54,016 nucleotides of DNA from positions 1-54,016 of IMG/VR virus record IMGVR_UViG_3300042332_001412, one strand, 5' to 3'. The stretch comes from a virus. The notes under the pieces were generated by a model. It ran no database searches, was not told the DNA's origin, and worked only from the letters and a program-made list of their open reading frames with translations. Below are positions 1 to 54,016 of the stretch, one piece after another. The stretch's first letter is position 1, and each line of letters opens with the position of its first letter. Position numbers and translations under genes: made by a program.

Positions 1-1385
1 AGGTTGATGACTCTGGTTCTTCTGTAGTAAACATTGTCGTTTGCCTGAAGAGCACCAGAACGCTGGGTTAGACCACCTGCGAATGGGTTTGCAACCATGC
101 CGTAACGGGTCTTGAAGCCAATCTTTGGCTGGAAGGTGTCCTGACCGATGGAACGAACCATCTGGAGAGGAACATATGGGCAATAGAAGAGACCTGCATC
201 ATATGCATTGCTTCCCTTATAACCCATTACATAGTAATGATCGTTGGAGATATTTGCTGAATAAGGATCAACATATACCTTGATGCGACCATTGATTGTA
301 CCAGCTAGAGTTGATACGGTGTCGTCTGGGGTGTCTGAAGTGTTGAGTAGTGGGGTGTAATCCATTACCTTAGCAGCAGCTAGAGCACTTGCAACATCTG
401 CTGAACAGACGATGAAGTTGCCCTTTCCTCTACGAGTCTCATGACCGATTGCGTTTGCATCACGCTCAATCTGGAATAGTAGACCCTTGAACTTCTCTAC
501 TGACCAACGACCATTGGAGTCAACATCGAGGTCGAAAGTACCAGCGTTAGCAACATTGTTCTGAGCACCAGGCTTAGCAGTTACATAGATGGTACGAACT
601 ACTTCACGGTTGATTTCAGTTAGAATCTCTGAGCTTAGAATGTTAGCTAGCTCAGTCTCAGCATCAAGACCATGGATAGCCTTGAGGTCTTGTGCTAGTT
701 CTAGGGTGTACTCAGCTTTTAGAGCACGGCTCTTTGCTGTTACAGTAACCTTCTCGATTGAGAAGCTCATTTCACGGAACTCTGAACCTGCCTCGCCTAG
801 AGCTTCAGCAGCGTTGGTGTTCATACCCTGTACATAACCGTAGTTACCTGCAGGTGAAGCATTTAGTACGCCTGGGTTGGTTGCACCTTCGCCAGTTGCT
901 GCAGAGTATGCACCACCAGCAGCAGAGAAACCTGAAGGAACTTCGTTGAAGAAGGTCTCGTTGTCGAATACATTTGGAGTAGCACCGTTACCATTACGGT
1001 CAGTACCACGATGAGCACGCATTGCGAAGATTAGTCCAGTAGGACCGCTCATTGGCTGAACACCGCAAATGTCATAAGCAATTAGCTTAGGCATTGAACG
1101 GCGGATTAGGCTGATTAGAACAGGATCGAAACCAGCAACTGGACCACCAGCAGCAGCACCACCTGAGAAACCATGAGCGCCTGCACCAGCTCCACCTGAG
1201 GTGAATGAACCAGTGCTGTTAACGGCAACCTCGGAAAGAACGCCACGCTCTTCACGAAGGAATGACTCTTGGTTCTCTAGAAGAACTGCAGTTACAGCTT
1301 TACGATATCTGTCTGTAATTGGGTTTAGATCGTTGTGCTCCAAAATAGGAGCCCATTTCTTTTGAAGTGATTCTGAATTAAACAT
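1..1385 (-). CDS. gp23: Major capsid protein gp23, C-terminus cut by window edge
   Basis: This encodes the T4-type major head protein, which forms the hexamers of the capsid shell. The translation begins MFNSESLQKKWAPILE and runs open to base 1, giving 461 residues; the last few are outside the window. The T4 gp23 signatures LIAYDICGVQPMSGPTG (around residue 100) and the C-terminal YVMGYKGSNAYDAGLFYCPY are readable. The ATG has a good ribosome site (CCAGGAG) and lies 49 bases from a TATAAATA late box. Residues 50-52 read LSE, matching the (L/I)xE recognition of the gp21 protease, so the N-terminal 52 residues are probably removed at maturation. The gene lies directly downstream of scaffold gp22, as in T4. 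Identification is secure. Confidence 0.96.
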   Translation of the reverse strand, partial: MFNSESLQKKWAPILEHNDLNPITDRYRKAVTAVLLENQESFLREERGVLSEVAVNSTGSFTSGGAGAGAHGFSGGAAAGGPVAGFDPVLISLIRRSMPKLIAYDICGVQPMSGPTGLIFAMRAHRGTDRNGNGATPNVFDNETFFNEVPSGFSAAGGAYSAATGEGATNPGVLNASPAGNYGYVQGMNTNAAEALGEAGSEFREMSFSIEKVTVTAKSRALKAEYTLELAQDLKAIHGLDAETELANILSSEILTEINREVVRTIYVTAKPGAQNNVANAGTFDLDVDSNGRWSVEKFKGLLFQIERDANAIGHETRRGKGNFIVCSADVASALAAAKVMDYTPLLNTSDTPDDTVSTLAGTINGRIKVYVDPYSANISNDHYYVMGYKGSNAYDAGLFYCPYVPLQMVRSIGQDTFQPKIGFKTRYGMVANPFAGGLTQRSGALQANDNVYYRRTRVIN

Positions 1386-1433
1386 TGGGGGGTAACTCCT
1401 GGGTTGTTAAATTTATTGTTAGGAATCTATTAA

Positions 1434-1441
1434 TATTTATA
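1434..1441 (-). promoter_or_regulatory. Late promoter for gp23
   Basis: A perfect TATAAATA on the minus strand, identical to the T4 late -10 consensus read by sigma gp55 with the gp33/gp45 system. It sits in the gp22-gp23 gap 49 bases before the gp23 ATG. Confidence 0.8.
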
Positions 1442-1454
1442 TAAATCTAGACTA

Positions 1455-2597
1455 TCACTGAGCCCATCTGGAAACAGCTTGTACATAAGCTGCCATTGGT
1501 CCCTCGTAGAAGTCTTGATTTTTCTCAACTAGGTCTTCCACATAATTTGATTGAAGTCTTGGGAAATAGTTTTCCTTAATAGTCTCAACCTTGTCACGGA
1601 AAGATTCTTCACTAATAAACTCAACACCTTCTGAAAGGTTGAACAGTTTTTCTTTCTGTGTTTCTGCTAGACCTTCGGATACTTCTGCAATAATTCCATT
1701 TTTAATGTATGATCCGATTTCTTGGTTTAGCCCAACATTGATTTCAATCTGTTCGTTGAGTTTTTCCTCCATCTCATCTAGTTTAGTTGCCATTTCGGCA
1801 ACTACATCTTGTTCCTCTTCAGGGAGATCAATATTGTTCTCCAAGAAGAGATTTGCAAGACCTTGCATTAGATTTTCAGCAATTTCGGTCTTGATGCCAT
1901 TATCAATAGAAAGCTGGTTCTCAGCAATCCACTGCTCAGCAACATAATCAAGGTGAGCGTCTACACGAGTCTCTAGGGACTCAGCAATCTCTTCGATTTC
2001 TTCGATTAGACGCTGTTCGTATAGTGCCTCAAACTTTTGAACTTCTTCAACTACTTTTGCTTTTACTGCAGCTTCAAAAATTGTAGCTGCTTTTTGCATG
2101 AAGTGTTCGGAGAGTTCTTCTCCGTAGAAGAGAGCATTGAGATCGTCGGTTACATCGACTTCAATCTCTTCTGCCTTCATTTCTGTTTTTTCTTTTTTAG
2201 AAGATTTTTTCTTATCTTCCTTCTCATCTTCATCTTCTTCATCTTCATCATCATCTTCTTGAGCTTCATAAATTAGCTCTTCATCATCTAGCTCTTCCTC
2301 TTCTCTCATTCCCTTTTGACCAGGAGCTGAGCCTTGGAGGCGAGCCATACCATCTGGTGACTTTGCACCAGCATTTACTTTAGAAGATGACTTACTCATT
2401 CTTGAAGAAGCCTTCTTGCCAATTTCATCACCTTCTGGTTTAGTTGTGGAAGAACCACCTAGTTCCTCTGGGGATGCACCCTGGCCAGGAGTGCTGTGCT
2501 GTAATTTTTGCATACGGTCTCCTGGTTTTGCGTGAGCAGTGACAATGTTTCCTTCTTCTAGAAATTCGTCAAATTCTGTATTTAATACATTGGACAT
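1455..2597 (-). CDS. gp22: Prohead scaffold core protein gp22
   Basis: The main scaffolding protein of the T4-type prohead; it is degraded by gp21 after assembly. The 380-residue product has a Gly/Ser/Lys-rich N-terminal half, a strongly acidic block (about residues 99-165, with runs of D and E alternating with Lys), then a long helical acidic region typical of gp22 (for example LYEQRLIEEIEEIAESLETR). T4 gp22 is about 270 residues, so the N-terminal ~150 residues are an extension that appears specific to this phage group. Several (L/I)xE tripeptides are possible gp21 cleavage sites. It lies between gp21 and gp23 as in T4. Order and composition make the call firm, though sequence conservation in this family is low. 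Confidence 0.88.
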   Translation of the reverse strand: MSNVLNTEFDEFLEEGNIVTAHAKPGDRMQKLQHSTPGQGASPEELGGSSTTKPEGDEIGKKASSRMSKSSSKVNAGAKSPDGMARLQGSAPGQKGMREEEELDDEELIYEAQEDDDEDEEDEDEKEDKKKSSKKEKTEMKAEEIEVDVTDDLNALFYGEELSEHFMQKAATIFEAAVKAKVVEEVQKFEALYEQRLIEEIEEIAESLETRVDAHLDYVAEQWIAENQLSIDNGIKTEIAENLMQGLANLFLENNIDLPEEEQDVVAEMATKLDEMEEKLNEQIEINVGLNQEIGSYIKNGIIAEVSEGLAETQKEKLFNLSEGVEFISEESFRDKVETIKENYFPRLQSNYVEDLVEKNQDFYEGPMAAYVQAVSRWAQ

Positions 2598-2636
2598 CGA
2601 AAAAACCCTCTAGAAATATGTGATATTTTCTACTAT

Positions 2637-2644
2637 TATTTATG
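2637..2644 (-). promoter_or_regulatory. Candidate late promoter for gp22
   Basis: CATAAATA on the minus strand, one mismatch from the T4 late box. It overlaps the gp21 stop codon and lies 40 bases upstream of the gp22 ATG. Confidence 0.55.
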
Positions 2645-3293
2645 AAATTTTGATATTACGAAGAAAACTTTCAAAAACTTGTAGTTTTCTTTCGGATAAT
2701 TGATTAGAAGATGCTCTATTAATTGCTTGTTTATAGCGATTAATTACCCTCTCTTCTAACATTCCATTGTTCCAAATCCATTCTCTACCTTCCATAATAC
2801 CTTGCACGAAAGCATCTGGAGCAGAGGGATCTGCAACAATGTCAGCAGCAGTAGATAACATAAAGTCATCTTTTACTACATTAACGCCATTTCTTTCCTC
2901 AATAGATCCAACTCCTCTTGAAGAAACACCAAGACAAACGCCAGACTCAAGTAGAGACTTAGCGATTTTGCCCATTGGAGTTTCTAGAATTTGAGCCTTA
3001 CCAATAAAGTTTGTTCCTTCTGAACGAAGAGAAACAATCTTATGAGATACTCTATCTAGATTAATTGTTGGACTATCTGGATGGCCTAGTTCGCCTAGAG
3101 CACGACCTTTGGCAACATAGTTCTCGTTATAAGAACCAACCTCTCTTTCAAGAGTTTCCATCGGATACATTCTGCCATTGCGGTTTTTTAGTTCCGCTTG
3201 GAGAAATACTCCTTCAATATATAGGTTTTTTCTACCACCTCTTTCTTCGGTGATAACCTTAATATTTTCTATAGTTTCTGTGATTAGTTTCAT
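2640..3293 (-). CDS. gp21: Prohead core protease gp21
   Basis: A serine protease of the herpes-assemblin/T4 gp21 fold that digests the scaffold and trims head proteins at (L/I)xE sites during prohead maturation. The 217-residue product shows GELGHP (His71) and GVSSRG (Ser124/Ser125), the His and Ser motifs expected for the active site, followed by DDFMLSTAADIVADPSAP. The length matches T4 gp21 (212). Its ATG overlaps the stop of the preceding acidic prohead-core gene by four bases (ATGA), which suggests coupled translation. Identification is secure. Confidence 0.95.
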   Translation of the reverse strand: MKLITETIENIKVITEERGGRKNLYIEGVFLQAELKNRNGRMYPMETLEREVGSYNENYVAKGRALGELGHPDSPTINLDRVSHKIVSLRSEGTNFIGKAQILETPMGKIAKSLLESGVCLGVSSRGVGSIEERNGVNVVKDDFMLSTAADIVADPSAPDAFVQGIMEGREWIWNNGMLEERVINRYKQAINRASSNQLSERKLQVFESFLRNIKIS

Positions 3294-3541
3294 TGTTCGT
3301 ACTCTTCTTCTGGTACTTCGTCGTCGTACTCTTCTTCATATTCAATTTCTTGGTCATCATCTTCATAATAATCATCATCACTCTCGTAGTTTCCAGTTGC
3401 AAACATATTTTGAGCAATTTCAACTTTTCTCATTCCAATCTTTTCAGAAGCTTTTCCAAAAAGGGTATCATAAATTTTTTCATTTGCATTTACATTGTTT
3501 CTAGCAATAATACTATCAACAATTTCTTGTGACAAAGACAT
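3290..3541 (-). CDS. Small acidic prohead core protein (gp67/gp68 position)
   Basis: An 83-residue protein with a helical, mixed-charge N-terminus (KIYDTLFGKASEKIGMRK) and a C-terminal tail made almost only of D, E and Y. In T4 the small prohead core proteins gp67 (80 residues, very acidic) and gp68 lie between portal gp20 and protease gp21; this gene has the same position, size and charge. Sequence similarity to gp67 or gp68 is not obvious by eye, so the link is positional and compositional. It overlaps gp21 by ATGA. Confidence 0.6.
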   Translation of the reverse strand: MSLSQEIVDSIIARNNVNANEKIYDTLFGKASEKIGMRKVEIAQNMFATGNYESDDDYYEDDDQEIEYEEEYDDEVPEEEYEQ

Positions 3542-3575
3542 AAAAACTCCAATAATATATTAAAATTACAATAAC

Positions 3576-3583
3576 TATTTATT
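3576..3583 (-). promoter_or_regulatory. Candidate late promoter before the acidic prohead core gene
   Basis: AATAAATA on the minus strand, overlapping the gp20 stop codon, 35 bases upstream of the next ATG. One mismatch from TATAAATA. Confidence 0.5.
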
Positions 3584-5243
3584 AAAATTTACCTCTTCCA
3601 TAATCTGATGGAGAAATAAAGTTTTTAAAATCATTATCAACTCCACCTCCAGCAGGGCCAGCTTCCCCAGATGCAGCAACATCAGTTTGCATTTGCTGAT
3701 CTTGTCCTGGAGGTAAAGCTCCTTGTTGGTCCATCATCATCTGAGTTGGATCTTGAATAATTCCTAATTGTTTTTCTTGTTCAATTTGCATATCAATCTC
3801 TTCAATTTCATCATCAGTTTGTTTTAGTATTTGTCTACGAACATATTCCACAGAGAAATATTTACCTAGATATGGTTCTACTTGATTTACAATATTTAAT
3901 CTGTCATTTAAAATTTCAGTATTTTTGAGTTCAGTGAAATGATTATCAAAAATATAATCGTATTGAATATATTCTTTCATTTCTTCCCAATCATCTGCAG
4001 TAATAATTCCTTTTAGAATTAACTGAGTTCTGAGAAGATCATTAAATAGATCACTAAAACGCTTACGAAGTCTGCCTACAAATTTGGCAAACTTTAGTTC
4101 ATCTCGGGTGATCTCATTAGTTCTTCCGATGGTAAATGAAGATTCTTGCTCTAGTCTTGAGAGAGGAATATTCAGAGACTTGTATAGTTTCTTCTGGAAA
4201 TACTTAACATCCTCTAGTTCTCCAAGATTCTGTCCGCCAGGTAGTGTAGTAATTTCTGTACCACGACCACCTTCACGACGAGGAAGCCAGAAGTCCTCAA
4301 GCATACTCATGTGCTTTCTGTCGTCTCTAATTTCACCAGTTGCAGAATCATATACAACTTTGTTTCTGTATCTTCCCATTACTTCACGAAGATACTGCTC
4401 AGCTTTAATTTTAGGTAGATTTCCTACATCAATATAGAAAATTCTACGCTCTGGAGCACGAGATAATCTATAAATTACTAGAGAATCTTCGATCATTCTT
4501 AATTGGTTTACTGACTTAATTGCCTTATACAGGTAACTAAGAACCATATTTCTATTATGATCAAACAATCCAGATGTTACATAAGTTACTGCATCATTTG
4601 AAATCTTGATGCCATTTGCATCTGAACCTTTATATCCCTTTGGAAAATAAATGTAATATTCAATAAACTCACCATAGTCATATTTTTGACCTTCCATGGT
4701 GGTTAGAGAATCTACACTTTTTTGCCTTTTAATTTCTCTGACTCTTTTAATTTTAAGGGAGTCTATATATCTAAGTTCTTTGATGCCTTCTTTTGGTTTA
4801 TCAAAATCAATAATTTTATGGTAATATAATCTGCCGTCAATATACCAGCGACGGAAAATATTGTGGCATTTTTTATCAAAATTTAGAAGCCTTAAAATAT
4901 TTCCAAATTCTTCTTTAATAGATTTTTTAATTTTATCACTTGCTTGCAGTGTAGAAAGTTCTACGGATACTGGAGCATAGTCCAAATCACTACTGATAGA
5001 TTCATTAATAATATCATCAATAGCACTATCAATTTCTGGGTGAAGTGCAATTTCTCTATACTTTCTAACTAATTCAAACTCGTTATTGTGCTGTCCTACT
5101 CCATCTAAATCTAGATACTGACCAAAATAGGCACCTGCGGCGACTACCGAGGTGCCATCATCATCATTAGGAGGCGCTGGTGAAAACGCCTTTGCTGGTT
5201 TCTTTTTTCTATCTTCAATGGAGAAACCAAATAATTGGGTCAT
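3582..5243 (-). CDS. gp20: Portal vertex protein gp20
   Basis: The dodecameric portal through which DNA enters the head and to which the neck attaches; it also nucleates prohead assembly. The 553-residue product (T4: 524) contains the strongly conserved cyanophage g20 motifs SAGLFDHNRNMVLSYL-like (TSGLFDHNRNMVLSYL), RMIEDSLVIYRLSRAPERRI, FYIDVGNLPK, EDFWLPRREGGRGTEI, LPGGQNLGELEDVKYF and IPLSRLEQESSF. These are the blocks used as cyanomyovirus marker sites. The C-terminal ~80 residues are Gln/Gly-rich and low complexity. Start: ATG with GGAT upstream and a late box at 5267-5274. Confidence 0.97.
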   Translation of the reverse strand: MTQLFGFSIEDRKKKPAKAFSPAPPNDDDGTSVVAAGAYFGQYLDLDGVGQHNNEFELVRKYREIALHPEIDSAIDDIINESISSDLDYAPVSVELSTLQASDKIKKSIKEEFGNILRLLNFDKKCHNIFRRWYIDGRLYYHKIIDFDKPKEGIKELRYIDSLKIKRVREIKRQKSVDSLTTMEGQKYDYGEFIEYYIYFPKGYKGSDANGIKISNDAVTYVTSGLFDHNRNMVLSYLYKAIKSVNQLRMIEDSLVIYRLSRAPERRIFYIDVGNLPKIKAEQYLREVMGRYRNKVVYDSATGEIRDDRKHMSMLEDFWLPRREGGRGTEITTLPGGQNLGELEDVKYFQKKLYKSLNIPLSRLEQESSFTIGRTNEITRDELKFAKFVGRLRKRFSDLFNDLLRTQLILKGIITADDWEEMKEYIQYDYIFDNHFTELKNTEILNDRLNIVNQVEPYLGKYFSVEYVRRQILKQTDDEIEEIDMQIEQEKQLGIIQDPTQMMMDQQGALPPGQDQQMQTDVAASGEAGPAGGGVDNDFKNFISPSDYGRGKF

Positions 5244-5266
5244 AATAATCCTAAAACTCTTTTATA

Positions 5267-5274
5267 TATTTAGT
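5267..5274 (-). promoter_or_regulatory. Candidate late promoter for gp20
   Basis: ACTAAATA on the minus strand, the CTAAATA variant of the T4-type late box, 24 bases before the gp20 ATG. Confidence 0.5.
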
Positions 5275-5275
5275 A

Positions 5276-5908
5276 TCAAAGATTAGTGGTTGTATTCTCA
5301 AAGAAGTTGTATTGGAATTCTACAGTGAACTCTTCGATCTGATCATTTGCTTCAAATGATAGATCAATTGAAGAAATTGCTGAAGGCCAAGCATCATAGA
5401 ATTTATATGCACGGATTACATCCATTCCATCAACTCCTACATTGTTTGGATTTGCGGGAGTTCTGTTTGGAGTCTGACCATCTCTGCTTAATTGAAACAC
5501 AGTCATATCCACACAATATGATGCTCCACCATCTGCACCATATCCTAACTGAGAGACATTCTCTGTTAGAGCGTTGATACCTCTTGACCATGCCTCAAAC
5601 GCCTGACGGATTTGAAACTGACCATCGTTTACAATGGTTACTGACCATGGCTCAAATGTTCTGTCTCCAGCAACCTTGAGCATTCTTCCACGAAAAGGAA
5701 CTTCGATAGTTCCAATGTTTGAAGCAGGAATTTGAGCAGTTTTAACCATGAACTCAGCTTGAGTTGTTAGGTTATTTGCAGAAGTGATAGGTCCGATGTC
5801 TGCAATTTGAGAGATCTGTGAAGGGAAGTTAAGTCTAACTAGAAATAGATTAGGTCTAGCACCACCCTTCTTTAGATATGATTTGAAATCTGAAATACTC
5901 TTAGCCAT
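5276..5908 (-). CDS. gp19: Tail tube protein gp19
   Basis: The subunit of the inner tail tube, stacked as hexamers inside the sheath. The 210-residue product (T4: 163) begins MAKSISDFKSYLKKGGARPN and contains the tube-family strand region FRGRMLKVAGDRTFEPWSVT and the C-terminal QIEEFTVEFQYNFFE. It has a strong ribosome site (TTAGGAGAA) and follows gp18 on the same transcript, as in T4 (18-19-20). About 50 extra residues lie mainly in the second half. Confidence 0.94.
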   Translation of the reverse strand: MAKSISDFKSYLKKGGARPNLFLVRLNFPSQISQIADIGPITSANNLTTQAEFMVKTAQIPASNIGTIEVPFRGRMLKVAGDRTFEPWSVTIVNDGQFQIRQAFEAWSRGINALTENVSQLGYGADGGASYCVDMTVFQLSRDGQTPNRTPANPNNVGVDGMDVIRAYKFYDAWPSAISSIDLSFEANDQIEEFTVEFQYNFFENTTTNL

Positions 5909-5939
5909 TGTTTTCTCCTAAATGGTTTACGAAAAATAA

Positions 5940-7958
5940 TTACTGAGTTAATTCGCCAAAGGAAACACCAGTTCTTGTAGCTACGAAGGTGATGGTGATG
6001 AAGTTAATGCTTCTAGCAGGCTTGATATAAATTTCAGCATTGAATTCATTTCTGTCAATAACATCTGGTGTGTTATTAGTTTCATCACAAACAACAAGGA
6101 AATCATAAATTCCTCTTCTACCTTGAACCCCTCTGAGATAAGGCTCGACAGCAGCTTTAAATGAACTTCTGGTTACTTCGTCATTAATTTCAAATAGCTG
6201 GAACTTGGAGAAGTTCGCAACATTTTTCTCAAGCTCAATAAAGAGTCTGCGAACATTAATTCTATTGAAAGCACTAGGAGATGCTAGAGCAGTTTTATCA
6301 CCAAATAGAACGATACCTTGTCCTGGGAAAGAAACAATAGGATTGATTCTATTTGTGTATAGTCTATCTCTTTCTGACTGTTTTGGTGAGTATGCAAGCT
6401 TAGTTGCATTCTTTAGATTGCCTCTGTTATATCCTGCTGGTGAAAACCAAGTTTCAGAATTAATAGTGGCATTGATGCAAAGACCAGCAACATCAGCAGC
6501 ACAAGGAACATAACGATATGTGTCATTAAACTTATCGTAGATATACTTGTATCCAGAATCAAAGATTGCAAATGAACTGCTTGTTATATTGCTAAAGAAG
6601 TCAATGATGTTTTCTGTCTTAATAGCACTAGTTGAGCTATTGATTACATCACTTCTTCTTGGTGAAATGACTGCCATGCAGTCTCTTCTTGATTCAGTAA
6701 TATCAATTAGCTTAAGTGCTCTATCAAGACTAATTTTTCCTGGTACTAAGAAATCAACATCATTAAAGGTTTCTGAATCTCTTAGAATTTCATAACCAGC
6801 AGTGACAGCAGCTTCGATATCGGCAGCGTCAGAACTGAACAGATAATCTGCTCCACCAGTTAAGCTAAAACCTAATACTGAAGATCCTGAACTTGAAATT
6901 AGTGAGAATACTTTGTTTGAGCTATTAGTCTCGCCAATATTTGCAACTGTTGTACCTTCTAGGGTAGGAGTTTTTGAAGTTCCAATAAAATCAATTCCAG
7001 TTGAGTAACCTGGGAATACATACTTAGATCTTTCTGCTAAAGCTGAATGGAAATAAACTAGTGAACCATCTAGAGTACTTGCATCTTTTGCTTTTGAAAC
7101 AAATAGATATTTCTCAAGAACTGTATTTGGAGTTCCAGTAATGATTCCGTCTTCATCTAGAACAAGGATGTGCATTTCATCAAATTTTCCTCCCTTGGAA
7201 GCTACAGAAGATGAAGTTCCTGGCTGAGGTGCAATATCTCTCCACTTAAGACCAGAAGCATACTCAAGTGTGTCATAGTAAGTATTATCAACTGCACTGA
7301 TTGTACCTGCAGCAACTAAAACTACTGGAGTTCCAGCATTATCAGTAATGCTGTAAGTCTCATATCCTACACTTGCAATTCTTTTTGTGCTATCGTTTAG
7401 AACAATGTATAGCTTATTTGCAGTTGCATCTAATTTATAGATCCAACCAGTTCCTACTGTGTCAGATCCATTTTTGATTACAATAGCATCTCCAGCAGCT
7501 ACTGTAGGATCAGTGCCAGTGTAAGTAATTACTTGATCTACACCGTGATCAACTGCGACTACTTTAAGTGAATTTAATTTTGTCCCAGCACTTCTACCAG
7601 CAAATTTAAATGCTGCTCCAGAATAATTATCATAGTCAAATTTACTCTTAATAATAAAAGTTGTTAGTCCAGCATCTGAAGCTGAATTAAGAACAATATT
7701 TGAACTTGATGGTCTAATAACAGCAGCAATTCCGCCATACTCAATGATGGTTGATGCAGCAAACCAAGACTCATAGTTGTTATCATTTGGTCTGCCAAAT
7801 GTTTCAACTAATTCTCTTTCGCTAGATACAAAAGTTACTGTATCTACAGGACCAGTTTCTGCAGCAATTACAACTGCACCGACATTCTGGTCAGATACAT
7901 TAACTACAGGAGTTAAGTCAATTTCTTTGATGGATACTCCAGGTGAAGCAAACGCCAT
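5940..7958 (-). CDS. gp18: Tail sheath protein gp18
   Basis: The contractile sheath subunit. The 672-residue protein (T4: 659) starts MAFASPGVSIKEIDLTPVV, the conserved sheath N-terminus (SPGVxIxExDxT). It ends with the conserved C-terminal sheath domain (RRLFIELEKNVANF, YLRGVQGRRGIYDFLVVCDE, IDRNEFNAEIYIKPARSINF) that forms the donor-strand mesh. The variable surface domains lie between about residues 90 and 350. It has a good ribosome site (AGAGG) and two late-type boxes upstream. Confidence 0.96.
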   Translation of the reverse strand: MAFASPGVSIKEIDLTPVVNVSDQNVGAVVIAAETGPVDTVTFVSSERELVETFGRPNDNNYESWFAASTIIEYGGIAAVIRPSSSNIVLNSASDAGLTTFIIKSKFDYDNYSGAAFKFAGRSAGTKLNSLKVVAVDHGVDQVITYTGTDPTVAAGDAIVIKNGSDTVGTGWIYKLDATANKLYIVLNDSTKRIASVGYETYSITDNAGTPVVLVAAGTISAVDNTYYDTLEYASGLKWRDIAPQPGTSSSVASKGGKFDEMHILVLDEDGIITGTPNTVLEKYLFVSKAKDASTLDGSLVYFHSALAERSKYVFPGYSTGIDFIGTSKTPTLEGTTVANIGETNSSNKVFSLISSSGSSVLGFSLTGGADYLFSSDAADIEAAVTAGYEILRDSETFNDVDFLVPGKISLDRALKLIDITESRRDCMAVISPRRSDVINSSTSAIKTENIIDFFSNITSSSFAIFDSGYKYIYDKFNDTYRYVPCAADVAGLCINATINSETWFSPAGYNRGNLKNATKLAYSPKQSERDRLYTNRINPIVSFPGQGIVLFGDKTALASPSAFNRINVRRLFIELEKNVANFSKFQLFEINDEVTRSSFKAAVEPYLRGVQGRRGIYDFLVVCDETNNTPDVIDRNEFNAEIYIKPARSINFITITFVATRTGVSFGELTQ

Positions 7959-7992
7959 GTTTATTACCTCTATGAGATTTTTTTCTCAAAAC

Positions 7993-8004
7993 TATTTATT
8001 TATC
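7993..8004 (-). promoter_or_regulatory. Candidate late promoter(s) for gp18
   Basis: Two overlapping boxes, GATAAATA and AATAAATA, on the minus strand 35-46 bases before the gp18 ATG. Between them and the ATG a short inverted repeat (TGAGA / TCTCA, 7973-7988) is visible. Confidence 0.5.
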
Positions 8005-8017
8005 TTTATATTTTGAA

Positions 8018-9694
8018 CTACCTATATTCCCACATGTACGCCATGTCTCCATATTCATCAGTATTCCATTTATTATCAGCAGCAGAAGTCCAATAATCTC
8101 CTTTATTATCTACAAATGTAGTTTCTGAATCTGTTAAGCCATCCAGTATAAAACCAAATGGAGCCATATCCTGCTCAATAGCCTCTCTTTGATCTTCAAA
8201 AATTCTTTTTCTAACATCATTTGAAGTAAGCTCCCTAAAATAAGGTTGAGTTGATAGCCAAGAGAAAATAACTAGACACATTGCCAAGTCATCATTGCAA
8301 CCTTCTTCTGCCGAAAAGGTATCACTTTTTTGAATAAAAGTTGTGAGTTCACTAATAATATCGTAGTCAGGTATTAATAATTTATCATCTTCAATCATTG
8401 CTTTCAAGTTGGCACAACCATATTTCTTAACTGCCTTGGTCATTTTGACTCCAAGTTGTGCCTTATTGGAGAATCCAGTTCCAACAATCTGTCCTGCACG
8501 ACCCTTCATTGCACACATAAGAAGATTATCATATTCAAGATCAAATTGAAGAATATCAGCTACCTGCCCTCCAATGTCATTAACCTCTACTAGGACATTT
8601 GAATTGTTATAACTTCTACCTACAGTATCAATGATATTTGGGAATAAAATAGGTTTGATTTCGTTATTTTTATATTTTGCAACTAACTTATATGGAATTG
8701 TAGTTACATCCATAACAGTAAATGCAGAGTAGTCATTTCCAACACCTCTTGCCACATCCACAGTCATTACATAATCATGACCTTCTATCGGATCTTCATA
8801 TACATCTAATCCTGCACTTCTCTTCAATGGATCATCATAGACCATTGTACGAAGTTTATTAGGATTGATTAAAGTATCAACAGATCCCAGGAAGGTACAT
8901 TCAAATTCCTGCTCAAACTGTCTTTGAGAAGTGTTTGAAATAGTTTCTTCTTTCCACTTCTGGTCTCTTCCTGGAACATCCCACCAATTAACTTCCAATG
9001 GTGTGTAACTGTTCTTTCCTCGTTCTGCATCGTGCCAGAACTTATAGAACATGTTCATTCCATTTGGAGTGGAAATGATAATAACTTTGGTAGTCTTACC
9101 AGATGAAATAGTGGGATATACAGAACTGAAAAACTGTTCTGCAATATGGTTTGGAATGAATGCAAATTCGTCCAGGAAGATGATGTTAAAAGAGTTTCCT
9201 CGGACAGCAGATGATGAGGTAGAAGCAGCAATAATCTTGGATCCGTTCTCTAGCTCCAGTGATCCACGGTTCCAAGAACCCACGCCCTGCTGTAGCCATT
9301 TAGGTAGGTTTTCGTATGATAACTGCAATCTGGATAGAAGTTCCCTTGAGGTCTCTGCTTTGTTTGCAAGAATTGCGATTTTTACATTTGGATTGAACAA
9401 AGCATAATGTAACAGATAGGAAACAACCGTAGTTGATTTTCCAGTCTGTCTTGGAAGCTTTGCGATATTAAATCTATGCCTATGAAAATTGTCAATCAAT
9501 TTTTCTTGGAAGTCCCACATTTTAAATGGGACTAGACCATCATCAAGAGAAACAATTTTGATGTATTTTTTTGCAAAGTAGATTGGATCTTCTTGGCACT
9601 TCAAATACTCTTCTAGCTGTTCAGAAGTAAATTGAATCTGAACATTGGAAGGTTTGAGATTAGGATTACCCTTATAACTAGATCTTTCACTCAT
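8018..9694 (-). CDS. gp17: Terminase large subunit gp17
   Basis: The DNA-packaging motor ATPase and headful nuclease that docks on the portal. The 558-residue protein shows a Walker A of the terminase type (PRQTGKST, residues 81-88), Walker B (IIFLDEF, Asp175/Glu176) and the coupling motif ISTPNG (207-212). The RNase-H-like nuclease residues are Asp313 (TVDVARG), Glu370/Asp373 (EVND) and Asp468/Asp469 (CNDDL). Length is comparable to T4 gp17 (610). No intron or inserted endonuclease is seen. It starts 7 bases after the stop of the upstream gene. Confidence 0.97.
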   Translation of the reverse strand: MSERSSYKGNPNLKPSNVQIQFTSEQLEEYLKCQEDPIYFAKKYIKIVSLDDGLVPFKMWDFQEKLIDNFHRHRFNIAKLPRQTGKSTTVVSYLLHYALFNPNVKIAILANKAETSRELLSRLQLSYENLPKWLQQGVGSWNRGSLELENGSKIIAASTSSSAVRGNSFNIIFLDEFAFIPNHIAEQFFSSVYPTISSGKTTKVIIISTPNGMNMFYKFWHDAERGKNSYTPLEVNWWDVPGRDQKWKEETISNTSQRQFEQEFECTFLGSVDTLINPNKLRTMVYDDPLKRSAGLDVYEDPIEGHDYVMTVDVARGVGNDYSAFTVMDVTTIPYKLVAKYKNNEIKPILFPNIIDTVGRSYNNSNVLVEVNDIGGQVADILQFDLEYDNLLMCAMKGRAGQIVGTGFSNKAQLGVKMTKAVKKYGCANLKAMIEDDKLLIPDYDIISELTTFIQKSDTFSAEEGCNDDLAMCLVIFSWLSTQPYFRELTSNDVRKRIFEDQREAIEQDMAPFGFILDGLTDSETTFVDNKGDYWTSAADNKWNTDEYGDMAYMWEYR

Positions 9695-9700
9695 AATAAA

Positions 9701-10705
9701 TTATTTTAATTTTGGTTTTTGCCAATCGGGACCTTTTAATTTTGATTTTGCTGCAGATTGTTCTCCTGCACTTGTTGTTCTATCTGCAAGATTTCTAATC
9801 TTTGCTTGTCTCTTAGCAGCACTATGTCCAGAACCAATTTGGAAACTTACATTATCTGCCTCATTCATGAACTGAGAGAAAGATTTTGATTCACCTCTTA
9901 GTTGACGATAATGAGCTTTTAATTCTGCTCCGCCAGAAGCTCTAGCTCCTTTGAGCCAAGGATCTTCATCTGAATCATTTGACTTACTAACTGGCTTGGT
10001 GCTTGATTTATACTTAACTTTTGACGAAGTTGGTTTGCGAGGCATATAGACTTTTCCGCCACTTGCAGTTCTCTCACCAGTATCTACTCTATTCTTCAAT
10101 CTATCTACAATTCTGCTAAGCACTCCTTCATCAATTTTCTCATCTGATGCCAGATATTCTGCAGCAGTATCTACAAAGTCTGCGGCTCTTGTAATTTTAG
10201 ATTGAACCCATGCAGGAAGTTGTTGATCAGACTTGCGAATAATTCTGCGAAGCATTGCAATAGATCTTTCCATTTGATCTAATTCAAGCTTTGCCATATA
10301 TCCTTCATGGTCTTTTATTTTACCAGAAGCAATTTCTTTATGATCTTCGTTCATTTTTAATTGTCTGGTATTCATTTCCCATGCACTTGGTCCATAGGAA
10401 CATTCAGATTTAGTTTCTTTTTTTTCACATAAATGGCAATAACGAACTTCTTCTTTCTCTTCTTTGACGGATTTTTTTCCATCTTTCCATTGAGACTTTA
10501 GTTGCTTTTCCATCTTTAATAAATGCTTGTAATAGTTAGGAAACTCAGCAATATGCTGGAGAGCAATTCCATAAGCCTCATCATGAGTGGTTACATGCTC
10601 TCTTTCTACAGTAGAACCGACTTCTGCTTGTCTAACAACATAATTAACAGAAACGCCATGTTTTTTGGCGATTTCCTTTTCTGTAGGGACTCTAAGCTTA
10701 GCCAT
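9701..10705 (-). CDS. DUF5661-like conserved phage protein
   Basis: A 334-residue protein. The N-terminal 70 residues (KEHGVSVxYV-type start, then VEREHVTTHDEAYGIALQHI and PNYYKHLLKMEKQLK) resemble the DUF5661 pattern of phage proteins. A CHLCEKKETKSEC segment (about residue 90) could bind a metal. The middle has LPAWVQSKITRAADFVDTAA, a block I associate with T4-like cyanophages, and the C-terminal third is basic and low complexity. It lies between a virion-type gene and gp17 and overlaps the former by one base. It may be a virion or packaging accessory; no enzymatic role is claimed. Confidence 0.55.
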   Translation of the reverse strand: MAKLRVPTEKEIAKKHGVSVNYVVRQAEVGSTVEREHVTTHDEAYGIALQHIAEFPNYYKHLLKMEKQLKSQWKDGKKSVKEEKEEVRYCHLCEKKETKSECSYGPSAWEMNTRQLKMNEDHKEIASGKIKDHEGYMAKLELDQMERSIAMLRRIIRKSDQQLPAWVQSKITRAADFVDTAAEYLASDEKIDEGVLSRIVDRLKNRVDTGERTASGGKVYMPRKPTSSKVKYKSSTKPVSKSNDSDEDPWLKGARASGGAELKAHYRQLRGESKSFSQFMNEADNVSFQIGSGHSAAKRQAKIRNLADRTTSAGEQSAAKSKLKGPDWQKPKLK

Positions 10706-11226
10706 TATCCACCTACAACTTGAACTTGTTCAAATACTACACTAGCACCAATAGCTTCTAGTTTTGCTACCTTTACAACCTGTGGAGACACACCAGTTGA
10801 ATAAGTATAATCTTCAGTTGCAGCAGATGCATCTATATTTGTGGTGATGGCATTGCCAGTTTTTGCGGTAACTTTTTTTCCAGCAGAAGCAGCAGATTCA
10901 AATGCAGCAGGGAGAACTGATCCAGAATCTACAACAGCAATGTAATCTCCAACTGCAAACGGATGTGTATCTGTTGTTGCACCAGCAATACCTAGAGTAT
11001 ATTCGCAAGTAGCAGAATCAGTTGCTTTATAAATTGGAGCTTTTCTAGCTTTTCCTCCAGAAAGTAACAGTGATTCTGATGCTTTTACTACTACTGCAGG
11101 ACCATCATTAATTTTTACAGTGCAATCAGTAGTTGCTGTGATGCGAAACACTCCGCTGGTCATTTCGACATAACCTGTACCACCAGATGCTACTGTATTG
11201 GTGGAGATTACATTAAGTACAGACAT
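10705..11226 (-). CDS. Putative virion structural protein
   Basis: A 173-residue protein rich in Ala, Thr, Val and Gly, with a beta-strand-like pattern and almost no Trp or His. It reads like the small head-decoration or neck-associated proteins found between gp16 and gp17 in cyanomyoviruses. No specific fold is recognised. Its stop shares a base with the start of the next gene; it begins 12 bases from the gp16 stop and has GGGG upstream. Function is inferred only from position and composition. Confidence 0.5.
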   Translation of the reverse strand: MSVLNVISTNTVASGGTGYVEMTSGVFRITATTDCTVKINDGPAVVVKASESLLLSGGKARKAPIYKATDSATCEYTLGIAGATTDTHPFAVGDYIAVVDSGSVLPAAFESAASAGKKVTAKTGNAITTNIDASAATEDYTYSTGVSPQVVKVAKLEAIGASVVFEQVQVVGG

Positions 11227-11237
11227 TAAAATACCCC

Positions 11238-11657
11238 TTATTCTTCTTTATTATTTATTTTTGATTGTTTTAGAAACTTTTGAAGTTCTGCAGTACTTCC
11301 AACAAACATAGTATTATTTACAGTAGTAGGACCATTTTGCTTTACAATATCCTCATCAATGGTTTTCATTTTCTTTTGTAAATCAATTAACTTATCTGTC
11401 ATGTCTGCAATGTTTTTCATTCCCTGGAAGGCAACTTCATATGCTCTTGGATGATCGCTATTTTTAGCAACATCCATAATTCCATCAATTGCTTCTTGTC
11501 CTTTTTGAATTAAATCGTAAAGTTGCCCTCTACTATATTCATAGTCAGATTTAATATCATCAGAATCTGATTCCTCATTATGTTTTACAATTTCTACTGA
11601 AACTTCTTCATGAGGAATTATATTAAAAGTATCATCCAATTTATCGTAAGCTGACAT
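11238..11657 (-). CDS. gp16: Terminase small subunit gp16
   Basis: The DNA-recognition subunit of the packaging machine, forming a ring that regulates gp17. The 139-residue protein (T4: 164) has an acidic N-terminus and the central helical pair typical of gp16 (SRGQLYDLIQKGQEAIDGIM, then HPRAYEVAFQGMKNIADMTD and KLIDLQKKMK), followed by the TMFVGSTAELQKFL C-terminal motif. The gene directly follows gp15; in T4, gp16 and gp17 are adjacent and here two genes are inserted between them. Confidence 0.88.
   Translation of the reverse strand: MSAYDKLDDTFNIIPHEEVSVEIVKHNEESDSDDIKSDYEYSRGQLYDLIQKGQEAIDGIMDVAKNSDHPRAYEVAFQGMKNIADMTDKLIDLQKKMKTIDEDIVKQNGPTTVNNTMFVGSTAELQKFLKQSKINNKEE
11252..11259 (-). 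promoter_or_regulatory. Candidate late promoter inside gp16 3' end
   Basis: AATAAATA on the minus strand within the last codons of gp16, 26 bases before the ATG of the next gene. AT-rich background makes this weaker than the others. Confidence 0.35.
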
Positions 11658-11659
11658 AA

Positions 11660-12457
11660 TTATTCAGTCCAAAGTTCATTAAATCCAAAGTCATCATCTG
11701 CTTCTACTAAAGCATCATCTGCAGCATTAATTTGTCCATCATCATTTAAATCTTCTAATGCTTTTGGAGTTACGCTATATGTAATGTATCTATTAGCATT
11801 AATTGCAGTTCCAATATCAACATTGACTTTTTTGATGACATCAGAAGTTGTAACTGGCCCGTAGATGTATGACTTTGCAGTAAATATTAAAGTATAAATG
11901 ATAGTTCTTCTAGTGGTAAAATCTCCTTCATAATCATCTTGAATAGATACATTATTCAATAAAATAGGAATATCTTTCTTTTCATCTGTTTCTGCAACCA
12001 TGTTAATAGTGATTGAAAAATATGGCTGAAAGAAAGGTAAAATCTGTTCTAAAATTTGTACTGCATCATCATTATTTTTACTGATAATAGAAACTTCAAA
12101 ATCTAAATTGTATGGAACTGGCAAATAATGAGAATATGATTTTTCTGTGTCTCCGTTTTTTGGAGTTCTGCATACTTGAGTGGGACCAAGTTTTCTTCCA
12201 GCATCATATGAGATTGATTTCATTTCAAAAGAAATCCTTGGAAGCTGGATTTGAGTAGGTCTCCTTTTATCTAAATTTGGTTCTGCTTCGATACGAGCAA
12301 GAAATTTTTCAGTAGGACCATATGCTAGTGGAACTTTGATAGTCTGCTGAACAGCTCCATCTTTGTCCTTTCTTCTCAATTCAATATTATTAAAAAGAGT
12401 TCCAAATCCAATAATTGTTTTACGAATTGATTCGTTATAAAAATGTGTACCTAACAT
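11660..12457 (-). CDS. gp15: Tail completion / sheath terminator gp15
   Basis: The T4-type protein that caps the finished tail tube and sheath and joins the tail to the neck. The 265-residue product (T4: 272) starts MLGTHFYNESIRKTIIGFGT, a conserved gp15 N-terminus, and carries the YNLDFEVSIISKNNDDAVQI and QILPFFQPYFSITIN blocks. The last ~35 residues (QINAADDALVEADDDFG) are acidic. Its start overlaps the end of gp14 by one base. Confidence 0.92.
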   Translation of the reverse strand: MLGTHFYNESIRKTIIGFGTLFNNIELRRKDKDGAVQQTIKVPLAYGPTEKFLARIEAEPNLDKRRPTQIQLPRISFEMKSISYDAGRKLGPTQVCRTPKNGDTEKSYSHYLPVPYNLDFEVSIISKNNDDAVQILEQILPFFQPYFSITINMVAETDEKKDIPILLNNVSIQDDYEGDFTTRRTIIYTLIFTAKSYIYGPVTTSDVIKKVNVDIGTAINANRYITYSVTPKALEDLNDDGQINAADDALVEADDDFGFNELWTE

Positions 12458-13554
12458 TAAAATTCTCCCATATTTGTATATTCACCAAATGGATTTCTTT
12501 CGGTCCAATCGAGAAGTTTGTCTCCTTCATCTTCAAACCATTTATTTTCATTGAAATCATCATTTTCATTTTCAATAGAGCTAAAGGTATTGACTACCCA
12601 TTCAGCTCCGCTAGTTTGGCCAATTAAAGTTTCATTATCTTTAAAAGTTCCTACTATATCTATAAGTTCAAGCTCTTTATTAGTAACATCATAACGAATT
12701 ACTTTTCCAGTGGCTCCACTTATAGATCCAGTTACTGTTTCTTCGTATTTATAAGTTCCTTTAGGAGCCAATATTGCTTGTGCAGTAGCTCCATTTCCAG
12801 AACCAGATATTGCAACTCCAGGAACACTATTGTATCCAGTTCCTGGATCAATAATTTTAATGCCAGTTACAATACCTCCAGATATTACAGCAGAAGCTCT
12901 TGCACCAGATGCACCATTCACCGAACCAAGTGCGACAGTAGTTCCAGAAGCTGTATATCCAGTACCTCCAGAAAGTACATTAATTTGTTTAAGTCCCTCA
13001 GTAAGTTTGAATGTAATTGAATATCCTTCGTCTCTTCTAATTTTATCAATTTCTTCAATTCCAGTTTCAAATCTTTCGCTGGAATCTTCCATTACTTCAC
13101 AAACTAGTTGATAAGTTGCAATCTGTCCTAGTTGTCTAAATGGTTTATTGTGCTCTACAAATTTAATTTGGAATAATTGATTCGTGAGAGGGAAATAAAT
13201 TACATCTCCTTCATTTGGCCTATGGTTAGATAGTAAGTTGTTTGAAGAAGATATTAAATCTTCCCATCTTCTTTTGGATATAATAAATGTAGCTTCTTCT
13301 GCAATTCTAACTCCAAATTTAGTTAGTAAAGTTCCTTCTCCAGTAAATCCTTCATAGTTAGAAACATACATTTCGATCATGTAGTTTTCATCAAACATCG
13401 CAAGAGGATCTTCTCCAAATAATCTTTCATCATTAGAAAATTCTCTTGGCAAATAATAAACATCAAAGCCATAAATTTTTAAAGACTCTATGATTAGATC
13501 TTCGTAAAGTTTTTGCTCAGAAGAAGTTCCGTGAGAAAAATAAACATTTTTCAT
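12457..13554 (-). CDS. gp14: Neck protein gp14 with an inserted GxGY module
   Basis: A head-completion neck protein that works with gp13 to close the filled head and receive the tail. The ends match gp14 (for example FDVYYLPREF near residue 35, ending NPFGEYTNMGEF). The product is 365 residues against about 256 in T4. The extra length is a block at about residues 190-320 with SGGTGYTASGTTVALG, DPGTGYNSVPGVAISGSG and ATGKVIRYDVTNKELELID. Related segments occur in gp7 and gp8 of this window, so the block looks like a mobile beta-structured module. It is followed one base later by gp15. Confidence 0.9.
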   Translation of the reverse strand: MKNVYFSHGTSSEQKLYEDLIIESLKIYGFDVYYLPREFSNDERLFGEDPLAMFDENYMIEMYVSNYEGFTGEGTLLTKFGVRIAEEATFIISKRRWEDLISSSNNLLSNHRPNEGDVIYFPLTNQLFQIKFVEHNKPFRQLGQIATYQLVCEVMEDSSERFETGIEEIDKIRRDEGYSITFKLTEGLKQINVLSGGTGYTASGTTVALGSVNGASGARASAVISGGIVTGIKIIDPGTGYNSVPGVAISGSGNGATAQAILAPKGTYKYEETVTGSISGATGKVIRYDVTNKELELIDIVGTFKDNETLIGQTSGAEWVVNTFSSIENENDDFNENKWFEDEGDKLLDWTERNPFGEYTNMGEF

Positions 13555-13555
13555 T

Positions 13556-14377
13556 TTATCCGACCATATCTAATGGAGGTAGTTCATATGTAGTTTTAAG
13601 ATCTTCCATTAATTTCTCTATTTCTCCTATTGCATCGTCATACATTTGACGGCCATTGAAAGTAACTCCACCTGGCATTTGAATACCTTCAAATTTTGAT
13701 AAATTCTGTCCCCACTGCCTTTTAATTAATGCAGTTAAATAATTTTTAACCCATCGTTCATTATACAATCCAGTAAATTGATTGGGGTCAAGTGCTCGGT
13801 AACAATCAATGACAATAAAATCATCCTTGGATTGCATTCCCCAATCCAAATCTATATAAAGTCTATTTTGAACTTTATTATATCTAATATCTTTATTGCC
13901 CTCTAGCATAAAATCTAAAGTCTCAAGATAAGTCAATACCATGTAATAATTCATGATATCATATGAATAAAAATTATAAAAATCATTCAGGAAAAATTGG
14001 TATCTAAAACCAAACATGTTATTAACAAAGGCATTGGATACCTTAAAAATTCCTTGTACTCCAACAATGTGATCAGGGACAGTTAAATATCCTCTTCCTT
14101 CTTCAAAATTAAGTGTTCTTGAATTATCCGAATCGTTAGTATCTGTTTTAGTAGTAATAAAATTTCTCTTCTTTCCATTGTCAATATCTTCTTGGGTAAG
14201 TTTGTACTTTAAGTACATTCTTTCCATTCCATTATATGCTCTATCATTATATAATGAGATCGTATCATCAATTAAATCTTCAATTTGATCATCATCAACA
14301 TTAATTTCGATCACTGGTTTCCCAAGTCTACGAAGACAATATTCTTTAAGTTGTGTTCTACTACTTGGTTCTGCCAT
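13556..14377 (-). CDS. gp13: Neck protein gp13
   Basis: A head-completion neck protein, partner of gp14 at the portal. The 273-residue product (T4: 309) starts with RTQLKEYCLRRLGKPVIEIN and contains QIEDLIDDTISLYNDRAYNG, WGQNLSKFEGIQMPGGVTFN and the C-terminal YELPPLDMVG, all conserved in T4-like gp13. It overlaps the stop of the upstream small gene by one base, so translation is probably coupled. Confidence 0.92.
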   Translation of the reverse strand: MAEPSSRTQLKEYCLRRLGKPVIEINVDDDQIEDLIDDTISLYNDRAYNGMERMYLKYKLTQEDIDNGKKRNFITTKTDTNDSDNSRTLNFEEGRGYLTVPDHIVGVQGIFKVSNAFVNNMFGFRYQFFLNDFYNFYSYDIMNYYMVLTYLETLDFMLEGNKDIRYNKVQNRLYIDLDWGMQSKDDFIVIDCYRALDPNQFTGLYNERWVKNYLTALIKRQWGQNLSKFEGIQMPGGVTFNGRQMYDDAIGEIEKLMEDLKTTYELPPLDMVG

Positions 14378-14604
14378 TATGCTGACCTTCTAGTTTTGGG
14401 AGATTCTTTTTGAGTAGATGGAGAATCTTCACCAAAAGCTCCTCCATCAGATACTGAAGATTCTGTATTCATCTTAGTAATAACATTATTGAGGTAAATT
14501 ATTTTAGCCTCAAGCATAATATTTTGTGATGTCAATTCATTGATTTTCTTTTGCATCACCGATAACAAATTGTTAATTTCATCTTGATTCATAATTTTCT
14601 CCAA
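14377..14604 (-). CDS. Small coiled-coil protein of the neck/fibre cluster
   Basis: A 75-residue protein. Residues 5-45 form a clear heptad-like helix (INNLLSVMQKKINELTSQN then LEAKIIYLNNVITKM) and the tail is Ser/Pro-rich and polar. It has a good ribosome site (TTGGAGAAAA). It could be a short trimerisation or chaperone peptide acting with the neighbouring repeat protein; that is inference from the coiled coil and position only. Confidence 0.6.
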   Translation of the reverse strand: MEKIMNQDEINNLLSVMQKKINELTSQNIMLEAKIIYLNNVITKMNTESSVSDGGAFGEDSPSTQKESPKTRRSA

Positions 14605-14611
14605 TTAATAA

Positions 14612-17014
14612 TTAGTAGGTTCCTCCGTCGAGGGTTGTGGTCCAAACTGGAACTCCAGATCCATTTACAGTTAGAATTTGGTTTGAAGTTGATGCATCTG
14701 CAGTTCCTGCAGCAGCAGTGCTGGTAACTCTCTTATATGCATCAAAGAATGGAATACCATTGTGAACACCATCATCTAACTTTACAGTTTTGAAGTATGC
14801 ACTACCTCTAGTTCCACTAAAAACATTTCCACTGTTTGTTGCATCTGGAATGTATGTAAAGTAGTATGTTATTACATCCTCGCTAATTCCAGATTCATCA
14901 TAACCAAAGAAACCAGTTTTTAGACTATCACGATAGTATCTATACTCGATACCACGATCCATATTATCGTCTGCACCTTGAGTAAAGGTTAGTGCAGTTC
15001 CAGATGCAATTCCACCAGTTAGTGGATTGTTTAGAGTTACTTGAGTTCCTGAAGTAACAGTAATCGTTGTTCCTGGAGTGATATTAGCATCACCACTAAT
15101 AATATCTCCAGTATTCAATCCTGTAGTATTATCTAAAGTTAAAGTTGTTGCTCCATTTGAAGCAGATGCAGTTAGTACCTTCTCACTGATCGCATCTCCA
15201 AGAGTGAAGACAGGATCATTAACCGTCATTACTGTAGAGTTTACAGTAGTAGTTGTACCAGTTACCTTAAAGTTGCCTCGTACAACGACATCACCACCAG
15301 CATCTCCACCAGCAGGATAAGGGTCAAGGGTAATAGTTTGGCCATTTGTATCTCCATAAATTGTAGATCCGTTAATTTTTAGATCTCCAAAATCAGTTGT
15401 AGTAGCAGCAGTACCAAAATTAATGGTTGTTGCAGCACCAAATGCGTTTACTGTTGTTGCAGTTGTGTTTGCAAGATTGAAAGTGGTTGTCGAGACAGTT
15501 AGATCCCCACCATCAATGTTTACATCACCATCAACATCAAGATTATTATTGATATTAGTAGTACCAGTTGCAGCACCAATCTCAATGGTAGTTGCAGCTC
15601 CAGCGAAGTTTACTGTAGTTGCGTTGGCATTTGCAAGATTAAAGGTTGTTGTTGAAACGGTTAGATCTCCACCGTCGATATTGACATCACCATCAACATC
15701 AAGATTGTTATTAATGTTGGTTGTGCCAGTTGCAGCACCGATCTCAATACTAGTTGCGGCACCGAATGCATTTACGGTAGTTGCATTGGCATTAGCTAGA
15801 TTGAAAGTTGCGGTTGAAACTGTAAGATCTCCACCGTCAATATTGACATCTCCATCGACATCAAGATTGTTATTGATATTTGTAGTTCCACTTGCAGAAC
15901 CGATTTCAATAGTTGTAGCGGCACCAGCAAAGTTTACTGTAGTTGCAGTAGAGTTTAATAGATTAAATGTTGTTTGATCTGTGGTTAGATCACCACCTTT
16001 TACTTGTAGGTCTAGATCAACAACTAAGTTATTGTTAATATTAGTAGTTCCACTTGCAGCACCAATTTCGATGGTAGTTGCAGCACCAAATGCGTTTACT
16101 GTTGTTGCATTGGTATTAAGTAGATTAAATCCAGTCTGATTAGTGGTTAAATCTCCACCATCAATGTTAAGGTCTCTATCAATATCTAGATTTGCAGTAG
16201 AGAATGTAATTAGTTCTCCACCATTAGTTGTAGTAATATTGATGTACTCATTTACACCTTCTTTGATGATTAAAGCGCCTGCAGTATTATCCCTTAGATT
16301 AATATCTGTAGCAACATCAGTTAGATTGATATCTCCACCTTGTACAGTGAGATCTCCAGAAATTGTAAAGTCTGAAGGAGCAGCAAGAGTTCCTACATAT
16401 GCTGATCCAGCAACATAAAGATCTTCACCAATACCAACACCACCTGTTACTACAAGAGCACCTGTAGTAGTTGATGATGATGGAGTATTATCACTAATAC
16501 TGATTGCAACTCCATTTGCAAAATTCCAATCAGCACCTGTTACTTCTAGTCTATCATCAGAAGCTTCATCATATCTAATTTTAGTATCTTTACTTGTACC
16601 AAAAGTTAGAAAAGTGTCATCTGGAATGACTACTTCACCTGCACCGTTTGGATCAATATTAATATCTCCGTCTACATTGGTTGATGAAATAGTATTACCA
16701 TCAAAACCAAGATTATCTACATAAAACTCATTAATTTTCTTGGCAGAGTCTACTACCAGTGCAGAGTTGGCAGTTAGAGTTCCGTGCCCATGATCGAGCA
16801 TGTCAGTGAAGTATTTACCTCCAATGACTTCGATGTTGGCAGCGATACCTCCAGTTTCAGTTCCAGTACCCAAATACATCTTACCATAAGATGCAACTGT
16901 TGCATTTTGTGCATCAGTATAGGTAGTAGAACCCCAGGAATAACCTAATTCACCTTGTCCAAGGTTTGGTTGTCCAGTTCCAGAGGATCTTTTAATTTTA
17001 ATGATAGTTGCCAT
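14612..17014 (-). CDS. Repeat-containing virion structural (fibre-like) protein
   Basis: An 800-residue protein of low charge and high Thr/Asn/Gly/Ala content. The N-terminus (MATIIKIKRSSGTGQPNLGQ, then GELGYSW) is the 'xIKRSS...GELAY' type seen at the start of many phage fibre or fibre-attachment proteins. Residues 276-545 are five tandem 54-residue repeats (core ATTVNAFGAATTIEIGAASG then TTNINNN and DGDVNIDGGDLT), which would give a long beta-structured shaft. The C-terminus ends QILTVNGSGVPVWTTTLDGG. I expect a long virion fibre or whisker-like component, but the attachment point is unknown. Repeat copy number may vary between relatives. Confidence 0.7.
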   Translation of the reverse strand: MATIIKIKRSSGTGQPNLGQGELGYSWGSTTYTDAQNATVASYGKMYLGTGTETGGIAANIEVIGGKYFTDMLDHGHGTLTANSALVVDSAKKINEFYVDNLGFDGNTISSTNVDGDINIDPNGAGEVVIPDDTFLTFGTSKDTKIRYDEASDDRLEVTGADWNFANGVAISISDNTPSSSTTTGALVVTGGVGIGEDLYVAGSAYVGTLAAPSDFTISGDLTVQGGDINLTDVATDINLRDNTAGALIIKEGVNEYINITTTNGGELITFSTANLDIDRDLNIDGGDLTTNQTGFNLLNTNATTVNAFGAATTIEIGAASGTTNINNNLVVDLDLQVKGGDLTTDQTTFNLLNSTATTVNFAGAATTIEIGSASGTTNINNNLDVDGDVNIDGGDLTVSTATFNLANANATTVNAFGAATSIEIGAATGTTNINNNLDVDGDVNIDGGDLTVSTTTFNLANANATTVNFAGAATTIEIGAATGTTNINNNLDVDGDVNIDGGDLTVSTTTFNLANTTATTVNAFGAATTINFGTAATTTDFGDLKINGSTIYGDTNGQTITLDPYPAGGDAGGDVVVRGNFKVTGTTTTVNSTVMTVNDPVFTLGDAISEKVLTASASNGATTLTLDNTTGLNTGDIISGDANITPGTTITVTSGTQVTLNNPLTGGIASGTALTFTQGADDNMDRGIEYRYYRDSLKTGFFGYDESGISEDVITYYFTYIPDATNSGNVFSGTRGSAYFKTVKLDDGVHNGIPFFDAYKRVTSTAAAGTADASTSNQILTVNGSGVPVWTTTLDGGTY
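15380..16189 (-). repeat. Five tandem 162-bp coding repeats
   Basis: Codons for residues 276-545 of the fibre-like protein form five 54-codon units. Units 3 and 4 are nearly identical at the protein level; units 1, 2 and 5 have diverged, and unit 5 loses the EIG...NINNN end. Reading frame is preserved throughout. Confidence 0.85.
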
Positions 17015-17031
17015 TTCCGTTTCCCTGATGG

Positions 17032-17238
17032 TTAGTAGTTACCGCAATTAATGGTTAGTCCATTTCTTTCTATGATATTAGAAGCAACCCAAGCCCCAAC
17101 AGTGGCATCATATTGTAAAAGGGCTCCGTGTTGTGCATTTAATGCATCAACATCACTTAATGATGATATTTTTTGTGCTGCGTTTGCCGCAACAGTTATT
17201 ACTTGTGGCTGATTTGAAACCGTTACTTTTGTTTTCAT
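17032..17238 (-). CDS. Small putative virion protein
   Basis: A 68-residue protein with a beta-rich N-terminal half (MKTKVTVSNQPQVITVAANA). The C-terminal half (SDVDALNAQHGALLQYDATV then GAWVASNIIERNG) resembles the short 'xLLQYDxxxxxWV' motif found at the end of phage fibre proteins. Its ATG overlaps the end of the upstream gene (ATGA). It may be a detached fibre tip or adaptor. Confidence 0.5.
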   Translation of the reverse strand: MKTKVTVSNQPQVITVAANAAQKISSLSDVDALNAQHGALLQYDATVGAWVASNIIERNGLTINCGNY

Positions 17239-17567
17239 GTTACTCCAGGATTGATAGTAACAATTCCCTCTATTACTCTAGTTTTTTTGCCAGAAGAATT
17301 AGTTAAAACTACATCATACAAGTATCTACCCTGTTCTAATGAACTGGTTTGTGCAGAAGTCAATTCAAGGATAACAATTCCGGTGGTTCGGATGGCTGTA
17401 AAACTTACAGTAAAACTTACTGAATTTGTGCTATAATAAGATTTCCTTATTTTAGCAGCTCCAGTATAGCCAGTTAAATTCCAAGGGGCATTATTATCGT
17501 CAGAAATGGTAATTTGAGCATTAAAATCAGAGCCTTGGTCAATATATAAGTTTTTTACAGCGGCCAT
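17235..17567 (-). CDS. Ig-like/BppU-type small virion protein
   Basis: A 110-residue protein with the pattern NLYIDQGSDFNAQITISDDN, then NLTGYTGAAKIRKSY, then LEQGRYLYDVVLTNSSGKKT and VIEGIVTINPGVT. This matches the beta-sandwich domain common in phage baseplate/fibre accessory proteins (the 'GYTAxxxIR ... YxYDV ... G.v.v.P' layout). It lies behind two late boxes and a hairpin and overlaps the following gene by four bases. Likely a virion surface or attachment component. Confidence 0.6.
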   Translation of the reverse strand: MAAVKNLYIDQGSDFNAQITISDDNNAPWNLTGYTGAAKIRKSYYSTNSVSFTVSFTAIRTTGIVILELTSAQTSSLEQGRYLYDVVLTNSSGKKTRVIEGIVTINPGVT

Positions 17568-17574
17568 TTAAAAA

Positions 17575-17582
17575 TATTTATA
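17575..17582 (-). promoter_or_regulatory. Late promoter, proximal of a tandem pair
   Basis: Perfect TATAAATA on the minus strand, 8 bases before the ATG at 17567. A second perfect box lies 25 bases further upstream inside a hairpin loop. Confidence 0.55.
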
Positions 17583-17585
17583 TAG

Positions 17586-17618
17586 AGAGGTCTCCCTAGT
17601 ATTTATAAGGAGACCTCT
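17586..17618 (-). promoter_or_regulatory. Hairpin with a perfect late box in its loop
   Basis: Perfect 10-bp inverted repeat (AGAGGTCTCC at 17586-17595, GGAGACCTCT at 17609-17618) with a 13-base loop that contains TATAAATA (17600-17607, minus strand). It lies between the NblA-like gene and the Ig-like virion gene. As RNA it may act as a terminator or processing hairpin; as DNA it carries a promoter. Confidence 0.65.
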
Positions 17619-17625
17619 TCTTGAA

Positions 17626-17784
17626 TTATTTTTTTATGAGTAAATTCATAACTACATGTTGTTGCATATGATATAATCTAGCAAATTCTTTTGCTATTTT
17701 TTTAGCCCCTTCTTCATTCAAAGTATCTATGTCATTATAAATTTTTTGAAGAGTGAATTGTTTAGTTAGTGGTAGTTCGTTCAT
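17626..17784 (-). CDS. NblA-like small protein (phycobilisome degradation adaptor candidate)
   Basis: A 52-residue ORF starting MNELPLTKQFTLQKIYNDID and ending HMQQHVVMNLLIKK. The pattern L-x-L-x-x-Q-F-x-L-Q-K, a central I/L, then E-x-A and E-x-x-R-L-x-x-M near the C-terminus can be laid without gaps on my recollection of cyanobacterial NblA (LSVEQQFDLQKY ... EVVRQKM). NblA targets phycobilisomes for Clp degradation, and freshwater and marine cyanophages are known to carry it. Against this: it sits in the late structural operon, the protein is tiny, and I could not run a profile search. The start overlaps the upstream gene by 23 bases. Alternative: an unrelated helical peptide conserved in cyanomyoviruses. 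Confidence 0.5.
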   Translation of the reverse strand: MNELPLTKQFTLQKIYNDIDTLNEEGAKKIAKEFARLYHMQQHVVMNLLIKK

Positions 17785-17995
17785 TTAATTTCAAAAGCAA
17801 GTTTTTAATTTCACCAATTTCAGACTTGAGATTGTTCAAGTCTTGCTCAATTCTATCAATTTTTTGAGATTTATTCTGTCTCATTTGATAGTTTTTCATA
17901 TAAGTTTCATATTCATATGAATTGTCATTTATTATAGCACCACTGGTCATATCTCTATAAAGACCAGGGTGCCCATCAACCATTACCTTTTTCAT
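17762..17995 (-). CDS. Small conserved T4-like protein with C-terminal coiled coil
   Basis: A 77-residue protein. The N-terminal half (KKVMVDGHPGLYRDMTSGAI then INDNSYEYETYM) is the 'GHPxLxRDxxxGAIxNxxxxEYExY' motif that I recognise from uncharacterised T4-like phage proteins. Residues 45-72 form a heptad-repeat helix (IEQDLNNLKSEIGEIKNLLL). The start overlaps the end of the 2101-residue gene by one base. Function unknown; probably a baseplate-assembly or scaffold-like peptide. Confidence 0.65.
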   Translation of the reverse strand: MKKVMVDGHPGLYRDMTSGAIINDNSYEYETYMKNYQMRQNKSQKIDRIEQDLNNLKSEIGEIKNLLLKLNERTTTN

Positions 17996-20900
17996 TATAC
18001 TGCAAGTGCAAGGGCTCTAAAGTTTCTAATTATTGGAATGTTTGTTTGATCTGCACTAATCATACAAACTTTAATTGCAAACTCTTTAAATTCTGGTAGA
18101 TTTTTCAATTCAAAGTCAAATGCTTTATATTCATTGGAATTTGAAGATCTTGGATATGAAACTGCAGGAATTTCAATATAATTCATTGAATCAAATATTC
18201 CTAGGTTTCCATCACTATAAGTTTTTACAAATACTTTAATATCTGAGTATTCTCCATTTAGACCCTGAGTTCTAACACCATCTAATAAAACTTTAACTGA
18301 AGTTGATGTATTTTGTAAAGTAATTTTTTTAGTTATGTAAGATGAATAAATTCCAGATGAAGGTGTCAATTCTGCAGATACATCTACTTGCCCATTTAGT
18401 GTCTTCTTGATAATTCTATTGGAAATAGCAATTGCAGAAGAACCTTGTACATCTATTGCAGGGCTTATATTATCTTTTTCAGTTGATAAAGATAAATTAA
18501 ATGTTAGAGTAGATGCAGTAGGAGATCCATAATACTCGACAGAGTTTGCTGGAGATGCAACTAACCTTGATGCAGTAAGTTCATTATACTGTCTGTTTTG
18601 AACAGATTGTTCAGAAAGAACTGTAAATGAAGATGCAGTCTGATAAGGACTATTTCCACTAATACTTTCAATTCCTACAGATACATTAGTTGATGGAATT
18701 GATAAAATATTTAAATTTGGATATAGTTCTTCATATTGTATATTTCTTGAAGCTTTAATAAAAGTTCCTCCTGAGATTAAATTAGAATTTGCATTAATTG
18801 CTGAACTAATTTTATATCTATCAAGGTCAATAACTTCAGTAATTTTATGAGTTTTATTAATTTCAGATAATGGAATTCCATTTATGGAGTAGCAATATAA
18901 AACAGATCCTGATGAATGGGTGGTAGCAGTTGTTCCAAATTGACCTCTTCCTCCTGCAGGAATAGTCAGAGTAGTTCCAGCAATTGCAGTATACTTAATA
19001 ATTTCATCATTTACTAGAATATATCCTGGATTTGAAACTGAAACAGCAGATCCACCTATAGTTGTCCATGTTGTTTCAGATGTATTTCCAACATTGATTG
19101 GGCCAGTTTGAGTAGCACTTGTAATAGCTGTATTCAAACTAGTTTGTAAAGCATCTGAAAATACTGAAGAAATTTTCACATAATTTTGGACACTATTCAT
19201 GCCATGGTTTGGATGATATACTTCAATAGATCCTGAATTTTGAGTAAAAGATAATGCATTTGCAGGAAGATTGCAGTCTGGAATTGGGCTATTTTTTAAC
19301 TTACATGTGTATGTACTGTTTGTTGCAAATTTAGCTCTATTTAAAGTAAATTTAATATCTTCAAATTGATCAGGAGTCCAAACCGACATGTTTTGAGACT
19401 TGTATAAAGATCCAGAATATGGTTGTTTATCAATAATAAATCCTCCAAGAATATCAACTTCAGAGAGTCTTGAGACCCAAATTTTATAATTTTTAGAAAC
19501 ACTTCTTACCATAAATGCATATTCAGTGTTCTGATTTAAATAAATTGGAGACGCAAATGTAAATCTTGTTGCTACAGAGCTAGTTTTTGAAATATTAACT
19601 TCAGATGATTGTTTAGTAACAATACTATTTGGAACAACTGTAGTGGTAAGAGTTCCATTTTCCATAGTTCTAATTTCAACAGATACTGGAAGAGTATCAT
19701 CTTTTGATTGGAAATACAAATCTACGGAAGTTGCAAAAATACCACCCTCTACATCAACTAGGAAAGATTGTGCTAATGGATCTCTACCTGGAGCTGGTTC
19801 TGCTGGGGGTTCTGGTGGTGGATCTGGTATGAATACAGTTCTAGTTCCTCTAATTGCAGCTGAAGTAATTTGTGGAGTAGTTAGAGATAGTACATTACTA
19901 GTAAGTGATACTCTTGTACCTAATGTATCATATATTGTTTGTGAACTAGAATCTGAAATTCCATAAATTGAAGTTCCAGTAATTTCATCACATAGTTTAA
20001 ATACAGTTTCGCCTGTTTGATATGTATTTGGAGGAATAATGACGAATGCTTTTACAGTTCCTCTTGAATCTGATCTAACACGAGCACCATTAAATGATAC
20101 TACGCCAGTTGCTCTTGAAGACAGTCCTCTAATTAAAATAGAATCTCCAAGTCTATCTGGATTAATTTCTGTTCCATCAGCAGTAGTAATGTTATCAATA
20201 TCCAAGAATGATGTAGTAGATGTATATAAACCAAGAGATGAGGTTACTACAGTAGCTCTAATTGGATTATTAATTGGTGATACTGATGGAGTTCCTTGTG
20301 GAGCAGTAAATCTAATTTCGACAGTTTCTCCGTTAATAAAAGTTCCAACTCTATTGGTCATCCCTGTGATGTTTTTAGGAAAAATTATTGAATTATTTAA
20401 TCTATCATCAACAAAGAAATGGAATAGTGTGTTAGGTTTTAATTTTGTTGAAGTTAATTCTACAACTCTAGATCTAATAAATTCTACCGCTGTAATAGAG
20501 TTAATAGAATCTCCAACTTGAATATCTTGTGTTAAAGTTGAGAATGTATTATTTACACCAGTTCTTTGTTGGAATACATTTGTACCACCTCCTGTGCTGG
20601 CAGATCCAGTAGTTGTCCAAGCCCCCCACTGTTCTCCTCTAGCACTGCTATTATCAAATAAAAATCTAATAGGGGCACTTAAATCTATACGCTGAGTTTG
20701 TGATTGAGTTTTTACTGTATCGAACCAAACATCCTTTTCTGGATTTAATACAATATCTCCATACCATTGAATAATTTCAAATGGTTGTAGGTTTTCCACT
20801 CTGCTAGCATAATTTTGAATTATGAAAGGAGTTTCAGTATATGGAATGGTAACAAGAGATCCAGTTTGTTGTGTAGTAGAATCTGAATTTGATGCATTTA

Positions 20901-23900
20901 ACTGAATATTAGTCACATATGGATATGGTCTTAATAATGCTCGTTCAGTATCAATACATGCAGTATATGCTACATTATTTAAATCTGCAAGGGAAGTACT
21001 TTTAAAGTTATCTGCAACAAATCCAGTTTTAAATCTATTATTTCCATCTTCATCTACAACAGTTAAACTGTTAGTACCTATTTCAAGAAGATTTAAAGAA
21101 GTTAATTCTTCAACAGTTTGAAGTCTCTTATCAATAGAACCAATATCTTTCATAGTATAACGCTTAGATTCAACTAATTGAAGAGTTGAATCCAATACAG
21201 ATTTCATATATGGAGGAATTGTTAAAGTTCCTAAGAGTAAAGCATTTGGAATGTCTTCTGGCTCTTTTGGACTTAATGCCTCAGAACCTTTTGATATTAC
21301 TACATTTCCGTTTTCATCTAAGAAAATTTTATCTATTCTACCAAGATAGTAATCATAATCTAAGTTTACAATTTCCCCTGGGAAAGCAAAATTAGGTATT
21401 ACTCTAGTGAGAGCTAATGAATCAAATGCAGAAATAGTTTCTTGGTATGGAGTAATTATAGTCCCACCAGATCCTGAAGATGGAATAGTATCATATCTAA
21501 AATCTACAATATCCGTATATGATGTCCCTTCAAATGTGGACGGAATTTCAGAATATGATAATTCTGCTGTATTATATGAATTAGTAGAGTAAAAATCGTT
21601 ATTGATGTTATTGTGAATAAAGTAATCAAATACAACAATAAATTTAGTTTGTGGAACCGGACTATTTTGTAATCTAGTTAACTTAGAAATATTGTAAAAC
21701 TCTTGTCCATCATTTTTATTTAAAATAAAATCACTTGTAATATCTCTGTAATTTCCGTTTGTCACCGAAGTAATAAATTTTCCAACAACTGGAGTCTTGG
21801 AAGATACATCTACAGACAAAGTTAAATTGTTACCAGATTGAAGCTTTTGATCTGAAATATAAATTATATAAAGAGTATTTCCACTAATTGAAATAATTTT
21901 TGCACTAATATTTTGATATGTGATAATATCGCCTATTGTAAGTCCTGTGGAATCATTGATTGATACTCTATCAAATAAATTTTGATTGTTATCAGATGAA
22001 GATAAAGCTTGACGAATAGCATGAATTTTATACACATCAGAGAATTTTAGAGAAATATCTTTATCTGAAATTCTAGTTCCATAAATTGTGTTTGCGGAAT
22101 TTTGTAGTTTATCTACAAGTAAGAAATTAAATTTACTTGCAGATTTTGTTTTTAATGTGGGATTATTTACCCTTACTTTATAAGTTACATATACTAAACT
22201 TCCATTTAAAGAAGAGTTTACTAAAATATTTGCAGAAGTAGATGTGAGTGTTTCAGTTTCTATAGTAAATGGAACGACTCCATTAGAATTTGTGATAATG
22301 ATATCTGCAGGAGATATAGTAAAATTAGATGTTGTGGAAATTGTAAATGTGGCACCAGATACTGTTTTTGTTTCAGTTATTGTTTTGTAATATGTGAAAT
22401 CTGTTGAGGATTTTACACTTTTATTTGTAATTTTTGAGAAGAAATTTGATCCTGTGGTTTTAATTTTTGGAACTAATTTTTTCACATTATAATATGTTCC
22501 AGAAGTTACAGAACCAATAAAAGTAATGGATGTTGATGTAATTGCTGTAGTTGTTACTGTTGTAGTACCAATTAACAGCTTCATTGGTACTTGAACTTCG
22601 GTGGAAAAATTTGTTCCCACACCAGTCAAAGTAGCTCCATTAACAATAAATGAAGATCCAGAAATTCCAACTGCTTCTAATTTAACTGCAGCACTAAAAT
22701 TAGAAGAACTTAAATCTGTTATACTTTCTATTTTATTAGCAGTTGCACTAGAGATTGTGTAACTCGTAGTGTTTCTGCTGTTAGTAAATGTAGATCCTGA
22801 TAATATAGTTCCTGTAGTTTGTCTTACAGTAAGTGTATTTCCACTGACTGATTCTACAACTGCTGTTGCTCCAGTATTAGTAAAAATAAAATCTCCTGCA
22901 GAAATTGCAAGTGAAGATTGAGATGTAACAATTGTAGTAAACATTGTTATATCTGCTAGATATAACTTTTGTCCAATTATTAATGATAATGCTACTGCCT
23001 TACCAATAGTTGTTTCAACTTGATTAATAGTCTTTTTGAGAGTTACTAAAGACCCAGGAAGAACAGTTCCATTAATTGTACTTGGCTCTAGTTCAATATA
23101 ATTACCAAATGCAGATACTAAGCCTTGATTATTAATTGATAATGATTTTCTTGGTTTTTCTACAGTAACATATTTTTTATCGGTATTATTAATCTCAAAT
23201 CCCTTCACATAAGCTTTAATTGGAGATAGCTCTGCAGTGTAATAATTTCTACCATCAATCGCTTTCCCATCAGAAACAACAGGGGTTCTATTTAATACTT
23301 TAGTTCCATCCAGTAAAGTATCATTAAATGAATATACTCCATTATTCTCTTTATCATTATAAGTTTCTTTTACATTTAATGTGTATCCGTTTACAGTATA
23401 ATTGCCAGATTCATCAAATGTTCTTCGTGCTAAATTCTTTTCTAGTTGGTTATATACAGAATTTTCAACTAAATTAATTAACTTGCCATTATCAAGCCTT
23501 AGTAGCTCAATAAATGATGGGTCTGTTGGAGAATCAATATCTTGTTTTGATAAAATAGCTTCAATTTTTAATCTATCTGCACCAGGAGCAGTGAAGTTTG
23601 GAGATCCTACTGCATTATCATATAAAGAATTATCTTCATCCGTAGTAATTAGAGATTCAACTACTGATAATCCAATTTTATATGAAGAAAAGTTATCATA
23701 CTGATCTAAAATAATATTTTGATCTGGAACCTCAACAAAAAATCCACGAATAAAAAATACTCCAGATGTAATATAAGCAGCACTTCCAACATATGAAGAT
23801 GCATTTTGAGTCGATGTTACAGCTACTGGATTATTATTCTCATCTCTTAAAGTTTCACCGTTTGAAAATTTAGTTATCTGAACTCCATTAGCTACATTAC

Positions 23901-24300
23901 CAGATGAAATATATTTTACATATAATGTAGCTACATTTTTATTAGATTCGGTTGAACTAATAGTGTTTAATATTTTTGCCTTTACTCCAGAAGACTCTCC
24001 AATTACAGTCTTACCTACTAAATTGTTTCTAATGGTTTCAAATGCAATTCCATTTACAGTAGATTGAACTAAAACTGCATTTAACTGAAGATCATATCCA
24101 ATTTGACCTGGAATAACTACCGAACCTTCTTTAAAAACATGCTTTCCAAATTTTTCAATCTGACCTTGAAGGATTGATTGTAGAGTCGTTAGTTCTCTAG
24201 CTTGTACAGGATAATTTGGTTTGAATAATACCCTGTAAAAATTTTTAGATGACTCAAAATCGTCAAAGTATGGCTGCAAATTAAGATTTGTATCTTGCAT
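17995..24300 (-). CDS. Giant DUF4815-type baseplate/virion protein
   Basis: A 2101-residue protein. The N-terminus (LQPYFDDFESSKNFYRVLFK, PNYPVQARELTTLQSILQGQ, then KEGSVVIPG) is the conserved DUF4815 start found in T4-like cyanophage baseplate proteins. The middle ~900 residues are low-complexity Ser/Thr/Asn beta repeats. A Pro-rich linker (PDPPPEPPAEPAPGRDP, about residue 1495) leads to the conserved DPLAQSFLVDVEGGIF block and TSVDLYFQSKD. Near residue 1740 a NPGYILVNDEIIKYTAIAG segment resembles modules in gp7 and the 1107-residue protein. Its position next to gp8, where T4 has gp9/gp10, suggests a peripheral baseplate role. It may replace gp9-gp12, but that is inference. Confidence 0.7.
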   Translation of the reverse strand: MQDTNLNLQPYFDDFESSKNFYRVLFKPNYPVQARELTTLQSILQGQIEKFGKHVFKEGSVVIPGQIGYDLQLNAVLVQSTVNGIAFETIRNNLVGKTVIGESSGVKAKILNTISSTESNKNVATLYVKYISSGNVANGVQITKFSNGETLRDENNNPVAVTSTQNASSYVGSAAYITSGVFFIRGFFVEVPDQNIILDQYDNFSSYKIGLSVVESLITTDEDNSLYDNAVGSPNFTAPGADRLKIEAILSKQDIDSPTDPSFIELLRLDNGKLINLVENSVYNQLEKNLARRTFDESGNYTVNGYTLNVKETYNDKENNGVYSFNDTLLDGTKVLNRTPVVSDGKAIDGRNYYTAELSPIKAYVKGFEINNTDKKYVTVEKPRKSLSINNQGLVSAFGNYIELEPSTINGTVLPGSLVTLKKTINQVETTIGKAVALSLIIGQKLYLADITMFTTIVTSQSSLAISAGDFIFTNTGATAVVESVSGNTLTVRQTTGTILSGSTFTNSRNTTSYTISSATANKIESITDLSSSNFSAAVKLEAVGISGSSFIVNGATLTGVGTNFSTEVQVPMKLLIGTTTVTTTAITSTSITFIGSVTSGTYYNVKKLVPKIKTTGSNFFSKITNKSVKSSTDFTYYKTITETKTVSGATFTISTTSNFTISPADIIITNSNGVVPFTIETETLTSTSANILVNSSLNGSLVYVTYKVRVNNPTLKTKSASKFNFLLVDKLQNSANTIYGTRISDKDISLKFSDVYKIHAIRQALSSSDNNQNLFDRVSINDSTGLTIGDIITYQNISAKIISISGNTLYIIYISDQKLQSGNNLTLSVDVSSKTPVVGKFITSVTNGNYRDITSDFILNKNDGQEFYNISKLTRLQNSPVPQTKFIVVFDYFIHNNINNDFYSTNSYNTAELSYSEIPSTFEGTSYTDIVDFRYDTIPSSGSGGTIITPYQETISAFDSLALTRVIPNFAFPGEIVNLDYDYYLGRIDKIFLDENGNVVISKGSEALSPKEPEDIPNALLLGTLTIPPYMKSVLDSTLQLVESKRYTMKDIGSIDKRLQTVEELTSLNLLEIGTNSLTVVDEDGNNRFKTGFVADNFKSTSLADLNNVAYTACIDTERALLRPYPYVTNIQLNASNSDSTTQQTGSLVTIPYTETPFIIQNYASRVENLQPFEIIQWYGDIVLNPEKDVWFDTVKTQSQTQRIDLSAPIRFLFDNSSARGEQWGAWTTTGSASTGGGTNVFQQRTGVNNTFSTLTQDIQVGDSINSITAVEFIRSRVVELTSTKLKPNTLFHFFVDDRLNNSIIFPKNITGMTNRVGTFINGETVEIRFTAPQGTPSVSPINNPIRATVVTSSLGLYTSTTSFLDIDNITTADGTEINPDRLGDSILIRGLSSRATGVVSFNGARVRSDSRGTVKAFVIIPPNTYQTGETVFKLCDEITGTSIYGISDSSSQTIYDTLGTRVSLTSNVLSLTTPQITSAAIRGTRTVFIPDPPPEPPAEPAPGRDPLAQSFLVDVEGGIFATSVDLYFQSKDDTLPVSVEIRTMENGTLTTTVVPNSIVTKQSSEVNISKTSSVATRFTFASPIYLNQNTEYAFMVRSVSKNYKIWVSRLSEVDILGGFIIDKQPYSGSLYKSQNMSVWTPDQFEDIKFTLNRAKFATNSTYTCKLKNSPIPDCNLPANALSFTQNSGSIEVYHPNHGMNSVQNYVKISSVFSDALQTSLNTAITSATQTGPINVGNTSETTWTTIGGSAVSVSNPGYILVNDEIIKYTAIAGTTLTIPAGGRGQFGTTATTHSSGSVLYCYSINGIPLSEINKTHKITEVIDLDRYKISSAINANSNLISGGTFIKASRNIQYEELYPNLNILSIPSTNVSVGIESISGNSPYQTASSFTVLSEQSVQNRQYNELTASRLVASPANSVEYYGSPTASTLTFNLSLSTEKDNISPAIDVQGSSAIAISNRIIKKTLNGQVDVSAELTPSSGIYSSYITKKITLQNTSTSVKVLLDGVRTQGLNGEYSDIKVFVKTYSDGNLGIFDSMNYIEIPAVSYPRSSNSNEYKAFDFELKNLPEFKEFAIKVCMISADQTNIPIIRNFRALALAV

Positions 24301-24336
24301 TTATTTAAACCTTCAAAGTTTATAGTCGTTTCGTAT

Positions 24337-24344
24337 TATTTATT
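24337..24344 (-). promoter_or_regulatory. Candidate late promoter for the 2101-residue gene
   Basis: AATAAATA on the minus strand, just after the gp8 stop and 37 bases before the ATG at 24300. Confidence 0.45.
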
Positions 24345-25976
24345 TTAGAATTCTATCACCAATTTAATATCTTCAATTTGATCGTTAGATCTGAAAACAG
24401 GTTTTCTATTTTCTACATAAAGAATTTTTCCACTATATTTTTTAATTTCGCTTGATGAATAACCGTTTTCAAATGCGGTTCCTGATAATACTGTACCAGG
24501 AGAAGTACTGAAAGATGTAAGAGGCTGAAGTGAGACTCCACTTGTACGCCCTACAACACTATAATTTCCAGAAAATGCAATAAATTTATTTTTATTGTAG
24601 TCTCCTTCTTGTGTAGCACTAATATATTCATTCTGATAATATCTTAAAATTTTATTTACAGAATCCCAATGGATTACTCTACCTCTTGCCTCTGTAATAT
24701 TTTGCTCAATAATTTCTCCATTTTGGAAGTCCGCAGTAGAATTAGCATCAAATTTAATTGCCCTACAAACAGTTGCAGTAGGAGCAGTAAAATCTAGATT
24801 TCCAACTTGGGGATCTTCAATAAGTCCAAATCTTCTAAATTGCATATTAATTGGAATATCTCCATTTCCATCCAAGAAGTCAAGACTCTTATTAATCATT
24901 ACTCTATATCCACCAAGTTCATGAATTGCATTTGATCCATGTCCACCTGGGGGAGAAATTATTACTTCAAGGTTTGCTCCAGCACCGCCAGGAGATATCT
25001 CAGTGCCAGACCTAGTATTTGCATTTGCAGCACTAGTGTAGCATTTAGATAAATCAATTGTGCCATAAGTATATCCAGCGCCAACATAGTTATTTTCAAC
25101 TTCTACTGCAGTAATTCTTGAAGATGAATTTAAAGATGAAACAGTAATTTTAACAACACAATTTGAGGTGCCATCTCCAACTACTGGAGTATAATATATG
25201 CCATTAGTAAGACCTGTTCCTCTATTACTAATTAAAATTTGATGAATCGCTCCATCTACTGCAGCATTTTGAACCGAAGTATCTTTTCTTACTGGAATAA
25301 AATCGGATGAAACAAATTTAATATAATCTGAAATAGAAATAGTATACATGTACTTCCACTTATAGCCATCTGAAGTAGTAAATATGCTAGTACTAGTTCC
25401 AGTTGGTTCTACAGTTGAAACTATGCCATTTTGGTTTACATCAGGATCTTGGCCATTGTAAATACACTTATAGACTTGAAAATCTTTATTCATCACATAA
25501 AACTGAGAATCATATAATTTAGATTGCCCAGTAGCAGATAATTTTACAACATTGTTAGTAATTGTGCCATAATCATGTTTGTACATATCATAAACTACCC
25601 CAGGTTGCCAAACTCTTTTTCTGATTACTTCAGATACATCACTTCTAGTAACTCTTTTTACTGCAATCATATCATCATATATTTCACTTAGTTCGTCAAG
25701 TGAATCTACTGGATTTGGTGGGGAAAAATCAGATACAGTAGAAACGCCTGCATACTTTTCTCCGATTGCATTCGCAGTTGTATCATTCCAATTATATGAA
25801 CGACCAATAAATAGATAAATTTTACTTCTATATGCTTGAGATGCCGCAGCTTCAGTAGGGTTGGCACCAGAATCTTCTGATGATGGATTGGAAGAACTAT
25901 TGTAAGGTTCTTCTAAAGACTCTATGAATTGTTGAGACGCAAAAATTCTAAAATTATCTGATACTAATGAAGGCAT
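24345..25976 (-). CDS. gp8: Baseplate wedge subunit gp8
   Basis: A component of the T4-type baseplate wedge, binding gp7 and gp10. The 543-residue protein (T4: 334) opens with SDNFRIFASQQFIESLEEPY and contains KIYLFIGRSYNWND, RKRVWQPGVVYDMYKHDYG and YKCIYNG, the gp8 core. The extra ~200 residues sit in the middle and C-terminal part and include GTGL/GAGY segments and an ARGRVIHWDSVNKILRYY segment, both resembling modules in gp14 and gp7. It follows gp7 with a short gap containing a late box. Confidence 0.9.
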   Translation of the reverse strand: MPSLVSDNFRIFASQQFIESLEEPYNSSSNPSSEDSGANPTEAAASQAYRSKIYLFIGRSYNWNDTTANAIGEKYAGVSTVSDFSPPNPVDSLDELSEIYDDMIAVKRVTRSDVSEVIRKRVWQPGVVYDMYKHDYGTITNNVVKLSATGQSKLYDSQFYVMNKDFQVYKCIYNGQDPDVNQNGIVSTVEPTGTSTSIFTTSDGYKWKYMYTISISDYIKFVSSDFIPVRKDTSVQNAAVDGAIHQILISNRGTGLTNGIYYTPVVGDGTSNCVVKITVSSLNSSSRITAVEVENNYVGAGYTYGTIDLSKCYTSAANANTRSGTEISPGGAGANLEVIISPPGGHGSNAIHELGGYRVMINKSLDFLDGNGDIPINMQFRRFGLIEDPQVGNLDFTAPTATVCRAIKFDANSTADFQNGEIIEQNITEARGRVIHWDSVNKILRYYQNEYISATQEGDYNKNKFIAFSGNYSVVGRTSGVSLQPLTSFSTSPGTVLSGTAFENGYSSSEIKKYSGKILYVENRKPVFRSNDQIEDIKLVIEF

Positions 25977-26011
25977 TATTCTTTGTCCTTATAGTTAGTC
26001 TTTGTTATGAT

Positions 26012-26019
26012 TATTTATT
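26012..26019 (-). promoter_or_regulatory. Candidate late promoter for gp8
   Basis: AATAAATA on the minus strand across the gp7 stop codon, 36 bases before the gp8 ATG. Confidence 0.45.
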
Positions 26020-29000
26020 ATATAAATTTGTCATAATATACAATGTCATTCTGATTGTGTGCAGCTGCTGTAATAGCTCTAGTACATCCTATCAGTTGAT
26101 TTGATACTATATTTGTATACTCAATAATATCATTATCAATAATTACTCTGTAAGTATCATATCCTTCACCTGAATTTCTTACTATTATAGAAGTAACTCT
26201 TCCCATACTGTCTAATACTAATTCAAGAATACATCCAACTCCACCTCCTCCAACTACAATCACTTCAGCATCTCTATCATCATAACCTATTCCTGAAGTT
26301 AAAACTTCAACTTTTCTAATTCTACCTTTGCTAATGAAAGGTCTAAATGTGGCACCTGAACCAGTAACAGATGAAATTGCTATAGCAACATCACTTTGTT
26401 CAAAATTTTGTGCGTTTGCAACTGGAATTATTTCTGCGGATGGCAAAATATTTGAAGATAATTTAGTACCTATCCTTACATTTGAAGTGCTTAATGGCAT
26501 TTTTGTATAAGAATAGGCATATGATGTAGCAACTACAGATGGTGCTTGGTATTGATTATATCCAGGATATTGAATTATAACTGGTGCCTGAATAGCTCCA
26601 CCTAATGTATTATTTACTGAAGCTGTAGCTTTGGCACTATATCCAACACCAAGTGTCCTTAAAATTGCTGGATATCTGTAACCAGAACCTCCATTGGTTA
26701 TAGAAACAGAAGTTACCTTTCCACCAGATACAGCTGCAGATCCTACAAAACCAGATGGTTTTGGTCCAGTATACTGTGTAGTTTTCACTACAGTTGGAGA
26801 TATAACTTGAGTAATTGTTCTTTCGCTTTGCTCACCAGAAATTTGAATTTTATCGTTTACATTAATTTGATATGAAACACTATTAACCGCAACATCTGTT
26901 GTAGTTCCTCTAAAATCTAAAACAACTAACTTACCTGCAGTTACATTTGATGTAAATACAATTTTATTATTGTCAATGTAGTAATCATAAAGAGGACTTT
27001 GAATATTTCCATCCCTAATTACTAAAATTTGATTTTCATGAGGTCTTGGTCTTTCAATATCTGTATTAGGGTAATAATCTGCAGAATTTTGTTTCTTTAA
27101 ATTATAAATTCTTCCACCAAATCCAGATGTAATAGACAATAACTTCAAGAAAGTACCTACACACTTGACTGAAATTATATCAGTTGATATTGGAGCAATA
27201 CTAAATTGAATTTGACTCTTAATATCTCCTTGTAAAGTATACTCTACACCAGGATCTAGAATTTTTCCATTTTTAATAACAATTAAACTAAACTCTGAAG
27301 GAATCATATCATTCTCAACAGTTCCAGGAGGCATGAAGTTTTCTTGGTTAAAGAACAGATTAAATTTAGTATTGATTCCATTATATGGTGTATTAATTTG
27401 ATCGAGTAAATGGAATGTTCCTGCAAATTTAATTCCAAAAATATAAGTTGAAGTATTAGCTGAGGATAAAGTAATTCTAGATGATGTAGTATAATTGTAC
27501 TCATTCAGTTCGTTAAACTTCCAAGTATTATTAGAAAATACTACTAGATTTTCCTGATCATCATTGGAAAAAGATTGACTTAAATTATATACAGTATTTG
27601 AACCAGAAACAGGGGATAAAATGATTAATTCATTGCCACTCATTTTCACCATAAAAATTTGATCTAAAGACTGAGGTGGTGTGGCAAATTCTATAATTCC
27701 TCTGTTTGCAGAAATGGTATACTGAACTCCTGGATATTGAATCACTTCATTTACTGAAACTAATATATCAGCATTTTGAAGAATGTCCGATGCAATTATA
27801 TTTTGTTGATTATAAAATAGTCTAAATTTAGTTCTAAAACCATTTGGACAATCTTCAACTGGATCTATAAATGTAATAGGAGCATATTTAATTACAAAAA
27901 TTGAATTTATATCAACTAGAGATGGTAAAATTATAGTATTTCCAGCAATAAAATAATTTACTCCATTAAATTGAGGAACACCATTAAGATGTACCACTAC
28001 ATTATTATAATCACTTGGTGATACAGAAGTAGCTAAAGTTATAGTTGTTCCCGAAATATTAGTAATTGCAATTTCATTAGATCCATGTCTATATGAAATA
28101 TAAACATCCTCATTTGGAGTTATATTTGTGTCAAATGTTATGTAACCATTTCCAGTAGTGAAATCTTGTCCTGGATTTTGTGCAACTCCATTTCTAAGTA
28201 CAAAAACATCTGATGTTGCTGGGGGGTTGAAACTCTTATAGTTTACTTGTAATTTATATGTTGATTTTAGATAATTATCGTCAAGATAATCTATAATTTC
28301 AGTATCAAATGAGGAAGATCCAATTTGATAAGCATATAATACAGATCCCACAGGAAGATTTGAATCTATTAAAGTTATAGTAGATCCAGATACAGTATAT
28401 GCAGATGTTGGAATTTGCTGAACTCCATTAATACTAATTACTAAATCAGAACTTCTTAATGGTAAATTGGCAGTTATGGTAGAACTATTTACTTGTAGGT
28501 TATATGTAAAAACTCCTGATGAAATTGTGATTGGATCAAAAGATCTCTTTTGAGTTTGGAAACCTAATATTTGTACTTTATCGAGACTCAAACTTACGAA
28601 CCCACTAAAAATAAGAGTATTTGTGTTAGTATCGAATGTCCAAGCATTTCCAACTTGCAAAATACCATTTACATAAATTAAAAATGTTGTAGTATCTATT
28701 GATGGAGATTGTGAAGTGTATTGTAAAGTATTTGTATTAATCTGAGTAAATCTATTGGTTATATCTACAAGATCTTGAGATTTATAATTTATAATTGAAA
28801 TTTGATCTGTTGTAGTTGGTGCGGTGACAAAATCAATGTATCTGGCATCAGAAGGTCCACCAATCGTGTAATCAATATTTGGATACTGATACGCACCATT
28901 TCTAACTACTTGGAGATGACTAGAGCTGAAAACAGTAGTACTGACATAATTTGATGTCAATCCAAATCTTGTTTGAGAATTGTTGAATAATCTTAAATTA

Positions 29001-32000
29001 TCAAATTTGAAATTTTGATTAAGGCCATCATAAGAATAATAAATTGAAATATCCTCAAACTGCTGTGGGACAGTTGTAAATGTTATATTTGATCCAGATA
29101 TAGTGTAGTCAGTAATTGGTTTTTGATACACACCATTTCTGATCACAAATAAGTGATATGAACTTATTGGAGAGAATAAAATTCCATTGATGGAAATTGG
29201 GAAAGTAGATCTAACACCATCGAAACATATTAATGAATCTAGAATAACATTTTTTGTTTTTGCAGGATCTAACTGTCTATTGAAATAGCATAGTTTAATA
29301 TTATCAGATGCAGTTGGAGCATCTACGAATGTAATTTTATTAGCTGATACAGAATGGGTTTGAGAATCTGGTCTCTTTAAAACTCCATTTTTGATTGTAA
29401 ATAAATCTTCTACATTTTTAGCGTAATGTGGAACTCCTCTGTCGGATAAATTAAATGTTTTTCTTGTGCCATTTTGAGAAACATTTAGTCTATCTAATAT
29501 TGCAGATTTTGTTGAAGTATTATTTGCAAGATATTTGCTGTTGAAATCTATAATTGTACACTTGCTTGATGCAGAATATGCTTGATTAAATGTTATTGTA
29601 GATCCAGAAATTGAATATTGATCAGGATCTAAAACTTGATTGTTAACATAGACTAATAGAGTATTTTTACCGTTTACTGGAGTATACTCAGCACCATCTG
29701 CATACCTTAAATTAAAAGTAGTAGCAGATCCATTAAAACTTATTTCATTTAATACTTCTACATAACTTGTAGAATATTCTGGGTTTGAATATTTAAATCT
29801 AGTATCAACCCCATATACGGTTGTATTATCGGGATCTGCGTACACAGTACCATCAATTAAATTTTTGGTAATTTGATACAAAGACTCAGGATTTTTTGTA
29901 GCAGCAGATTCTACATATTGAGTCAGTTTTTTAATTGCACAATTATCTACATGAAGGATTTTATTCCCCAGTAAGACAGTAGTATCTAATGCATAACAAT
30001 TAATAGTTTCATCTATATACCATCCAAAGATATTAGAATCAGTTAATGGTTCAGATAAAACTAATTGATTTCCAGTAATTGAAAAGTCTGTTACCAGTTG
30101 AGATTGATAAACTGAATTTGCAAAAACCAAAAGTTTGCAACTAGAATCAGGAGAGTAATTTAATGTGTAATTAGCTCCAGAGCCAGTAAAAGTTATTTTC
30201 TTTAGATTTTGTTGATGTAGTACGAATATTGAATCACTTTCTTTTAAATTGGTGTCTAAGGTTACAATATTTCCATTGACTGTAAATGTCGGCGCTTGAA
30301 CAACTCCATTTATAGAAATTAATAAATTTTCTGCAGAGCCCGAATTGAATTCTAGTTTGTCTTTATATAATTTTAAAGTATTATTTTGATAAGTAAAATC
30401 TAAAGTCGTAAAATTATTAGTTAATCTATGTGCAATAATTTGATCGAAACTAGAAAATTCAAAGAATGGAATAAAATTATTATCTACAATATAATATGAA
30501 GTTATTGGCTGCTGTAAGATTCCAGAATAAAATACCAATACATTATTGGAATTATGAACTCCAGTAGTAGCAAATGTCCTATCTACTTCAAATACATATT
30601 CTCCAAATATAAAAGATGAAGATCCAAAAAGGTATACTTCAATATAACTTTCGGATATAGATTTAATTATACCAATAGACTTAGATATATTTCCATAAAC
30701 AAATTCCCCTACTGAGTAAGAAAGATAGTTGTCTATTAAAATTTTCTGTGTATTGCACTCAGATAACTTAAGATTTAAATTTGCAATATTTGATAATGAA
30801 GCTTTAAATATTACTGAGCTACTAAGTACATCTTGACTATTATTAAATAGAGATTTTTGATTTTCTATTAAATTTTTACCAAATAGTTTAAATCCACTAG
30901 GGTGAGTATTTTGAATTACTTCATTTTTCCATTCAGAAGTATTTCTATTTGATGCAATAGTATACGACCAATCTTGATAATAATTACTGTCATGAATTCT
31001 TTGAGTGGTATCATTTAAAAATCCATAGTTATCTAAGAATTTATGGGGGAATGATACTGTGGTAGAAATATTAGCATATGCAGATGCTACATTTACTGAA
31101 AAAATAGTTCCGTAAATTGATCCATCAGCATAATAAATTGTAGTATTTTCAGTTACTGTTCCTGTCAATTTTTCAAATTCTAATACAGATGACTGAGCAT
31201 CAAAATTCAATACTTTAATAGTAGCAGTAGGAGTTGTTGCAGAACCTAATTTTAAAATAGTATCAGAAAGTAATAATTTTCTATTTAACTTTGCTTCTAA
31301 TATTGCTCCTGTTCCATAATCACTTTCTAATGTGATAGATGGAATCTCACTTAAATTATTGCCACCATATAAAATTTCAATATTGGTAATGATACCAGAA
31401 GATGTTATAATTTTAAATTGATAATTATTATCAATAATTCCATTGACCTTAATTTTATCGGTAGGTCTATAATTATTTCCTCCAGAAATAACTTCAATTT
31501 TTGATATTTGATAGTTATTTTTAATTTTTGAAGTGCTCGGAAATTTCACACTAAATTGTGTGGTTTTATCACCAATCAACTCTCCACTGATTGATTCGCA
31601 TTCAATTGATGATATTTTTCCAATAGTCTTGGAATTTAGCTGTAGTAACGCATTCTTTCCATTTATAGAATCAATAGTTACAATTTCAGGAAGTTTTTTA
31701 TAATTATTTCCTTTATTTGAAATTGCAATTTTTACAATAGATCCCTGAGCAGACTTTGATGTAGTGGTATACGATAGTGAAAGATCTTCAGCATTAACTA
31801 ATTTTGGTTTAGGAATTAAAAATGCAGTAAGAGACTCTACTGAGAAAACTTTCTGTTTGTTAATTGAAGAATTAAAATATACTACATCATTTGTCGAAAT
31901 GTTGTGGGGCTGAGAAGTTATTACCCTAATATAATCAATTCCCAATATAGAAATAAAATCATAATCAACTACAGGAACTCCCTGAATTTCTGACACATAA

Positions 32001-34054
32001 GCAGAAAATCCAGCCCCATATGTAAAGGTATTGTCTATAACTAATTTATCATTTACTCTATAGTTAATTCCAGCATTTTCAATAATTACTTCATCTACAG
32101 ATCCAAAATTATATTTTTTAGCTTTTAAAATAGTATTTGTGCTAGAAGAGTTAAATTTAAAAATAGAGGATGTATATAAAGAGCCTCCATCTGTAATATT
32201 AATTTTTGAAGGTACAGATACTATTCTGAATTCTATTGGTTGAGAATTTCTATCTCCATTTACATAACCAAATAAGCAATATGTTGCAACATTATTGTCT
32301 GCTAAACAATTTCTTCCATATAAATGGGCAGTCACTCCATTATAAACTCCTAATGGAGCCGATCCACGAATTACTTTACAATTTACAAACTGAGTTGATG
32401 TTTTTGATTGATATTCTACTAATCTACCATCAATAAATAACTTTCCTTTTGTTGTTGGGAAATTTGCTGTACTTGAAACGGTTATGTTTGTATATGAATT
32501 AGATTGTATAGTTGATGTTTGAGTTATTGTTGTTGAAGGTGGTAAAAATATCTTTTTATAGTCTAAATTAGATCCCAATTCAAATTCATAGTTATTGTTA
32601 TCTAATTTTTGAATCTCTGATATCTCTAATGTTGCTCCTTGTATTTTATAAGTTAAATCTCTCTTTTGTACTAATTCTAGTAATTTAACATTTGATAAAT
32701 CTAAAGATCCAGAAATTAATTCGCAGCGAATTACCTTTCTTCGGTATAAAGATGCTGAAGAAGCTTTAATTACATTATGTTTTGGTAGTTCTATATTTGG
32801 ATCTACCGAAATAACTTCGACTGAAGGATTGCCCTTAGTATTTAAATCATTTAAAGGATATGCTTCTGATACTTTTGCCTTAGGGGTCTCTCCACCCTCT
32901 CCAATAATGCTGTATCTAGGTAAGAAATACCCAGAAATTTGATATAAAATTAACTCTCTTGTTGTATCACTCCAACTGTAGACTTTTCCAGTGCCAATAA
33001 TGGTGTTATTTTCATCTACACATTTTACTGTTTGATCTTGAGTAAAATTTCTATCTCGTACTCGTGCAGTAATTGGACCAACATAATTAGTTCCTTTATT
33101 TACAACTTGAACACCAGGAATAGCGTCTTGTTGAGTCGGTTTAAAAATTCCTCCAGAAGTAGTCATCTTGGTGACTACCATTTTTGCTACACTATCAGCA
33201 ATAGATGTAGTTGGATTTTTTACTCCAGTGCCAGAGCCAATTATATCAATAAGTGGAGGATATTGTAGTTGACCGTTTACAAGTTCATAATAATAGCCAC
33301 TTCCAGAAGAAAAAACTTCAAATGCACTGATATTACCTGAATAATTTAAAATATTAATAATAGCTCCTGTTCCTGCAGGTTGCAGTTTTAACTTAACTCT
33401 TTTTTCATTGAAAAGAATTCTGAATAATAGCTTATGTGAATTTTTAGTTCCTTTTGCACGATAAAAAGAACTGATGTTTTTTAGAAATGATGAAATGTTT
33501 AAATCTTGAGCTAAGACTTCTGGTATATTTGGAGAAATCTCATTCTTAATTTTATTTAAAAATTCTATTGCAAATTGATACGAAATATTATATACTAAAG
33601 TTCCATTAGGGTGAATTGTATTTGTTCCACTATTTTTATAAGTTACATTAGATGTTGGAAACTTCTCTAAAATAAATGCCCCAGTAGAACGAACACAATC
33701 TAAGAATTGAGTTTTTGTTTTTGATTTATAAAATATAATTTCGTCGTCAATCTGAATATATCCATTAGATTCTGGAAATCCAGTAGTATCAAAAACTCCG
33801 ATAGTAGTTGAATTTGTTCCTACTGTCGAAGTTAATTTGGTAGTTTCCTTTAATTTGGATGGAGAATAATGTCCAATATTATAATAATCTATTAAATTCT
33901 CGACAATATCCAAAGAATTGTATTTAACTTCTTGGGACTCGTAATAAGAAGTTAAAAATGATACAAATTTTGGACTAGACTCTCTTACAAATGACGGAAG
34001 TTGTTTCTCAATTAATACTGAAGTATCAATAATTTTTTCGTCTAAAGTTGTCAT
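26018..34054 (-). CDS. gp7: Giant baseplate wedge protein gp7
   Basis: The largest ORF of the window (2678 residues; T4 gp7 is 1032). Position between gp6 and gp8, the ATGA overlap with gp6, and the N-terminus (LIEKQLPSFVRESSPKFVSF then LTSYYE) support the wedge-initiator gp7. Residues about 90-130 and 520-570 contain an 'I.IDDEIIFYKSKT.TQFLDC.R' module. The long middle (about 1180-2350) is an irregular tandem series of ~70-90-residue beta units with VxxNGVxQxPxxDYTISGxx and a following ITF. The C-terminus has GGSGY/GIGY/GEGY modules and ends CTRAITAAAHNQNDIVYYDK. The repeat region probably forms an extended array on the baseplate periphery. Confidence 0.82.
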   Translation of the reverse strand: MTTLDEKIIDTSVLIEKQLPSFVRESSPKFVSFLTSYYESQEVKYNSLDIVENLIDYYNIGHYSPSKLKETTKLTSTVGTNSTTIGVFDTTGFPESNGYIQIDDEIIFYKSKTKTQFLDCVRSTGAFILEKFPTSNVTYKNSGTNTIHPNGTLVYNISYQFAIEFLNKIKNEISPNIPEVLAQDLNISSFLKNISSFYRAKGTKNSHKLLFRILFNEKRVKLKLQPAGTGAIINILNYSGNISAFEVFSSGSGYYYELVNGQLQYPPLIDIIGSGTGVKNPTTSIADSVAKMVVTKMTTSGGIFKPTQQDAIPGVQVVNKGTNYVGPITARVRDRNFTQDQTVKCVDENNTIIGTGKVYSWSDTTRELILYQISGYFLPRYSIIGEGGETPKAKVSEAYPLNDLNTKGNPSVEVISVDPNIELPKHNVIKASSASLYRRKVIRCELISGSLDLSNVKLLELVQKRDLTYKIQGATLEISEIQKLDNNNYEFELGSNLDYKKIFLPPSTTITQTSTIQSNSYTNITVSSTANFPTTKGKLFIDGRLVEYQSKTSTQFVNCKVIRGSAPLGVYNGVTAHLYGRNCLADNNVATYCLFGYVNGDRNSQPIEFRIVSVPSKINITDGGSLYTSSIFKFNSSSTNTILKAKKYNFGSVDEVIIENAGINYRVNDKLVIDNTFTYGAGFSAYVSEIQGVPVVDYDFISILGIDYIRVITSQPHNISTNDVVYFNSSINKQKVFSVESLTAFLIPKPKLVNAEDLSLSYTTTSKSAQGSIVKIAISNKGNNYKKLPEIVTIDSINGKNALLQLNSKTIGKISSIECESISGELIGDKTTQFSVKFPSTSKIKNNYQISKIEVISGGNNYRPTDKIKVNGIIDNNYQFKIITSSGIITNIEILYGGNNLSEIPSITLESDYGTGAILEAKLNRKLLLSDTILKLGSATTPTATIKVLNFDAQSSVLEFEKLTGTVTENTTIYYADGSIYGTIFSVNVASAYANISTTVSFPHKFLDNYGFLNDTTQRIHDSNYYQDWSYTIASNRNTSEWKNEVIQNTHPSGFKLFGKNLIENQKSLFNNSQDVLSSSVIFKASLSNIANLNLKLSECNTQKILIDNYLSYSVGEFVYGNISKSIGIIKSISESYIEVYLFGSSSFIFGEYVFEVDRTFATTGVHNSNNVLVFYSGILQQPITSYYIVDNNFIPFFEFSSFDQIIAHRLTNNFTTLDFTYQNNTLKLYKDKLEFNSGSAENLLISINGVVQAPTFTVNGNIVTLDTNLKESDSIFVLHQQNLKKITFTGSGANYTLNYSPDSSCKLLVFANSVYQSQLVTDFSITGNQLVLSEPLTDSNIFGWYIDETINCYALDTTVLLGNKILHVDNCAIKKLTQYVESAATKNPESLYQITKNLIDGTVYADPDNTTVYGVDTRFKYSNPEYSTSYVEVLNEISFNGSATTFNLRYADGAEYTPVNGKNTLLVYVNNQVLDPDQYSISGSTITFNQAYSASSKCTIIDFNSKYLANNTSTKSAILDRLNVSQNGTRKTFNLSDRGVPHYAKNVEDLFTIKNGVLKRPDSQTHSVSANKITFVDAPTASDNIKLCYFNRQLDPAKTKNVILDSLICFDGVRSTFPISINGILFSPISSYHLFVIRNGVYQKPITDYTISGSNITFTTVPQQFEDISIYYSYDGLNQNFKFDNLRLFNNSQTRFGLTSNYVSTTVFSSSHLQVVRNGAYQYPNIDYTIGGPSDARYIDFVTAPTTTDQISIINYKSQDLVDITNRFTQINTNTLQYTSQSPSIDTTTFLIYVNGILQVGNAWTFDTNTNTLIFSGFVSLSLDKVQILGFQTQKRSFDPITISSGVFTYNLQVNSSTITANLPLRSSDLVISINGVQQIPTSAYTVSGSTITLIDSNLPVGSVLYAYQIGSSSFDTEIIDYLDDNYLKSTYKLQVNYKSFNPPATSDVFVLRNGVAQNPGQDFTTGNGYITFDTNITPNEDVYISYRHGSNEIAITNISGTTITLATSVSPSDYNNVVVHLNGVPQFNGVNYFIAGNTIILPSLVDINSIFVIKYAPITFIDPVEDCPNGFRTKFRLFYNQQNIIASDILQNADILVSVNEVIQYPGVQYTISANRGIIEFATPPQSLDQIFMVKMSGNELIILSPVSGSNTVYNLSQSFSNDDQENLVVFSNNTWKFNELNEYNYTTSSRITLSSANTSTYIFGIKFAGTFHLLDQINTPYNGINTKFNLFFNQENFMPPGTVENDMIPSEFSLIVIKNGKILDPGVEYTLQGDIKSQIQFSIAPISTDIISVKCVGTFLKLLSITSGFGGRIYNLKKQNSADYYPNTDIERPRPHENQILVIRDGNIQSPLYDYYIDNNKIVFTSNVTAGKLVVLDFRGTTTDVAVNSVSYQINVNDKIQISGEQSERTITQVISPTVVKTTQYTGPKPSGFVGSAAVSGGKVTSVSITNGGSGYRYPAILRTLGVGYSAKATASVNNTLGGAIQAPVIIQYPGYNQYQAPSVVATSYAYSYTKMPLSTSNVRIGTKLSSNILPSAEIIPVANAQNFEQSDVAIAISSVTGSGATFRPFISKGRIRKVEVLTSGIGYDDRDAEVIVVGGGGVGCILELVLDSMGRVTSIIVRNSGEGYDTYRVIIDNDIIEYTNIVSNQLIGCTRAITAAAHNQNDIVYYDKFI

Positions 34055-36252
34055 GAGCAGGTATCTGGATTTACTGGTGTGAAGTCTTCTATGTCTGGAT
34101 CAGGAGGTGGACATCCTAATATTGCAATCTGTTCAAGAGTTGCAGAATCTGCATAATTTTGAGCCTTAATTTTTGCATATAGTTTTTCACATTCTTCAAT
34201 TGTGGCTGTTGGCTCGTCTATTGTGGTACTTCCATCTGGGTTAGTTGTCGTTGCAGTGCCATCTTCATCAACTACAGTTACACTTCCGTCAGGATTTGCA
34301 GTAGTACTTCCTGGAATGTCATTTGTTGGGTTTTCACCTAATGGATCGCCTGTAATATTAGGATCTATCGGTGTTACATATGTAGTTGGTAGAGTTGCCT
34401 CTGTATTCAAGTCATTATTTGTATATTCACCTATGTCCAATGGATTGATATCTGTAATTTCAATGCTTGGATATGTATCTGGTCCAGTTGTAATATCTGG
34501 ACTTTCAGGAACTGCGTAAATATTTATTGGGTCATCCTGGCAGGAAACTACTGTAAAATTGAATTCTCCTGTTTCGTAATTAACTTTTCCAACCTTTGCA
34601 ATTACTCTTTCTTTCAAAGTAAGTAGATATAAATCTACATTTTCTCTGATTGAACAATCATTGATATTATAACCTGCGAATTTATCTCCAAATGCTGCAA
34701 TAAAGACAGGTTCATTAAATCCTTTGATGCAGAAAGGATCACTTATTATTGTATATTTTCCTTCAATATTATTTTTTATCTTGGAATAAAAATTTAATTT
34801 GTATTCATAAAGTAAATTGTTGTATAATTCTACGGTTCTCTTAAAGTATGGTTTAATGACAACAAATTTAATGGCAGAATCTATATCACGAATCAAACAA
34901 ATTAGTTTTGAAGATGAAAATATTCCATTAAAAGTTTTAAATTCATCATCAAAATTATAATTTGCAATTTGCTGATTGATCAAACTAGTTAAAGTAGCAA
35001 TATCATTCTTGGTTCTATTTTTATCGTAGATTACATTTACACTCAACATAATATAGAACGGAATTGCATCCTCAATGACTGGAGTAATAGAACCTACAGT
35101 ATAAGTTTTAATTTCTTCTGATATTCTTCTTTTTTCTATATCAGAAATTTTATCACCAATTTTTGGTTTAATTGAGATAAAAACTTTTCCATATTCAGGT
35201 GGAGATTTAGTCTCTCCTCCAACAACACGAACTAAATCTGCATTAGAGTAAATATTTTGTAAAATACTTTCATAGTCAGAATTCACAACAGCTCTTTGCT
35301 GTGCAGCATAGTATCTTGGTGCTCTATATTTAATTGATTTTATGGGTTCAAACTCTGATCCGCCATCCGTTTTTGGCATCAGAGGAGTAAAAGTTATATT
35401 TGAAGCTAATATGTTATCTTCGCCACTAGACTTTACACCTTTTATAGCTCCAGAATATTTTAATTGTGATGTAGCAATGGCATTTGCAGCAGAACCACTA
35501 GTAATTACATAGCTTATAATAACTTCTTCTCCATTTTGAAGCTTTCTTCCAATTACATCGTCTCCAAAAATAATTTCATACTTTTGATCTTGTACTTCCT
35601 CAACAAAGAAAATATTGTCTGATGCACTAACTCCAACAATACTGGTTTTTTTCTGATATTCTACTTCTAAATTTGTCGATGGATCTGATACTACTGAAAC
35701 TTTTATAGAATCTGCATCTATAAAATTGTTAGGAATAAAGAATCGTTGATTTTCGTTGCTATCATCTACTGTATATCTAATAGAAAATTCTCTACCTTCT
35801 TTTACTTCAACATTTGAAAATGTTACAGATGAATTTCCTTGAGTATTTACAATTAACTTGTTTGTACAGATAAAAGTATATGTTTTGTTATTTTGTGAAA
35901 CGGAAAATAATGGTCCAGGAGAAATATAGACGCTTTGATAGCCAGAAACATTATTTACAGTAATATTGAATTCTGCTCTTGCTGAAGTATATGAGTTTGG
36001 TGTATATCCTAGTCTTTTTGCATGAGAAACTACATTATCTCTAAGTACAGCAGTATCTAAGTTAAGTTCATTTGCCGCCATATTGATGTTATATGACGAA
36101 TACATGCTATTATATGCCAAAATGTCCACCAACATGGACAAGTTGGATCCCTCAAAGTCGTAATCTTTAAAATCAGTTTTAGTTTTAATATAATTTTTGA
36201 TAGATTCTCTGATTTGAGAAAATTCTAAAGCAGAGATAGTAGGTAGTTCCAT
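34051..36252 (-). CDS. gp6: Baseplate wedge subunit gp6
   Basis: The gp6 ring forms the iris-like inner baseplate that opens on sheath contraction. The 733-residue protein (T4: 660) begins LPTISALEFSQIRESIKNYI and shows the gp6/J-like motifs NMAANELNLDTAVLRDNVVS, AKRLGYTPNSYTSARAEFNI and RYYAAQQRAVVNSDYESILQ. The C-terminal ~150 residues are an acidic Pro/Thr/Asp-rich extension with NPDGS repeats (NPDGSVTVVDEDG, NPDGSTTIDEP) and a final Cys-containing segment. The stop overlaps the gp7 start (ATGA). Confidence 0.93.
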   Translation of the reverse strand: MELPTISALEFSQIRESIKNYIKTKTDFKDYDFEGSNLSMLVDILAYNSMYSSYNINMAANELNLDTAVLRDNVVSHAKRLGYTPNSYTSARAEFNITVNNVSGYQSVYISPGPLFSVSQNNKTYTFICTNKLIVNTQGNSSVTFSNVEVKEGREFSIRYTVDDSNENQRFFIPNNFIDADSIKVSVVSDPSTNLEVEYQKKTSIVGVSASDNIFFVEEVQDQKYEIIFGDDVIGRKLQNGEEVIISYVITSGSAANAIATSQLKYSGAIKGVKSSGEDNILASNITFTPLMPKTDGGSEFEPIKSIKYRAPRYYAAQQRAVVNSDYESILQNIYSNADLVRVVGGETKSPPEYGKVFISIKPKIGDKISDIEKRRISEEIKTYTVGSITPVIEDAIPFYIMLSVNVIYDKNRTKNDIATLTSLINQQIANYNFDDEFKTFNGIFSSSKLICLIRDIDSAIKFVVIKPYFKRTVELYNNLLYEYKLNFYSKIKNNIEGKYTIISDPFCIKGFNEPVFIAAFGDKFAGYNINDCSIRENVDLYLLTLKERVIAKVGKVNYETGEFNFTVVSCQDDPINIYAVPESPDITTGPDTYPSIEITDINPLDIGEYTNNDLNTEATLPTTYVTPIDPNITGDPLGENPTNDIPGSTTANPDGSVTVVDEDGTATTTNPDGSTTIDEPTATIEECEKLYAKIKAQNYADSATLEQIAILGCPPPDPDIEDFTPVNPDTCS

Positions 36253-36255
36253 TTA

Positions 36256-36672
36256 TTAGCTTTCTCTTACGAGGATAAAGTCTACGGTTTGTACGATTGG
36301 AGGGAGTCCAACAATAAAATATTCAATTATTACCGAAAATTCATTTAAATCATCTTCAACATCTACAGTAATGTTCTTTAGTGTGATTCTTGACTCATAT
36401 GTTGCAAGAGCATTTTCAATTTCTTCAATCAATGAGCCTGCAGAAAATGTGCTATTTAACTCAAAAAGATAACTTGTTGTATCTGTGCCAACATTTGGAT
36501 TAAAAAGCCTTTCTCCTAACTTAGTTAGTACTAAGTTTTTTACAGATTGCTTAATAGCTTCTTCATTTTTTAACACAACAACATCTTTAGTTATTGGATT
36601 CATGCCAAAATTAAAACTAATGTCTTTAAAAGACCTAGAAATTTTACCTAACTCTTTTGAGACAGTAGACAT
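36256..36672 (-). CDS. gp25: Baseplate wedge subunit gp25
   Basis: The gp25/lysozyme-like fold subunit that joins wedge to hub and starts sheath polymerisation. The 138-residue protein (T4: 132) contains FNFGMNPITKDVVVLKNEEA, KNLVLTKLGERLFNPNVG (the gp25 'N.l.t..GER.f.P..G' motif) and ending IVQTVDFILVRES. It is followed 3 bases later by gp6, the same order as T4 (53-...-25-6). Confidence 0.95.
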   Translation of the reverse strand: MSTVSKELGKISRSFKDISFNFGMNPITKDVVVLKNEEAIKQSVKNLVLTKLGERLFNPNVGTDTTSYLFELNSTFSAGSLIEEIENALATYESRITLKNITVDVEDDLNEFSVIIEYFIVGLPPIVQTVDFILVRES

Positions 36673-36697
36673 TGATGTAAAAATTAAGGATTATAAA

Positions 36698-36853
36698 CTA
36701 TTTAGATGTATCCTCAAAATATTCACAATAGTCTACATGATAAATTTTCTTTGATTTTTGCTTTTGAGGTGCATAATCAGTAATTAATCGTGTAGTACCC
36801 CACATTTGCTTCATATATGTGACATCCCTATCGGGATTTGGGTGAATTGCCAT
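36698..36853 (-). CDS. Short conserved-type ORF upstream of gp25
   Basis: A 51-residue ORF, MAIHPNPDRDVTYMKQMWGT..., ending YCEYFEDTSK. It starts with ATG 60 bases from a late box and ends 25 bases before gp25, so it is likely expressed with the baseplate genes. The acidic aromatic C-terminus and KQKSKK stretch have no recognisable fold. A small baseplate-associated protein is possible. Confidence 0.6.
   Translation of the reverse strand: MAIHPNPDRDVTYMKQMWGTTRLITDYAPQKQKSKKIYHVDYCEYFEDTSK
36699..36706 (-). promoter_or_regulatory. Candidate late promoter for gp25
   Basis: TCTAAATA on the minus strand, overlapping the end of the 51-residue ORF, 27 bases before the gp25 ATG. Confidence 0.4.
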
Positions 36854-36913
36854 CTGTTTTCTCCAAAACTGGGTCGAACAGAACTTTTAAAGGGGTTGCT
36901 ATCCCTTCGGTAG

Positions 36914-36921
36914 TATTTATG
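36914..36921 (-). promoter_or_regulatory. Late promoter after the intergenic terminator
   Basis: CATAAATA on the minus strand, 61 bases upstream of the ATG at 36853 and only a few bases past the T-run of the hairpin at 36926-36950. Confidence 0.55.
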
Positions 36922-36925
36922 GCCA

Positions 36926-36950
36926 AAAAAAGGGGGTCTTTCGACCCCCA
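36926..36950 (-). terminator. Rho-independent terminator
   Basis: On the minus strand GGGGGTC, loop GAAA, GACCCCC, then seven T. This is a textbook intrinsic terminator placed just after the 47-residue ORF and just before a late promoter. It separates the PAAR/hub transcript from the gp25-gp6-gp7 transcript. Confidence 0.9.
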
Positions 36951-36954
36951 AGTA

Positions 36955-37098
36955 TTATCGTCCTTGACCTCTGTATTTCTTCTTGGCACCATTACGACTT
37001 GATGCAGAGAGTCGGGTGTTTTTTGAACGACCCTGACGAGTCATTTTGGGATTTCCTGGGGTGTAACCAGACTTGTTGAAACTAGGTGCTTTTGCCAT
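36955..37098 (-). CDS. 47-residue basic peptide
   Basis: An ORF starting MAKAPSFNKSGYTPGNPKMT and ending KKKYRGQGR, with about a dozen Lys/Arg and no acidic residue. ATG start; it follows the PAAR gene by one base and ends right before a terminator, so it is the last gene of that transcript. Composition suggests binding to DNA or to acidic partners. No family recognised. Confidence 0.65.
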   Translation of the reverse strand: MAKAPSFNKSGYTPGNPKMTRQGRSKNTRLSASSRNGAKKKYRGQGR

Positions 37099-37099
37099 A

Positions 37100-37423
37100 T
37101 TAGTTCACGAATAGGTTTGTGGGAACAGGTAATATTGTACGAGGAGTTGCTGGATTTGTCAAGTCCCCCACATGGGCTGATGGGCGTCCATTAACAAAGA
37201 CCTTACTTGGGGCAATGATAGTTCTCGCTAATGGGGGACAAAAGGTATCTTTACAAACTGGAAAGCCTGGTGCAGGAGTCAAAACATCACCTGCTTTGGC
37301 TCTAGGACGACCTTGGGAGAAAACTGTAGCTACAATAGGAGTAACTACATTTTGTGGATAAACACAACAAGGTCTAAAAGAAACTGAATCTGGATTTCCT
37401 AAAGCTGCAATTGGTCTAGTCAT
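37100..37423 (-). CDS. PAAR-type baseplate spike tip (gp5.4-like)
   Basis: A 107-residue protein with PAAR-repeat layout: MTRPIAALGNPDSVSF, then GRPRAKAGDVLTPAP..C, CPPLARTIIAPSKVFVNGRP and SAHVGDLTNPATP. PAAR proteins form the sharp metal-stabilised cone on the tip of gp5/VgrG spikes. Cys and His residues that could hold the metal are present (C18, C19, C57, C62, H83). It overlaps the upstream 1107-residue gene by four bases (ATGA), supporting a shared hub/spike job. Confidence 0.88.
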   Translation of the reverse strand: MTRPIAALGNPDSVSFRPCCVYPQNVVTPIVATVFSQGRPRAKAGDVLTPAPGFPVCKDTFCPPLARTIIAPSKVFVNGRPSAHVGDLTNPATPRTILPVPTNLFVN

Positions 37424-40400
37424 AGTACATTTTTGTTTTGAATTTCTACTGGCCAGTATTGAGACAAGTAATTGTTTTTTTGATAACTATGACTTACAAA
37501 TGTACTACCTTCAAATGGAACAAGAATACTTCCAAATAAGTAAACTTCTCCAGATTCATTAGTTCCAGAGCCATCTGCAGTAGCCTTAAATACGGTTCCT
37601 ACTCGATAGCCTTCTGGAGCACCATACTGCTTCCAATCCACATTTCCAAGTGTCTTAATTATATAGGTGATGTCAGATTCAATGAAACCAGAGTTTGAAG
37701 AATCTTCAAATGTATATGTTGTATCGAACATTTGTCTGGTACAACCTAAAAATTCAGTTTCTGTTTTATCCTTATAGTAAATAATTTCTTCTCCTAGGTA
37801 ATAATGTCTAAGAGTTTCATTTTTGGTTTCTAAATTTATTTCTTTTTTGATAATAAATTTTGGAATGATTAAATATCCAGATGAAATAAATTGACTGGTA
37901 TCATCTACTTTAATTGTATTATCTGTAGACTTTAACTCTTGAGTTAGCTTTGCATATGGAGGTTCATCCATAAATGGATTGCCTTTGTTTTTAACTGCAT
38001 TTGCAATTGTTCTACTTACTTCATTAACTCTAAAGTTCAGAACTTTTGGATATCCAGATTGATAATTTGTTCCATAAGGATCATTTGCAGTATTTGCTTC
38101 ACCATGCCAAATATATTGTGGTGCTGGTCCAGCTGCCCAAGATTTAGTACTTCCAACTGGAATGCCTGGAAGTACTGGAACTGCACCAAAAGGTTCTGCT
38201 TGTGTTGTAATACTGGTAACAAATCCATTGGAATCTTTATTTGTAACTATGAGAAGTCCATCCATTGGATTTATAGTTGGTCCAGTTTGACCTCCAGAGC
38301 TAGCATTGCCAGTCCATCTAGGAATAGACTTTAGTACAATAGTTATTCTATTTTCTTCAGTATCTGGAATTATATTGGAGTCACTAACAAAACTGAAGTC
38401 ATCAATTATGTATTCTAGTGATTTAAATCTTGGAGGAATACGATAACCAGTGAAAGTTTTATAAATTTTACCTGATTGGTCTTCTCCTTCGATAAGAGGA
38501 GGAAGATTTGGAATCGTTGTACTCTTTGGAACTGATAATTCAATAGTCTTTACGGCATTGATTAATATGTTCTGTAGAGAATTTTCGTTAGAAATGATGC
38601 GTTTATACATTTCTTCAGGAAGAACGATATTCGACATATTAAAACTTTCTTGCAGATTAGTAGTAATTCTGTTAGAAATCTCTTCTGCAGTGTATGCATC
38701 CGCACTTTTTACATCTATACACTCATCATATGATGGTTGTGTCTGTACTGGATTAAGATATTCGTTAAAAGTATCAATTTCTTGATATGGATAGTAGACT
38801 TTCGTGTAATCTGGAGTAATAGTATTGTCACATTCAACATCTTTTACGGATAACACAGTCTTATTATTGAGAATTGTCTTCTCAGAATCTACAATTTCGT
38901 TCTGTATCAGTAAGAAATTAGAACTTTTTAGCTTTGGAACCCACTTTTCGATCTCATCTTTGTCTGCAGGTCGCTGAAAATTGGTCCAAAAGATGCTATT
39001 GATCTCATATGCTTCATTATTTCCAGGACTTACGCACAAAAACTTCTCTTTTATACGAAAAGATCCGTCATTTAGTATCACATTCCCCAAAATATACTTT
39101 CCAGTAGCATCTTCAAGAGCGGAAGGCTCACAAAATGTATCTCTAGAATAGAATAATGGAGTATAAGTGTAGAATTTTTTGTCATTACTGATATAAACTC
39201 CGCAAACTGCGGAGCGATCTATAATTCCTTTGCCTGCAACAACCTTAATTCTGTTGCTGCCAAGAACTGCTTGACCTTGAACTCTAGTTACAGACCACCC
39301 ACGAACATATCCATTGTCTCTATTATCAAGTCTTCTAAACCAAACTCTAAAAGTTTTAGTATTTACGATGTCTATTTCAGAGACAAATGATTTTCTATTG
39401 ACTCCAGACGCAGTTTGATCATCTGTAATGGAGATCTGAATGTCATTTTTACTTGTAATTGTAGTTCCATCTAAGAAAGTTACTTCATAGTGCTTTCTAT
39501 TTGTGCTATCATCACTTCCACCAGAGTCATTTTGGCGTTTTGCTACAACTTTAATATCCTTGCTTGTGGTCAATTGTATGTTTTTGTTTTTATCATCATC
39601 AAAAACATGATAAATCGTACTTGTATACTGGGGTGTTGAAGGAATATTTTTTGCATAGTATGCATCCTTCGCAAAGTTTGCACTGCCTCCACTGATCTCA
39701 GCATAGCAAAGAATCTGATTTGAGATATTATTGACAAGATCTGTTTTTGTAAAAGCTACATTACGAACTTTTCTTCTATTTTTGTACTTTAATGGTCTAG
39801 ACAAAAAGATCTTTAGTCCTTGAATGTTTTCAACTACAGTATCAGGTTGAATGCCATAACCAGATACTTTATCTCCAATGTTAATAATTCTATCTTCGGC
39901 ACCATTATTATTGTTTACAAAGATGAAACCTGGAGTTTTGTTTTTATCTGATACTTTAGATACTCTTCTTCGTACTGTTTCGGTGGTGCGAACAGACTTT
40001 TCATTTAGATATTCTGAGTTATAGTTTACAACTTTATCAACAGTCCATCCATTGATAACATCACCAACAGCAATCATTTGTTTGTTGGTGGTATTTTCAT
40101 AGAAGAAAAAGATCTTATTATCAGTTGTGCCACCATGATACACAATGGCACCTTCTGGAACTCCTGTAACTTGACTATCAACTCTTGCTAGGTTTAAAGT
40201 ACCAGATACATCAACACTTTCAACTGCATAAGTTGGACATGAAACTTCACCACCTTCACTATTGGGCGGAGGAGGGGGAGGGGTAACTACAGTAATTCCT
40301 CCAGCTGGCCTAGAAGGTAAAGTATGACTTAATGGCCATTCAAAAATATGATAGAAGTATTGCTCATCATAAGATGCATCAGCTTTACAATATCTTCTAT

Positions 40401-40743
40401 AAACTGGACGAGATGTAATTAGGTCATCACTAGAGTTTACAATCTCGTATTCCTGTTGATAATAAATGGTATCAATAAAGTTTACAACATCTCCGTTGGC
40501 GTTCTCTGGATTGTTTAAATCTGGAACCTGAATTATGGACTTCTTTAGTTTCTCTTGCTTAGTTCCATTTATAATGGTCTTTCGGCCTTGATCAGGTGGC
40601 CTAACTTCAAACCAATATTTATCTATATACTCAAACTCCAGAGTAATTTTGGCTGGAAGCCCTTCCTCTGGAGGAGGACATTCATCATAAGTAAAAGTTA
40701 TTTTTCCATCAATAGGATCTTTTTTAGCACTACAATTTGACAT
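37420..40743 (-). CDS. Large baseplate/hub-region structural protein
   Basis: An 1107-residue protein directly coupled to the PAAR tip. The N-terminal ~150 residues are followed by a Pro-rich linker (TPPPPPPNSEGG, about residue 155), then a long beta-rich body (CPTYAVESVDVSGTLNLARV...). Near residue 1000 it has YYLGEEIIYYKDKTETEFLG followed by CTR, a module resembling ones in gp7. It ends with WKQYGAPEGYRVGTVFKATA, a motif I associate with large cyanophage virion proteins. Some cyanophage genomes have a large protein called VrlC near this position; I cannot confirm homology. No lysozyme motif was found, so I do not call it gp5. Confidence 0.6.
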   Translation of the reverse strand: MSNCSAKKDPIDGKITFTYDECPPPEEGLPAKITLEFEYIDKYWFEVRPPDQGRKTIINGTKQEKLKKSIIQVPDLNNPENANGDVVNFIDTIYYQQEYEIVNSSDDLITSRPVYRRYCKADASYDEQYFYHIFEWPLSHTLPSRPAGGITVVTPPPPPPNSEGGEVSCPTYAVESVDVSGTLNLARVDSQVTGVPEGAIVYHGGTTDNKIFFFYENTTNKQMIAVGDVINGWTVDKVVNYNSEYLNEKSVRTTETVRRRVSKVSDKNKTPGFIFVNNNNGAEDRIINIGDKVSGYGIQPDTVVENIQGLKIFLSRPLKYKNRRKVRNVAFTKTDLVNNISNQILCYAEISGGSANFAKDAYYAKNIPSTPQYTSTIYHVFDDDKNKNIQLTTSKDIKVVAKRQNDSGGSDDSTNRKHYEVTFLDGTTITSKNDIQISITDDQTASGVNRKSFVSEIDIVNTKTFRVWFRRLDNRDNGYVRGWSVTRVQGQAVLGSNRIKVVAGKGIIDRSAVCGVYISNDKKFYTYTPLFYSRDTFCEPSALEDATGKYILGNVILNDGSFRIKEKFLCVSPGNNEAYEINSIFWTNFQRPADKDEIEKWVPKLKSSNFLLIQNEIVDSEKTILNNKTVLSVKDVECDNTITPDYTKVYYPYQEIDTFNEYLNPVQTQPSYDECIDVKSADAYTAEEISNRITTNLQESFNMSNIVLPEEMYKRIISNENSLQNILINAVKTIELSVPKSTTIPNLPPLIEGEDQSGKIYKTFTGYRIPPRFKSLEYIIDDFSFVSDSNIIPDTEENRITIVLKSIPRWTGNASSGGQTGPTINPMDGLLIVTNKDSNGFVTSITTQAEPFGAVPVLPGIPVGSTKSWAAGPAPQYIWHGEANTANDPYGTNYQSGYPKVLNFRVNEVSRTIANAVKNKGNPFMDEPPYAKLTQELKSTDNTIKVDDTSQFISSGYLIIPKFIIKKEINLETKNETLRHYYLGEEIIYYKDKTETEFLGCTRQMFDTTYTFEDSSNSGFIESDITYIIKTLGNVDWKQYGAPEGYRVGTVFKATADGSGTNESGEVYLFGSILVPFEGSTFVSHSYQKNNYLSQYWPVEIQNKNVL

Positions 40744-40766
40744 ATTAATAAGAACGGATAAAGCTT

Positions 40767-40949
40767 TTAGTCTCCTACTTTATGTATGCGAATGCCAGGA
40801 GTATCGTGATGATCAAAGTACTCAAACTCTAAAGTGTCTCCCTCAATCCATTGCATCTCATCGAGGATCTCATCGGGGAAAGTAATGAAATATTCACCAG
40901 ATTTATTATCGTACTGTACTTCTGTGGTAAACGAAGAAAATGTAGACAT
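40767..40949 (-). CDS. AbrB/MazE-like small protein
   Basis: A 60-residue protein with VQYDNKSGEYFITFPDEILD then EMQWIEGDTLEFEYFD. This resembles the swapped-hairpin AbrB/MazE fold layout ('g...itlP.elle.lgw.eGD.l.....'). In bacteria such domains are DNA-binding regulators; here it could be a small late regulator. ATG start, 23 bases upstream of the 1107-residue gene, expressed from the AT-rich region to its right. Confidence 0.6.
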   Translation of the reverse strand: MSTFSSFTTEVQYDNKSGEYFITFPDEILDEMQWIEGDTLEFEYFDHHDTPGIRIHKVGD

Positions 40950-41378
40950 AGTTTGTATAATAGTTTACAGTATATATCAATGTTTTTCAGAAATTTTTTT
41001 CTGGAAAAATTTTTCTGAGATTATTTGAAGTGTCTCTGAAAGACATAGGGCAATGTATGAAAATTGCTCTCGGAGACTTGTGTTTGTTGGGAGGGGGGTC
41101 ATATGGAGGGTGGTGGAGAGGCTTGGAGGGTGGTGGAAATTTTTTGAGTTGATTGAATATCTCTCTGGCTCGTTTGGTGCGGTATAGCTTTGAGGGACCC
41201 AACGATTTTCACGGCCCGGCGGGCCGGCGACCCATAAGGCCCGCTTATACTGCCCTGCCCGACTGATCAGGACTGCTGATGGATCAGGAATGCTGATCTG
41301 TCTTGCCACTGGCTGATAAGCACTGCTGATCAATCAGGATTGCTGATGGAAGGGGGCCGAAGCCCCCCTGGCTGCTGA
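40950..41378. other. Gene-free boundary region rich in inverted repeats
   Basis: No convincing ORF: the open frames here would need TTG starts without a ribosome site. Contents in order: AT-rich palindromic stretch (CAGAAATTTTTTTCTG at about 40988-41003 and related copies), G-rich GGAGGGTGGTGGA direct repeats around 41104-41140, a 13-base palindrome GGCCCGGCGGGCC (about 41213-41225), a series of TGATCAGGA-TGCTGAT repeats (41270-41350), and a terminator-like hairpin. It divides the late structural block from the small-gene block. A regulatory or replication role is possible but not shown. Confidence 0.5.
41352..41367 (-). terminator. GC-rich hairpin with TTCG loop
   Basis: GGGGGC-TTCG-GCCCCC on the minus strand, 12 bases after the stop of the 65-residue gene. 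There is no T-run after it (TTCC), so it is a stability or terminator-like hairpin rather than a perfect intrinsic terminator. Confidence 0.55.
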
Positions 41379-41576
41379 TCACCAGCCTGTTTTTACTCGT
41401 TTGCCTGTCCAACTGGCAGCAGTAGCGTACTCAACAGCGAAGCGGTCAACATCCCACATGTTGGCCTTGGCCCGCTCAGCCGCACAGCGTGCCAGGTTGA
41501 TCTGATCAAACAAGTTAAGCTTTTTAGGTGCCCGATACAGGGTGCCAGCGGCTGAACAGATGGTGTGGTCGGTCAT
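41379..41576 (-). CDS. Small hypothetical protein in GC-rich patch
   Basis: A 65-residue protein with a helical, Ala-rich centre (LFDQINLARCAAERAKANMW) and a basic end (WTGKRVKTGW). ATG start. Codon third positions are G/C-rich, unlike the structural genes. No family recognised. Confidence 0.5.
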   Translation of the reverse strand: MTDHTICSAAGTLYRAPKKLNLFDQINLARCAAERAKANMWDVDRFAVEYATAASWTGKRVKTGW

Positions 41577-41640
41577 GGTGCTGGTGTGGTGTGGTTGATC
41601 GGTGGAGGGAAGGGGCAGCCGTCAAGCTGCCCCGTAGGGG

Positions 41641-42018
41641 TCAGACCGTGGCGTTGCGATCCTGGCTCCAATCCCGAAGCCTGCGAGTGCTGGCCTTGCT
41701 GAACACTCGGTTCCCGATGGTGCGGCCATCAGCCAGGGTGATTACAGAGCGCCCAGCGGCGTCAGCCGCTACCTGGAGGGCCTGGCGGCCCAAGCGGCGC
41801 TCAGCAGGCAGAGCGGTGGGGCTCTCCCACAGATCCAGCAGCCATTGGGCACGGTGGCGGCCAACCACACACTGGTGGCGGATGGTGACCTTGGCCACCG
41901 CAACGGCAACAGCGGTGGGGATGCTGGTACGGGTGAGGCGGTCAGAGCGGTTGGGGTTTGCCATGTTCCTGGTGGTGTGCGGGGTCCGTTTGCCCCGCTT
42001 GAAAGAATTGTAGGCCAT
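41641..42018 (-). CDS. Basic hypothetical protein in GC-rich patch
   Basis: A 125-residue Arg-rich protein (MAYNSFKRGKRTPHTTRN..., ending RRLRDWSQDRNATV). The centre ITLADGRTIGNRVFSKASTR and AERRLGRQALQVAADAAGRS have no known motif. A plus-strand open frame of similar length covers the same DNA; the minus frame is preferred because all neighbours are minus and it begins with ATG just after a stem-loop. Function unknown. Confidence 0.45.
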   Translation of the reverse strand: MAYNSFKRGKRTPHTTRNMANPNRSDRLTRTSIPTAVAVAVAKVTIRHQCVVGRHRAQWLLDLWESPTALPAERRLGRQALQVAADAAGRSVITLADGRTIGNRVFSKASTRRLRDWSQDRNATV

Positions 42019-42052
42019 AGGGGGACCCTGGCTATGGGTCAGGCCCCGGATT

Positions 42053-42066
42053 GTTGCAAAGCTTAA
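42053..42066 (-). repeat. Stop-proximal repeat GTTGCAAAGCTTAA, copy 1
   Basis: Sits 3 bases after the stop of the GP88-family gene. An identical copy sits 3 bases after the stop of the 73-residue gene (42893-42906). Confidence 0.8.
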
Positions 42067-42069
42067 TCT

Positions 42070-42828
42070 CTACACTTTGGCAGAGAGAATCGGCTGCAGT
42101 TCTTTACGATAGCCTCCGAACTTGCCAGCCTTGCGGCGTGCCCACAATGCTTTGCCGTAGGTTGAACCTTTAGGCTGGGTTGAATGCACAAGCAAAGCAA
42201 ACGGATTGTCACCGAAACAGTGGCTATCATCGTGATCAACCTCTAGGCCCAGAGCCTCAGCTTCCTCGTCATTGTGAACCACTTTACTATAGCGAGGGAA
42301 CAAACCTTCGTCGATCATGTGATCGAACTTGCCCCCATAGCTGGCGGTCATGTAGAAGTTAGAAGGCAACTCCAAACCTACAAACAGCGGCAGGTTCTTG
42401 CTGTAGCAGTAGAACTTAAGGTCGGGATTCAGCTTGGCAACCTCTAGCCAAGCAAGCAGATAAGCGAGGCTAAAGAAATCACCAGACTCGTGTATTCTCA
42501 CCAGCTCGATCCTTTTAGTGCGAGCATTCTGCAGGCTGGTGTTGATCAGCTCCACTGCAGTGCTGGCTTTGATCGCATCCACGATCAGCTGCAGGTTCCG
42601 AGCCCGAGCATAGAAAGGGCCATCGTATTGTGCCTCGCTGGTGGCAGCAAAGCACCGAAACTGGGTCTGTGGGCCGTCTTGAATGTGGCGCTTGCCGTTC
42701 TCACCAACAACAGCAAAGCTCAGGCAGAAAAGGGCACCGGGACAGGTCTTGCCTGCCGGCAAATTAAAGATCAGGGTTTGCTTGCCAAGCTTGGCGTTGC
42801 CGGTGGAGAAGGTCAGCAGATCAGACAT
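42070..42828 (-). CDS. GP88-family phage protein
   Basis: A 252-residue protein matching the 'gene product 88' pattern I know from mycobacteriophages and other phages: FSTGNAKLGKQTLIFNLPAG then KTCPGALFC (residues 7-35), RCFAAT (58-63), ARNLQLIVDAIK, RIHESGDFFS (111-120), KFYCYSKNLPLF and FYMTASYGGKFD. The spaced Cys residues (29, 35, 59) and His/Asp in HESGDF may form an active or metal site. Family function is unknown to me. It is the largest gene of the GC-rich patch. Start ATG with a TAAGAT -10-like box about 35 bases upstream. Confidence 0.75.
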   Translation of the reverse strand: MSDLLTFSTGNAKLGKQTLIFNLPAGKTCPGALFCLSFAVVGENGKRHIQDGPQTQFRCFAATSEAQYDGPFYARARNLQLIVDAIKASTAVELINTSLQNARTKRIELVRIHESGDFFSLAYLLAWLEVAKLNPDLKFYCYSKNLPLFVGLELPSNFYMTASYGGKFDHMIDEGLFPRYSKVVHNDEEAEALGLEVDHDDSHCFGDNPFALLVHSTQPKGSTYGKALWARRKAGKFGGYRKELQPILSAKV

Positions 42829-42872
42829 GGGTCTGTGTCGGTTGGGGACTTGAGAATCTTAGCAGGTGGGAA

Positions 42873-42891
42873 GGGCCAGGCTGGCTGGCCC
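42873..42891. terminator. Intergenic stem-loop, copy 1
   Basis: GGGCCAG-5 bases-CTGGCCC perfect 7-bp stem between two minus-strand genes; the same 19-base hairpin recurs at 43167-43185. No T-run, so termination is only a possibility. Confidence 0.55.
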
Positions 42892-42892
42892 T

Positions 42893-42906
42893 GTTGCAAA
42901 GCTTAA
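42893..42906 (-). repeat. Stop-proximal repeat GTTGCAAAGCTTAA, copy 2
   Basis: Identical 14-base copy of the element at 42053-42066, again 3 bases past a stop codon and immediately before a GC-rich stem-loop. Confidence 0.8.
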
Positions 42907-42909
42907 CGA

Positions 42910-43131
42910 TCAGGGTTCCATCAGCACTCGGCTAAAGGTCCAACCTATGGGCAGGTTGATAGAGCACCACTGCTCCGCCGCCCACTCTATGGTGGCATCG
43001 AAATCCTCATCGAGATCCTCAGGATCAACCTCAAGCTCAACCCAGAGGCTCCCGTTAGGGATCCAGCTTGTGCTGTCACGATCCGTGAAACACTCTAGGC
43101 AAACCTCGACAGTGGTGGTGGCCATGGCCAT
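42910..43131 (-). CDS. Acidic small hypothetical protein
   Basis: A 73-residue acidic protein (MAMATTTVEVCLECFTDRDS..., core LWVELEVDPEDLDEDFDATI then EWAAEQWCSINLPIGW). ATG start, with a second in-frame ATG at residue 3. High acidity and aromatic content suggest a small binding protein, perhaps a nucleic-acid mimic or inhibitor, but nothing specific is recognised. Confidence 0.55.
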   Translation of the reverse strand: MAMATTTVEVCLECFTDRDSTSWIPNGSLWVELEVDPEDLDEDFDATIEWAAEQWCSINLPIGWTFSRVLMEP

Positions 43132-43166
43132 TCCGTTTGGGACCCCTTAATCATACAGCACCGGAT

Positions 43167-43185
43167 GGGCCAGGCTGGCTGGCCC
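43167..43185. terminator. Intergenic stem-loop, copy 2
   Basis: Second copy of the GGGCCAG/CTGGCCC hairpin, followed on the minus strand by TATGAT 11 bases on, a -10-like box for the 73-residue gene. Confidence 0.55.
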
Positions 43186-43203
43186 TGTAACAACTTGAAA
43201 TAA

Positions 43204-43368
43204 TTATATTTTCTTCAGGCAATTGTCGATAAAGGCAAACAGCTCGCCCAGATCTATGCTACAATGAACCCAGCGAACAGCAGAGCCATATTCAGCCAAG
43301 AATTCATCAGCAACTAAACATCCAGCAGCAAAGTCTAGGGCCTGGGTGTATGTCAGGGTCGGGTTCAT
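43204..43368 (-). CDS. Small hypothetical protein
   Basis: A 54-residue ORF starting MNPTLTYTQALDFAAGCLVA and ending ELFAFIDNCLKKI. Two helices and three Cys. ATG start, downstream of a hairpin and a TAGGAT -10-like box. No family recognised. Confidence 0.55.
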   Translation of the reverse strand: MNPTLTYTQALDFAAGCLVADEFLAEYGSAVRWVHCSIDLGELFAFIDNCLKKI

Positions 43369-43403
43369 TGGTGTGGTTGCAAGTGCCTGTTGATCCTACA
43401 GCA

Positions 43404-43429
43404 ATGGGTGAGCCCGAAGACTCACCCAT
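43404..43429. terminator. Intergenic 9-bp hairpin
   Basis: ATGGGTGAG (43404-43412) pairs perfectly with CTCACCCAT (43421-43429) across an 8-base loop. Lies between two minus-strand genes just upstream of a -10-like TGTAGGAT. Confidence 0.6.
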
Positions 43430-43446
43430 GTAACATTATGTAATAT

Positions 43447-43641
43447 CTACATCTCCAGCTGCCAATCCTGGTCTTTAAGTATATTTACCCAGAAAAAGTT
43501 TCGTCCATTCATACTACGCAGGAACAATCTATCACCTACATGTTGCTCAACAATACAATGTTCGCATGATTCCATTAGATTAGCGAACCTGTTTTTGGCC
43601 TTTTTGGAAATAGGCTTGACGGTGATTGTGGTGTTAATCAT
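43447..43641 (-). CDS. Small hypothetical protein
   Basis: A 64-residue protein: basic N-terminus (TITVKPISKKAKNRFANLME), then a beta-like segment (GDRLFLRSMNGRNFFWVNIL) and a polar end. The pattern resembles short cyanophage orphans I have seen near early genes. ATG start. Upstream is TGCTAAAAT, an extended -10 flanked by CACTG/CAGTG. Confidence 0.6.
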   Translation of the reverse strand: MINTTITVKPISKKAKNRFANLMESCEHCIVEQHVGDRLFLRSMNGRNFFWVNILKDQDWQLEM

Positions 43642-43727
43642 GACATGTTAGAGTAATTTTCTCTTCACTGATTTTAGCACAGTGAGAAAGGCCAGAACGA
43701 ACAGAAGCTCAATTGTCACAATCTGTT

Positions 43728-43776
43728 ATAGTTAATAATTTGGTGGGGAGTTGCCTCCCCGTGTATAGTTAATAAT
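43728..43776 (-). repeat. Two TATAGTTAATAAT repeats flanking a hairpin
   Basis: TATAGTTAATAAT occurs at 43728-43740 and 43764-43776. Between them GGGGAG-4 bases-CTCCCC (43745-43760) forms a hairpin with a GCAA loop on the minus strand. The repeat motif (ATTATTAACTATA on the minus strand) recurs at several promoters to the right. Confidence 0.7.
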
Positions 43777-44040
43777 TTAGACGGTAACAGTTACTAATTC
43801 TTCAGTCTTTCGGCCATCAGCAATGGTAGAACCAATGCTAACATCTTTCAGCATCTGATCATTAGTAAGCAAATCACTCAGGAATTGTGCATAAGACTCA
43901 CTACATGTGAATGCATATGCTTTGTCTACATTACTGTGATAAGTGATAATAATATCAGTATTGTCTACAGTAATGGAATGAATAGCACTGGACTGTTCTT
44001 TAGTAAACTGACGGTGAACAGGAGAGATTGCAACGGTCAT
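43777..44040 (-). CDS. Small hypothetical protein
   Basis: An 87-residue protein, MTVAISPVHRQFTKEQSSAI..., with DIIITYHSNVDKAYAFTCSE and YAQFLSDLL. The layout of short strands then a helix is slightly like a KTSC-type domain, but not enough to name. The ATG at 44040 is preferred over a longer TTG-started frame because that TTG is the -35 TTGACA of the promoter. Confidence 0.6.
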   Translation of the reverse strand: MTVAISPVHRQFTKEQSSAIHSITVDNTDIIITYHSNVDKAYAFTCSESYAQFLSDLLTNDQMLKDVSIGSTIADGRKTEELVTVTV

Positions 44041-44070
44041 GGTGTTCTGTGTGTTGTGTGTACAGTTAAT

Positions 44071-44100
44071 AATGTAGCTGGTAGGGGCTGAGGTTGTCAA
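44071..44100 (-). promoter_or_regulatory. Sigma70-type early promoter
   Basis: TTGACA, 18 bases, TACATT on the minus strand, followed by TATTAACTGTAC and then the ATG at 44040. Confidence 0.8.
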
Positions 44101-44116
44101 CCCCTTTGGGCCAGTT

Positions 44117-44251
44117 TCAGAATTGGATCTCGTCTAGAGTTGGCTCTGCAGAGTTTGTATCATCATCTGCAGTCAACATGTCCAGAATCGAGAGAATCTC
44201 ATTGCCAGTTTGGCCCTTGCGAAGCATTGAAATTAGAACTGCTGTAGACAT
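44117..44251 (-). CDS. 44-residue conserved-type early peptide
   Basis: MSTAVLISMLRKGQTGNEIL... ending TLDEIQF. The 'LISMLRxGxxGxEILxILD' pattern is one I associate with small cyanophage early proteins. One helix and an acidic tail. ATG start; the gene begins 6 bases after the next upstream stop, so it is co-transcribed with it. Confidence 0.65.
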   Translation of the reverse strand: MSTAVLISMLRKGQTGNEILSILDMLTADDDTNSAEPTLDEIQF

Positions 44252-44256
44252 AATAA

Positions 44257-44391
44257 TCAATAATCGTAGTTGGAGTTAATGAAAGCAACAAAATGTTGCT
44301 GGGCTTCGGCATCATCATCAGCAGGAATTAGCATATCATCCTGCCAATCATAAACCTCAGCTTCAAGTTCGACGAAATCGTAGGTGTCCAT
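44257..44391 (-). CDS. 44-residue acidic early peptide
   Basis: MDTYDFVELEAEVYDWQDDM... ending FVAFINSNYDY. Strongly acidic, aromatic, small enough to be a protein-protein inhibitor or DNA mimic, though that is inference. The ATG follows the leader hairpin GTTCA/TGAAC directly. Confidence 0.6.
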   Translation of the reverse strand: MDTYDFVELEAEVYDWQDDMLIPADDDAEAQQHFVAFINSNYDY

Positions 44392-44392
44392 G

Positions 44393-44406
44393 GTTCAGTA
44401 GTGAAC
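44393..44406 (-). promoter_or_regulatory. Leader hairpin GTTCA-4-TGAAC, copy 1
   Basis: Minus-strand leader GTTCACTACTGAAC, ending 1 base before the ATG at 44391. Sister copies at 44905-44918 and 45170-45183. Confidence 0.65.
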
Positions 44407-44412
44407 ATTGAT

Positions 44413-44442
44413 AATGTAGCTGGTAGGGGTTGGACTTGTCAA
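44413..44442 (-). promoter_or_regulatory. Sigma70-type early promoter
   Basis: TTGACA, 18 bases, TACATT on the minus strand; flanking bases closely match the promoter at 44071-44100. Confidence 0.8.
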
Positions 44443-44467
44443 CCCCTTTGGGCCGGTTTCGGAACTG

Positions 44468-44635
44468 TCAGTCCAGGCAACCGTTGGCGTTCAGCCAGCC
44501 AGCACACCAGCCTTCACCAGTGTAGCATCCGACATAGTAGTTGCCAATTGAAATACCAAACTGTTCTTCCATGTGGTAGGTATTCTTCAGATCCCAGCCG
44601 AGATAGAAGAATTTGGTCTGAATGGAGAATTTCAT
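44468..44635 (-). CDS. 55-residue hypothetical early protein
   Basis: MKFSIQTKFFYLGWDLKNTY..., with GNYYVGCYTGEGWCAGWLNA. Rich in Tyr, Trp, Gly and Cys, suggesting a compact beta fold. ATG start; own promoter at 44659-44688. No family recognised. Confidence 0.6.
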   Translation of the reverse strand: MKFSIQTKFFYLGWDLKNTYHMEEQFGISIGNYYVGCYTGEGWCAGWLNANGCLD

Positions 44636-44658
44636 GGCCTTGTGTGGTTGACTTGTTC

Positions 44659-44688
44659 AGTATGGCATGGGTTGGGGGCTGGTGTCAA
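44659..44688 (-). promoter_or_regulatory. Sigma70-type early promoter
   Basis: TTGACA, 18 bases, CATACT on the minus strand, preceded by the shared CTAATCAGTCAGGGGG upstream sequence. Confidence 0.75.
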
Positions 44689-44713
44689 CCCCCTGACTGA
44701 TTAGGGTTGCTTA

Positions 44714-44899
44714 TCAATCCTCCAGCAGTTCGGGATTGTATTCTTCAACCTCTGTAATCAATTCTTCATCAGAATAGGAAGAAAGATTGTCAATCAAAGT
44801 ATCATAAACCATACGCTCCATAGTCTTCATGTCCATACCATCAATAATCTGCTGAACATAGGTTTCAATCAGCGAATCACGGTCAAAGGTGTTAGTCAT
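44714..44899 (-). CDS. 61-residue acidic early protein
   Basis: MTNTFDRDSLIETYVQQIID..., ending EELITEVEEYNPELLED: two predicted acidic helices. The ATG at 44899 is chosen over the upstream ATG at 44920, because 44920 lies only a few bases past the -10 box and inside the leader hairpin. No family recognised. Confidence 0.6.
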   Translation of the reverse strand: MTNTFDRDSLIETYVQQIIDGMDMKTMERMVYDTLIDNLSSYSDEELITEVEEYNPELLED

Positions 44900-44904
44900 G
44901 AGTG

Positions 44905-44918
44905 GTTCAGAAGTGAAC
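44905..44918 (-). promoter_or_regulatory. Leader hairpin GTTCA-4-TGAAC, copy 2
   Basis: GTTCACTTCTGAAC on the minus strand, 5 bases before the ATG at 44899; identical to copy 3. Confidence 0.7.
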
Positions 44919-44924
44919 ATTAAT

Positions 44925-44954
44925 AATGTAGCAGGTGGGGGCCGAGCTGGTCAA
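44925..44954 (-). promoter_or_regulatory. Sigma70-type early promoter
   Basis: TTGACC, 18 bases, TACATT on the minus strand. Directly upstream is the inverted repeat GATTAGTA/TACTAATC at the end of the next gene. Confidence 0.75.
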
Positions 44955-44979
44955 CCCCCTGATTGATTAGTAATACTAA

Positions 44980-45162
44980 TCAGACATCATAGCAAAGGTA
45001 TTCCATCATCTCTTCTTTATACATTGCAGTCTCAGCTTCAGTATTAAAGCTAATACCTGCGAGGAAGTTGTAATGGTCAACCCAAGATGCACACCATGTC
45101 ATTTTGTAGTCATGATTTGCAACTGAGTTGTACTGATTGCAAGTGTCGAGAATCAGAGCCAT
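44980..45162 (-). CDS. 60-residue hypothetical early protein
   Basis: MALILDTCNQYNSVANHDYK..., with MTWCASWVDHYNFLAGISFN and an acidic C-terminus. Rich in Tyr, Asn and Cys. ATG start; own promoter and leader hairpin. Function unknown. Confidence 0.6.
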   Translation of the reverse strand: MALILDTCNQYNSVANHDYKMTWCASWVDHYNFLAGISFNTEAETAMYKEEMMEYLCYDV

Positions 45163-45169
45163 TGGAGTG

Positions 45170-45183
45170 GTTCAGAAGTGAAC
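45170..45183 (-). promoter_or_regulatory. Leader hairpin GTTCA-4-TGAAC, copy 3
   Basis: GTTCACTTCTGAAC on the minus strand, 7 bases before the ATG at 45162; same context GAACCACTC as copy 2. Confidence 0.7.
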
Positions 45184-45189
45184 AAAGGT

Positions 45190-45218
45190 AACTTAACCGA
45201 TTTTCAGGGTCCTGTCAA
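45190..45218 (-). promoter_or_regulatory. Sigma70-type early promoter
   Basis: TTGACA, 17 bases, TAAGTT on the minus strand, overlapping the stop of the upstream 68-residue gene. Confidence 0.7.
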
Positions 45219-45421
45219 CCCTCTGACTGATTAGCTGTCCTTATGGTGTTGATAAGGGTTGCTAATTCAGTTTCATCTAATCCCAGAACATATTCCTCAA
45301 TTACATTCTCCATGAATGTGTAGTTGTTACTATAGAGCTGTTCTTGTAGCAGTTCGATAGCTTCGTCTTGATTCATGGAATGTAGATTAAAGAAACTAAT
45401 CACTTCAGTGTAGTCAACCAT
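45215..45421 (-). CDS. 68-residue helical early protein
   Basis: MVDYTEVISFFNLHSMNQDE..., with AIELLQEQLYSNNYTFMENV and DETELATLINTIRTA: an all-helical acidic protein. Its ATG overlaps the preceding stop by one base (TGATG), implying coupled translation. No family recognised. Confidence 0.6.
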   Translation of the reverse strand: MVDYTEVISFFNLHSMNQDEAIELLQEQLYSNNYTFMENVIEEYVLGLDETELATLINTIRTANQSEG

Positions 45422-45579
45422 CAGTAATCACTCCCATCATTATAATGATCATAATTGGCCATTACAGCTGCAATAGCATTATAATAACCCACCTGGGAGT
45501 TATCATAAAAGATCTTGTGGAGGGATGCAATTAGGGCTTCCAAAGAAGGTCTCTCAGGGACATATGCAATATAGGCCAT
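45421..45579 (-). CDS. 52-residue early protein with promoter at its start codon
   Basis: MAYIAYVPERPSLEALIASL... ending YDHYNDGSDY. The frame is open and coupled to the next gene. Its ATG sits inside the spacer/-10 of a perfect sigma70 promoter, so a transcript from that promoter would begin after the ATG. Either an upstream promoter serves this gene, or only the following gene is made from it. Confidence 0.5.
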   Translation of the reverse strand: MAYIAYVPERPSLEALIASLHKIFYDNSQVGYYNAIAAVMANYDHYNDGSDY

Positions 45580-45596
45580 TTTCGGGTGCCTGTCAA
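45568..45596 (-). promoter_or_regulatory. Sigma70-type promoter overlapping a start codon
   Basis: TTGACA, 17 bases, TATATT on the minus strand: near-consensus, yet the -10 lies inside codons 2-4 of the 52-residue ORF. Confidence 0.7.
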
Positions 45597-45721
45597 GTGG
45601 TGAATGATCAGTAATGCTTATGGGTGTATGATGTATAGTTAATAATCTCTGATATTAGCAATACTAATCGGAGGGGCTCGGAATGATTTGGAGTCCTTAT
45701 GGGTTTTTTGGGCCGGGGGGC

Positions 45722-45750
45722 TTGACAAATTCGGCGTGATGTGGTATACT
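45722..45750 (+). promoter_or_regulatory. Strong plus-strand sigma70 promoter
   Basis: TTGACA (45722-45727), 17 bases, TATACT (45745-45750). It is the only near-perfect plus-strand promoter I found. No plus-strand protein gene follows; a hairpin and two 29-base repeats do. Confidence 0.75.
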
Positions 45751-45756
45751 GCGGGC

Positions 45757-45910
45757 CAAGACTGCTGAACCTCCGAACCTTTCTGAGACAACCAGACACA
45801 TTCGGAGGTATACAGTATATACTTAATAATCTATCACATATACTCGGAGATATACAGTATATACTTAATAATTTCTCTCTTTCATTCTCTCTCTACACAT
45901 CACAAACATA
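45757..45910 (+). ncRNA. Candidate plus-strand noncoding RNA
   Basis: Transcription from the promoter at 45722 would start near 45757 and run toward the 3' end of the HNH-like gene. The first 120 bases contain a 9-bp perfect stem (ACCTCCGAA 45769-45777 with TTCGGAGGT 45801-45809) and two 29-base repeats. No plausible plus-strand ORF with a ribosome site is present. The 3' end is uncertain; a T-run lies at about 45909-45915. It would be antisense to any read-through of the minus-strand gene at 45944. Confidence 0.45.
45802..45872. repeat. Two 29-base direct repeats with palindromic core
   Basis: TCGGAG-N-TATACAGTATATACTTAATAAT occurs at 45802-45830 and 45844-45872 (28 of 29 identical, period 42). 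Each contains the palindrome TATACAGTATA, like an operator pair. Confidence 0.8.
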
Positions 45911-45943
45911 TATTTTTTATTACATTTAATCTAATGTTAATAA

Positions 45944-46561
45944 TTACACATATTCATACTTACCATTCCGCATCACTTCTATCCACCTATTCAATCCTTC
46001 AATAACTCTTTGATCTGTTTCTTGTGGTAGATAATAATCTTCTAGAATAGCTATTTTCTTCTTCAAATATGCCTGATGTGCTTCTTCTGGTGTATAATAA
46101 TATCCAGCAGAGATAAACTTTCTATTCAAACTAACTCGTGATTGATATTCTTTATTCCTATGTTTGTTTCCTGTATGACGAATCACACCAATAGGATACT
46201 CAGTAGTAGCTACTTTTTTATAAGAGAAGAACATGTTCAATGAAGAACTTACAAAGATACAAGTATCTGGTCCATAGACTTTATTACCAGGATATAATAT
46301 ATCTTTGTCTAACTGTTTACCTGTTACATCACCTTGTTGCAAATACCATTTTTTGAAATTAGAGAATGTATGCCATTCTGGTGCAACACTACACCCAATA
46401 TATGATGGGCGACGCTGTAAATAGCAAGTATTATAACATCTTGCTAACATACTTTTCCATACACTATAAATTTTACATTCTACATATTTTCCATTGGCTC
46501 TTGATGTAACTACATAATCAGCATCATTGATGCCTACTCCATATAAAAGTGATTTTGCCAT
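45944..46561 (-). CDS. HNH/AP2-like DNA-binding or homing endonuclease protein
   Basis: A 205-residue protein with the layout of phage HNH/AP2-type proteins: IYSVWKSMLARCYN (residues 32-45), PSYIGCSVAPEWHTFSNFKK then W, LDKDILYPGNKVYGPDTCIF with V, and a C-terminal domain resembling AP2 (IGVIRHTGNKHRNKEYQSRV, then GYYYTPEEAHQAYLKKKIAI). The expected N-H pattern of an HNH nuclease is degenerate here, with 'D.CIFV' taking the last position, so it may only bind DNA. It starts 4 bases after the upstream gene. It is probably a stand-alone mobile-type gene. Confidence 0.7.
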   Translation of the reverse strand: MAKSLLYGVGINDADYVVTSRANGKYVECKIYSVWKSMLARCYNTCYLQRRPSYIGCSVAPEWHTFSNFKKWYLQQGDVTGKQLDKDILYPGNKVYGPDTCIFVSSSLNMFFSYKKVATTEYPIGVIRHTGNKHRNKEYQSRVSLNRKFISAGYYYTPEEAHQAYLKKKIAILEDYYLPQETDQRVIEGLNRWIEVMRNGKYEYV

Positions 46562-46565
46562 AAGC

Positions 46566-46904
46566 TCATTTGTTTCGTTGGTTTAGTTTAACTTTTTTAA
46601 TAATCTCTTGATGTTCTTCTTCTCTATCTGCTTCTGCTCTCTTATTAGCACGATACCTTGCTACTCTATCTCTTTCTGCCTGTAGTCTTTCTCTTTGGCT
46701 TTGATTTAATTCCTTTTGTCTTTGTGATACATCTTCACCGAGTTTGTATTCTCTTGGGCCTCGGTCTGGGTTTTTGTCAATATACTTCTGTACTGCCTTT
46801 GCACCAATTCCACCTTGTTTCTTTAATTGCTTCTCAATATGCTTCTTAGAGTACAATGGCTTGACTTTCTTTGCTTCTTCTAGAAATTGCTTAAAAGTAA
46901 TCAT
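46566..46904 (-). CDS. Basic coiled-coil protein with FLEEA N-terminus
   Basis: A 112-residue protein. The N-terminus MITFKQFLEEAKKVKPLYSK is a 'xxFKQFLxEA' start common on T4-like cyanophage orphans. Residues 60-105 are a charged helix (RERLQAERDRVARYRANKRA). A late-type box lies 28 bases upstream, so it may be late-expressed unlike its neighbours. Function unknown. Confidence 0.65.
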   Translation of the reverse strand: MITFKQFLEEAKKVKPLYSKKHIEKQLKKQGGIGAKAVQKYIDKNPDRGPREYKLGEDVSQRQKELNQSQRERLQAERDRVARYRANKRAEADREEEHQEIIKKVKLNQRNK

Positions 46905-46931
46905 TTTGAATGTTTTTGAAGGGCTATGATG

Positions 46932-46939
46932 TATTTAGT
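46932..46939 (-). promoter_or_regulatory. Candidate late promoter for the FLEEA gene
   Basis: ACTAAATA on the minus strand, 28 bases before the ATG at 46904, inside the small-gene block where late boxes are otherwise rare. Confidence 0.4.
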
Positions 46940-47005
46940 GGTGGAAGGTGTTTTAGTGTCAGAAAGTAGTGTTTTTTGGTCGTAAACACTGAGCTTTGAG
47001 ATGCT

Positions 47006-47683
47006 TTAGAAACACTTATATACATGAAACATCATGCTATGATAGCCTGATGTGTATTTCTTTCCTGATCCTTTCATTTGTAGATGAAATAACTTGTCTG
47101 AGTTAAATGTTTCAAAGTGTAATGTTGTTGGATTTAGAATCCATTTGCCTGAATGTACGAGTGACTTAATGCTTTCTATTGTGTGCAGGCTTGTTTGTTT
47201 TGTTTTTTTGGAATGCCATACTAAATGTGTGACTGGTGTGTTTTGCATTCCTTTTTCTAGAATCACTTCAAATATAGACATTCTATTGTCATTGAACCAG
47301 TCTAGGGCTTGGTTGCTTAAATTTGTGGGTATTTCATTTGTTGTGAGTCTGTGTCTTCGATTTGTTCCGCAGCTTATATCTTCATGCGGAACACCGAAGA
47401 ATAAATCAAACCAATTCCGCAGAGGTTGTTGAATATGAAAATATTCACACCAGCGAAGAGTTGAAGTTAGATGGCATTGTGTATGATTACTACTGACAGA
47501 CTTTACACTATAGGTATTTGTACTGTTGGAATCTAGAATGTCAATCTTGGTTTTATTGCCACCATGAACAATAAAAGTTCCTGGGTAGTTTGAGGCTAAC
47601 CAGGAACAGATTCGTTGTTCTTGTAAGTGACCTTCTTTCTTTGCTAGTGTACCTGCAATTATCTGTGCTTCTGTTGCTGACAT
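47006..47683 (-). CDS. Putative PD-(D/E)xK-like nuclease
   Basis: A 225-residue protein. The N-terminal third has KKEGHLQEQRICSWLASNYP (helix with Glu17/Glu22), then HGGNKTKIDILDSN (Asp48) and TYSVKSV (Lys61). The order helix-Glu, strand-Asp, strand-x-x-Lys is that of PD-(D/E)xK enzymes, with Ser59 where the usual Glu of (E)xK would be. The rest (WFDLFFGVPHED, LVWHSKKTKQTSLHTIESIK) has restriction-enzyme-like character. Activity is uncertain because the acidic residue is replaced. The start codon is in a palindrome with the stop of the preceding 28-residue gene. Confidence 0.5.
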   Translation of the reverse strand: MSATEAQIIAGTLAKKEGHLQEQRICSWLASNYPGTFIVHGGNKTKIDILDSNSTNTYSVKSVSSNHTQCHLTSTLRWCEYFHIQQPLRNWFDLFFGVPHEDISCGTNRRHRLTTNEIPTNLSNQALDWFNDNRMSIFEVILEKGMQNTPVTHLVWHSKKTKQTSLHTIESIKSLVHSGKWILNPTTLHFETFNSDKLFHLQMKGSGKKYTSGYHSMMFHVYKCF

Positions 47684-47696
47684 GATTCAATCATGT
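47680..47696. repeat. 17-base palindrome at a stop/start junction
   Basis: ACATGATT-C-AATCATGT. On the minus strand it contains the TGA stop of the 28-residue gene and the ATG of the nuclease-like gene. In RNA a 6-bp stem would hide the ATG. Confidence 0.75.
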
Positions 47697-47777
47697 AGCT
47701 TTAGTATAGGTATGATAGGTGCCGAAGATCTTAATAGTCTTTGGCTTTGGATTGTGGTGATAGGGTTTCTTGCTCAT
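47691..47777 (-). CDS. 28-residue basic peptide ending an ATGA-coupled chain
   Basis: MSKKPYHHNPKPKTIKIFGT... ending YHTYTKAT. Its ATG overlaps the preceding stop (ATGA), as do the four genes before it, which is the main reason to believe it. Very basic (7 Lys, 3 His). Too short for homology; function unknown. Confidence 0.5.
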   Translation of the reverse strand: MSKKPYHHNPKPKTIKIFGTYHTYTKAT

Positions 47778-48046
47778 AGTGTTTGTACCTCTTTTAGAAT
47801 GTTGTTAATGTCAGTTTCATCTTGGTGGCCTAATACATCTTCTGTGATGAATGTATCATAGCACAGTTCATATTTATCTGGTGTGCCTTGAAGAATGGCT
47901 ACTTCATACAGATCATCTTGAAATCCATAGGAACCAGGAAAGCGTACTACAGATACACCATAACCATTTGAAAAGAAGTGTACTGCCTGAATGCCATCAT
48001 CCTTGAAATACGGATGTGATTCAAATTTCAAATCAGTGAAGTTCAT
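47774..48046 (-). CDS. 90-residue conserved-type cyanophage protein
   Basis: MNFTDLKFESHPYFKDDGIQ, then AVHFFSNGYGVSVVRFPGSY and DLYEVAILQGTPDKYELCYD, with a C-terminal NNILKEVQTL. The 'F.NGYGxSVVxxPxSYG ... YEvAvLxGT' pattern is one I recognise in uncharacterised cyanophage proteins. The ATG at 48046, which overlaps the preceding stop by ATGA, is preferred over a longer TTG-started frame. Confidence 0.7.
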   Translation of the reverse strand: MNFTDLKFESHPYFKDDGIQAVHFFSNGYGVSVVRFPGSYGFQDDLYEVAILQGTPDKYELCYDTFITEDVLGHQDETDINNILKEVQTL

Positions 48047-48201
48047 TTGCAGTGATGGTGATTGGGATATTTGATGCAATACAGTTGGTGTACTGCTCGA
48101 TATTCTGTATCTATCAGTTTACCATTATCACGAAGAACAGCAAGAGTATTCCAACCAATGATAATAGCAAAAGCACAAATAGCAGTTGGAATCAGTTTCA
48201 T
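48043..48201 (-). CDS. 52-residue single-span membrane protein
   Basis: MKLIPTAICAFAIIIGWNTL then AVLRDNGKL..., ending YPNHHHCK. One hydrophobic helix (residues 3-21) with a His-rich cytoplasmic or periplasmic tail; a signal-anchor is likely. ATG start has GAAGGG upstream. Overlaps both neighbours by four bases (ATGA). Confidence 0.6.
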   Translation of the reverse strand: MKLIPTAICAFAIIIGWNTLAVLRDNGKLIDTEYRAVHQLYCIKYPNHHHCK

Positions 48202-48374
48202 GCATTGTACCCTTCGATTTGAAGTAAAGCACGACGGCAATCATATGCCTGTGTTTGTGAATTGAATGTTGCTACCTTTTGAAATGGTTTCAGTCTGTAA
48301 ATAGACCATTTCGTAGAACCAATCTCTTGCATAATCCTGTACGGATTGTCAATACCAAGTGGATAAGGTTTCAT
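48198..48374 (-). CDS. 58-residue hypothetical protein
   Basis: MKPYPLGIDNPYRIMQEIGS, then TKWSIYRLKPFQKVATFNSQ and AYDCRRALLQIEGYNA. The pattern beta-strands plus final helix looks like a small DNA- or RNA-binding fold but is not recognised. ATGA overlaps on both sides. Confidence 0.6.
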   Translation of the reverse strand: MKPYPLGIDNPYRIMQEIGSTKWSIYRLKPFQKVATFNSQTQAYDCRRALLQIEGYNA

Positions 48375-48619
48375 GCTTCGATGATAGAGAAGGAACCACA
48401 GAATTTGCGAACCCAGTTCAGAGTTTCATGGTAATTTCTGGGATTAGAGAGAACTGCAGTAGCATTATTGCGTGGATTGTGAGCAATAGCAACATACTGA
48501 TTGTCATCAACCTCTTCAATCCACATCTGATTTACATTACCATCTTGCCAATCCCAGCGAGATGTGGTGTAGTGATACACTTCACGAGGCTTGCGTTGGC
48601 TGGTGAATGTTTGGATCAT
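48371..48619 (-). CDS. 82-residue hypothetical protein, first of an overlap chain
   Basis: MIQTFTSQRKPREVYHYTTS, RWDWQDGNVNQMWIEEVDDN, then AIAHNPRNNATAVLSNPRNY and a C-terminal helix. Rich in Trp and Asn. Preceded by a sigma70 promoter; four genes follow it with ATGA overlaps, so it heads a coupled operon. Confidence 0.6.
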   Translation of the reverse strand: MIQTFTSQRKPREVYHYTTSRWDWQDGNVNQMWIEEVDDNQYVAIAHNPRNNATAVLSNPRNYHETLNWVRKFCGSFSIIEA

Positions 48620-48644
48620 GGGTGGTTCCCTTGACTACCTTTGT

Positions 48645-48673
48645 ATATTAACCCACCTGAGGCGGAAGGTCAA
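48645..48673 (-). promoter_or_regulatory. Sigma70-type early promoter
   Basis: TTGACC, 17 bases, TAATAT on the minus strand, inside the 3' end of the upstream membrane-protein gene and 26 bases before the ATG at 48619. Confidence 0.75.
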
Positions 48674-48833
48674 CCTCTGATTCATTAGTCTTCTTAATGG
48701 TGCGGAGACGCTTCCGCATTTCATACTGATGGTTCCGTGTGAATGCGTAAATAATCACAACAAGTGCTCCAGCCAGTCCTGCAACAGCAGCAATAGCATT
48801 GATCTCAGTGGGGAAAGTAGTGGTTTCAATCAT
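48648..48833 (-). CDS. 61-residue membrane protein
   Basis: MIETTTFPTEINAIAAVAGL, then AGALVVIIYAFTR, then a basic Lys/Arg-rich tail (EMRKRLRTIKKTNES). One transmembrane helix (about residues 12-32) with positive residues following, so the C-terminus is probably cytoplasmic. Overlaps its upstream neighbour by eight bases. Its 3' end holds a promoter. Confidence 0.6.
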   Translation of the reverse strand: MIETTTFPTEINAIAAVAGLAGALVVIIYAFTRNHQYEMRKRLRTIKKTNESEVDLPPQVG

Positions 48834-49050
48834 CTAGAATACCTTCTAAGCGTGGTAGTGTAAAAGTTATGTAGTCTGGATCTTCTTCAAGAAGTTCTCG
48901 ATACTCATTAAAGATTGCTAGAGCATTGAAAACATTCTTGCTGATCTTTTTGACCTTTTTAGTTTTCAATGCACGACGATCAAATAACTCCATTCGATTT
49001 CGTGCATTGACTTCAGACAAAAAGATTGAATAATCAACTGGGTCCATCAT
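48826..49050 (-). CDS. 74-residue hypothetical protein
   Basis: MMDPVDYSIFLSEVNARNRM, ELFDRRALKTKKVKKISKNV, then FNALAIFNEYRELLEEDPDY. Helical with a basic centre and acidic end. Overlaps the upstream and downstream genes by 8-17 bases. Function unknown. Confidence 0.55.
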   Translation of the reverse strand: MMDPVDYSIFLSEVNARNRMELFDRRALKTKKVKKISKNVFNALAIFNEYRELLEEDPDYITFTLPRLEGILDD

Positions 49051-49192
49051 TGTGAGGATCTCCTTTTCCTTCTAGTGATTTGGCGAAAAGTTCAACATAC
49101 TTTTCAAGATATGCAGTATCATAAGCTGCAAGATGATTCTTTGATAATTCCTTGTGCATGTTGTTCAGATTGGTCCAATCTTCGTCGTTCAT
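49034..49192 (-). CDS. 52-residue hypothetical protein
   Basis: MNDEDWTNLNNMHKELSKNH, then LAAYDTAYLEKYVELFAKSL and EGKGDPHNDGPS. One or two amphipathic helices. Coupled to the phosphoesterase gene by an ATGA overlap; the end overlaps the next start. Possibly a partner of that enzyme, by position only. Confidence 0.6.
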   Translation of the reverse strand: MNDEDWTNLNNMHKELSKNHLAAYDTAYLEKYVELFAKSLEGKGDPHNDGPS

Positions 49193-49821
49193 AGTTCCAA
49201 ATCAATGTGTTCTAATTCACCCAGACCAATGTATTCAACACCATTGTGTATAGTGTGATGGTTGACATGCCAATGTCCATGAATGAATAGATCTGGTTTG
49301 TGAATCTCTAGTATATTATCAAGAAACTGACGAGTGATAGATGGATCGTCATATTTCGTTTTATTACACTTAGAGCACACTATGTATGTTAGACTCTCTG
49401 GCATTTCATGTGCCACAATGATAGATGGTTTGAGTTTCTCATATACATCGCACACAATGAGAAACTCTTTATATGATAATTCTTCATTCACCCACCAGTT
49501 GTAACCTTCTGTTCTGTAATGTGCATCAATAGATTTTGCACCACCAATACAGAAGATTTTATCATGAACCATTGTGCCATCAGGTATCCAGAATGGATGC
49601 TTTTTACATACACTTGGATTGTCATGATTGCCACGAATGAATCGGTGATCACCTTTTTTCATGGAATCATATGGTGGATTAGAATGAACTTGCTCAGTGA
49701 TCTTACTCACAAAGCCAACACCGAAGTCACCAACCTGAATCGAAGTATCGCATTCATTGATGATCTTCTTATACTTCTTCCAGTTACCATGAACATCACC
49801 AATGAAGCGAATACTTTTCAT
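49189..49821 (-). CDS. Calcineurin-like metallophosphoesterase
   Basis: A 210-residue enzyme with the full two-metal phosphoesterase signature: GDVHG (8-12), GDFG (31-34), GNHD (64-67), VAHE (136-139) and HGHWH (181-185). It probably hydrolyses a phosphodiester or phosphomonoester such as a nucleotide, cyclic nucleotide or RNA end; the substrate cannot be read from sequence. Similar small enzymes are common in cyanophages. A CSKCNK segment (149-154) is an unusual Cys pair. Start ATG overlaps the upstream membrane gene (ATGA). Confidence 0.9.
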   Translation of the reverse strand: MKSIRFIGDVHGNWKKYKKIINECDTSIQVGDFGVGFVSKITEQVHSNPPYDSMKKGDHRFIRGNHDNPSVCKKHPFWIPDGTMVHDKIFCIGGAKSIDAHYRTEGYNWWVNEELSYKEFLIVCDVYEKLKPSIIVAHEMPESLTYIVCSKCNKTKYDDPSITRQFLDNILEIHKPDLFIHGHWHVNHHTIHNGVEYIGLGELEHIDLEL

Positions 49822-50144
49822 TTGTTAAACCATTTGTAGATATAATATATTGCAAACAAAATGATTGCAACTAGAATCACATAGCGAAACACATAGACAG
49901 CCATCATGGCACCGAAGAGTAGAATCCAGAACCAACTACCATCAGATGATCCACTAGAATATGATTCAGATGAGTTATTAGATGATGGTGAACTAATTGG
50001 ATTGCATGTAACAACTTCTTTTGCACCATAAGTTGATTTAACTTGTGCAATAGCATCTTGTCGTACAATACCAGGAGTTTCAATCTCGATGTTCTGAAGA
50101 ACATTAGATTGAGTTCGGATTGTTGCTCTCCAGCGTTGTCCCAT
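49818..50144 (-). CDS. 108-residue membrane protein
   Basis: N-terminal soluble half MGQRWRATIRTQSNVLQNIE ... KSTYGAKEVVTCNPI, then a Ser/Gly linker, then two hydrophobic segments (WFWILLFGAMMAVYVF and VILVAIILFAIYYIY). The first half, with KSTYGAKEVV, looks like a small beta-alpha domain. Likely anchored in the host inner or thylakoid membrane. Confidence 0.6.
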   Translation of the reverse strand: MGQRWRATIRTQSNVLQNIEIETPGIVRQDAIAQVKSTYGAKEVVTCNPISSPSSNNSSESYSSGSSDGSWFWILLFGAMMAVYVFRYVILVAIILFAIYYIYKWFNK

Positions 50145-50145
50145 G

Positions 50146-50322
50146 TTACTGTCCTACTTTGTAAATGATGCAACGCTTAAACTCTTGCCACTCAGTATCG
50201 CTAAAGTTGTCACTAGCATAAGGAATACCAACATCACTGGCACATTGCCTTGCAATACTTTCAGGAACAGGAGTCGATAGGAAATCATACTGAATGATTG
50301 TGGCCAGAAGAATTGGAATCAT
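50146..50322 (-). CDS. 58-residue hypothetical protein
   Basis: MIPILLATIIQYDFLSTPVP then ESIARQCASDVGIPYA and TEWQEFKRCIIYKVGQ. A hydrophobic N-terminus of about 10 residues could be a short signal or anchor; two Cys follow. ATGA overlap with the upstream gene; the next gene starts one base after its stop. Confidence 0.6.
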   Translation of the reverse strand: MIPILLATIIQYDFLSTPVPESIARQCASDVGIPYASDNFSDTEWQEFKRCIIYKVGQ

Positions 50323-50543
50323 GATTCAGAAATGAAACGGTCAGACCAGAGCAACCCAAAGGTTTCTTTGAGGTTGTCCAGCATAGTGTAGCGTTGAATC
50401 AGGGTATTGTCAAGTGGCAATTCATGCAATCCATCATCATAGGGTGCCAGTACCTGAACTGACTGCAGAGCGTGCATGATAATGTCAATCATGAGTTCAT
50501 GTTGTGACTCAGTAAAAGTCACTGTGATGTCACCTTGGTTCAT
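50319..50543 (-). CDS. 74-residue hypothetical protein
   Basis: MNQGDITVTFTESQHELMID, then IIMHALQSVQVLAPYDDGLH and LDNLKETFGLLWSDRFISES. The mixture of two helices and an acidic loop is typical of small cyanophage early proteins. Starts 2 bases after the upstream stop. Confidence 0.6.
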   Translation of the reverse strand: MNQGDITVTFTESQHELMIDIIMHALQSVQVLAPYDDGLHELPLDNTLIQRYTMLDNLKETFGLLWSDRFISES

Positions 50544-50545
50544 AA

Positions 50546-50809
50546 TCAGTTTTTGTTAATAGTTACAATTCCACCAAATGCAAGACGGAGACCAATTAGA
50601 ATCCCCCAAACTTGCCATAGTGAGAGTACAGTGTAATTAAATAGATTTACAAGAATCCAGTGCAGTACCCATGCAACTGGAATCATTAGAATTGCACCAA
50701 GAGCAACTGCAACAATTACAACTCCAATGATTGCAACTCCAGCACCTAGGATTTCTGCCCAGGTGTAATTTTTGTTTGGCATAATGCGTCGGCGTCGTGA
50801 ATAGGTCAA
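50546..50809 (-). CDS. 87-residue membrane protein, probable TTG start
   Basis: A basic N-terminus (TYSRRRR) then three hydrophobic stretches, for example EILGAGVAIIGVVIVAVALG and ILMIPVAWVLHWILV. The reading frame starts at TTG at 50809 with a strong GAGGAGGA site a few bases upstream; an internal ATG (residue 10, base 50782) is the alternative. The SD sequence favours the TTG. First gene of the operon from 50809 to about 48648. Confidence 0.6.
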   Translation of the reverse strand: MTYSRRRRIMPNKNYTWAEILGAGVAIIGVVIVAVALGAILMIPVAWVLHWILVNLFNYTVLSLWQVWGILIGLRLAFGGIVTINKN

Positions 50810-50833
50810 GGAATCCTCCTCGTCAACAAAGAT

Positions 50834-50862
50834 AGATTAGGACAGACTGCATGGTGTGTCAA
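50834..50862 (-). promoter_or_regulatory. Sigma70-type early promoter
   Basis: TTGACA, 17 bases, TAATCT on the minus strand, between the helicase gene and the membrane-protein operon. Confidence 0.75.
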
Positions 50863-50889
50863 GGGGTCTGTGACACTCGGCAAACTGGT

Positions 50890-52131
50890 TCAGTCAACAT
50901 AATACTCTGGGGGGATACCCTGACGAAATACAAAGTCCACAACAGATTGCAGTCGTTGTTGTGTATTCTTACCATAGTTCTTGTGGACTGGCACAGTCAC
51001 AAACCCATGAGACTTGCGATATGACATGTAATCACCAGGAGTGAGTACACCATTGGCCATATCCTGTGCATCTTCACGATCAACACGAATAACTCGACCA
51101 ATAGTTTGACACATTTCAATCACATTGAGATTTCGCAGGAGCACAGAATGTGTGAGTCCTGGACAGTTGATACCTTCACTGAGAATAGAATAGTGAAACA
51201 ATACAAACTTCTTCTGTTTGTCTTGCCCCCACTTAGTCATTGTCTCAAAGAATACTTCACGATTTACTTTCTTGTCATTGACATATGCACCCTCTTTAGA
51301 TGTAATATGAAGAATCTCATAGCCACGCTGCTTGAACTGATTCATTACATCAGTACGAAACAACATCTGACACAATACTTTGGTGCTAGGTGCAGCTACC
51401 AATACTTTTTGTGCTTTGGTGTCATCAAGACCATCTAGAATATCCAATAGAGTCTTAGCATCATGCTTTGCAGCATTATCTTTCTCACGAACACCATCAA
51501 CCTCATGGATTTGCACCATAGGAGGAATGATGCTACCATTCTCAATCAGTTCAGGTGCAGGAACATTCTCGATCACCTGACCAAACACAATAGAGTTATT
51601 CATGCCACGACCTTTAGGATTCTGTGACAGTTTAGGTGTAGCAGTGAAATAGTATGAAGACTCTGCATGTTGAGACATCATTGCAGTAGAATAAAAGAAG
51701 TCTCGCTTACAGGCATTGTGAGCCTCATCAAAGTAGACTGTATCAATGTGTATTCCACTGTCAATAACACGATGAAGAGAATGATAAGTAGTAAAAAGTA
51801 ATTGGTGTTCATTGTTTTCTTTAACCATGTTGTGAAACATGGTGATATGATCAGGATTAGTTGTAGAGAAATGCTTAGTCTCACCAGAATGAACATGGGC
51901 AACCACAGCATTGGTGATCTGCTCAGTGAACTCTGCACAGAGCTGATTGGCCAGAAGGATCCTGGGAGCCACCACAAGGGCTGTGAAGGGCTTCTGTGCC
52001 TCATTCAGACGACGAATCAGATCACGGATCATGATCAGGGTCTTGCCACCGCCAGTGGGCACATACACCTGGCCCATACGAACCAGTTCCATCTTGGTGA
52101 GGCTACGGCTTTGGTGGGGTCGAAGCTTCAT
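50890..52131 (-). CDS. SF2 DEAD/DEAH-box helicase
   Basis: A 413-residue helicase. Walker A PTGGGKT (25-31), Walker B DEAH (135-138), motif III YFTATPK (161-167), a second RecA domain and motif VI QTIGRVIRVD. It resembles phage UvsW-type or DEAD/DEAH repair helicases that unwind or anneal DNA or act on R-loops. The ATG (MKLRPHQSRS) is preferred over a longer TTG frame from 52182, because that TTG is the -35 of a sigma70 promoter. The sequence from MKLRPHQ matches the usual helicase N-terminus. Confidence 0.85.
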   Translation of the reverse strand: MKLRPHQSRSLTKMELVRMGQVYVPTGGGKTLIMIRDLIRRLNEAQKPFTALVVAPRILLANQLCAEFTEQITNAVVAHVHSGETKHFSTTNPDHITMFHNMVKENNEHQLLFTTYHSLHRVIDSGIHIDTVYFDEAHNACKRDFFYSTAMMSQHAESSYYFTATPKLSQNPKGRGMNNSIVFGQVIENVPAPELIENGSIIPPMVQIHEVDGVREKDNAAKHDAKTLLDILDGLDDTKAQKVLVAAPSTKVLCQMLFRTDVMNQFKQRGYEILHITSKEGAYVNDKKVNREVFFETMTKWGQDKQKKFVLFHYSILSEGINCPGLTHSVLLRNLNVIEMCQTIGRVIRVDREDAQDMANGVLTPGDYMSYRKSHGFVTVPVHKNYGKNTQQRLQSVVDFVFRQGIPPEYYVD

Positions 52132-52152
52132 GGGGAAAACAGCAATGGGTCC

Positions 52153-52182
52153 ACCATACCATGGCAGACCCAAGCTTGTCAA
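52153..52182 (-). promoter_or_regulatory. Sigma70-type promoter for the helicase
   Basis: TTGACA, 18 bases, TATGGT on the minus strand, just after the stop of the 598-residue gene. Confidence 0.65.
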
Positions 52183-52189
52183 GAGTTAT

Positions 52190-53986
52190 TCAGGACATGT
52201 AGAAATGAGGTACAGTATCAAACTCTTTTATACTCTTCATCATACTTTTAGTTACTTGTGCTTTAATTGCACCTATTATTTGTGTTGATTTAAAAGCTCC
52301 ACTTGGATTATTCTGCAAGAACAGTTTGTATGATTTTTTAGTGATCACACCAAACACAGTTAGGAATATTCTCTGCTTCAAATATCTGTGCATTTTAATG
52401 CCACCCCTAGTTAGAAAATATGATACTTGAGCATTCTCATAATGGGTCTTAATCATGGAATCTGAAGTATTCATTCCTGATGATAGTGGATTCTTTAAAA
52501 TTAAATTCACTACTGCAACTCTGTAAGTATTCAAAATATTTTCTCGTTGAGTAACTTTTTCATACTCCTCAATAAATTTAATCAAACTATCTTGTCGTTC
52601 AGAACCTACAACAAAAAGTGGTTTTGATATATCTCGTTTTGCTCTGGCATATAGTGTTTGTAAATTCTTTATTTGCATTGAATAATTCTTTGTATCTTTA
52701 CTAGGGCTCTTTCCATAATCATATTTTCCATGCTGACCTTTCTTGTAAGTCATTTTGGAATACATACCATCTTTTGTATAGGATGTTTGTGGATCTGTTT
52801 TCTTTAGTTTTCTATATACTGGAGTTTTACCTGCTCCTGCTGGTTTTGATACTTGAATATCAGTATTAATTTGTTGTGTTAAATTAACTGATTTGTTTAT
52901 GCTACCAGACAATGCATAGTTTAATGCTTTCTTGCGAATAGATATTAGTTCATTATTAATTTTATCAAATTCTGGATATTTGAATAGAAAATTCTCTAAT
53001 GGCTTAACTCCTGTTCCTCCAACCCATTGAGTACTATAGCCAGGAGTATTGAAAAACTGACCATTAAATCCTGCAGTTCCACCTCCATCTTTCTGTGCCT
53101 TTGGCCATGCCAATAGATTGAATTTTACATCATTTTCATATAATCCTAAGCGTTTATATCTGAAGGTAACTGGAAACTTCCATTGACCAATTCTATTGAC
53201 ATCAATTTTAGTATGAAGAAATACAGTTTCATCTATCATCTTATCTATATTTGTTTTAGGATCCGAAAGCATAGCAATAAATTTGCTATATGGATCAACA
53301 TGCTTAAGCATCTTCTTGCCAACTGCATTGCCTGGCTTTCCTACTATTTTGATATTCTTCGTTCCATTAGTTGCAGGCAATTTCAATGAAACTCCAAACA
53401 ATGTATGCTTCTTCCAATACATTTCTAGTAGTTCATTATACTTATCAAAATTATTGATTAAATATATGTCACTTTTGTTTAATATTTCAGCTTCAAATGT
53501 TTCCTCTATATTATTCTTTGCAGTCTTCTTTACAATGTAAATATCTGCACTGGATAACACATCCTCTTTTATTGGAAGTTTAGTTGCTTTAATTATTTTT
53601 CCCAAACATCTATTCTTTATCAATTTCATGAATGGATCGGTTTGATCCAAGAACTCATACATTTGAAAATTTTTAGAGATCAAATTTCTATGATAAAAGT
53701 TCTTAGCAACATCATATACTATTTTCACAGAAATATCTATACTCTTTTCATTTGTAGATGGGGTAGTAGTTGTTGGCCAATTTTCAAATACTTTTTTGAA
53801 TAGAAAATTCTGACCCAAATACTTCTCATATGCACTGGTATCACTAGTGATATCTGAATCAAACAAATCATAAAACGATTGTTCATGTTGAGCTTCGGTT
53901 TGTTTAGAATACTTATATACAGCAAAATGAGCAAATGCAAGACATTGCATAAGCTCTTTGCCTAAATCCCATTTTTCTAGTGCCAT
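52190..53986 (-). CDS. Large unknown protein with nuclease-like motif spacing
   Basis: A 598-residue protein. Residues 141-202 contain VLSSADIYIVKK (Asp148), a second KSDIYLINNF (Asp173) and FGVSLKLPA (Ser200-Leu-Lys202). A strand Asp followed by a '(x)SLK' strand is the layout of some PD-(D/E)xK relatives. The C-terminal 400 residues are basic with GGGTAGFNGQFFNTPGYSTQ, VYRKLKKTDPQTSYTKDGM, and end EFDTVPHFYMS. It may be a DNA-processing enzyme, but no family is confirmed. The ATG directly follows a TAA. Confidence 0.4.
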   Translation of the reverse strand: MALEKWDLGKELMQCLAFAHFAVYKYSKQTEAQHEQSFYDLFDSDITSDTSAYEKYLGQNFLFKKVFENWPTTTTPSTNEKSIDISVKIVYDVAKNFYHRNLISKNFQMYEFLDQTDPFMKLIKNRCLGKIIKATKLPIKEDVLSSADIYIVKKTAKNNIEETFEAEILNKSDIYLINNFDKYNELLEMYWKKHTLFGVSLKLPATNGTKNIKIVGKPGNAVGKKMLKHVDPYSKFIAMLSDPKTNIDKMIDETVFLHTKIDVNRIGQWKFPVTFRYKRLGLYENDVKFNLLAWPKAQKDGGGTAGFNGQFFNTPGYSTQWVGGTGVKPLENFLFKYPEFDKINNELISIRKKALNYALSGSINKSVNLTQQINTDIQVSKPAGAGKTPVYRKLKKTDPQTSYTKDGMYSKMTYKKGQHGKYDYGKSPSKDTKNYSMQIKNLQTLYARAKRDISKPLFVVGSERQDSLIKFIEEYEKVTQRENILNTYRVAVVNLILKNPLSSGMNTSDSMIKTHYENAQVSYFLTRGGIKMHRYLKQRIFLTVFGVITKKSYKLFLQNNPSGAFKSTQIIGAIKAQVTKSMMKSIKEFDTVPHFYMS

Positions 53987-54016
53987 TTACCTTCTTCTAC
54001 GAATTGTTGGTGATGG
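53987..54016 (-). CDS. C-terminal end of an upstream gene
   Basis: The last nine codons of a gene that continues off the right edge, reading PSPTIRRRR then TAA immediately before the ATG of the 598-residue gene. Only tail composition (basic) can be read. The frame is inferred from the stop/start adjacency. Confidence 0.35.
   Translation of the reverse strand, partial: PSPTIRRRR

Follow-up and report, generated by a model that had tools for sequence, protein, structure and literature searches.

What is a near-consensus host-type promoter doing when it reads rightward through a block of leftward genes with no protein gene in front of it? This question is raised by an intergenic element in a 54-kb stretch of viral DNA (54,016 nucleotides; "the window" hereafter means this whole stretch), a linear fragment of a T4-like cyanophage carrying the portal gene gp20 and a gp17-type terminase. 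The terminase is closest to those of Synechococcus phages (75.6% to S-CREM1), and matches of the UvsW-like helicase are confined to cyanophages and marine virus records. Judged by comparison with its relatives, the element is a DNA control element common to many T4-like cyanophages, usually without a protein gene.

A rightward promoter and its neighbors

A sequence-only reading of the locus had described the surrounding block as minus-strand throughout, and the protein-like ORFs to the left and right of the element do all run leftward. Against them stands the promoter that the same reading had picked out, TTGACA-17-TATACT with an upstream TG at 45722-45750 (plus strand; predicted start ~45757), which matches the sigma70 consensus at 11/12 positions and is one of just five sites with at least 11/12 matches on both strands of the window. 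Promoter-like sites as such are only mildly over chance in the region (27 vs. 18.6 ± 4.1 expected); the weight of this promoter rests on its conservation in relatives. Exact scans together with the UvsW neighbor gave about ten close relatives, and the promoter-plus-start pattern TTGACA-17-TATAnTGCnnGCCAAGA recovered 29 IMG/VR stretches, about 20 of them distinct loci, in which the promoter is conserved; a modified form occurs in cultured T4-like cyanophages. The block at 45677-45767 is strongly conserved in the close relatives. It includes the upstream sequence CTCGGAATGATTTGGAGTCCTTATGGGTTTTTT (45677-45709, plus strand), near-identical in eight loci (L001, L002, L004, L006, L009, L012, L015, and L020) and present in pieces in Syn9 and S-SRM01, as well as the discriminator and initial transcribed sequence GCGGGCCAAGACTGCTG (45751-45767, plus strand), with the consensus GCnnGC(C/T)AAG in relatives and isolates. 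Across relatives the promoter stays conserved while its surroundings have diverged. What recurs, in this order, is a sigma70-type promoter directed against the genes, then GCnnGC(C/T)AAG, direct repeats rich in AT, and a 24-bp AT-rich core, to which many relatives add clustered exact DnaA boxes.

The absence of a protein gene was also borne out, as no plus-strand ORF starting past the predicted start site is conserved among relatives. It is highly improbable that the element is just an early promoter serving a short unannotated peptide or the remnant of a gene: short plus-strand ORFs do overlap the element in single genomes, but none is held in common, the overlapping ones differ among relatives, and they begin inside or upstream of the -10 box.

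To the left, a divergent sigma70-like site, TTGACA-17-TATATT (45568-45596, minus strand), is a candidate promoter facing an array of very small minus-strand genes (43700-45600). Several of these are preceded by a promoter-like site of the form GGTTGACA...TACATT/CATACT and end near a common CCCCTGACTGATTAGGG-like sequence, and the array looks like one of early host-takeover genes. Further left lies a GC-rich island (41000-43000; GC 0.56 vs. ~0.36 around it) that holds a GP88-family gene (PF17338) at 42070-42828 and was possibly acquired recently.

To the right, an HNH endonuclease gene (45944-46561, minus strand; phrog_953, E = 1.6e-79) adjoins the element but lies outside it, and a protein search with it returned a single distant relative and nothing more. 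HNH-type genes repeatedly adjoin the element, not only in the window but in L002, L015, L018, L025, and S-SRM01 at ~85 kb (L191), mostly on the opposite strand and in L018 and L025 apparently on the promoter's own strand; outside the window, these gene calls and strands were judged by eye from translations. The element site may be a favored landing place for homing genes.

This neighborhood had led to the suggestion that the promoter makes an antisense RNA against the HNH mRNA. There is a precedent in CfrI of S-PM2, which is antisense to psbA as well as to a homing endonuclease gene (PMC2984593), and no plus-strand terminator-like site was found between the promoter and 46753, so that nothing of this kind would keep a transcript from reaching the HNH gene in antisense. 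However, the gene downstream varies, being HNH in the window, L002, and L015 but another gene in L001, L009, and L012. Because the element is conserved with these other genes, HNH antisense cannot be its conserved role, and the HNH-like genes on the promoter's own strand in L018 and L025 further count against it. We regard this explanation as very unlikely; at most, antisense action of this kind would be a side effect. The element resembles CfrI in that, in a T4-like cyanophage, a putative non-coding transcript adjoins a gene for a homing endonuclease; unlike CfrI, which targets psbA and its homing endonuclease gene, the element has no fixed target gene and has a conserved DNA core. No photosystem family was matched among the element's neighbors (small hypothetical genes and the HNH gene) in the scans made.

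Hairpin, direct repeats, and the case for an RNA

Downstream of the promoter the window carries a 9-bp inverted repeat with an inner 4-bp helix (45769-45809, plus strand; arms ACCTCCGAA at 45769-45777 and TTCGGAGGT at 45801-45809; short-fold z ~ -3.9) and two 29-base direct repeats, both features as originally described. Copy 1 (45803-45831, plus strand), with a palindromic AGTATATACT core, and copy 2 (45845-45873, plus strand) are identical at 27/29 positions and spaced 42 bp apart, and 22-bp copies of this kind are unexpected by chance. The hairpin and the repeats overlap, as copy 1 begins with the right arm of the hairpin. Relatives have one to four copies, and within a single genome the copies mostly carry the same variant letters (ATACTTAATAAT, ATGGTTAATAAT, TAAGGTTAATAAT), which together with the changing copy number resembles concerted turnover. 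Wider relatives have repeats of unrelated sequence (e.g., ATTCTTTAAGGTTTCTTAAGGTATTAA, GCATTTATAAGG) in an unchanged position.

These features, together with a strong conserved promoter without an ORF, invite the interpretation that the element is a small regulatory RNA gene whose non-coding product is trans-acting or serves as a sponge for a host factor. The hairpin is stable in the window clade, and the inner helix, kept in all sequences except one, shows 97% pairing and a single compensatory pair. Nonetheless, the transcribed sequence is unconserved and the outer 9-bp helix is lineage-specific: among nine relatives it is paired in 65% of cells with no two-sided change, and three core pairs are invariant and uninformative. 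Consensus folding gave a covariation term of +0.21 with 1/12 pairs changed on both sides, fold z-scores across relatives are inconsistent (-4.5 to +1.1), Rfam offered no credible match for the element at gathering or permissive thresholds, and no tRNA was found there. An RNA of this type would also leave the AT-rich core and the DnaA boxes unexplained, and we consider it unlikely. Of the non-coding RNA proposed by the sequence-only reading, the conserved plus-strand promoter stood, and its transcript is probably non-coding; the conserved RNA structure did not, and with it the structured regulatory or decoy RNA went unsupported. Two candidate terminators were also rejected, the hairpin owing to the absence of a T run after it on both strands and the TTTTCCACA palindrome owing to its T before and A after, the wrong orientation for either strand.

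Since the conserved parts are the promoter, the AT-rich core, and the DnaA boxes, an origin acting at the DNA level fits better than a structured RNA. It is possible that the element serves another DNA purpose or encodes an RNA with a loosely constrained sequence.

The AT-rich core and DnaA boxes

The core itself, ATATATTTTTTATTACATTTAATC (45908-45931, plus strand; 24 bp), is a candidate DNA unwinding element by its matrix score and low stability. Under leave-one-out scoring the window reaches 23.2 against a shuffle maximum of 9.3, and 23/26 loci exceed all 100 of their shuffles. With the window excluded from training, the site at 45908 is the top match of the whole window (28.4 vs. 12.6 for the next), and the core is single-copy by matrix scan in both the window and the full-length relative G004. 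The 60 bp from 45902 are among the four least stable places in 54 kb; the corresponding stretch is among the least stable four in S-BM3, six in S-SZBM1, seven in S-WAM1, eight in G004, and 24 in S-H38, and is unremarkable in Syn1, S-PM2, and S-CREM1. In a blind test, whole genomes were scanned on both strands with a matrix trained only on uncultured loci and the window. The top match fell at the DnaA-box site in S-PM2 (19274), S-H38 (77221), S-SZBM1 (941), and S-BM3 (6802), and the element site ranked third in S-WAM1 (48601). The top match in G004 was at the known element (14829; 32.8 vs. 14.0 for the next), which is not independent, since G004 and training locus L004 are one and the same contig. 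In Syn9, Syn1, and S-CREM1 the best match lay away from the boxes, and P-SSM4 showed no clear site. In S-SRM01, scanning separately with a consensus picked up a site with one mismatch at 85321, which has the same layout and no boxes.

Most cyanobacteria have TTTTCCACA as their DnaA box, a sequence tested in Cyanothece by gel shift and footprinting (PMC4674748). In 14 non-redundant loci, 20/22 exact boxes fall at the element, defined as -200 to +420 relative to the promoter (binomial p = 4e-24, a value that assumes independent loci, which these are not fully). This corresponds to 2.47 boxes per kb at the element vs. 0.014 elsewhere, or ~180-fold, and six altered or related motifs have no comparable excess at the element in these loci. 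When all 22 loci are counted, 34/37 exact boxes are at the element. Boxes are carried by 6/14 non-redundant loci, but two box-free loci (L028 and L035) end soon past the promoter, thus 6/12 is the fairer fraction. The window has no TTTTCCACA within one mismatch from 41009 to 46452, the element is box-free in its closest relatives (L002, L004, L006, L009, and L015), and no cluster occurs anywhere in full-length G004.

Among cultured and other named phages, tight box clusters occur in S-CREM1, S-H38, Syn9, S-PM2, Syn1, S-WAM1, S-SZBM1, S-SM2, S-RIM44, and ACG-2014d, and also in the SAG record MH319759, while S-BM3 has one exact box with near-matches alongside. Clusters are absent from P-SSM2, P-SSM4, S-RSM4, S-SSM7, P-HM1, S-SSM4, S-T4, and S-SRM01. 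An oriC-type cluster beside AT-rich DNA is therefore found in relatives without being universal, and is absent from the element in the window. S-CREM1 has a second inverted box pair in the next intergenic gap (88401-88432; L066 1902-1933), separated from the first cluster by ~600 bp. In the S-PM2 record AJ630128, tRNA-Asn and tRNA-Leu are annotated over the box cluster (19177-19333; L173); ARAGORN finds no tRNA there, so these features look misplaced.

No direct DNA match of the element was found among annotated phages, a single weak one came from the SAG record MH319759, and the exact-style promoter pattern had no match in isolates even with three mismatches allowed, because isolates carry TAGACT/TAGAAT and GCTTAG variants. 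At the isolate box sites the layout of the window recurs, reading against the genes into an AT stretch and then, in most, boxes, with the order of AT stretch and boxes varying among isolates. The promoter, in each case against the genes, is TTGACA-17-TAGACT GCGGG... in S-H38, TTGACA-17-TAGACT GCACGCTTAGATGACTAC in S-BM3, TTGACA-17-TAGAAT GCACGCTTAGATCACTAC in S-SM2, and TTGACA-17-TACACT in S-WAM1; in S-PM2, Syn1, S-RIM44, Syn9, and ACG-2014d the -35/-10 pair is disrupted, with broken spacing. The gaps that hold the element are long (265 bp in S-WAM1, 303 in S-CREM1, 471 in S-SZBM1, and 561 in S-BM3), where the median gap in S-PM2 is 6 bp (PMC5931967).

The tight clustering of perfect boxes, often by the promoter, could alternatively mean that they sequester host DnaA and halt host replication, with the promoter being DnaA-regulated. 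We think such a titration or host-takeover site quite unlikely, as two to four boxes per genome are few and the window clade and several isolates keep the promoter and AT-rich core without any boxes. Rather, the persistence of promoter and core without boxes in the window clade and S-SRM01 suggests that these two are the core of the element and the DnaA boxes an aid.

A candidate transcription-activated origin

We put a probability of roughly 60% on the element being the window's copy of a transcription-activated replication origin of T4-like cyanophages. The reading is directly supported by the conservation, order, and direction of the parts, box clustering, and low duplex stability, and from these we infer that the element is transcribed, opened, used for priming, bound by DnaA, and active as an origin. 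Unmodified host RNA polymerase would initiate at the strong sigma70-type promoter and read rightward against the genes, and the transcript would run into the AT-rich repeats and the 24-bp core, which transcription would open. As at T4 origins, an RNA-DNA hybrid left at the core could then prime the first DNA strand and allow loading of the phage helicase. Host DnaA on TTTTCCACA boxes beside the core may assist opening in many relatives; in the box-free lineage of the window, transcription and repeats would have to be enough. The T4 replisome is retained in cyanomyoviruses, whereas motA and asiA are missing (PMC2984593), and a host-type promoter is thus what a transcription-primed origin would need in them.

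GC skew was unusable as proof of an origin. The orientation-corrected cumulative maximum of GC3 skew lies 2.7-37 kb from the element in 9/9 complete or near-complete genomes, which are syntenic and confounded by gene modules. By bacterial convention the cumulative maximum marks the terminus, and the sign is therefore opposite to that of an origin.

Weigele et al. are cited as having predicted a single theta origin in Syn9 (PMC2984593), the only T4-like cyanophage origin in the literature searched. More tentatively, and at somewhat less than even odds, a single conserved intergenic origin may serve many T4-like cyanophages. In it a promoter of host type would fire into the AT-rich core, against the direction of the genes, and host-DnaA boxes would repeatedly have been acquired or lost, making it a fusion of a T4-type transcription origin with a host oriC-type origin. 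If the origin reading is right, it would provide exact testable coordinates in cultured phages (candidates being S-PM2 at ~19.2-19.3 kb, S-H38 at 77.2 kb, S-SZBM1 at 0.9 kb, S-BM3 at 6.8 kb, S-WAM1 at 48.6 kb, and S-SRM01 at 85.3 kb), link replication of the phage with DnaA, the initiator of the host, and give these abundant viruses of photosynthetic bacteria a non-coding marker.

Known origins share parts of this design. At lambda ori and at E. coli oriC with transcriptional activation, transcription passes through or beside an AT-rich region with repeats or initiator boxes, and the element likewise pairs an AT-rich region and repeats or boxes with a promoter; unlike lambda ori, it has no identified phage-coded O-like initiator and its repeats are lineage-specific. 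T4 origins such as ori(uvsY)/oriF combine a MotA-type middle promoter with an AT-rich unwinding element, and transcription primes replication; they are not known to carry host DnaA boxes. By analogy with these, the element's promoter is directed into a thermodynamically weak AT-rich stretch where priming would be expected, but the promoter is sigma70-type and opposite in direction to the genes, and relatives frequently carry DnaA boxes. Compared with cyanobacterial oriC (S. elongatus, Anabaena, and Cyanothece; PMC4674748), the phage site is intergenic, with few boxes, no dnaN/dnaA neighbor, and a conserved promoter in front, yet phage relatives carry the same exact box, TTTTCCACA, clustered by AT-rich DNA.
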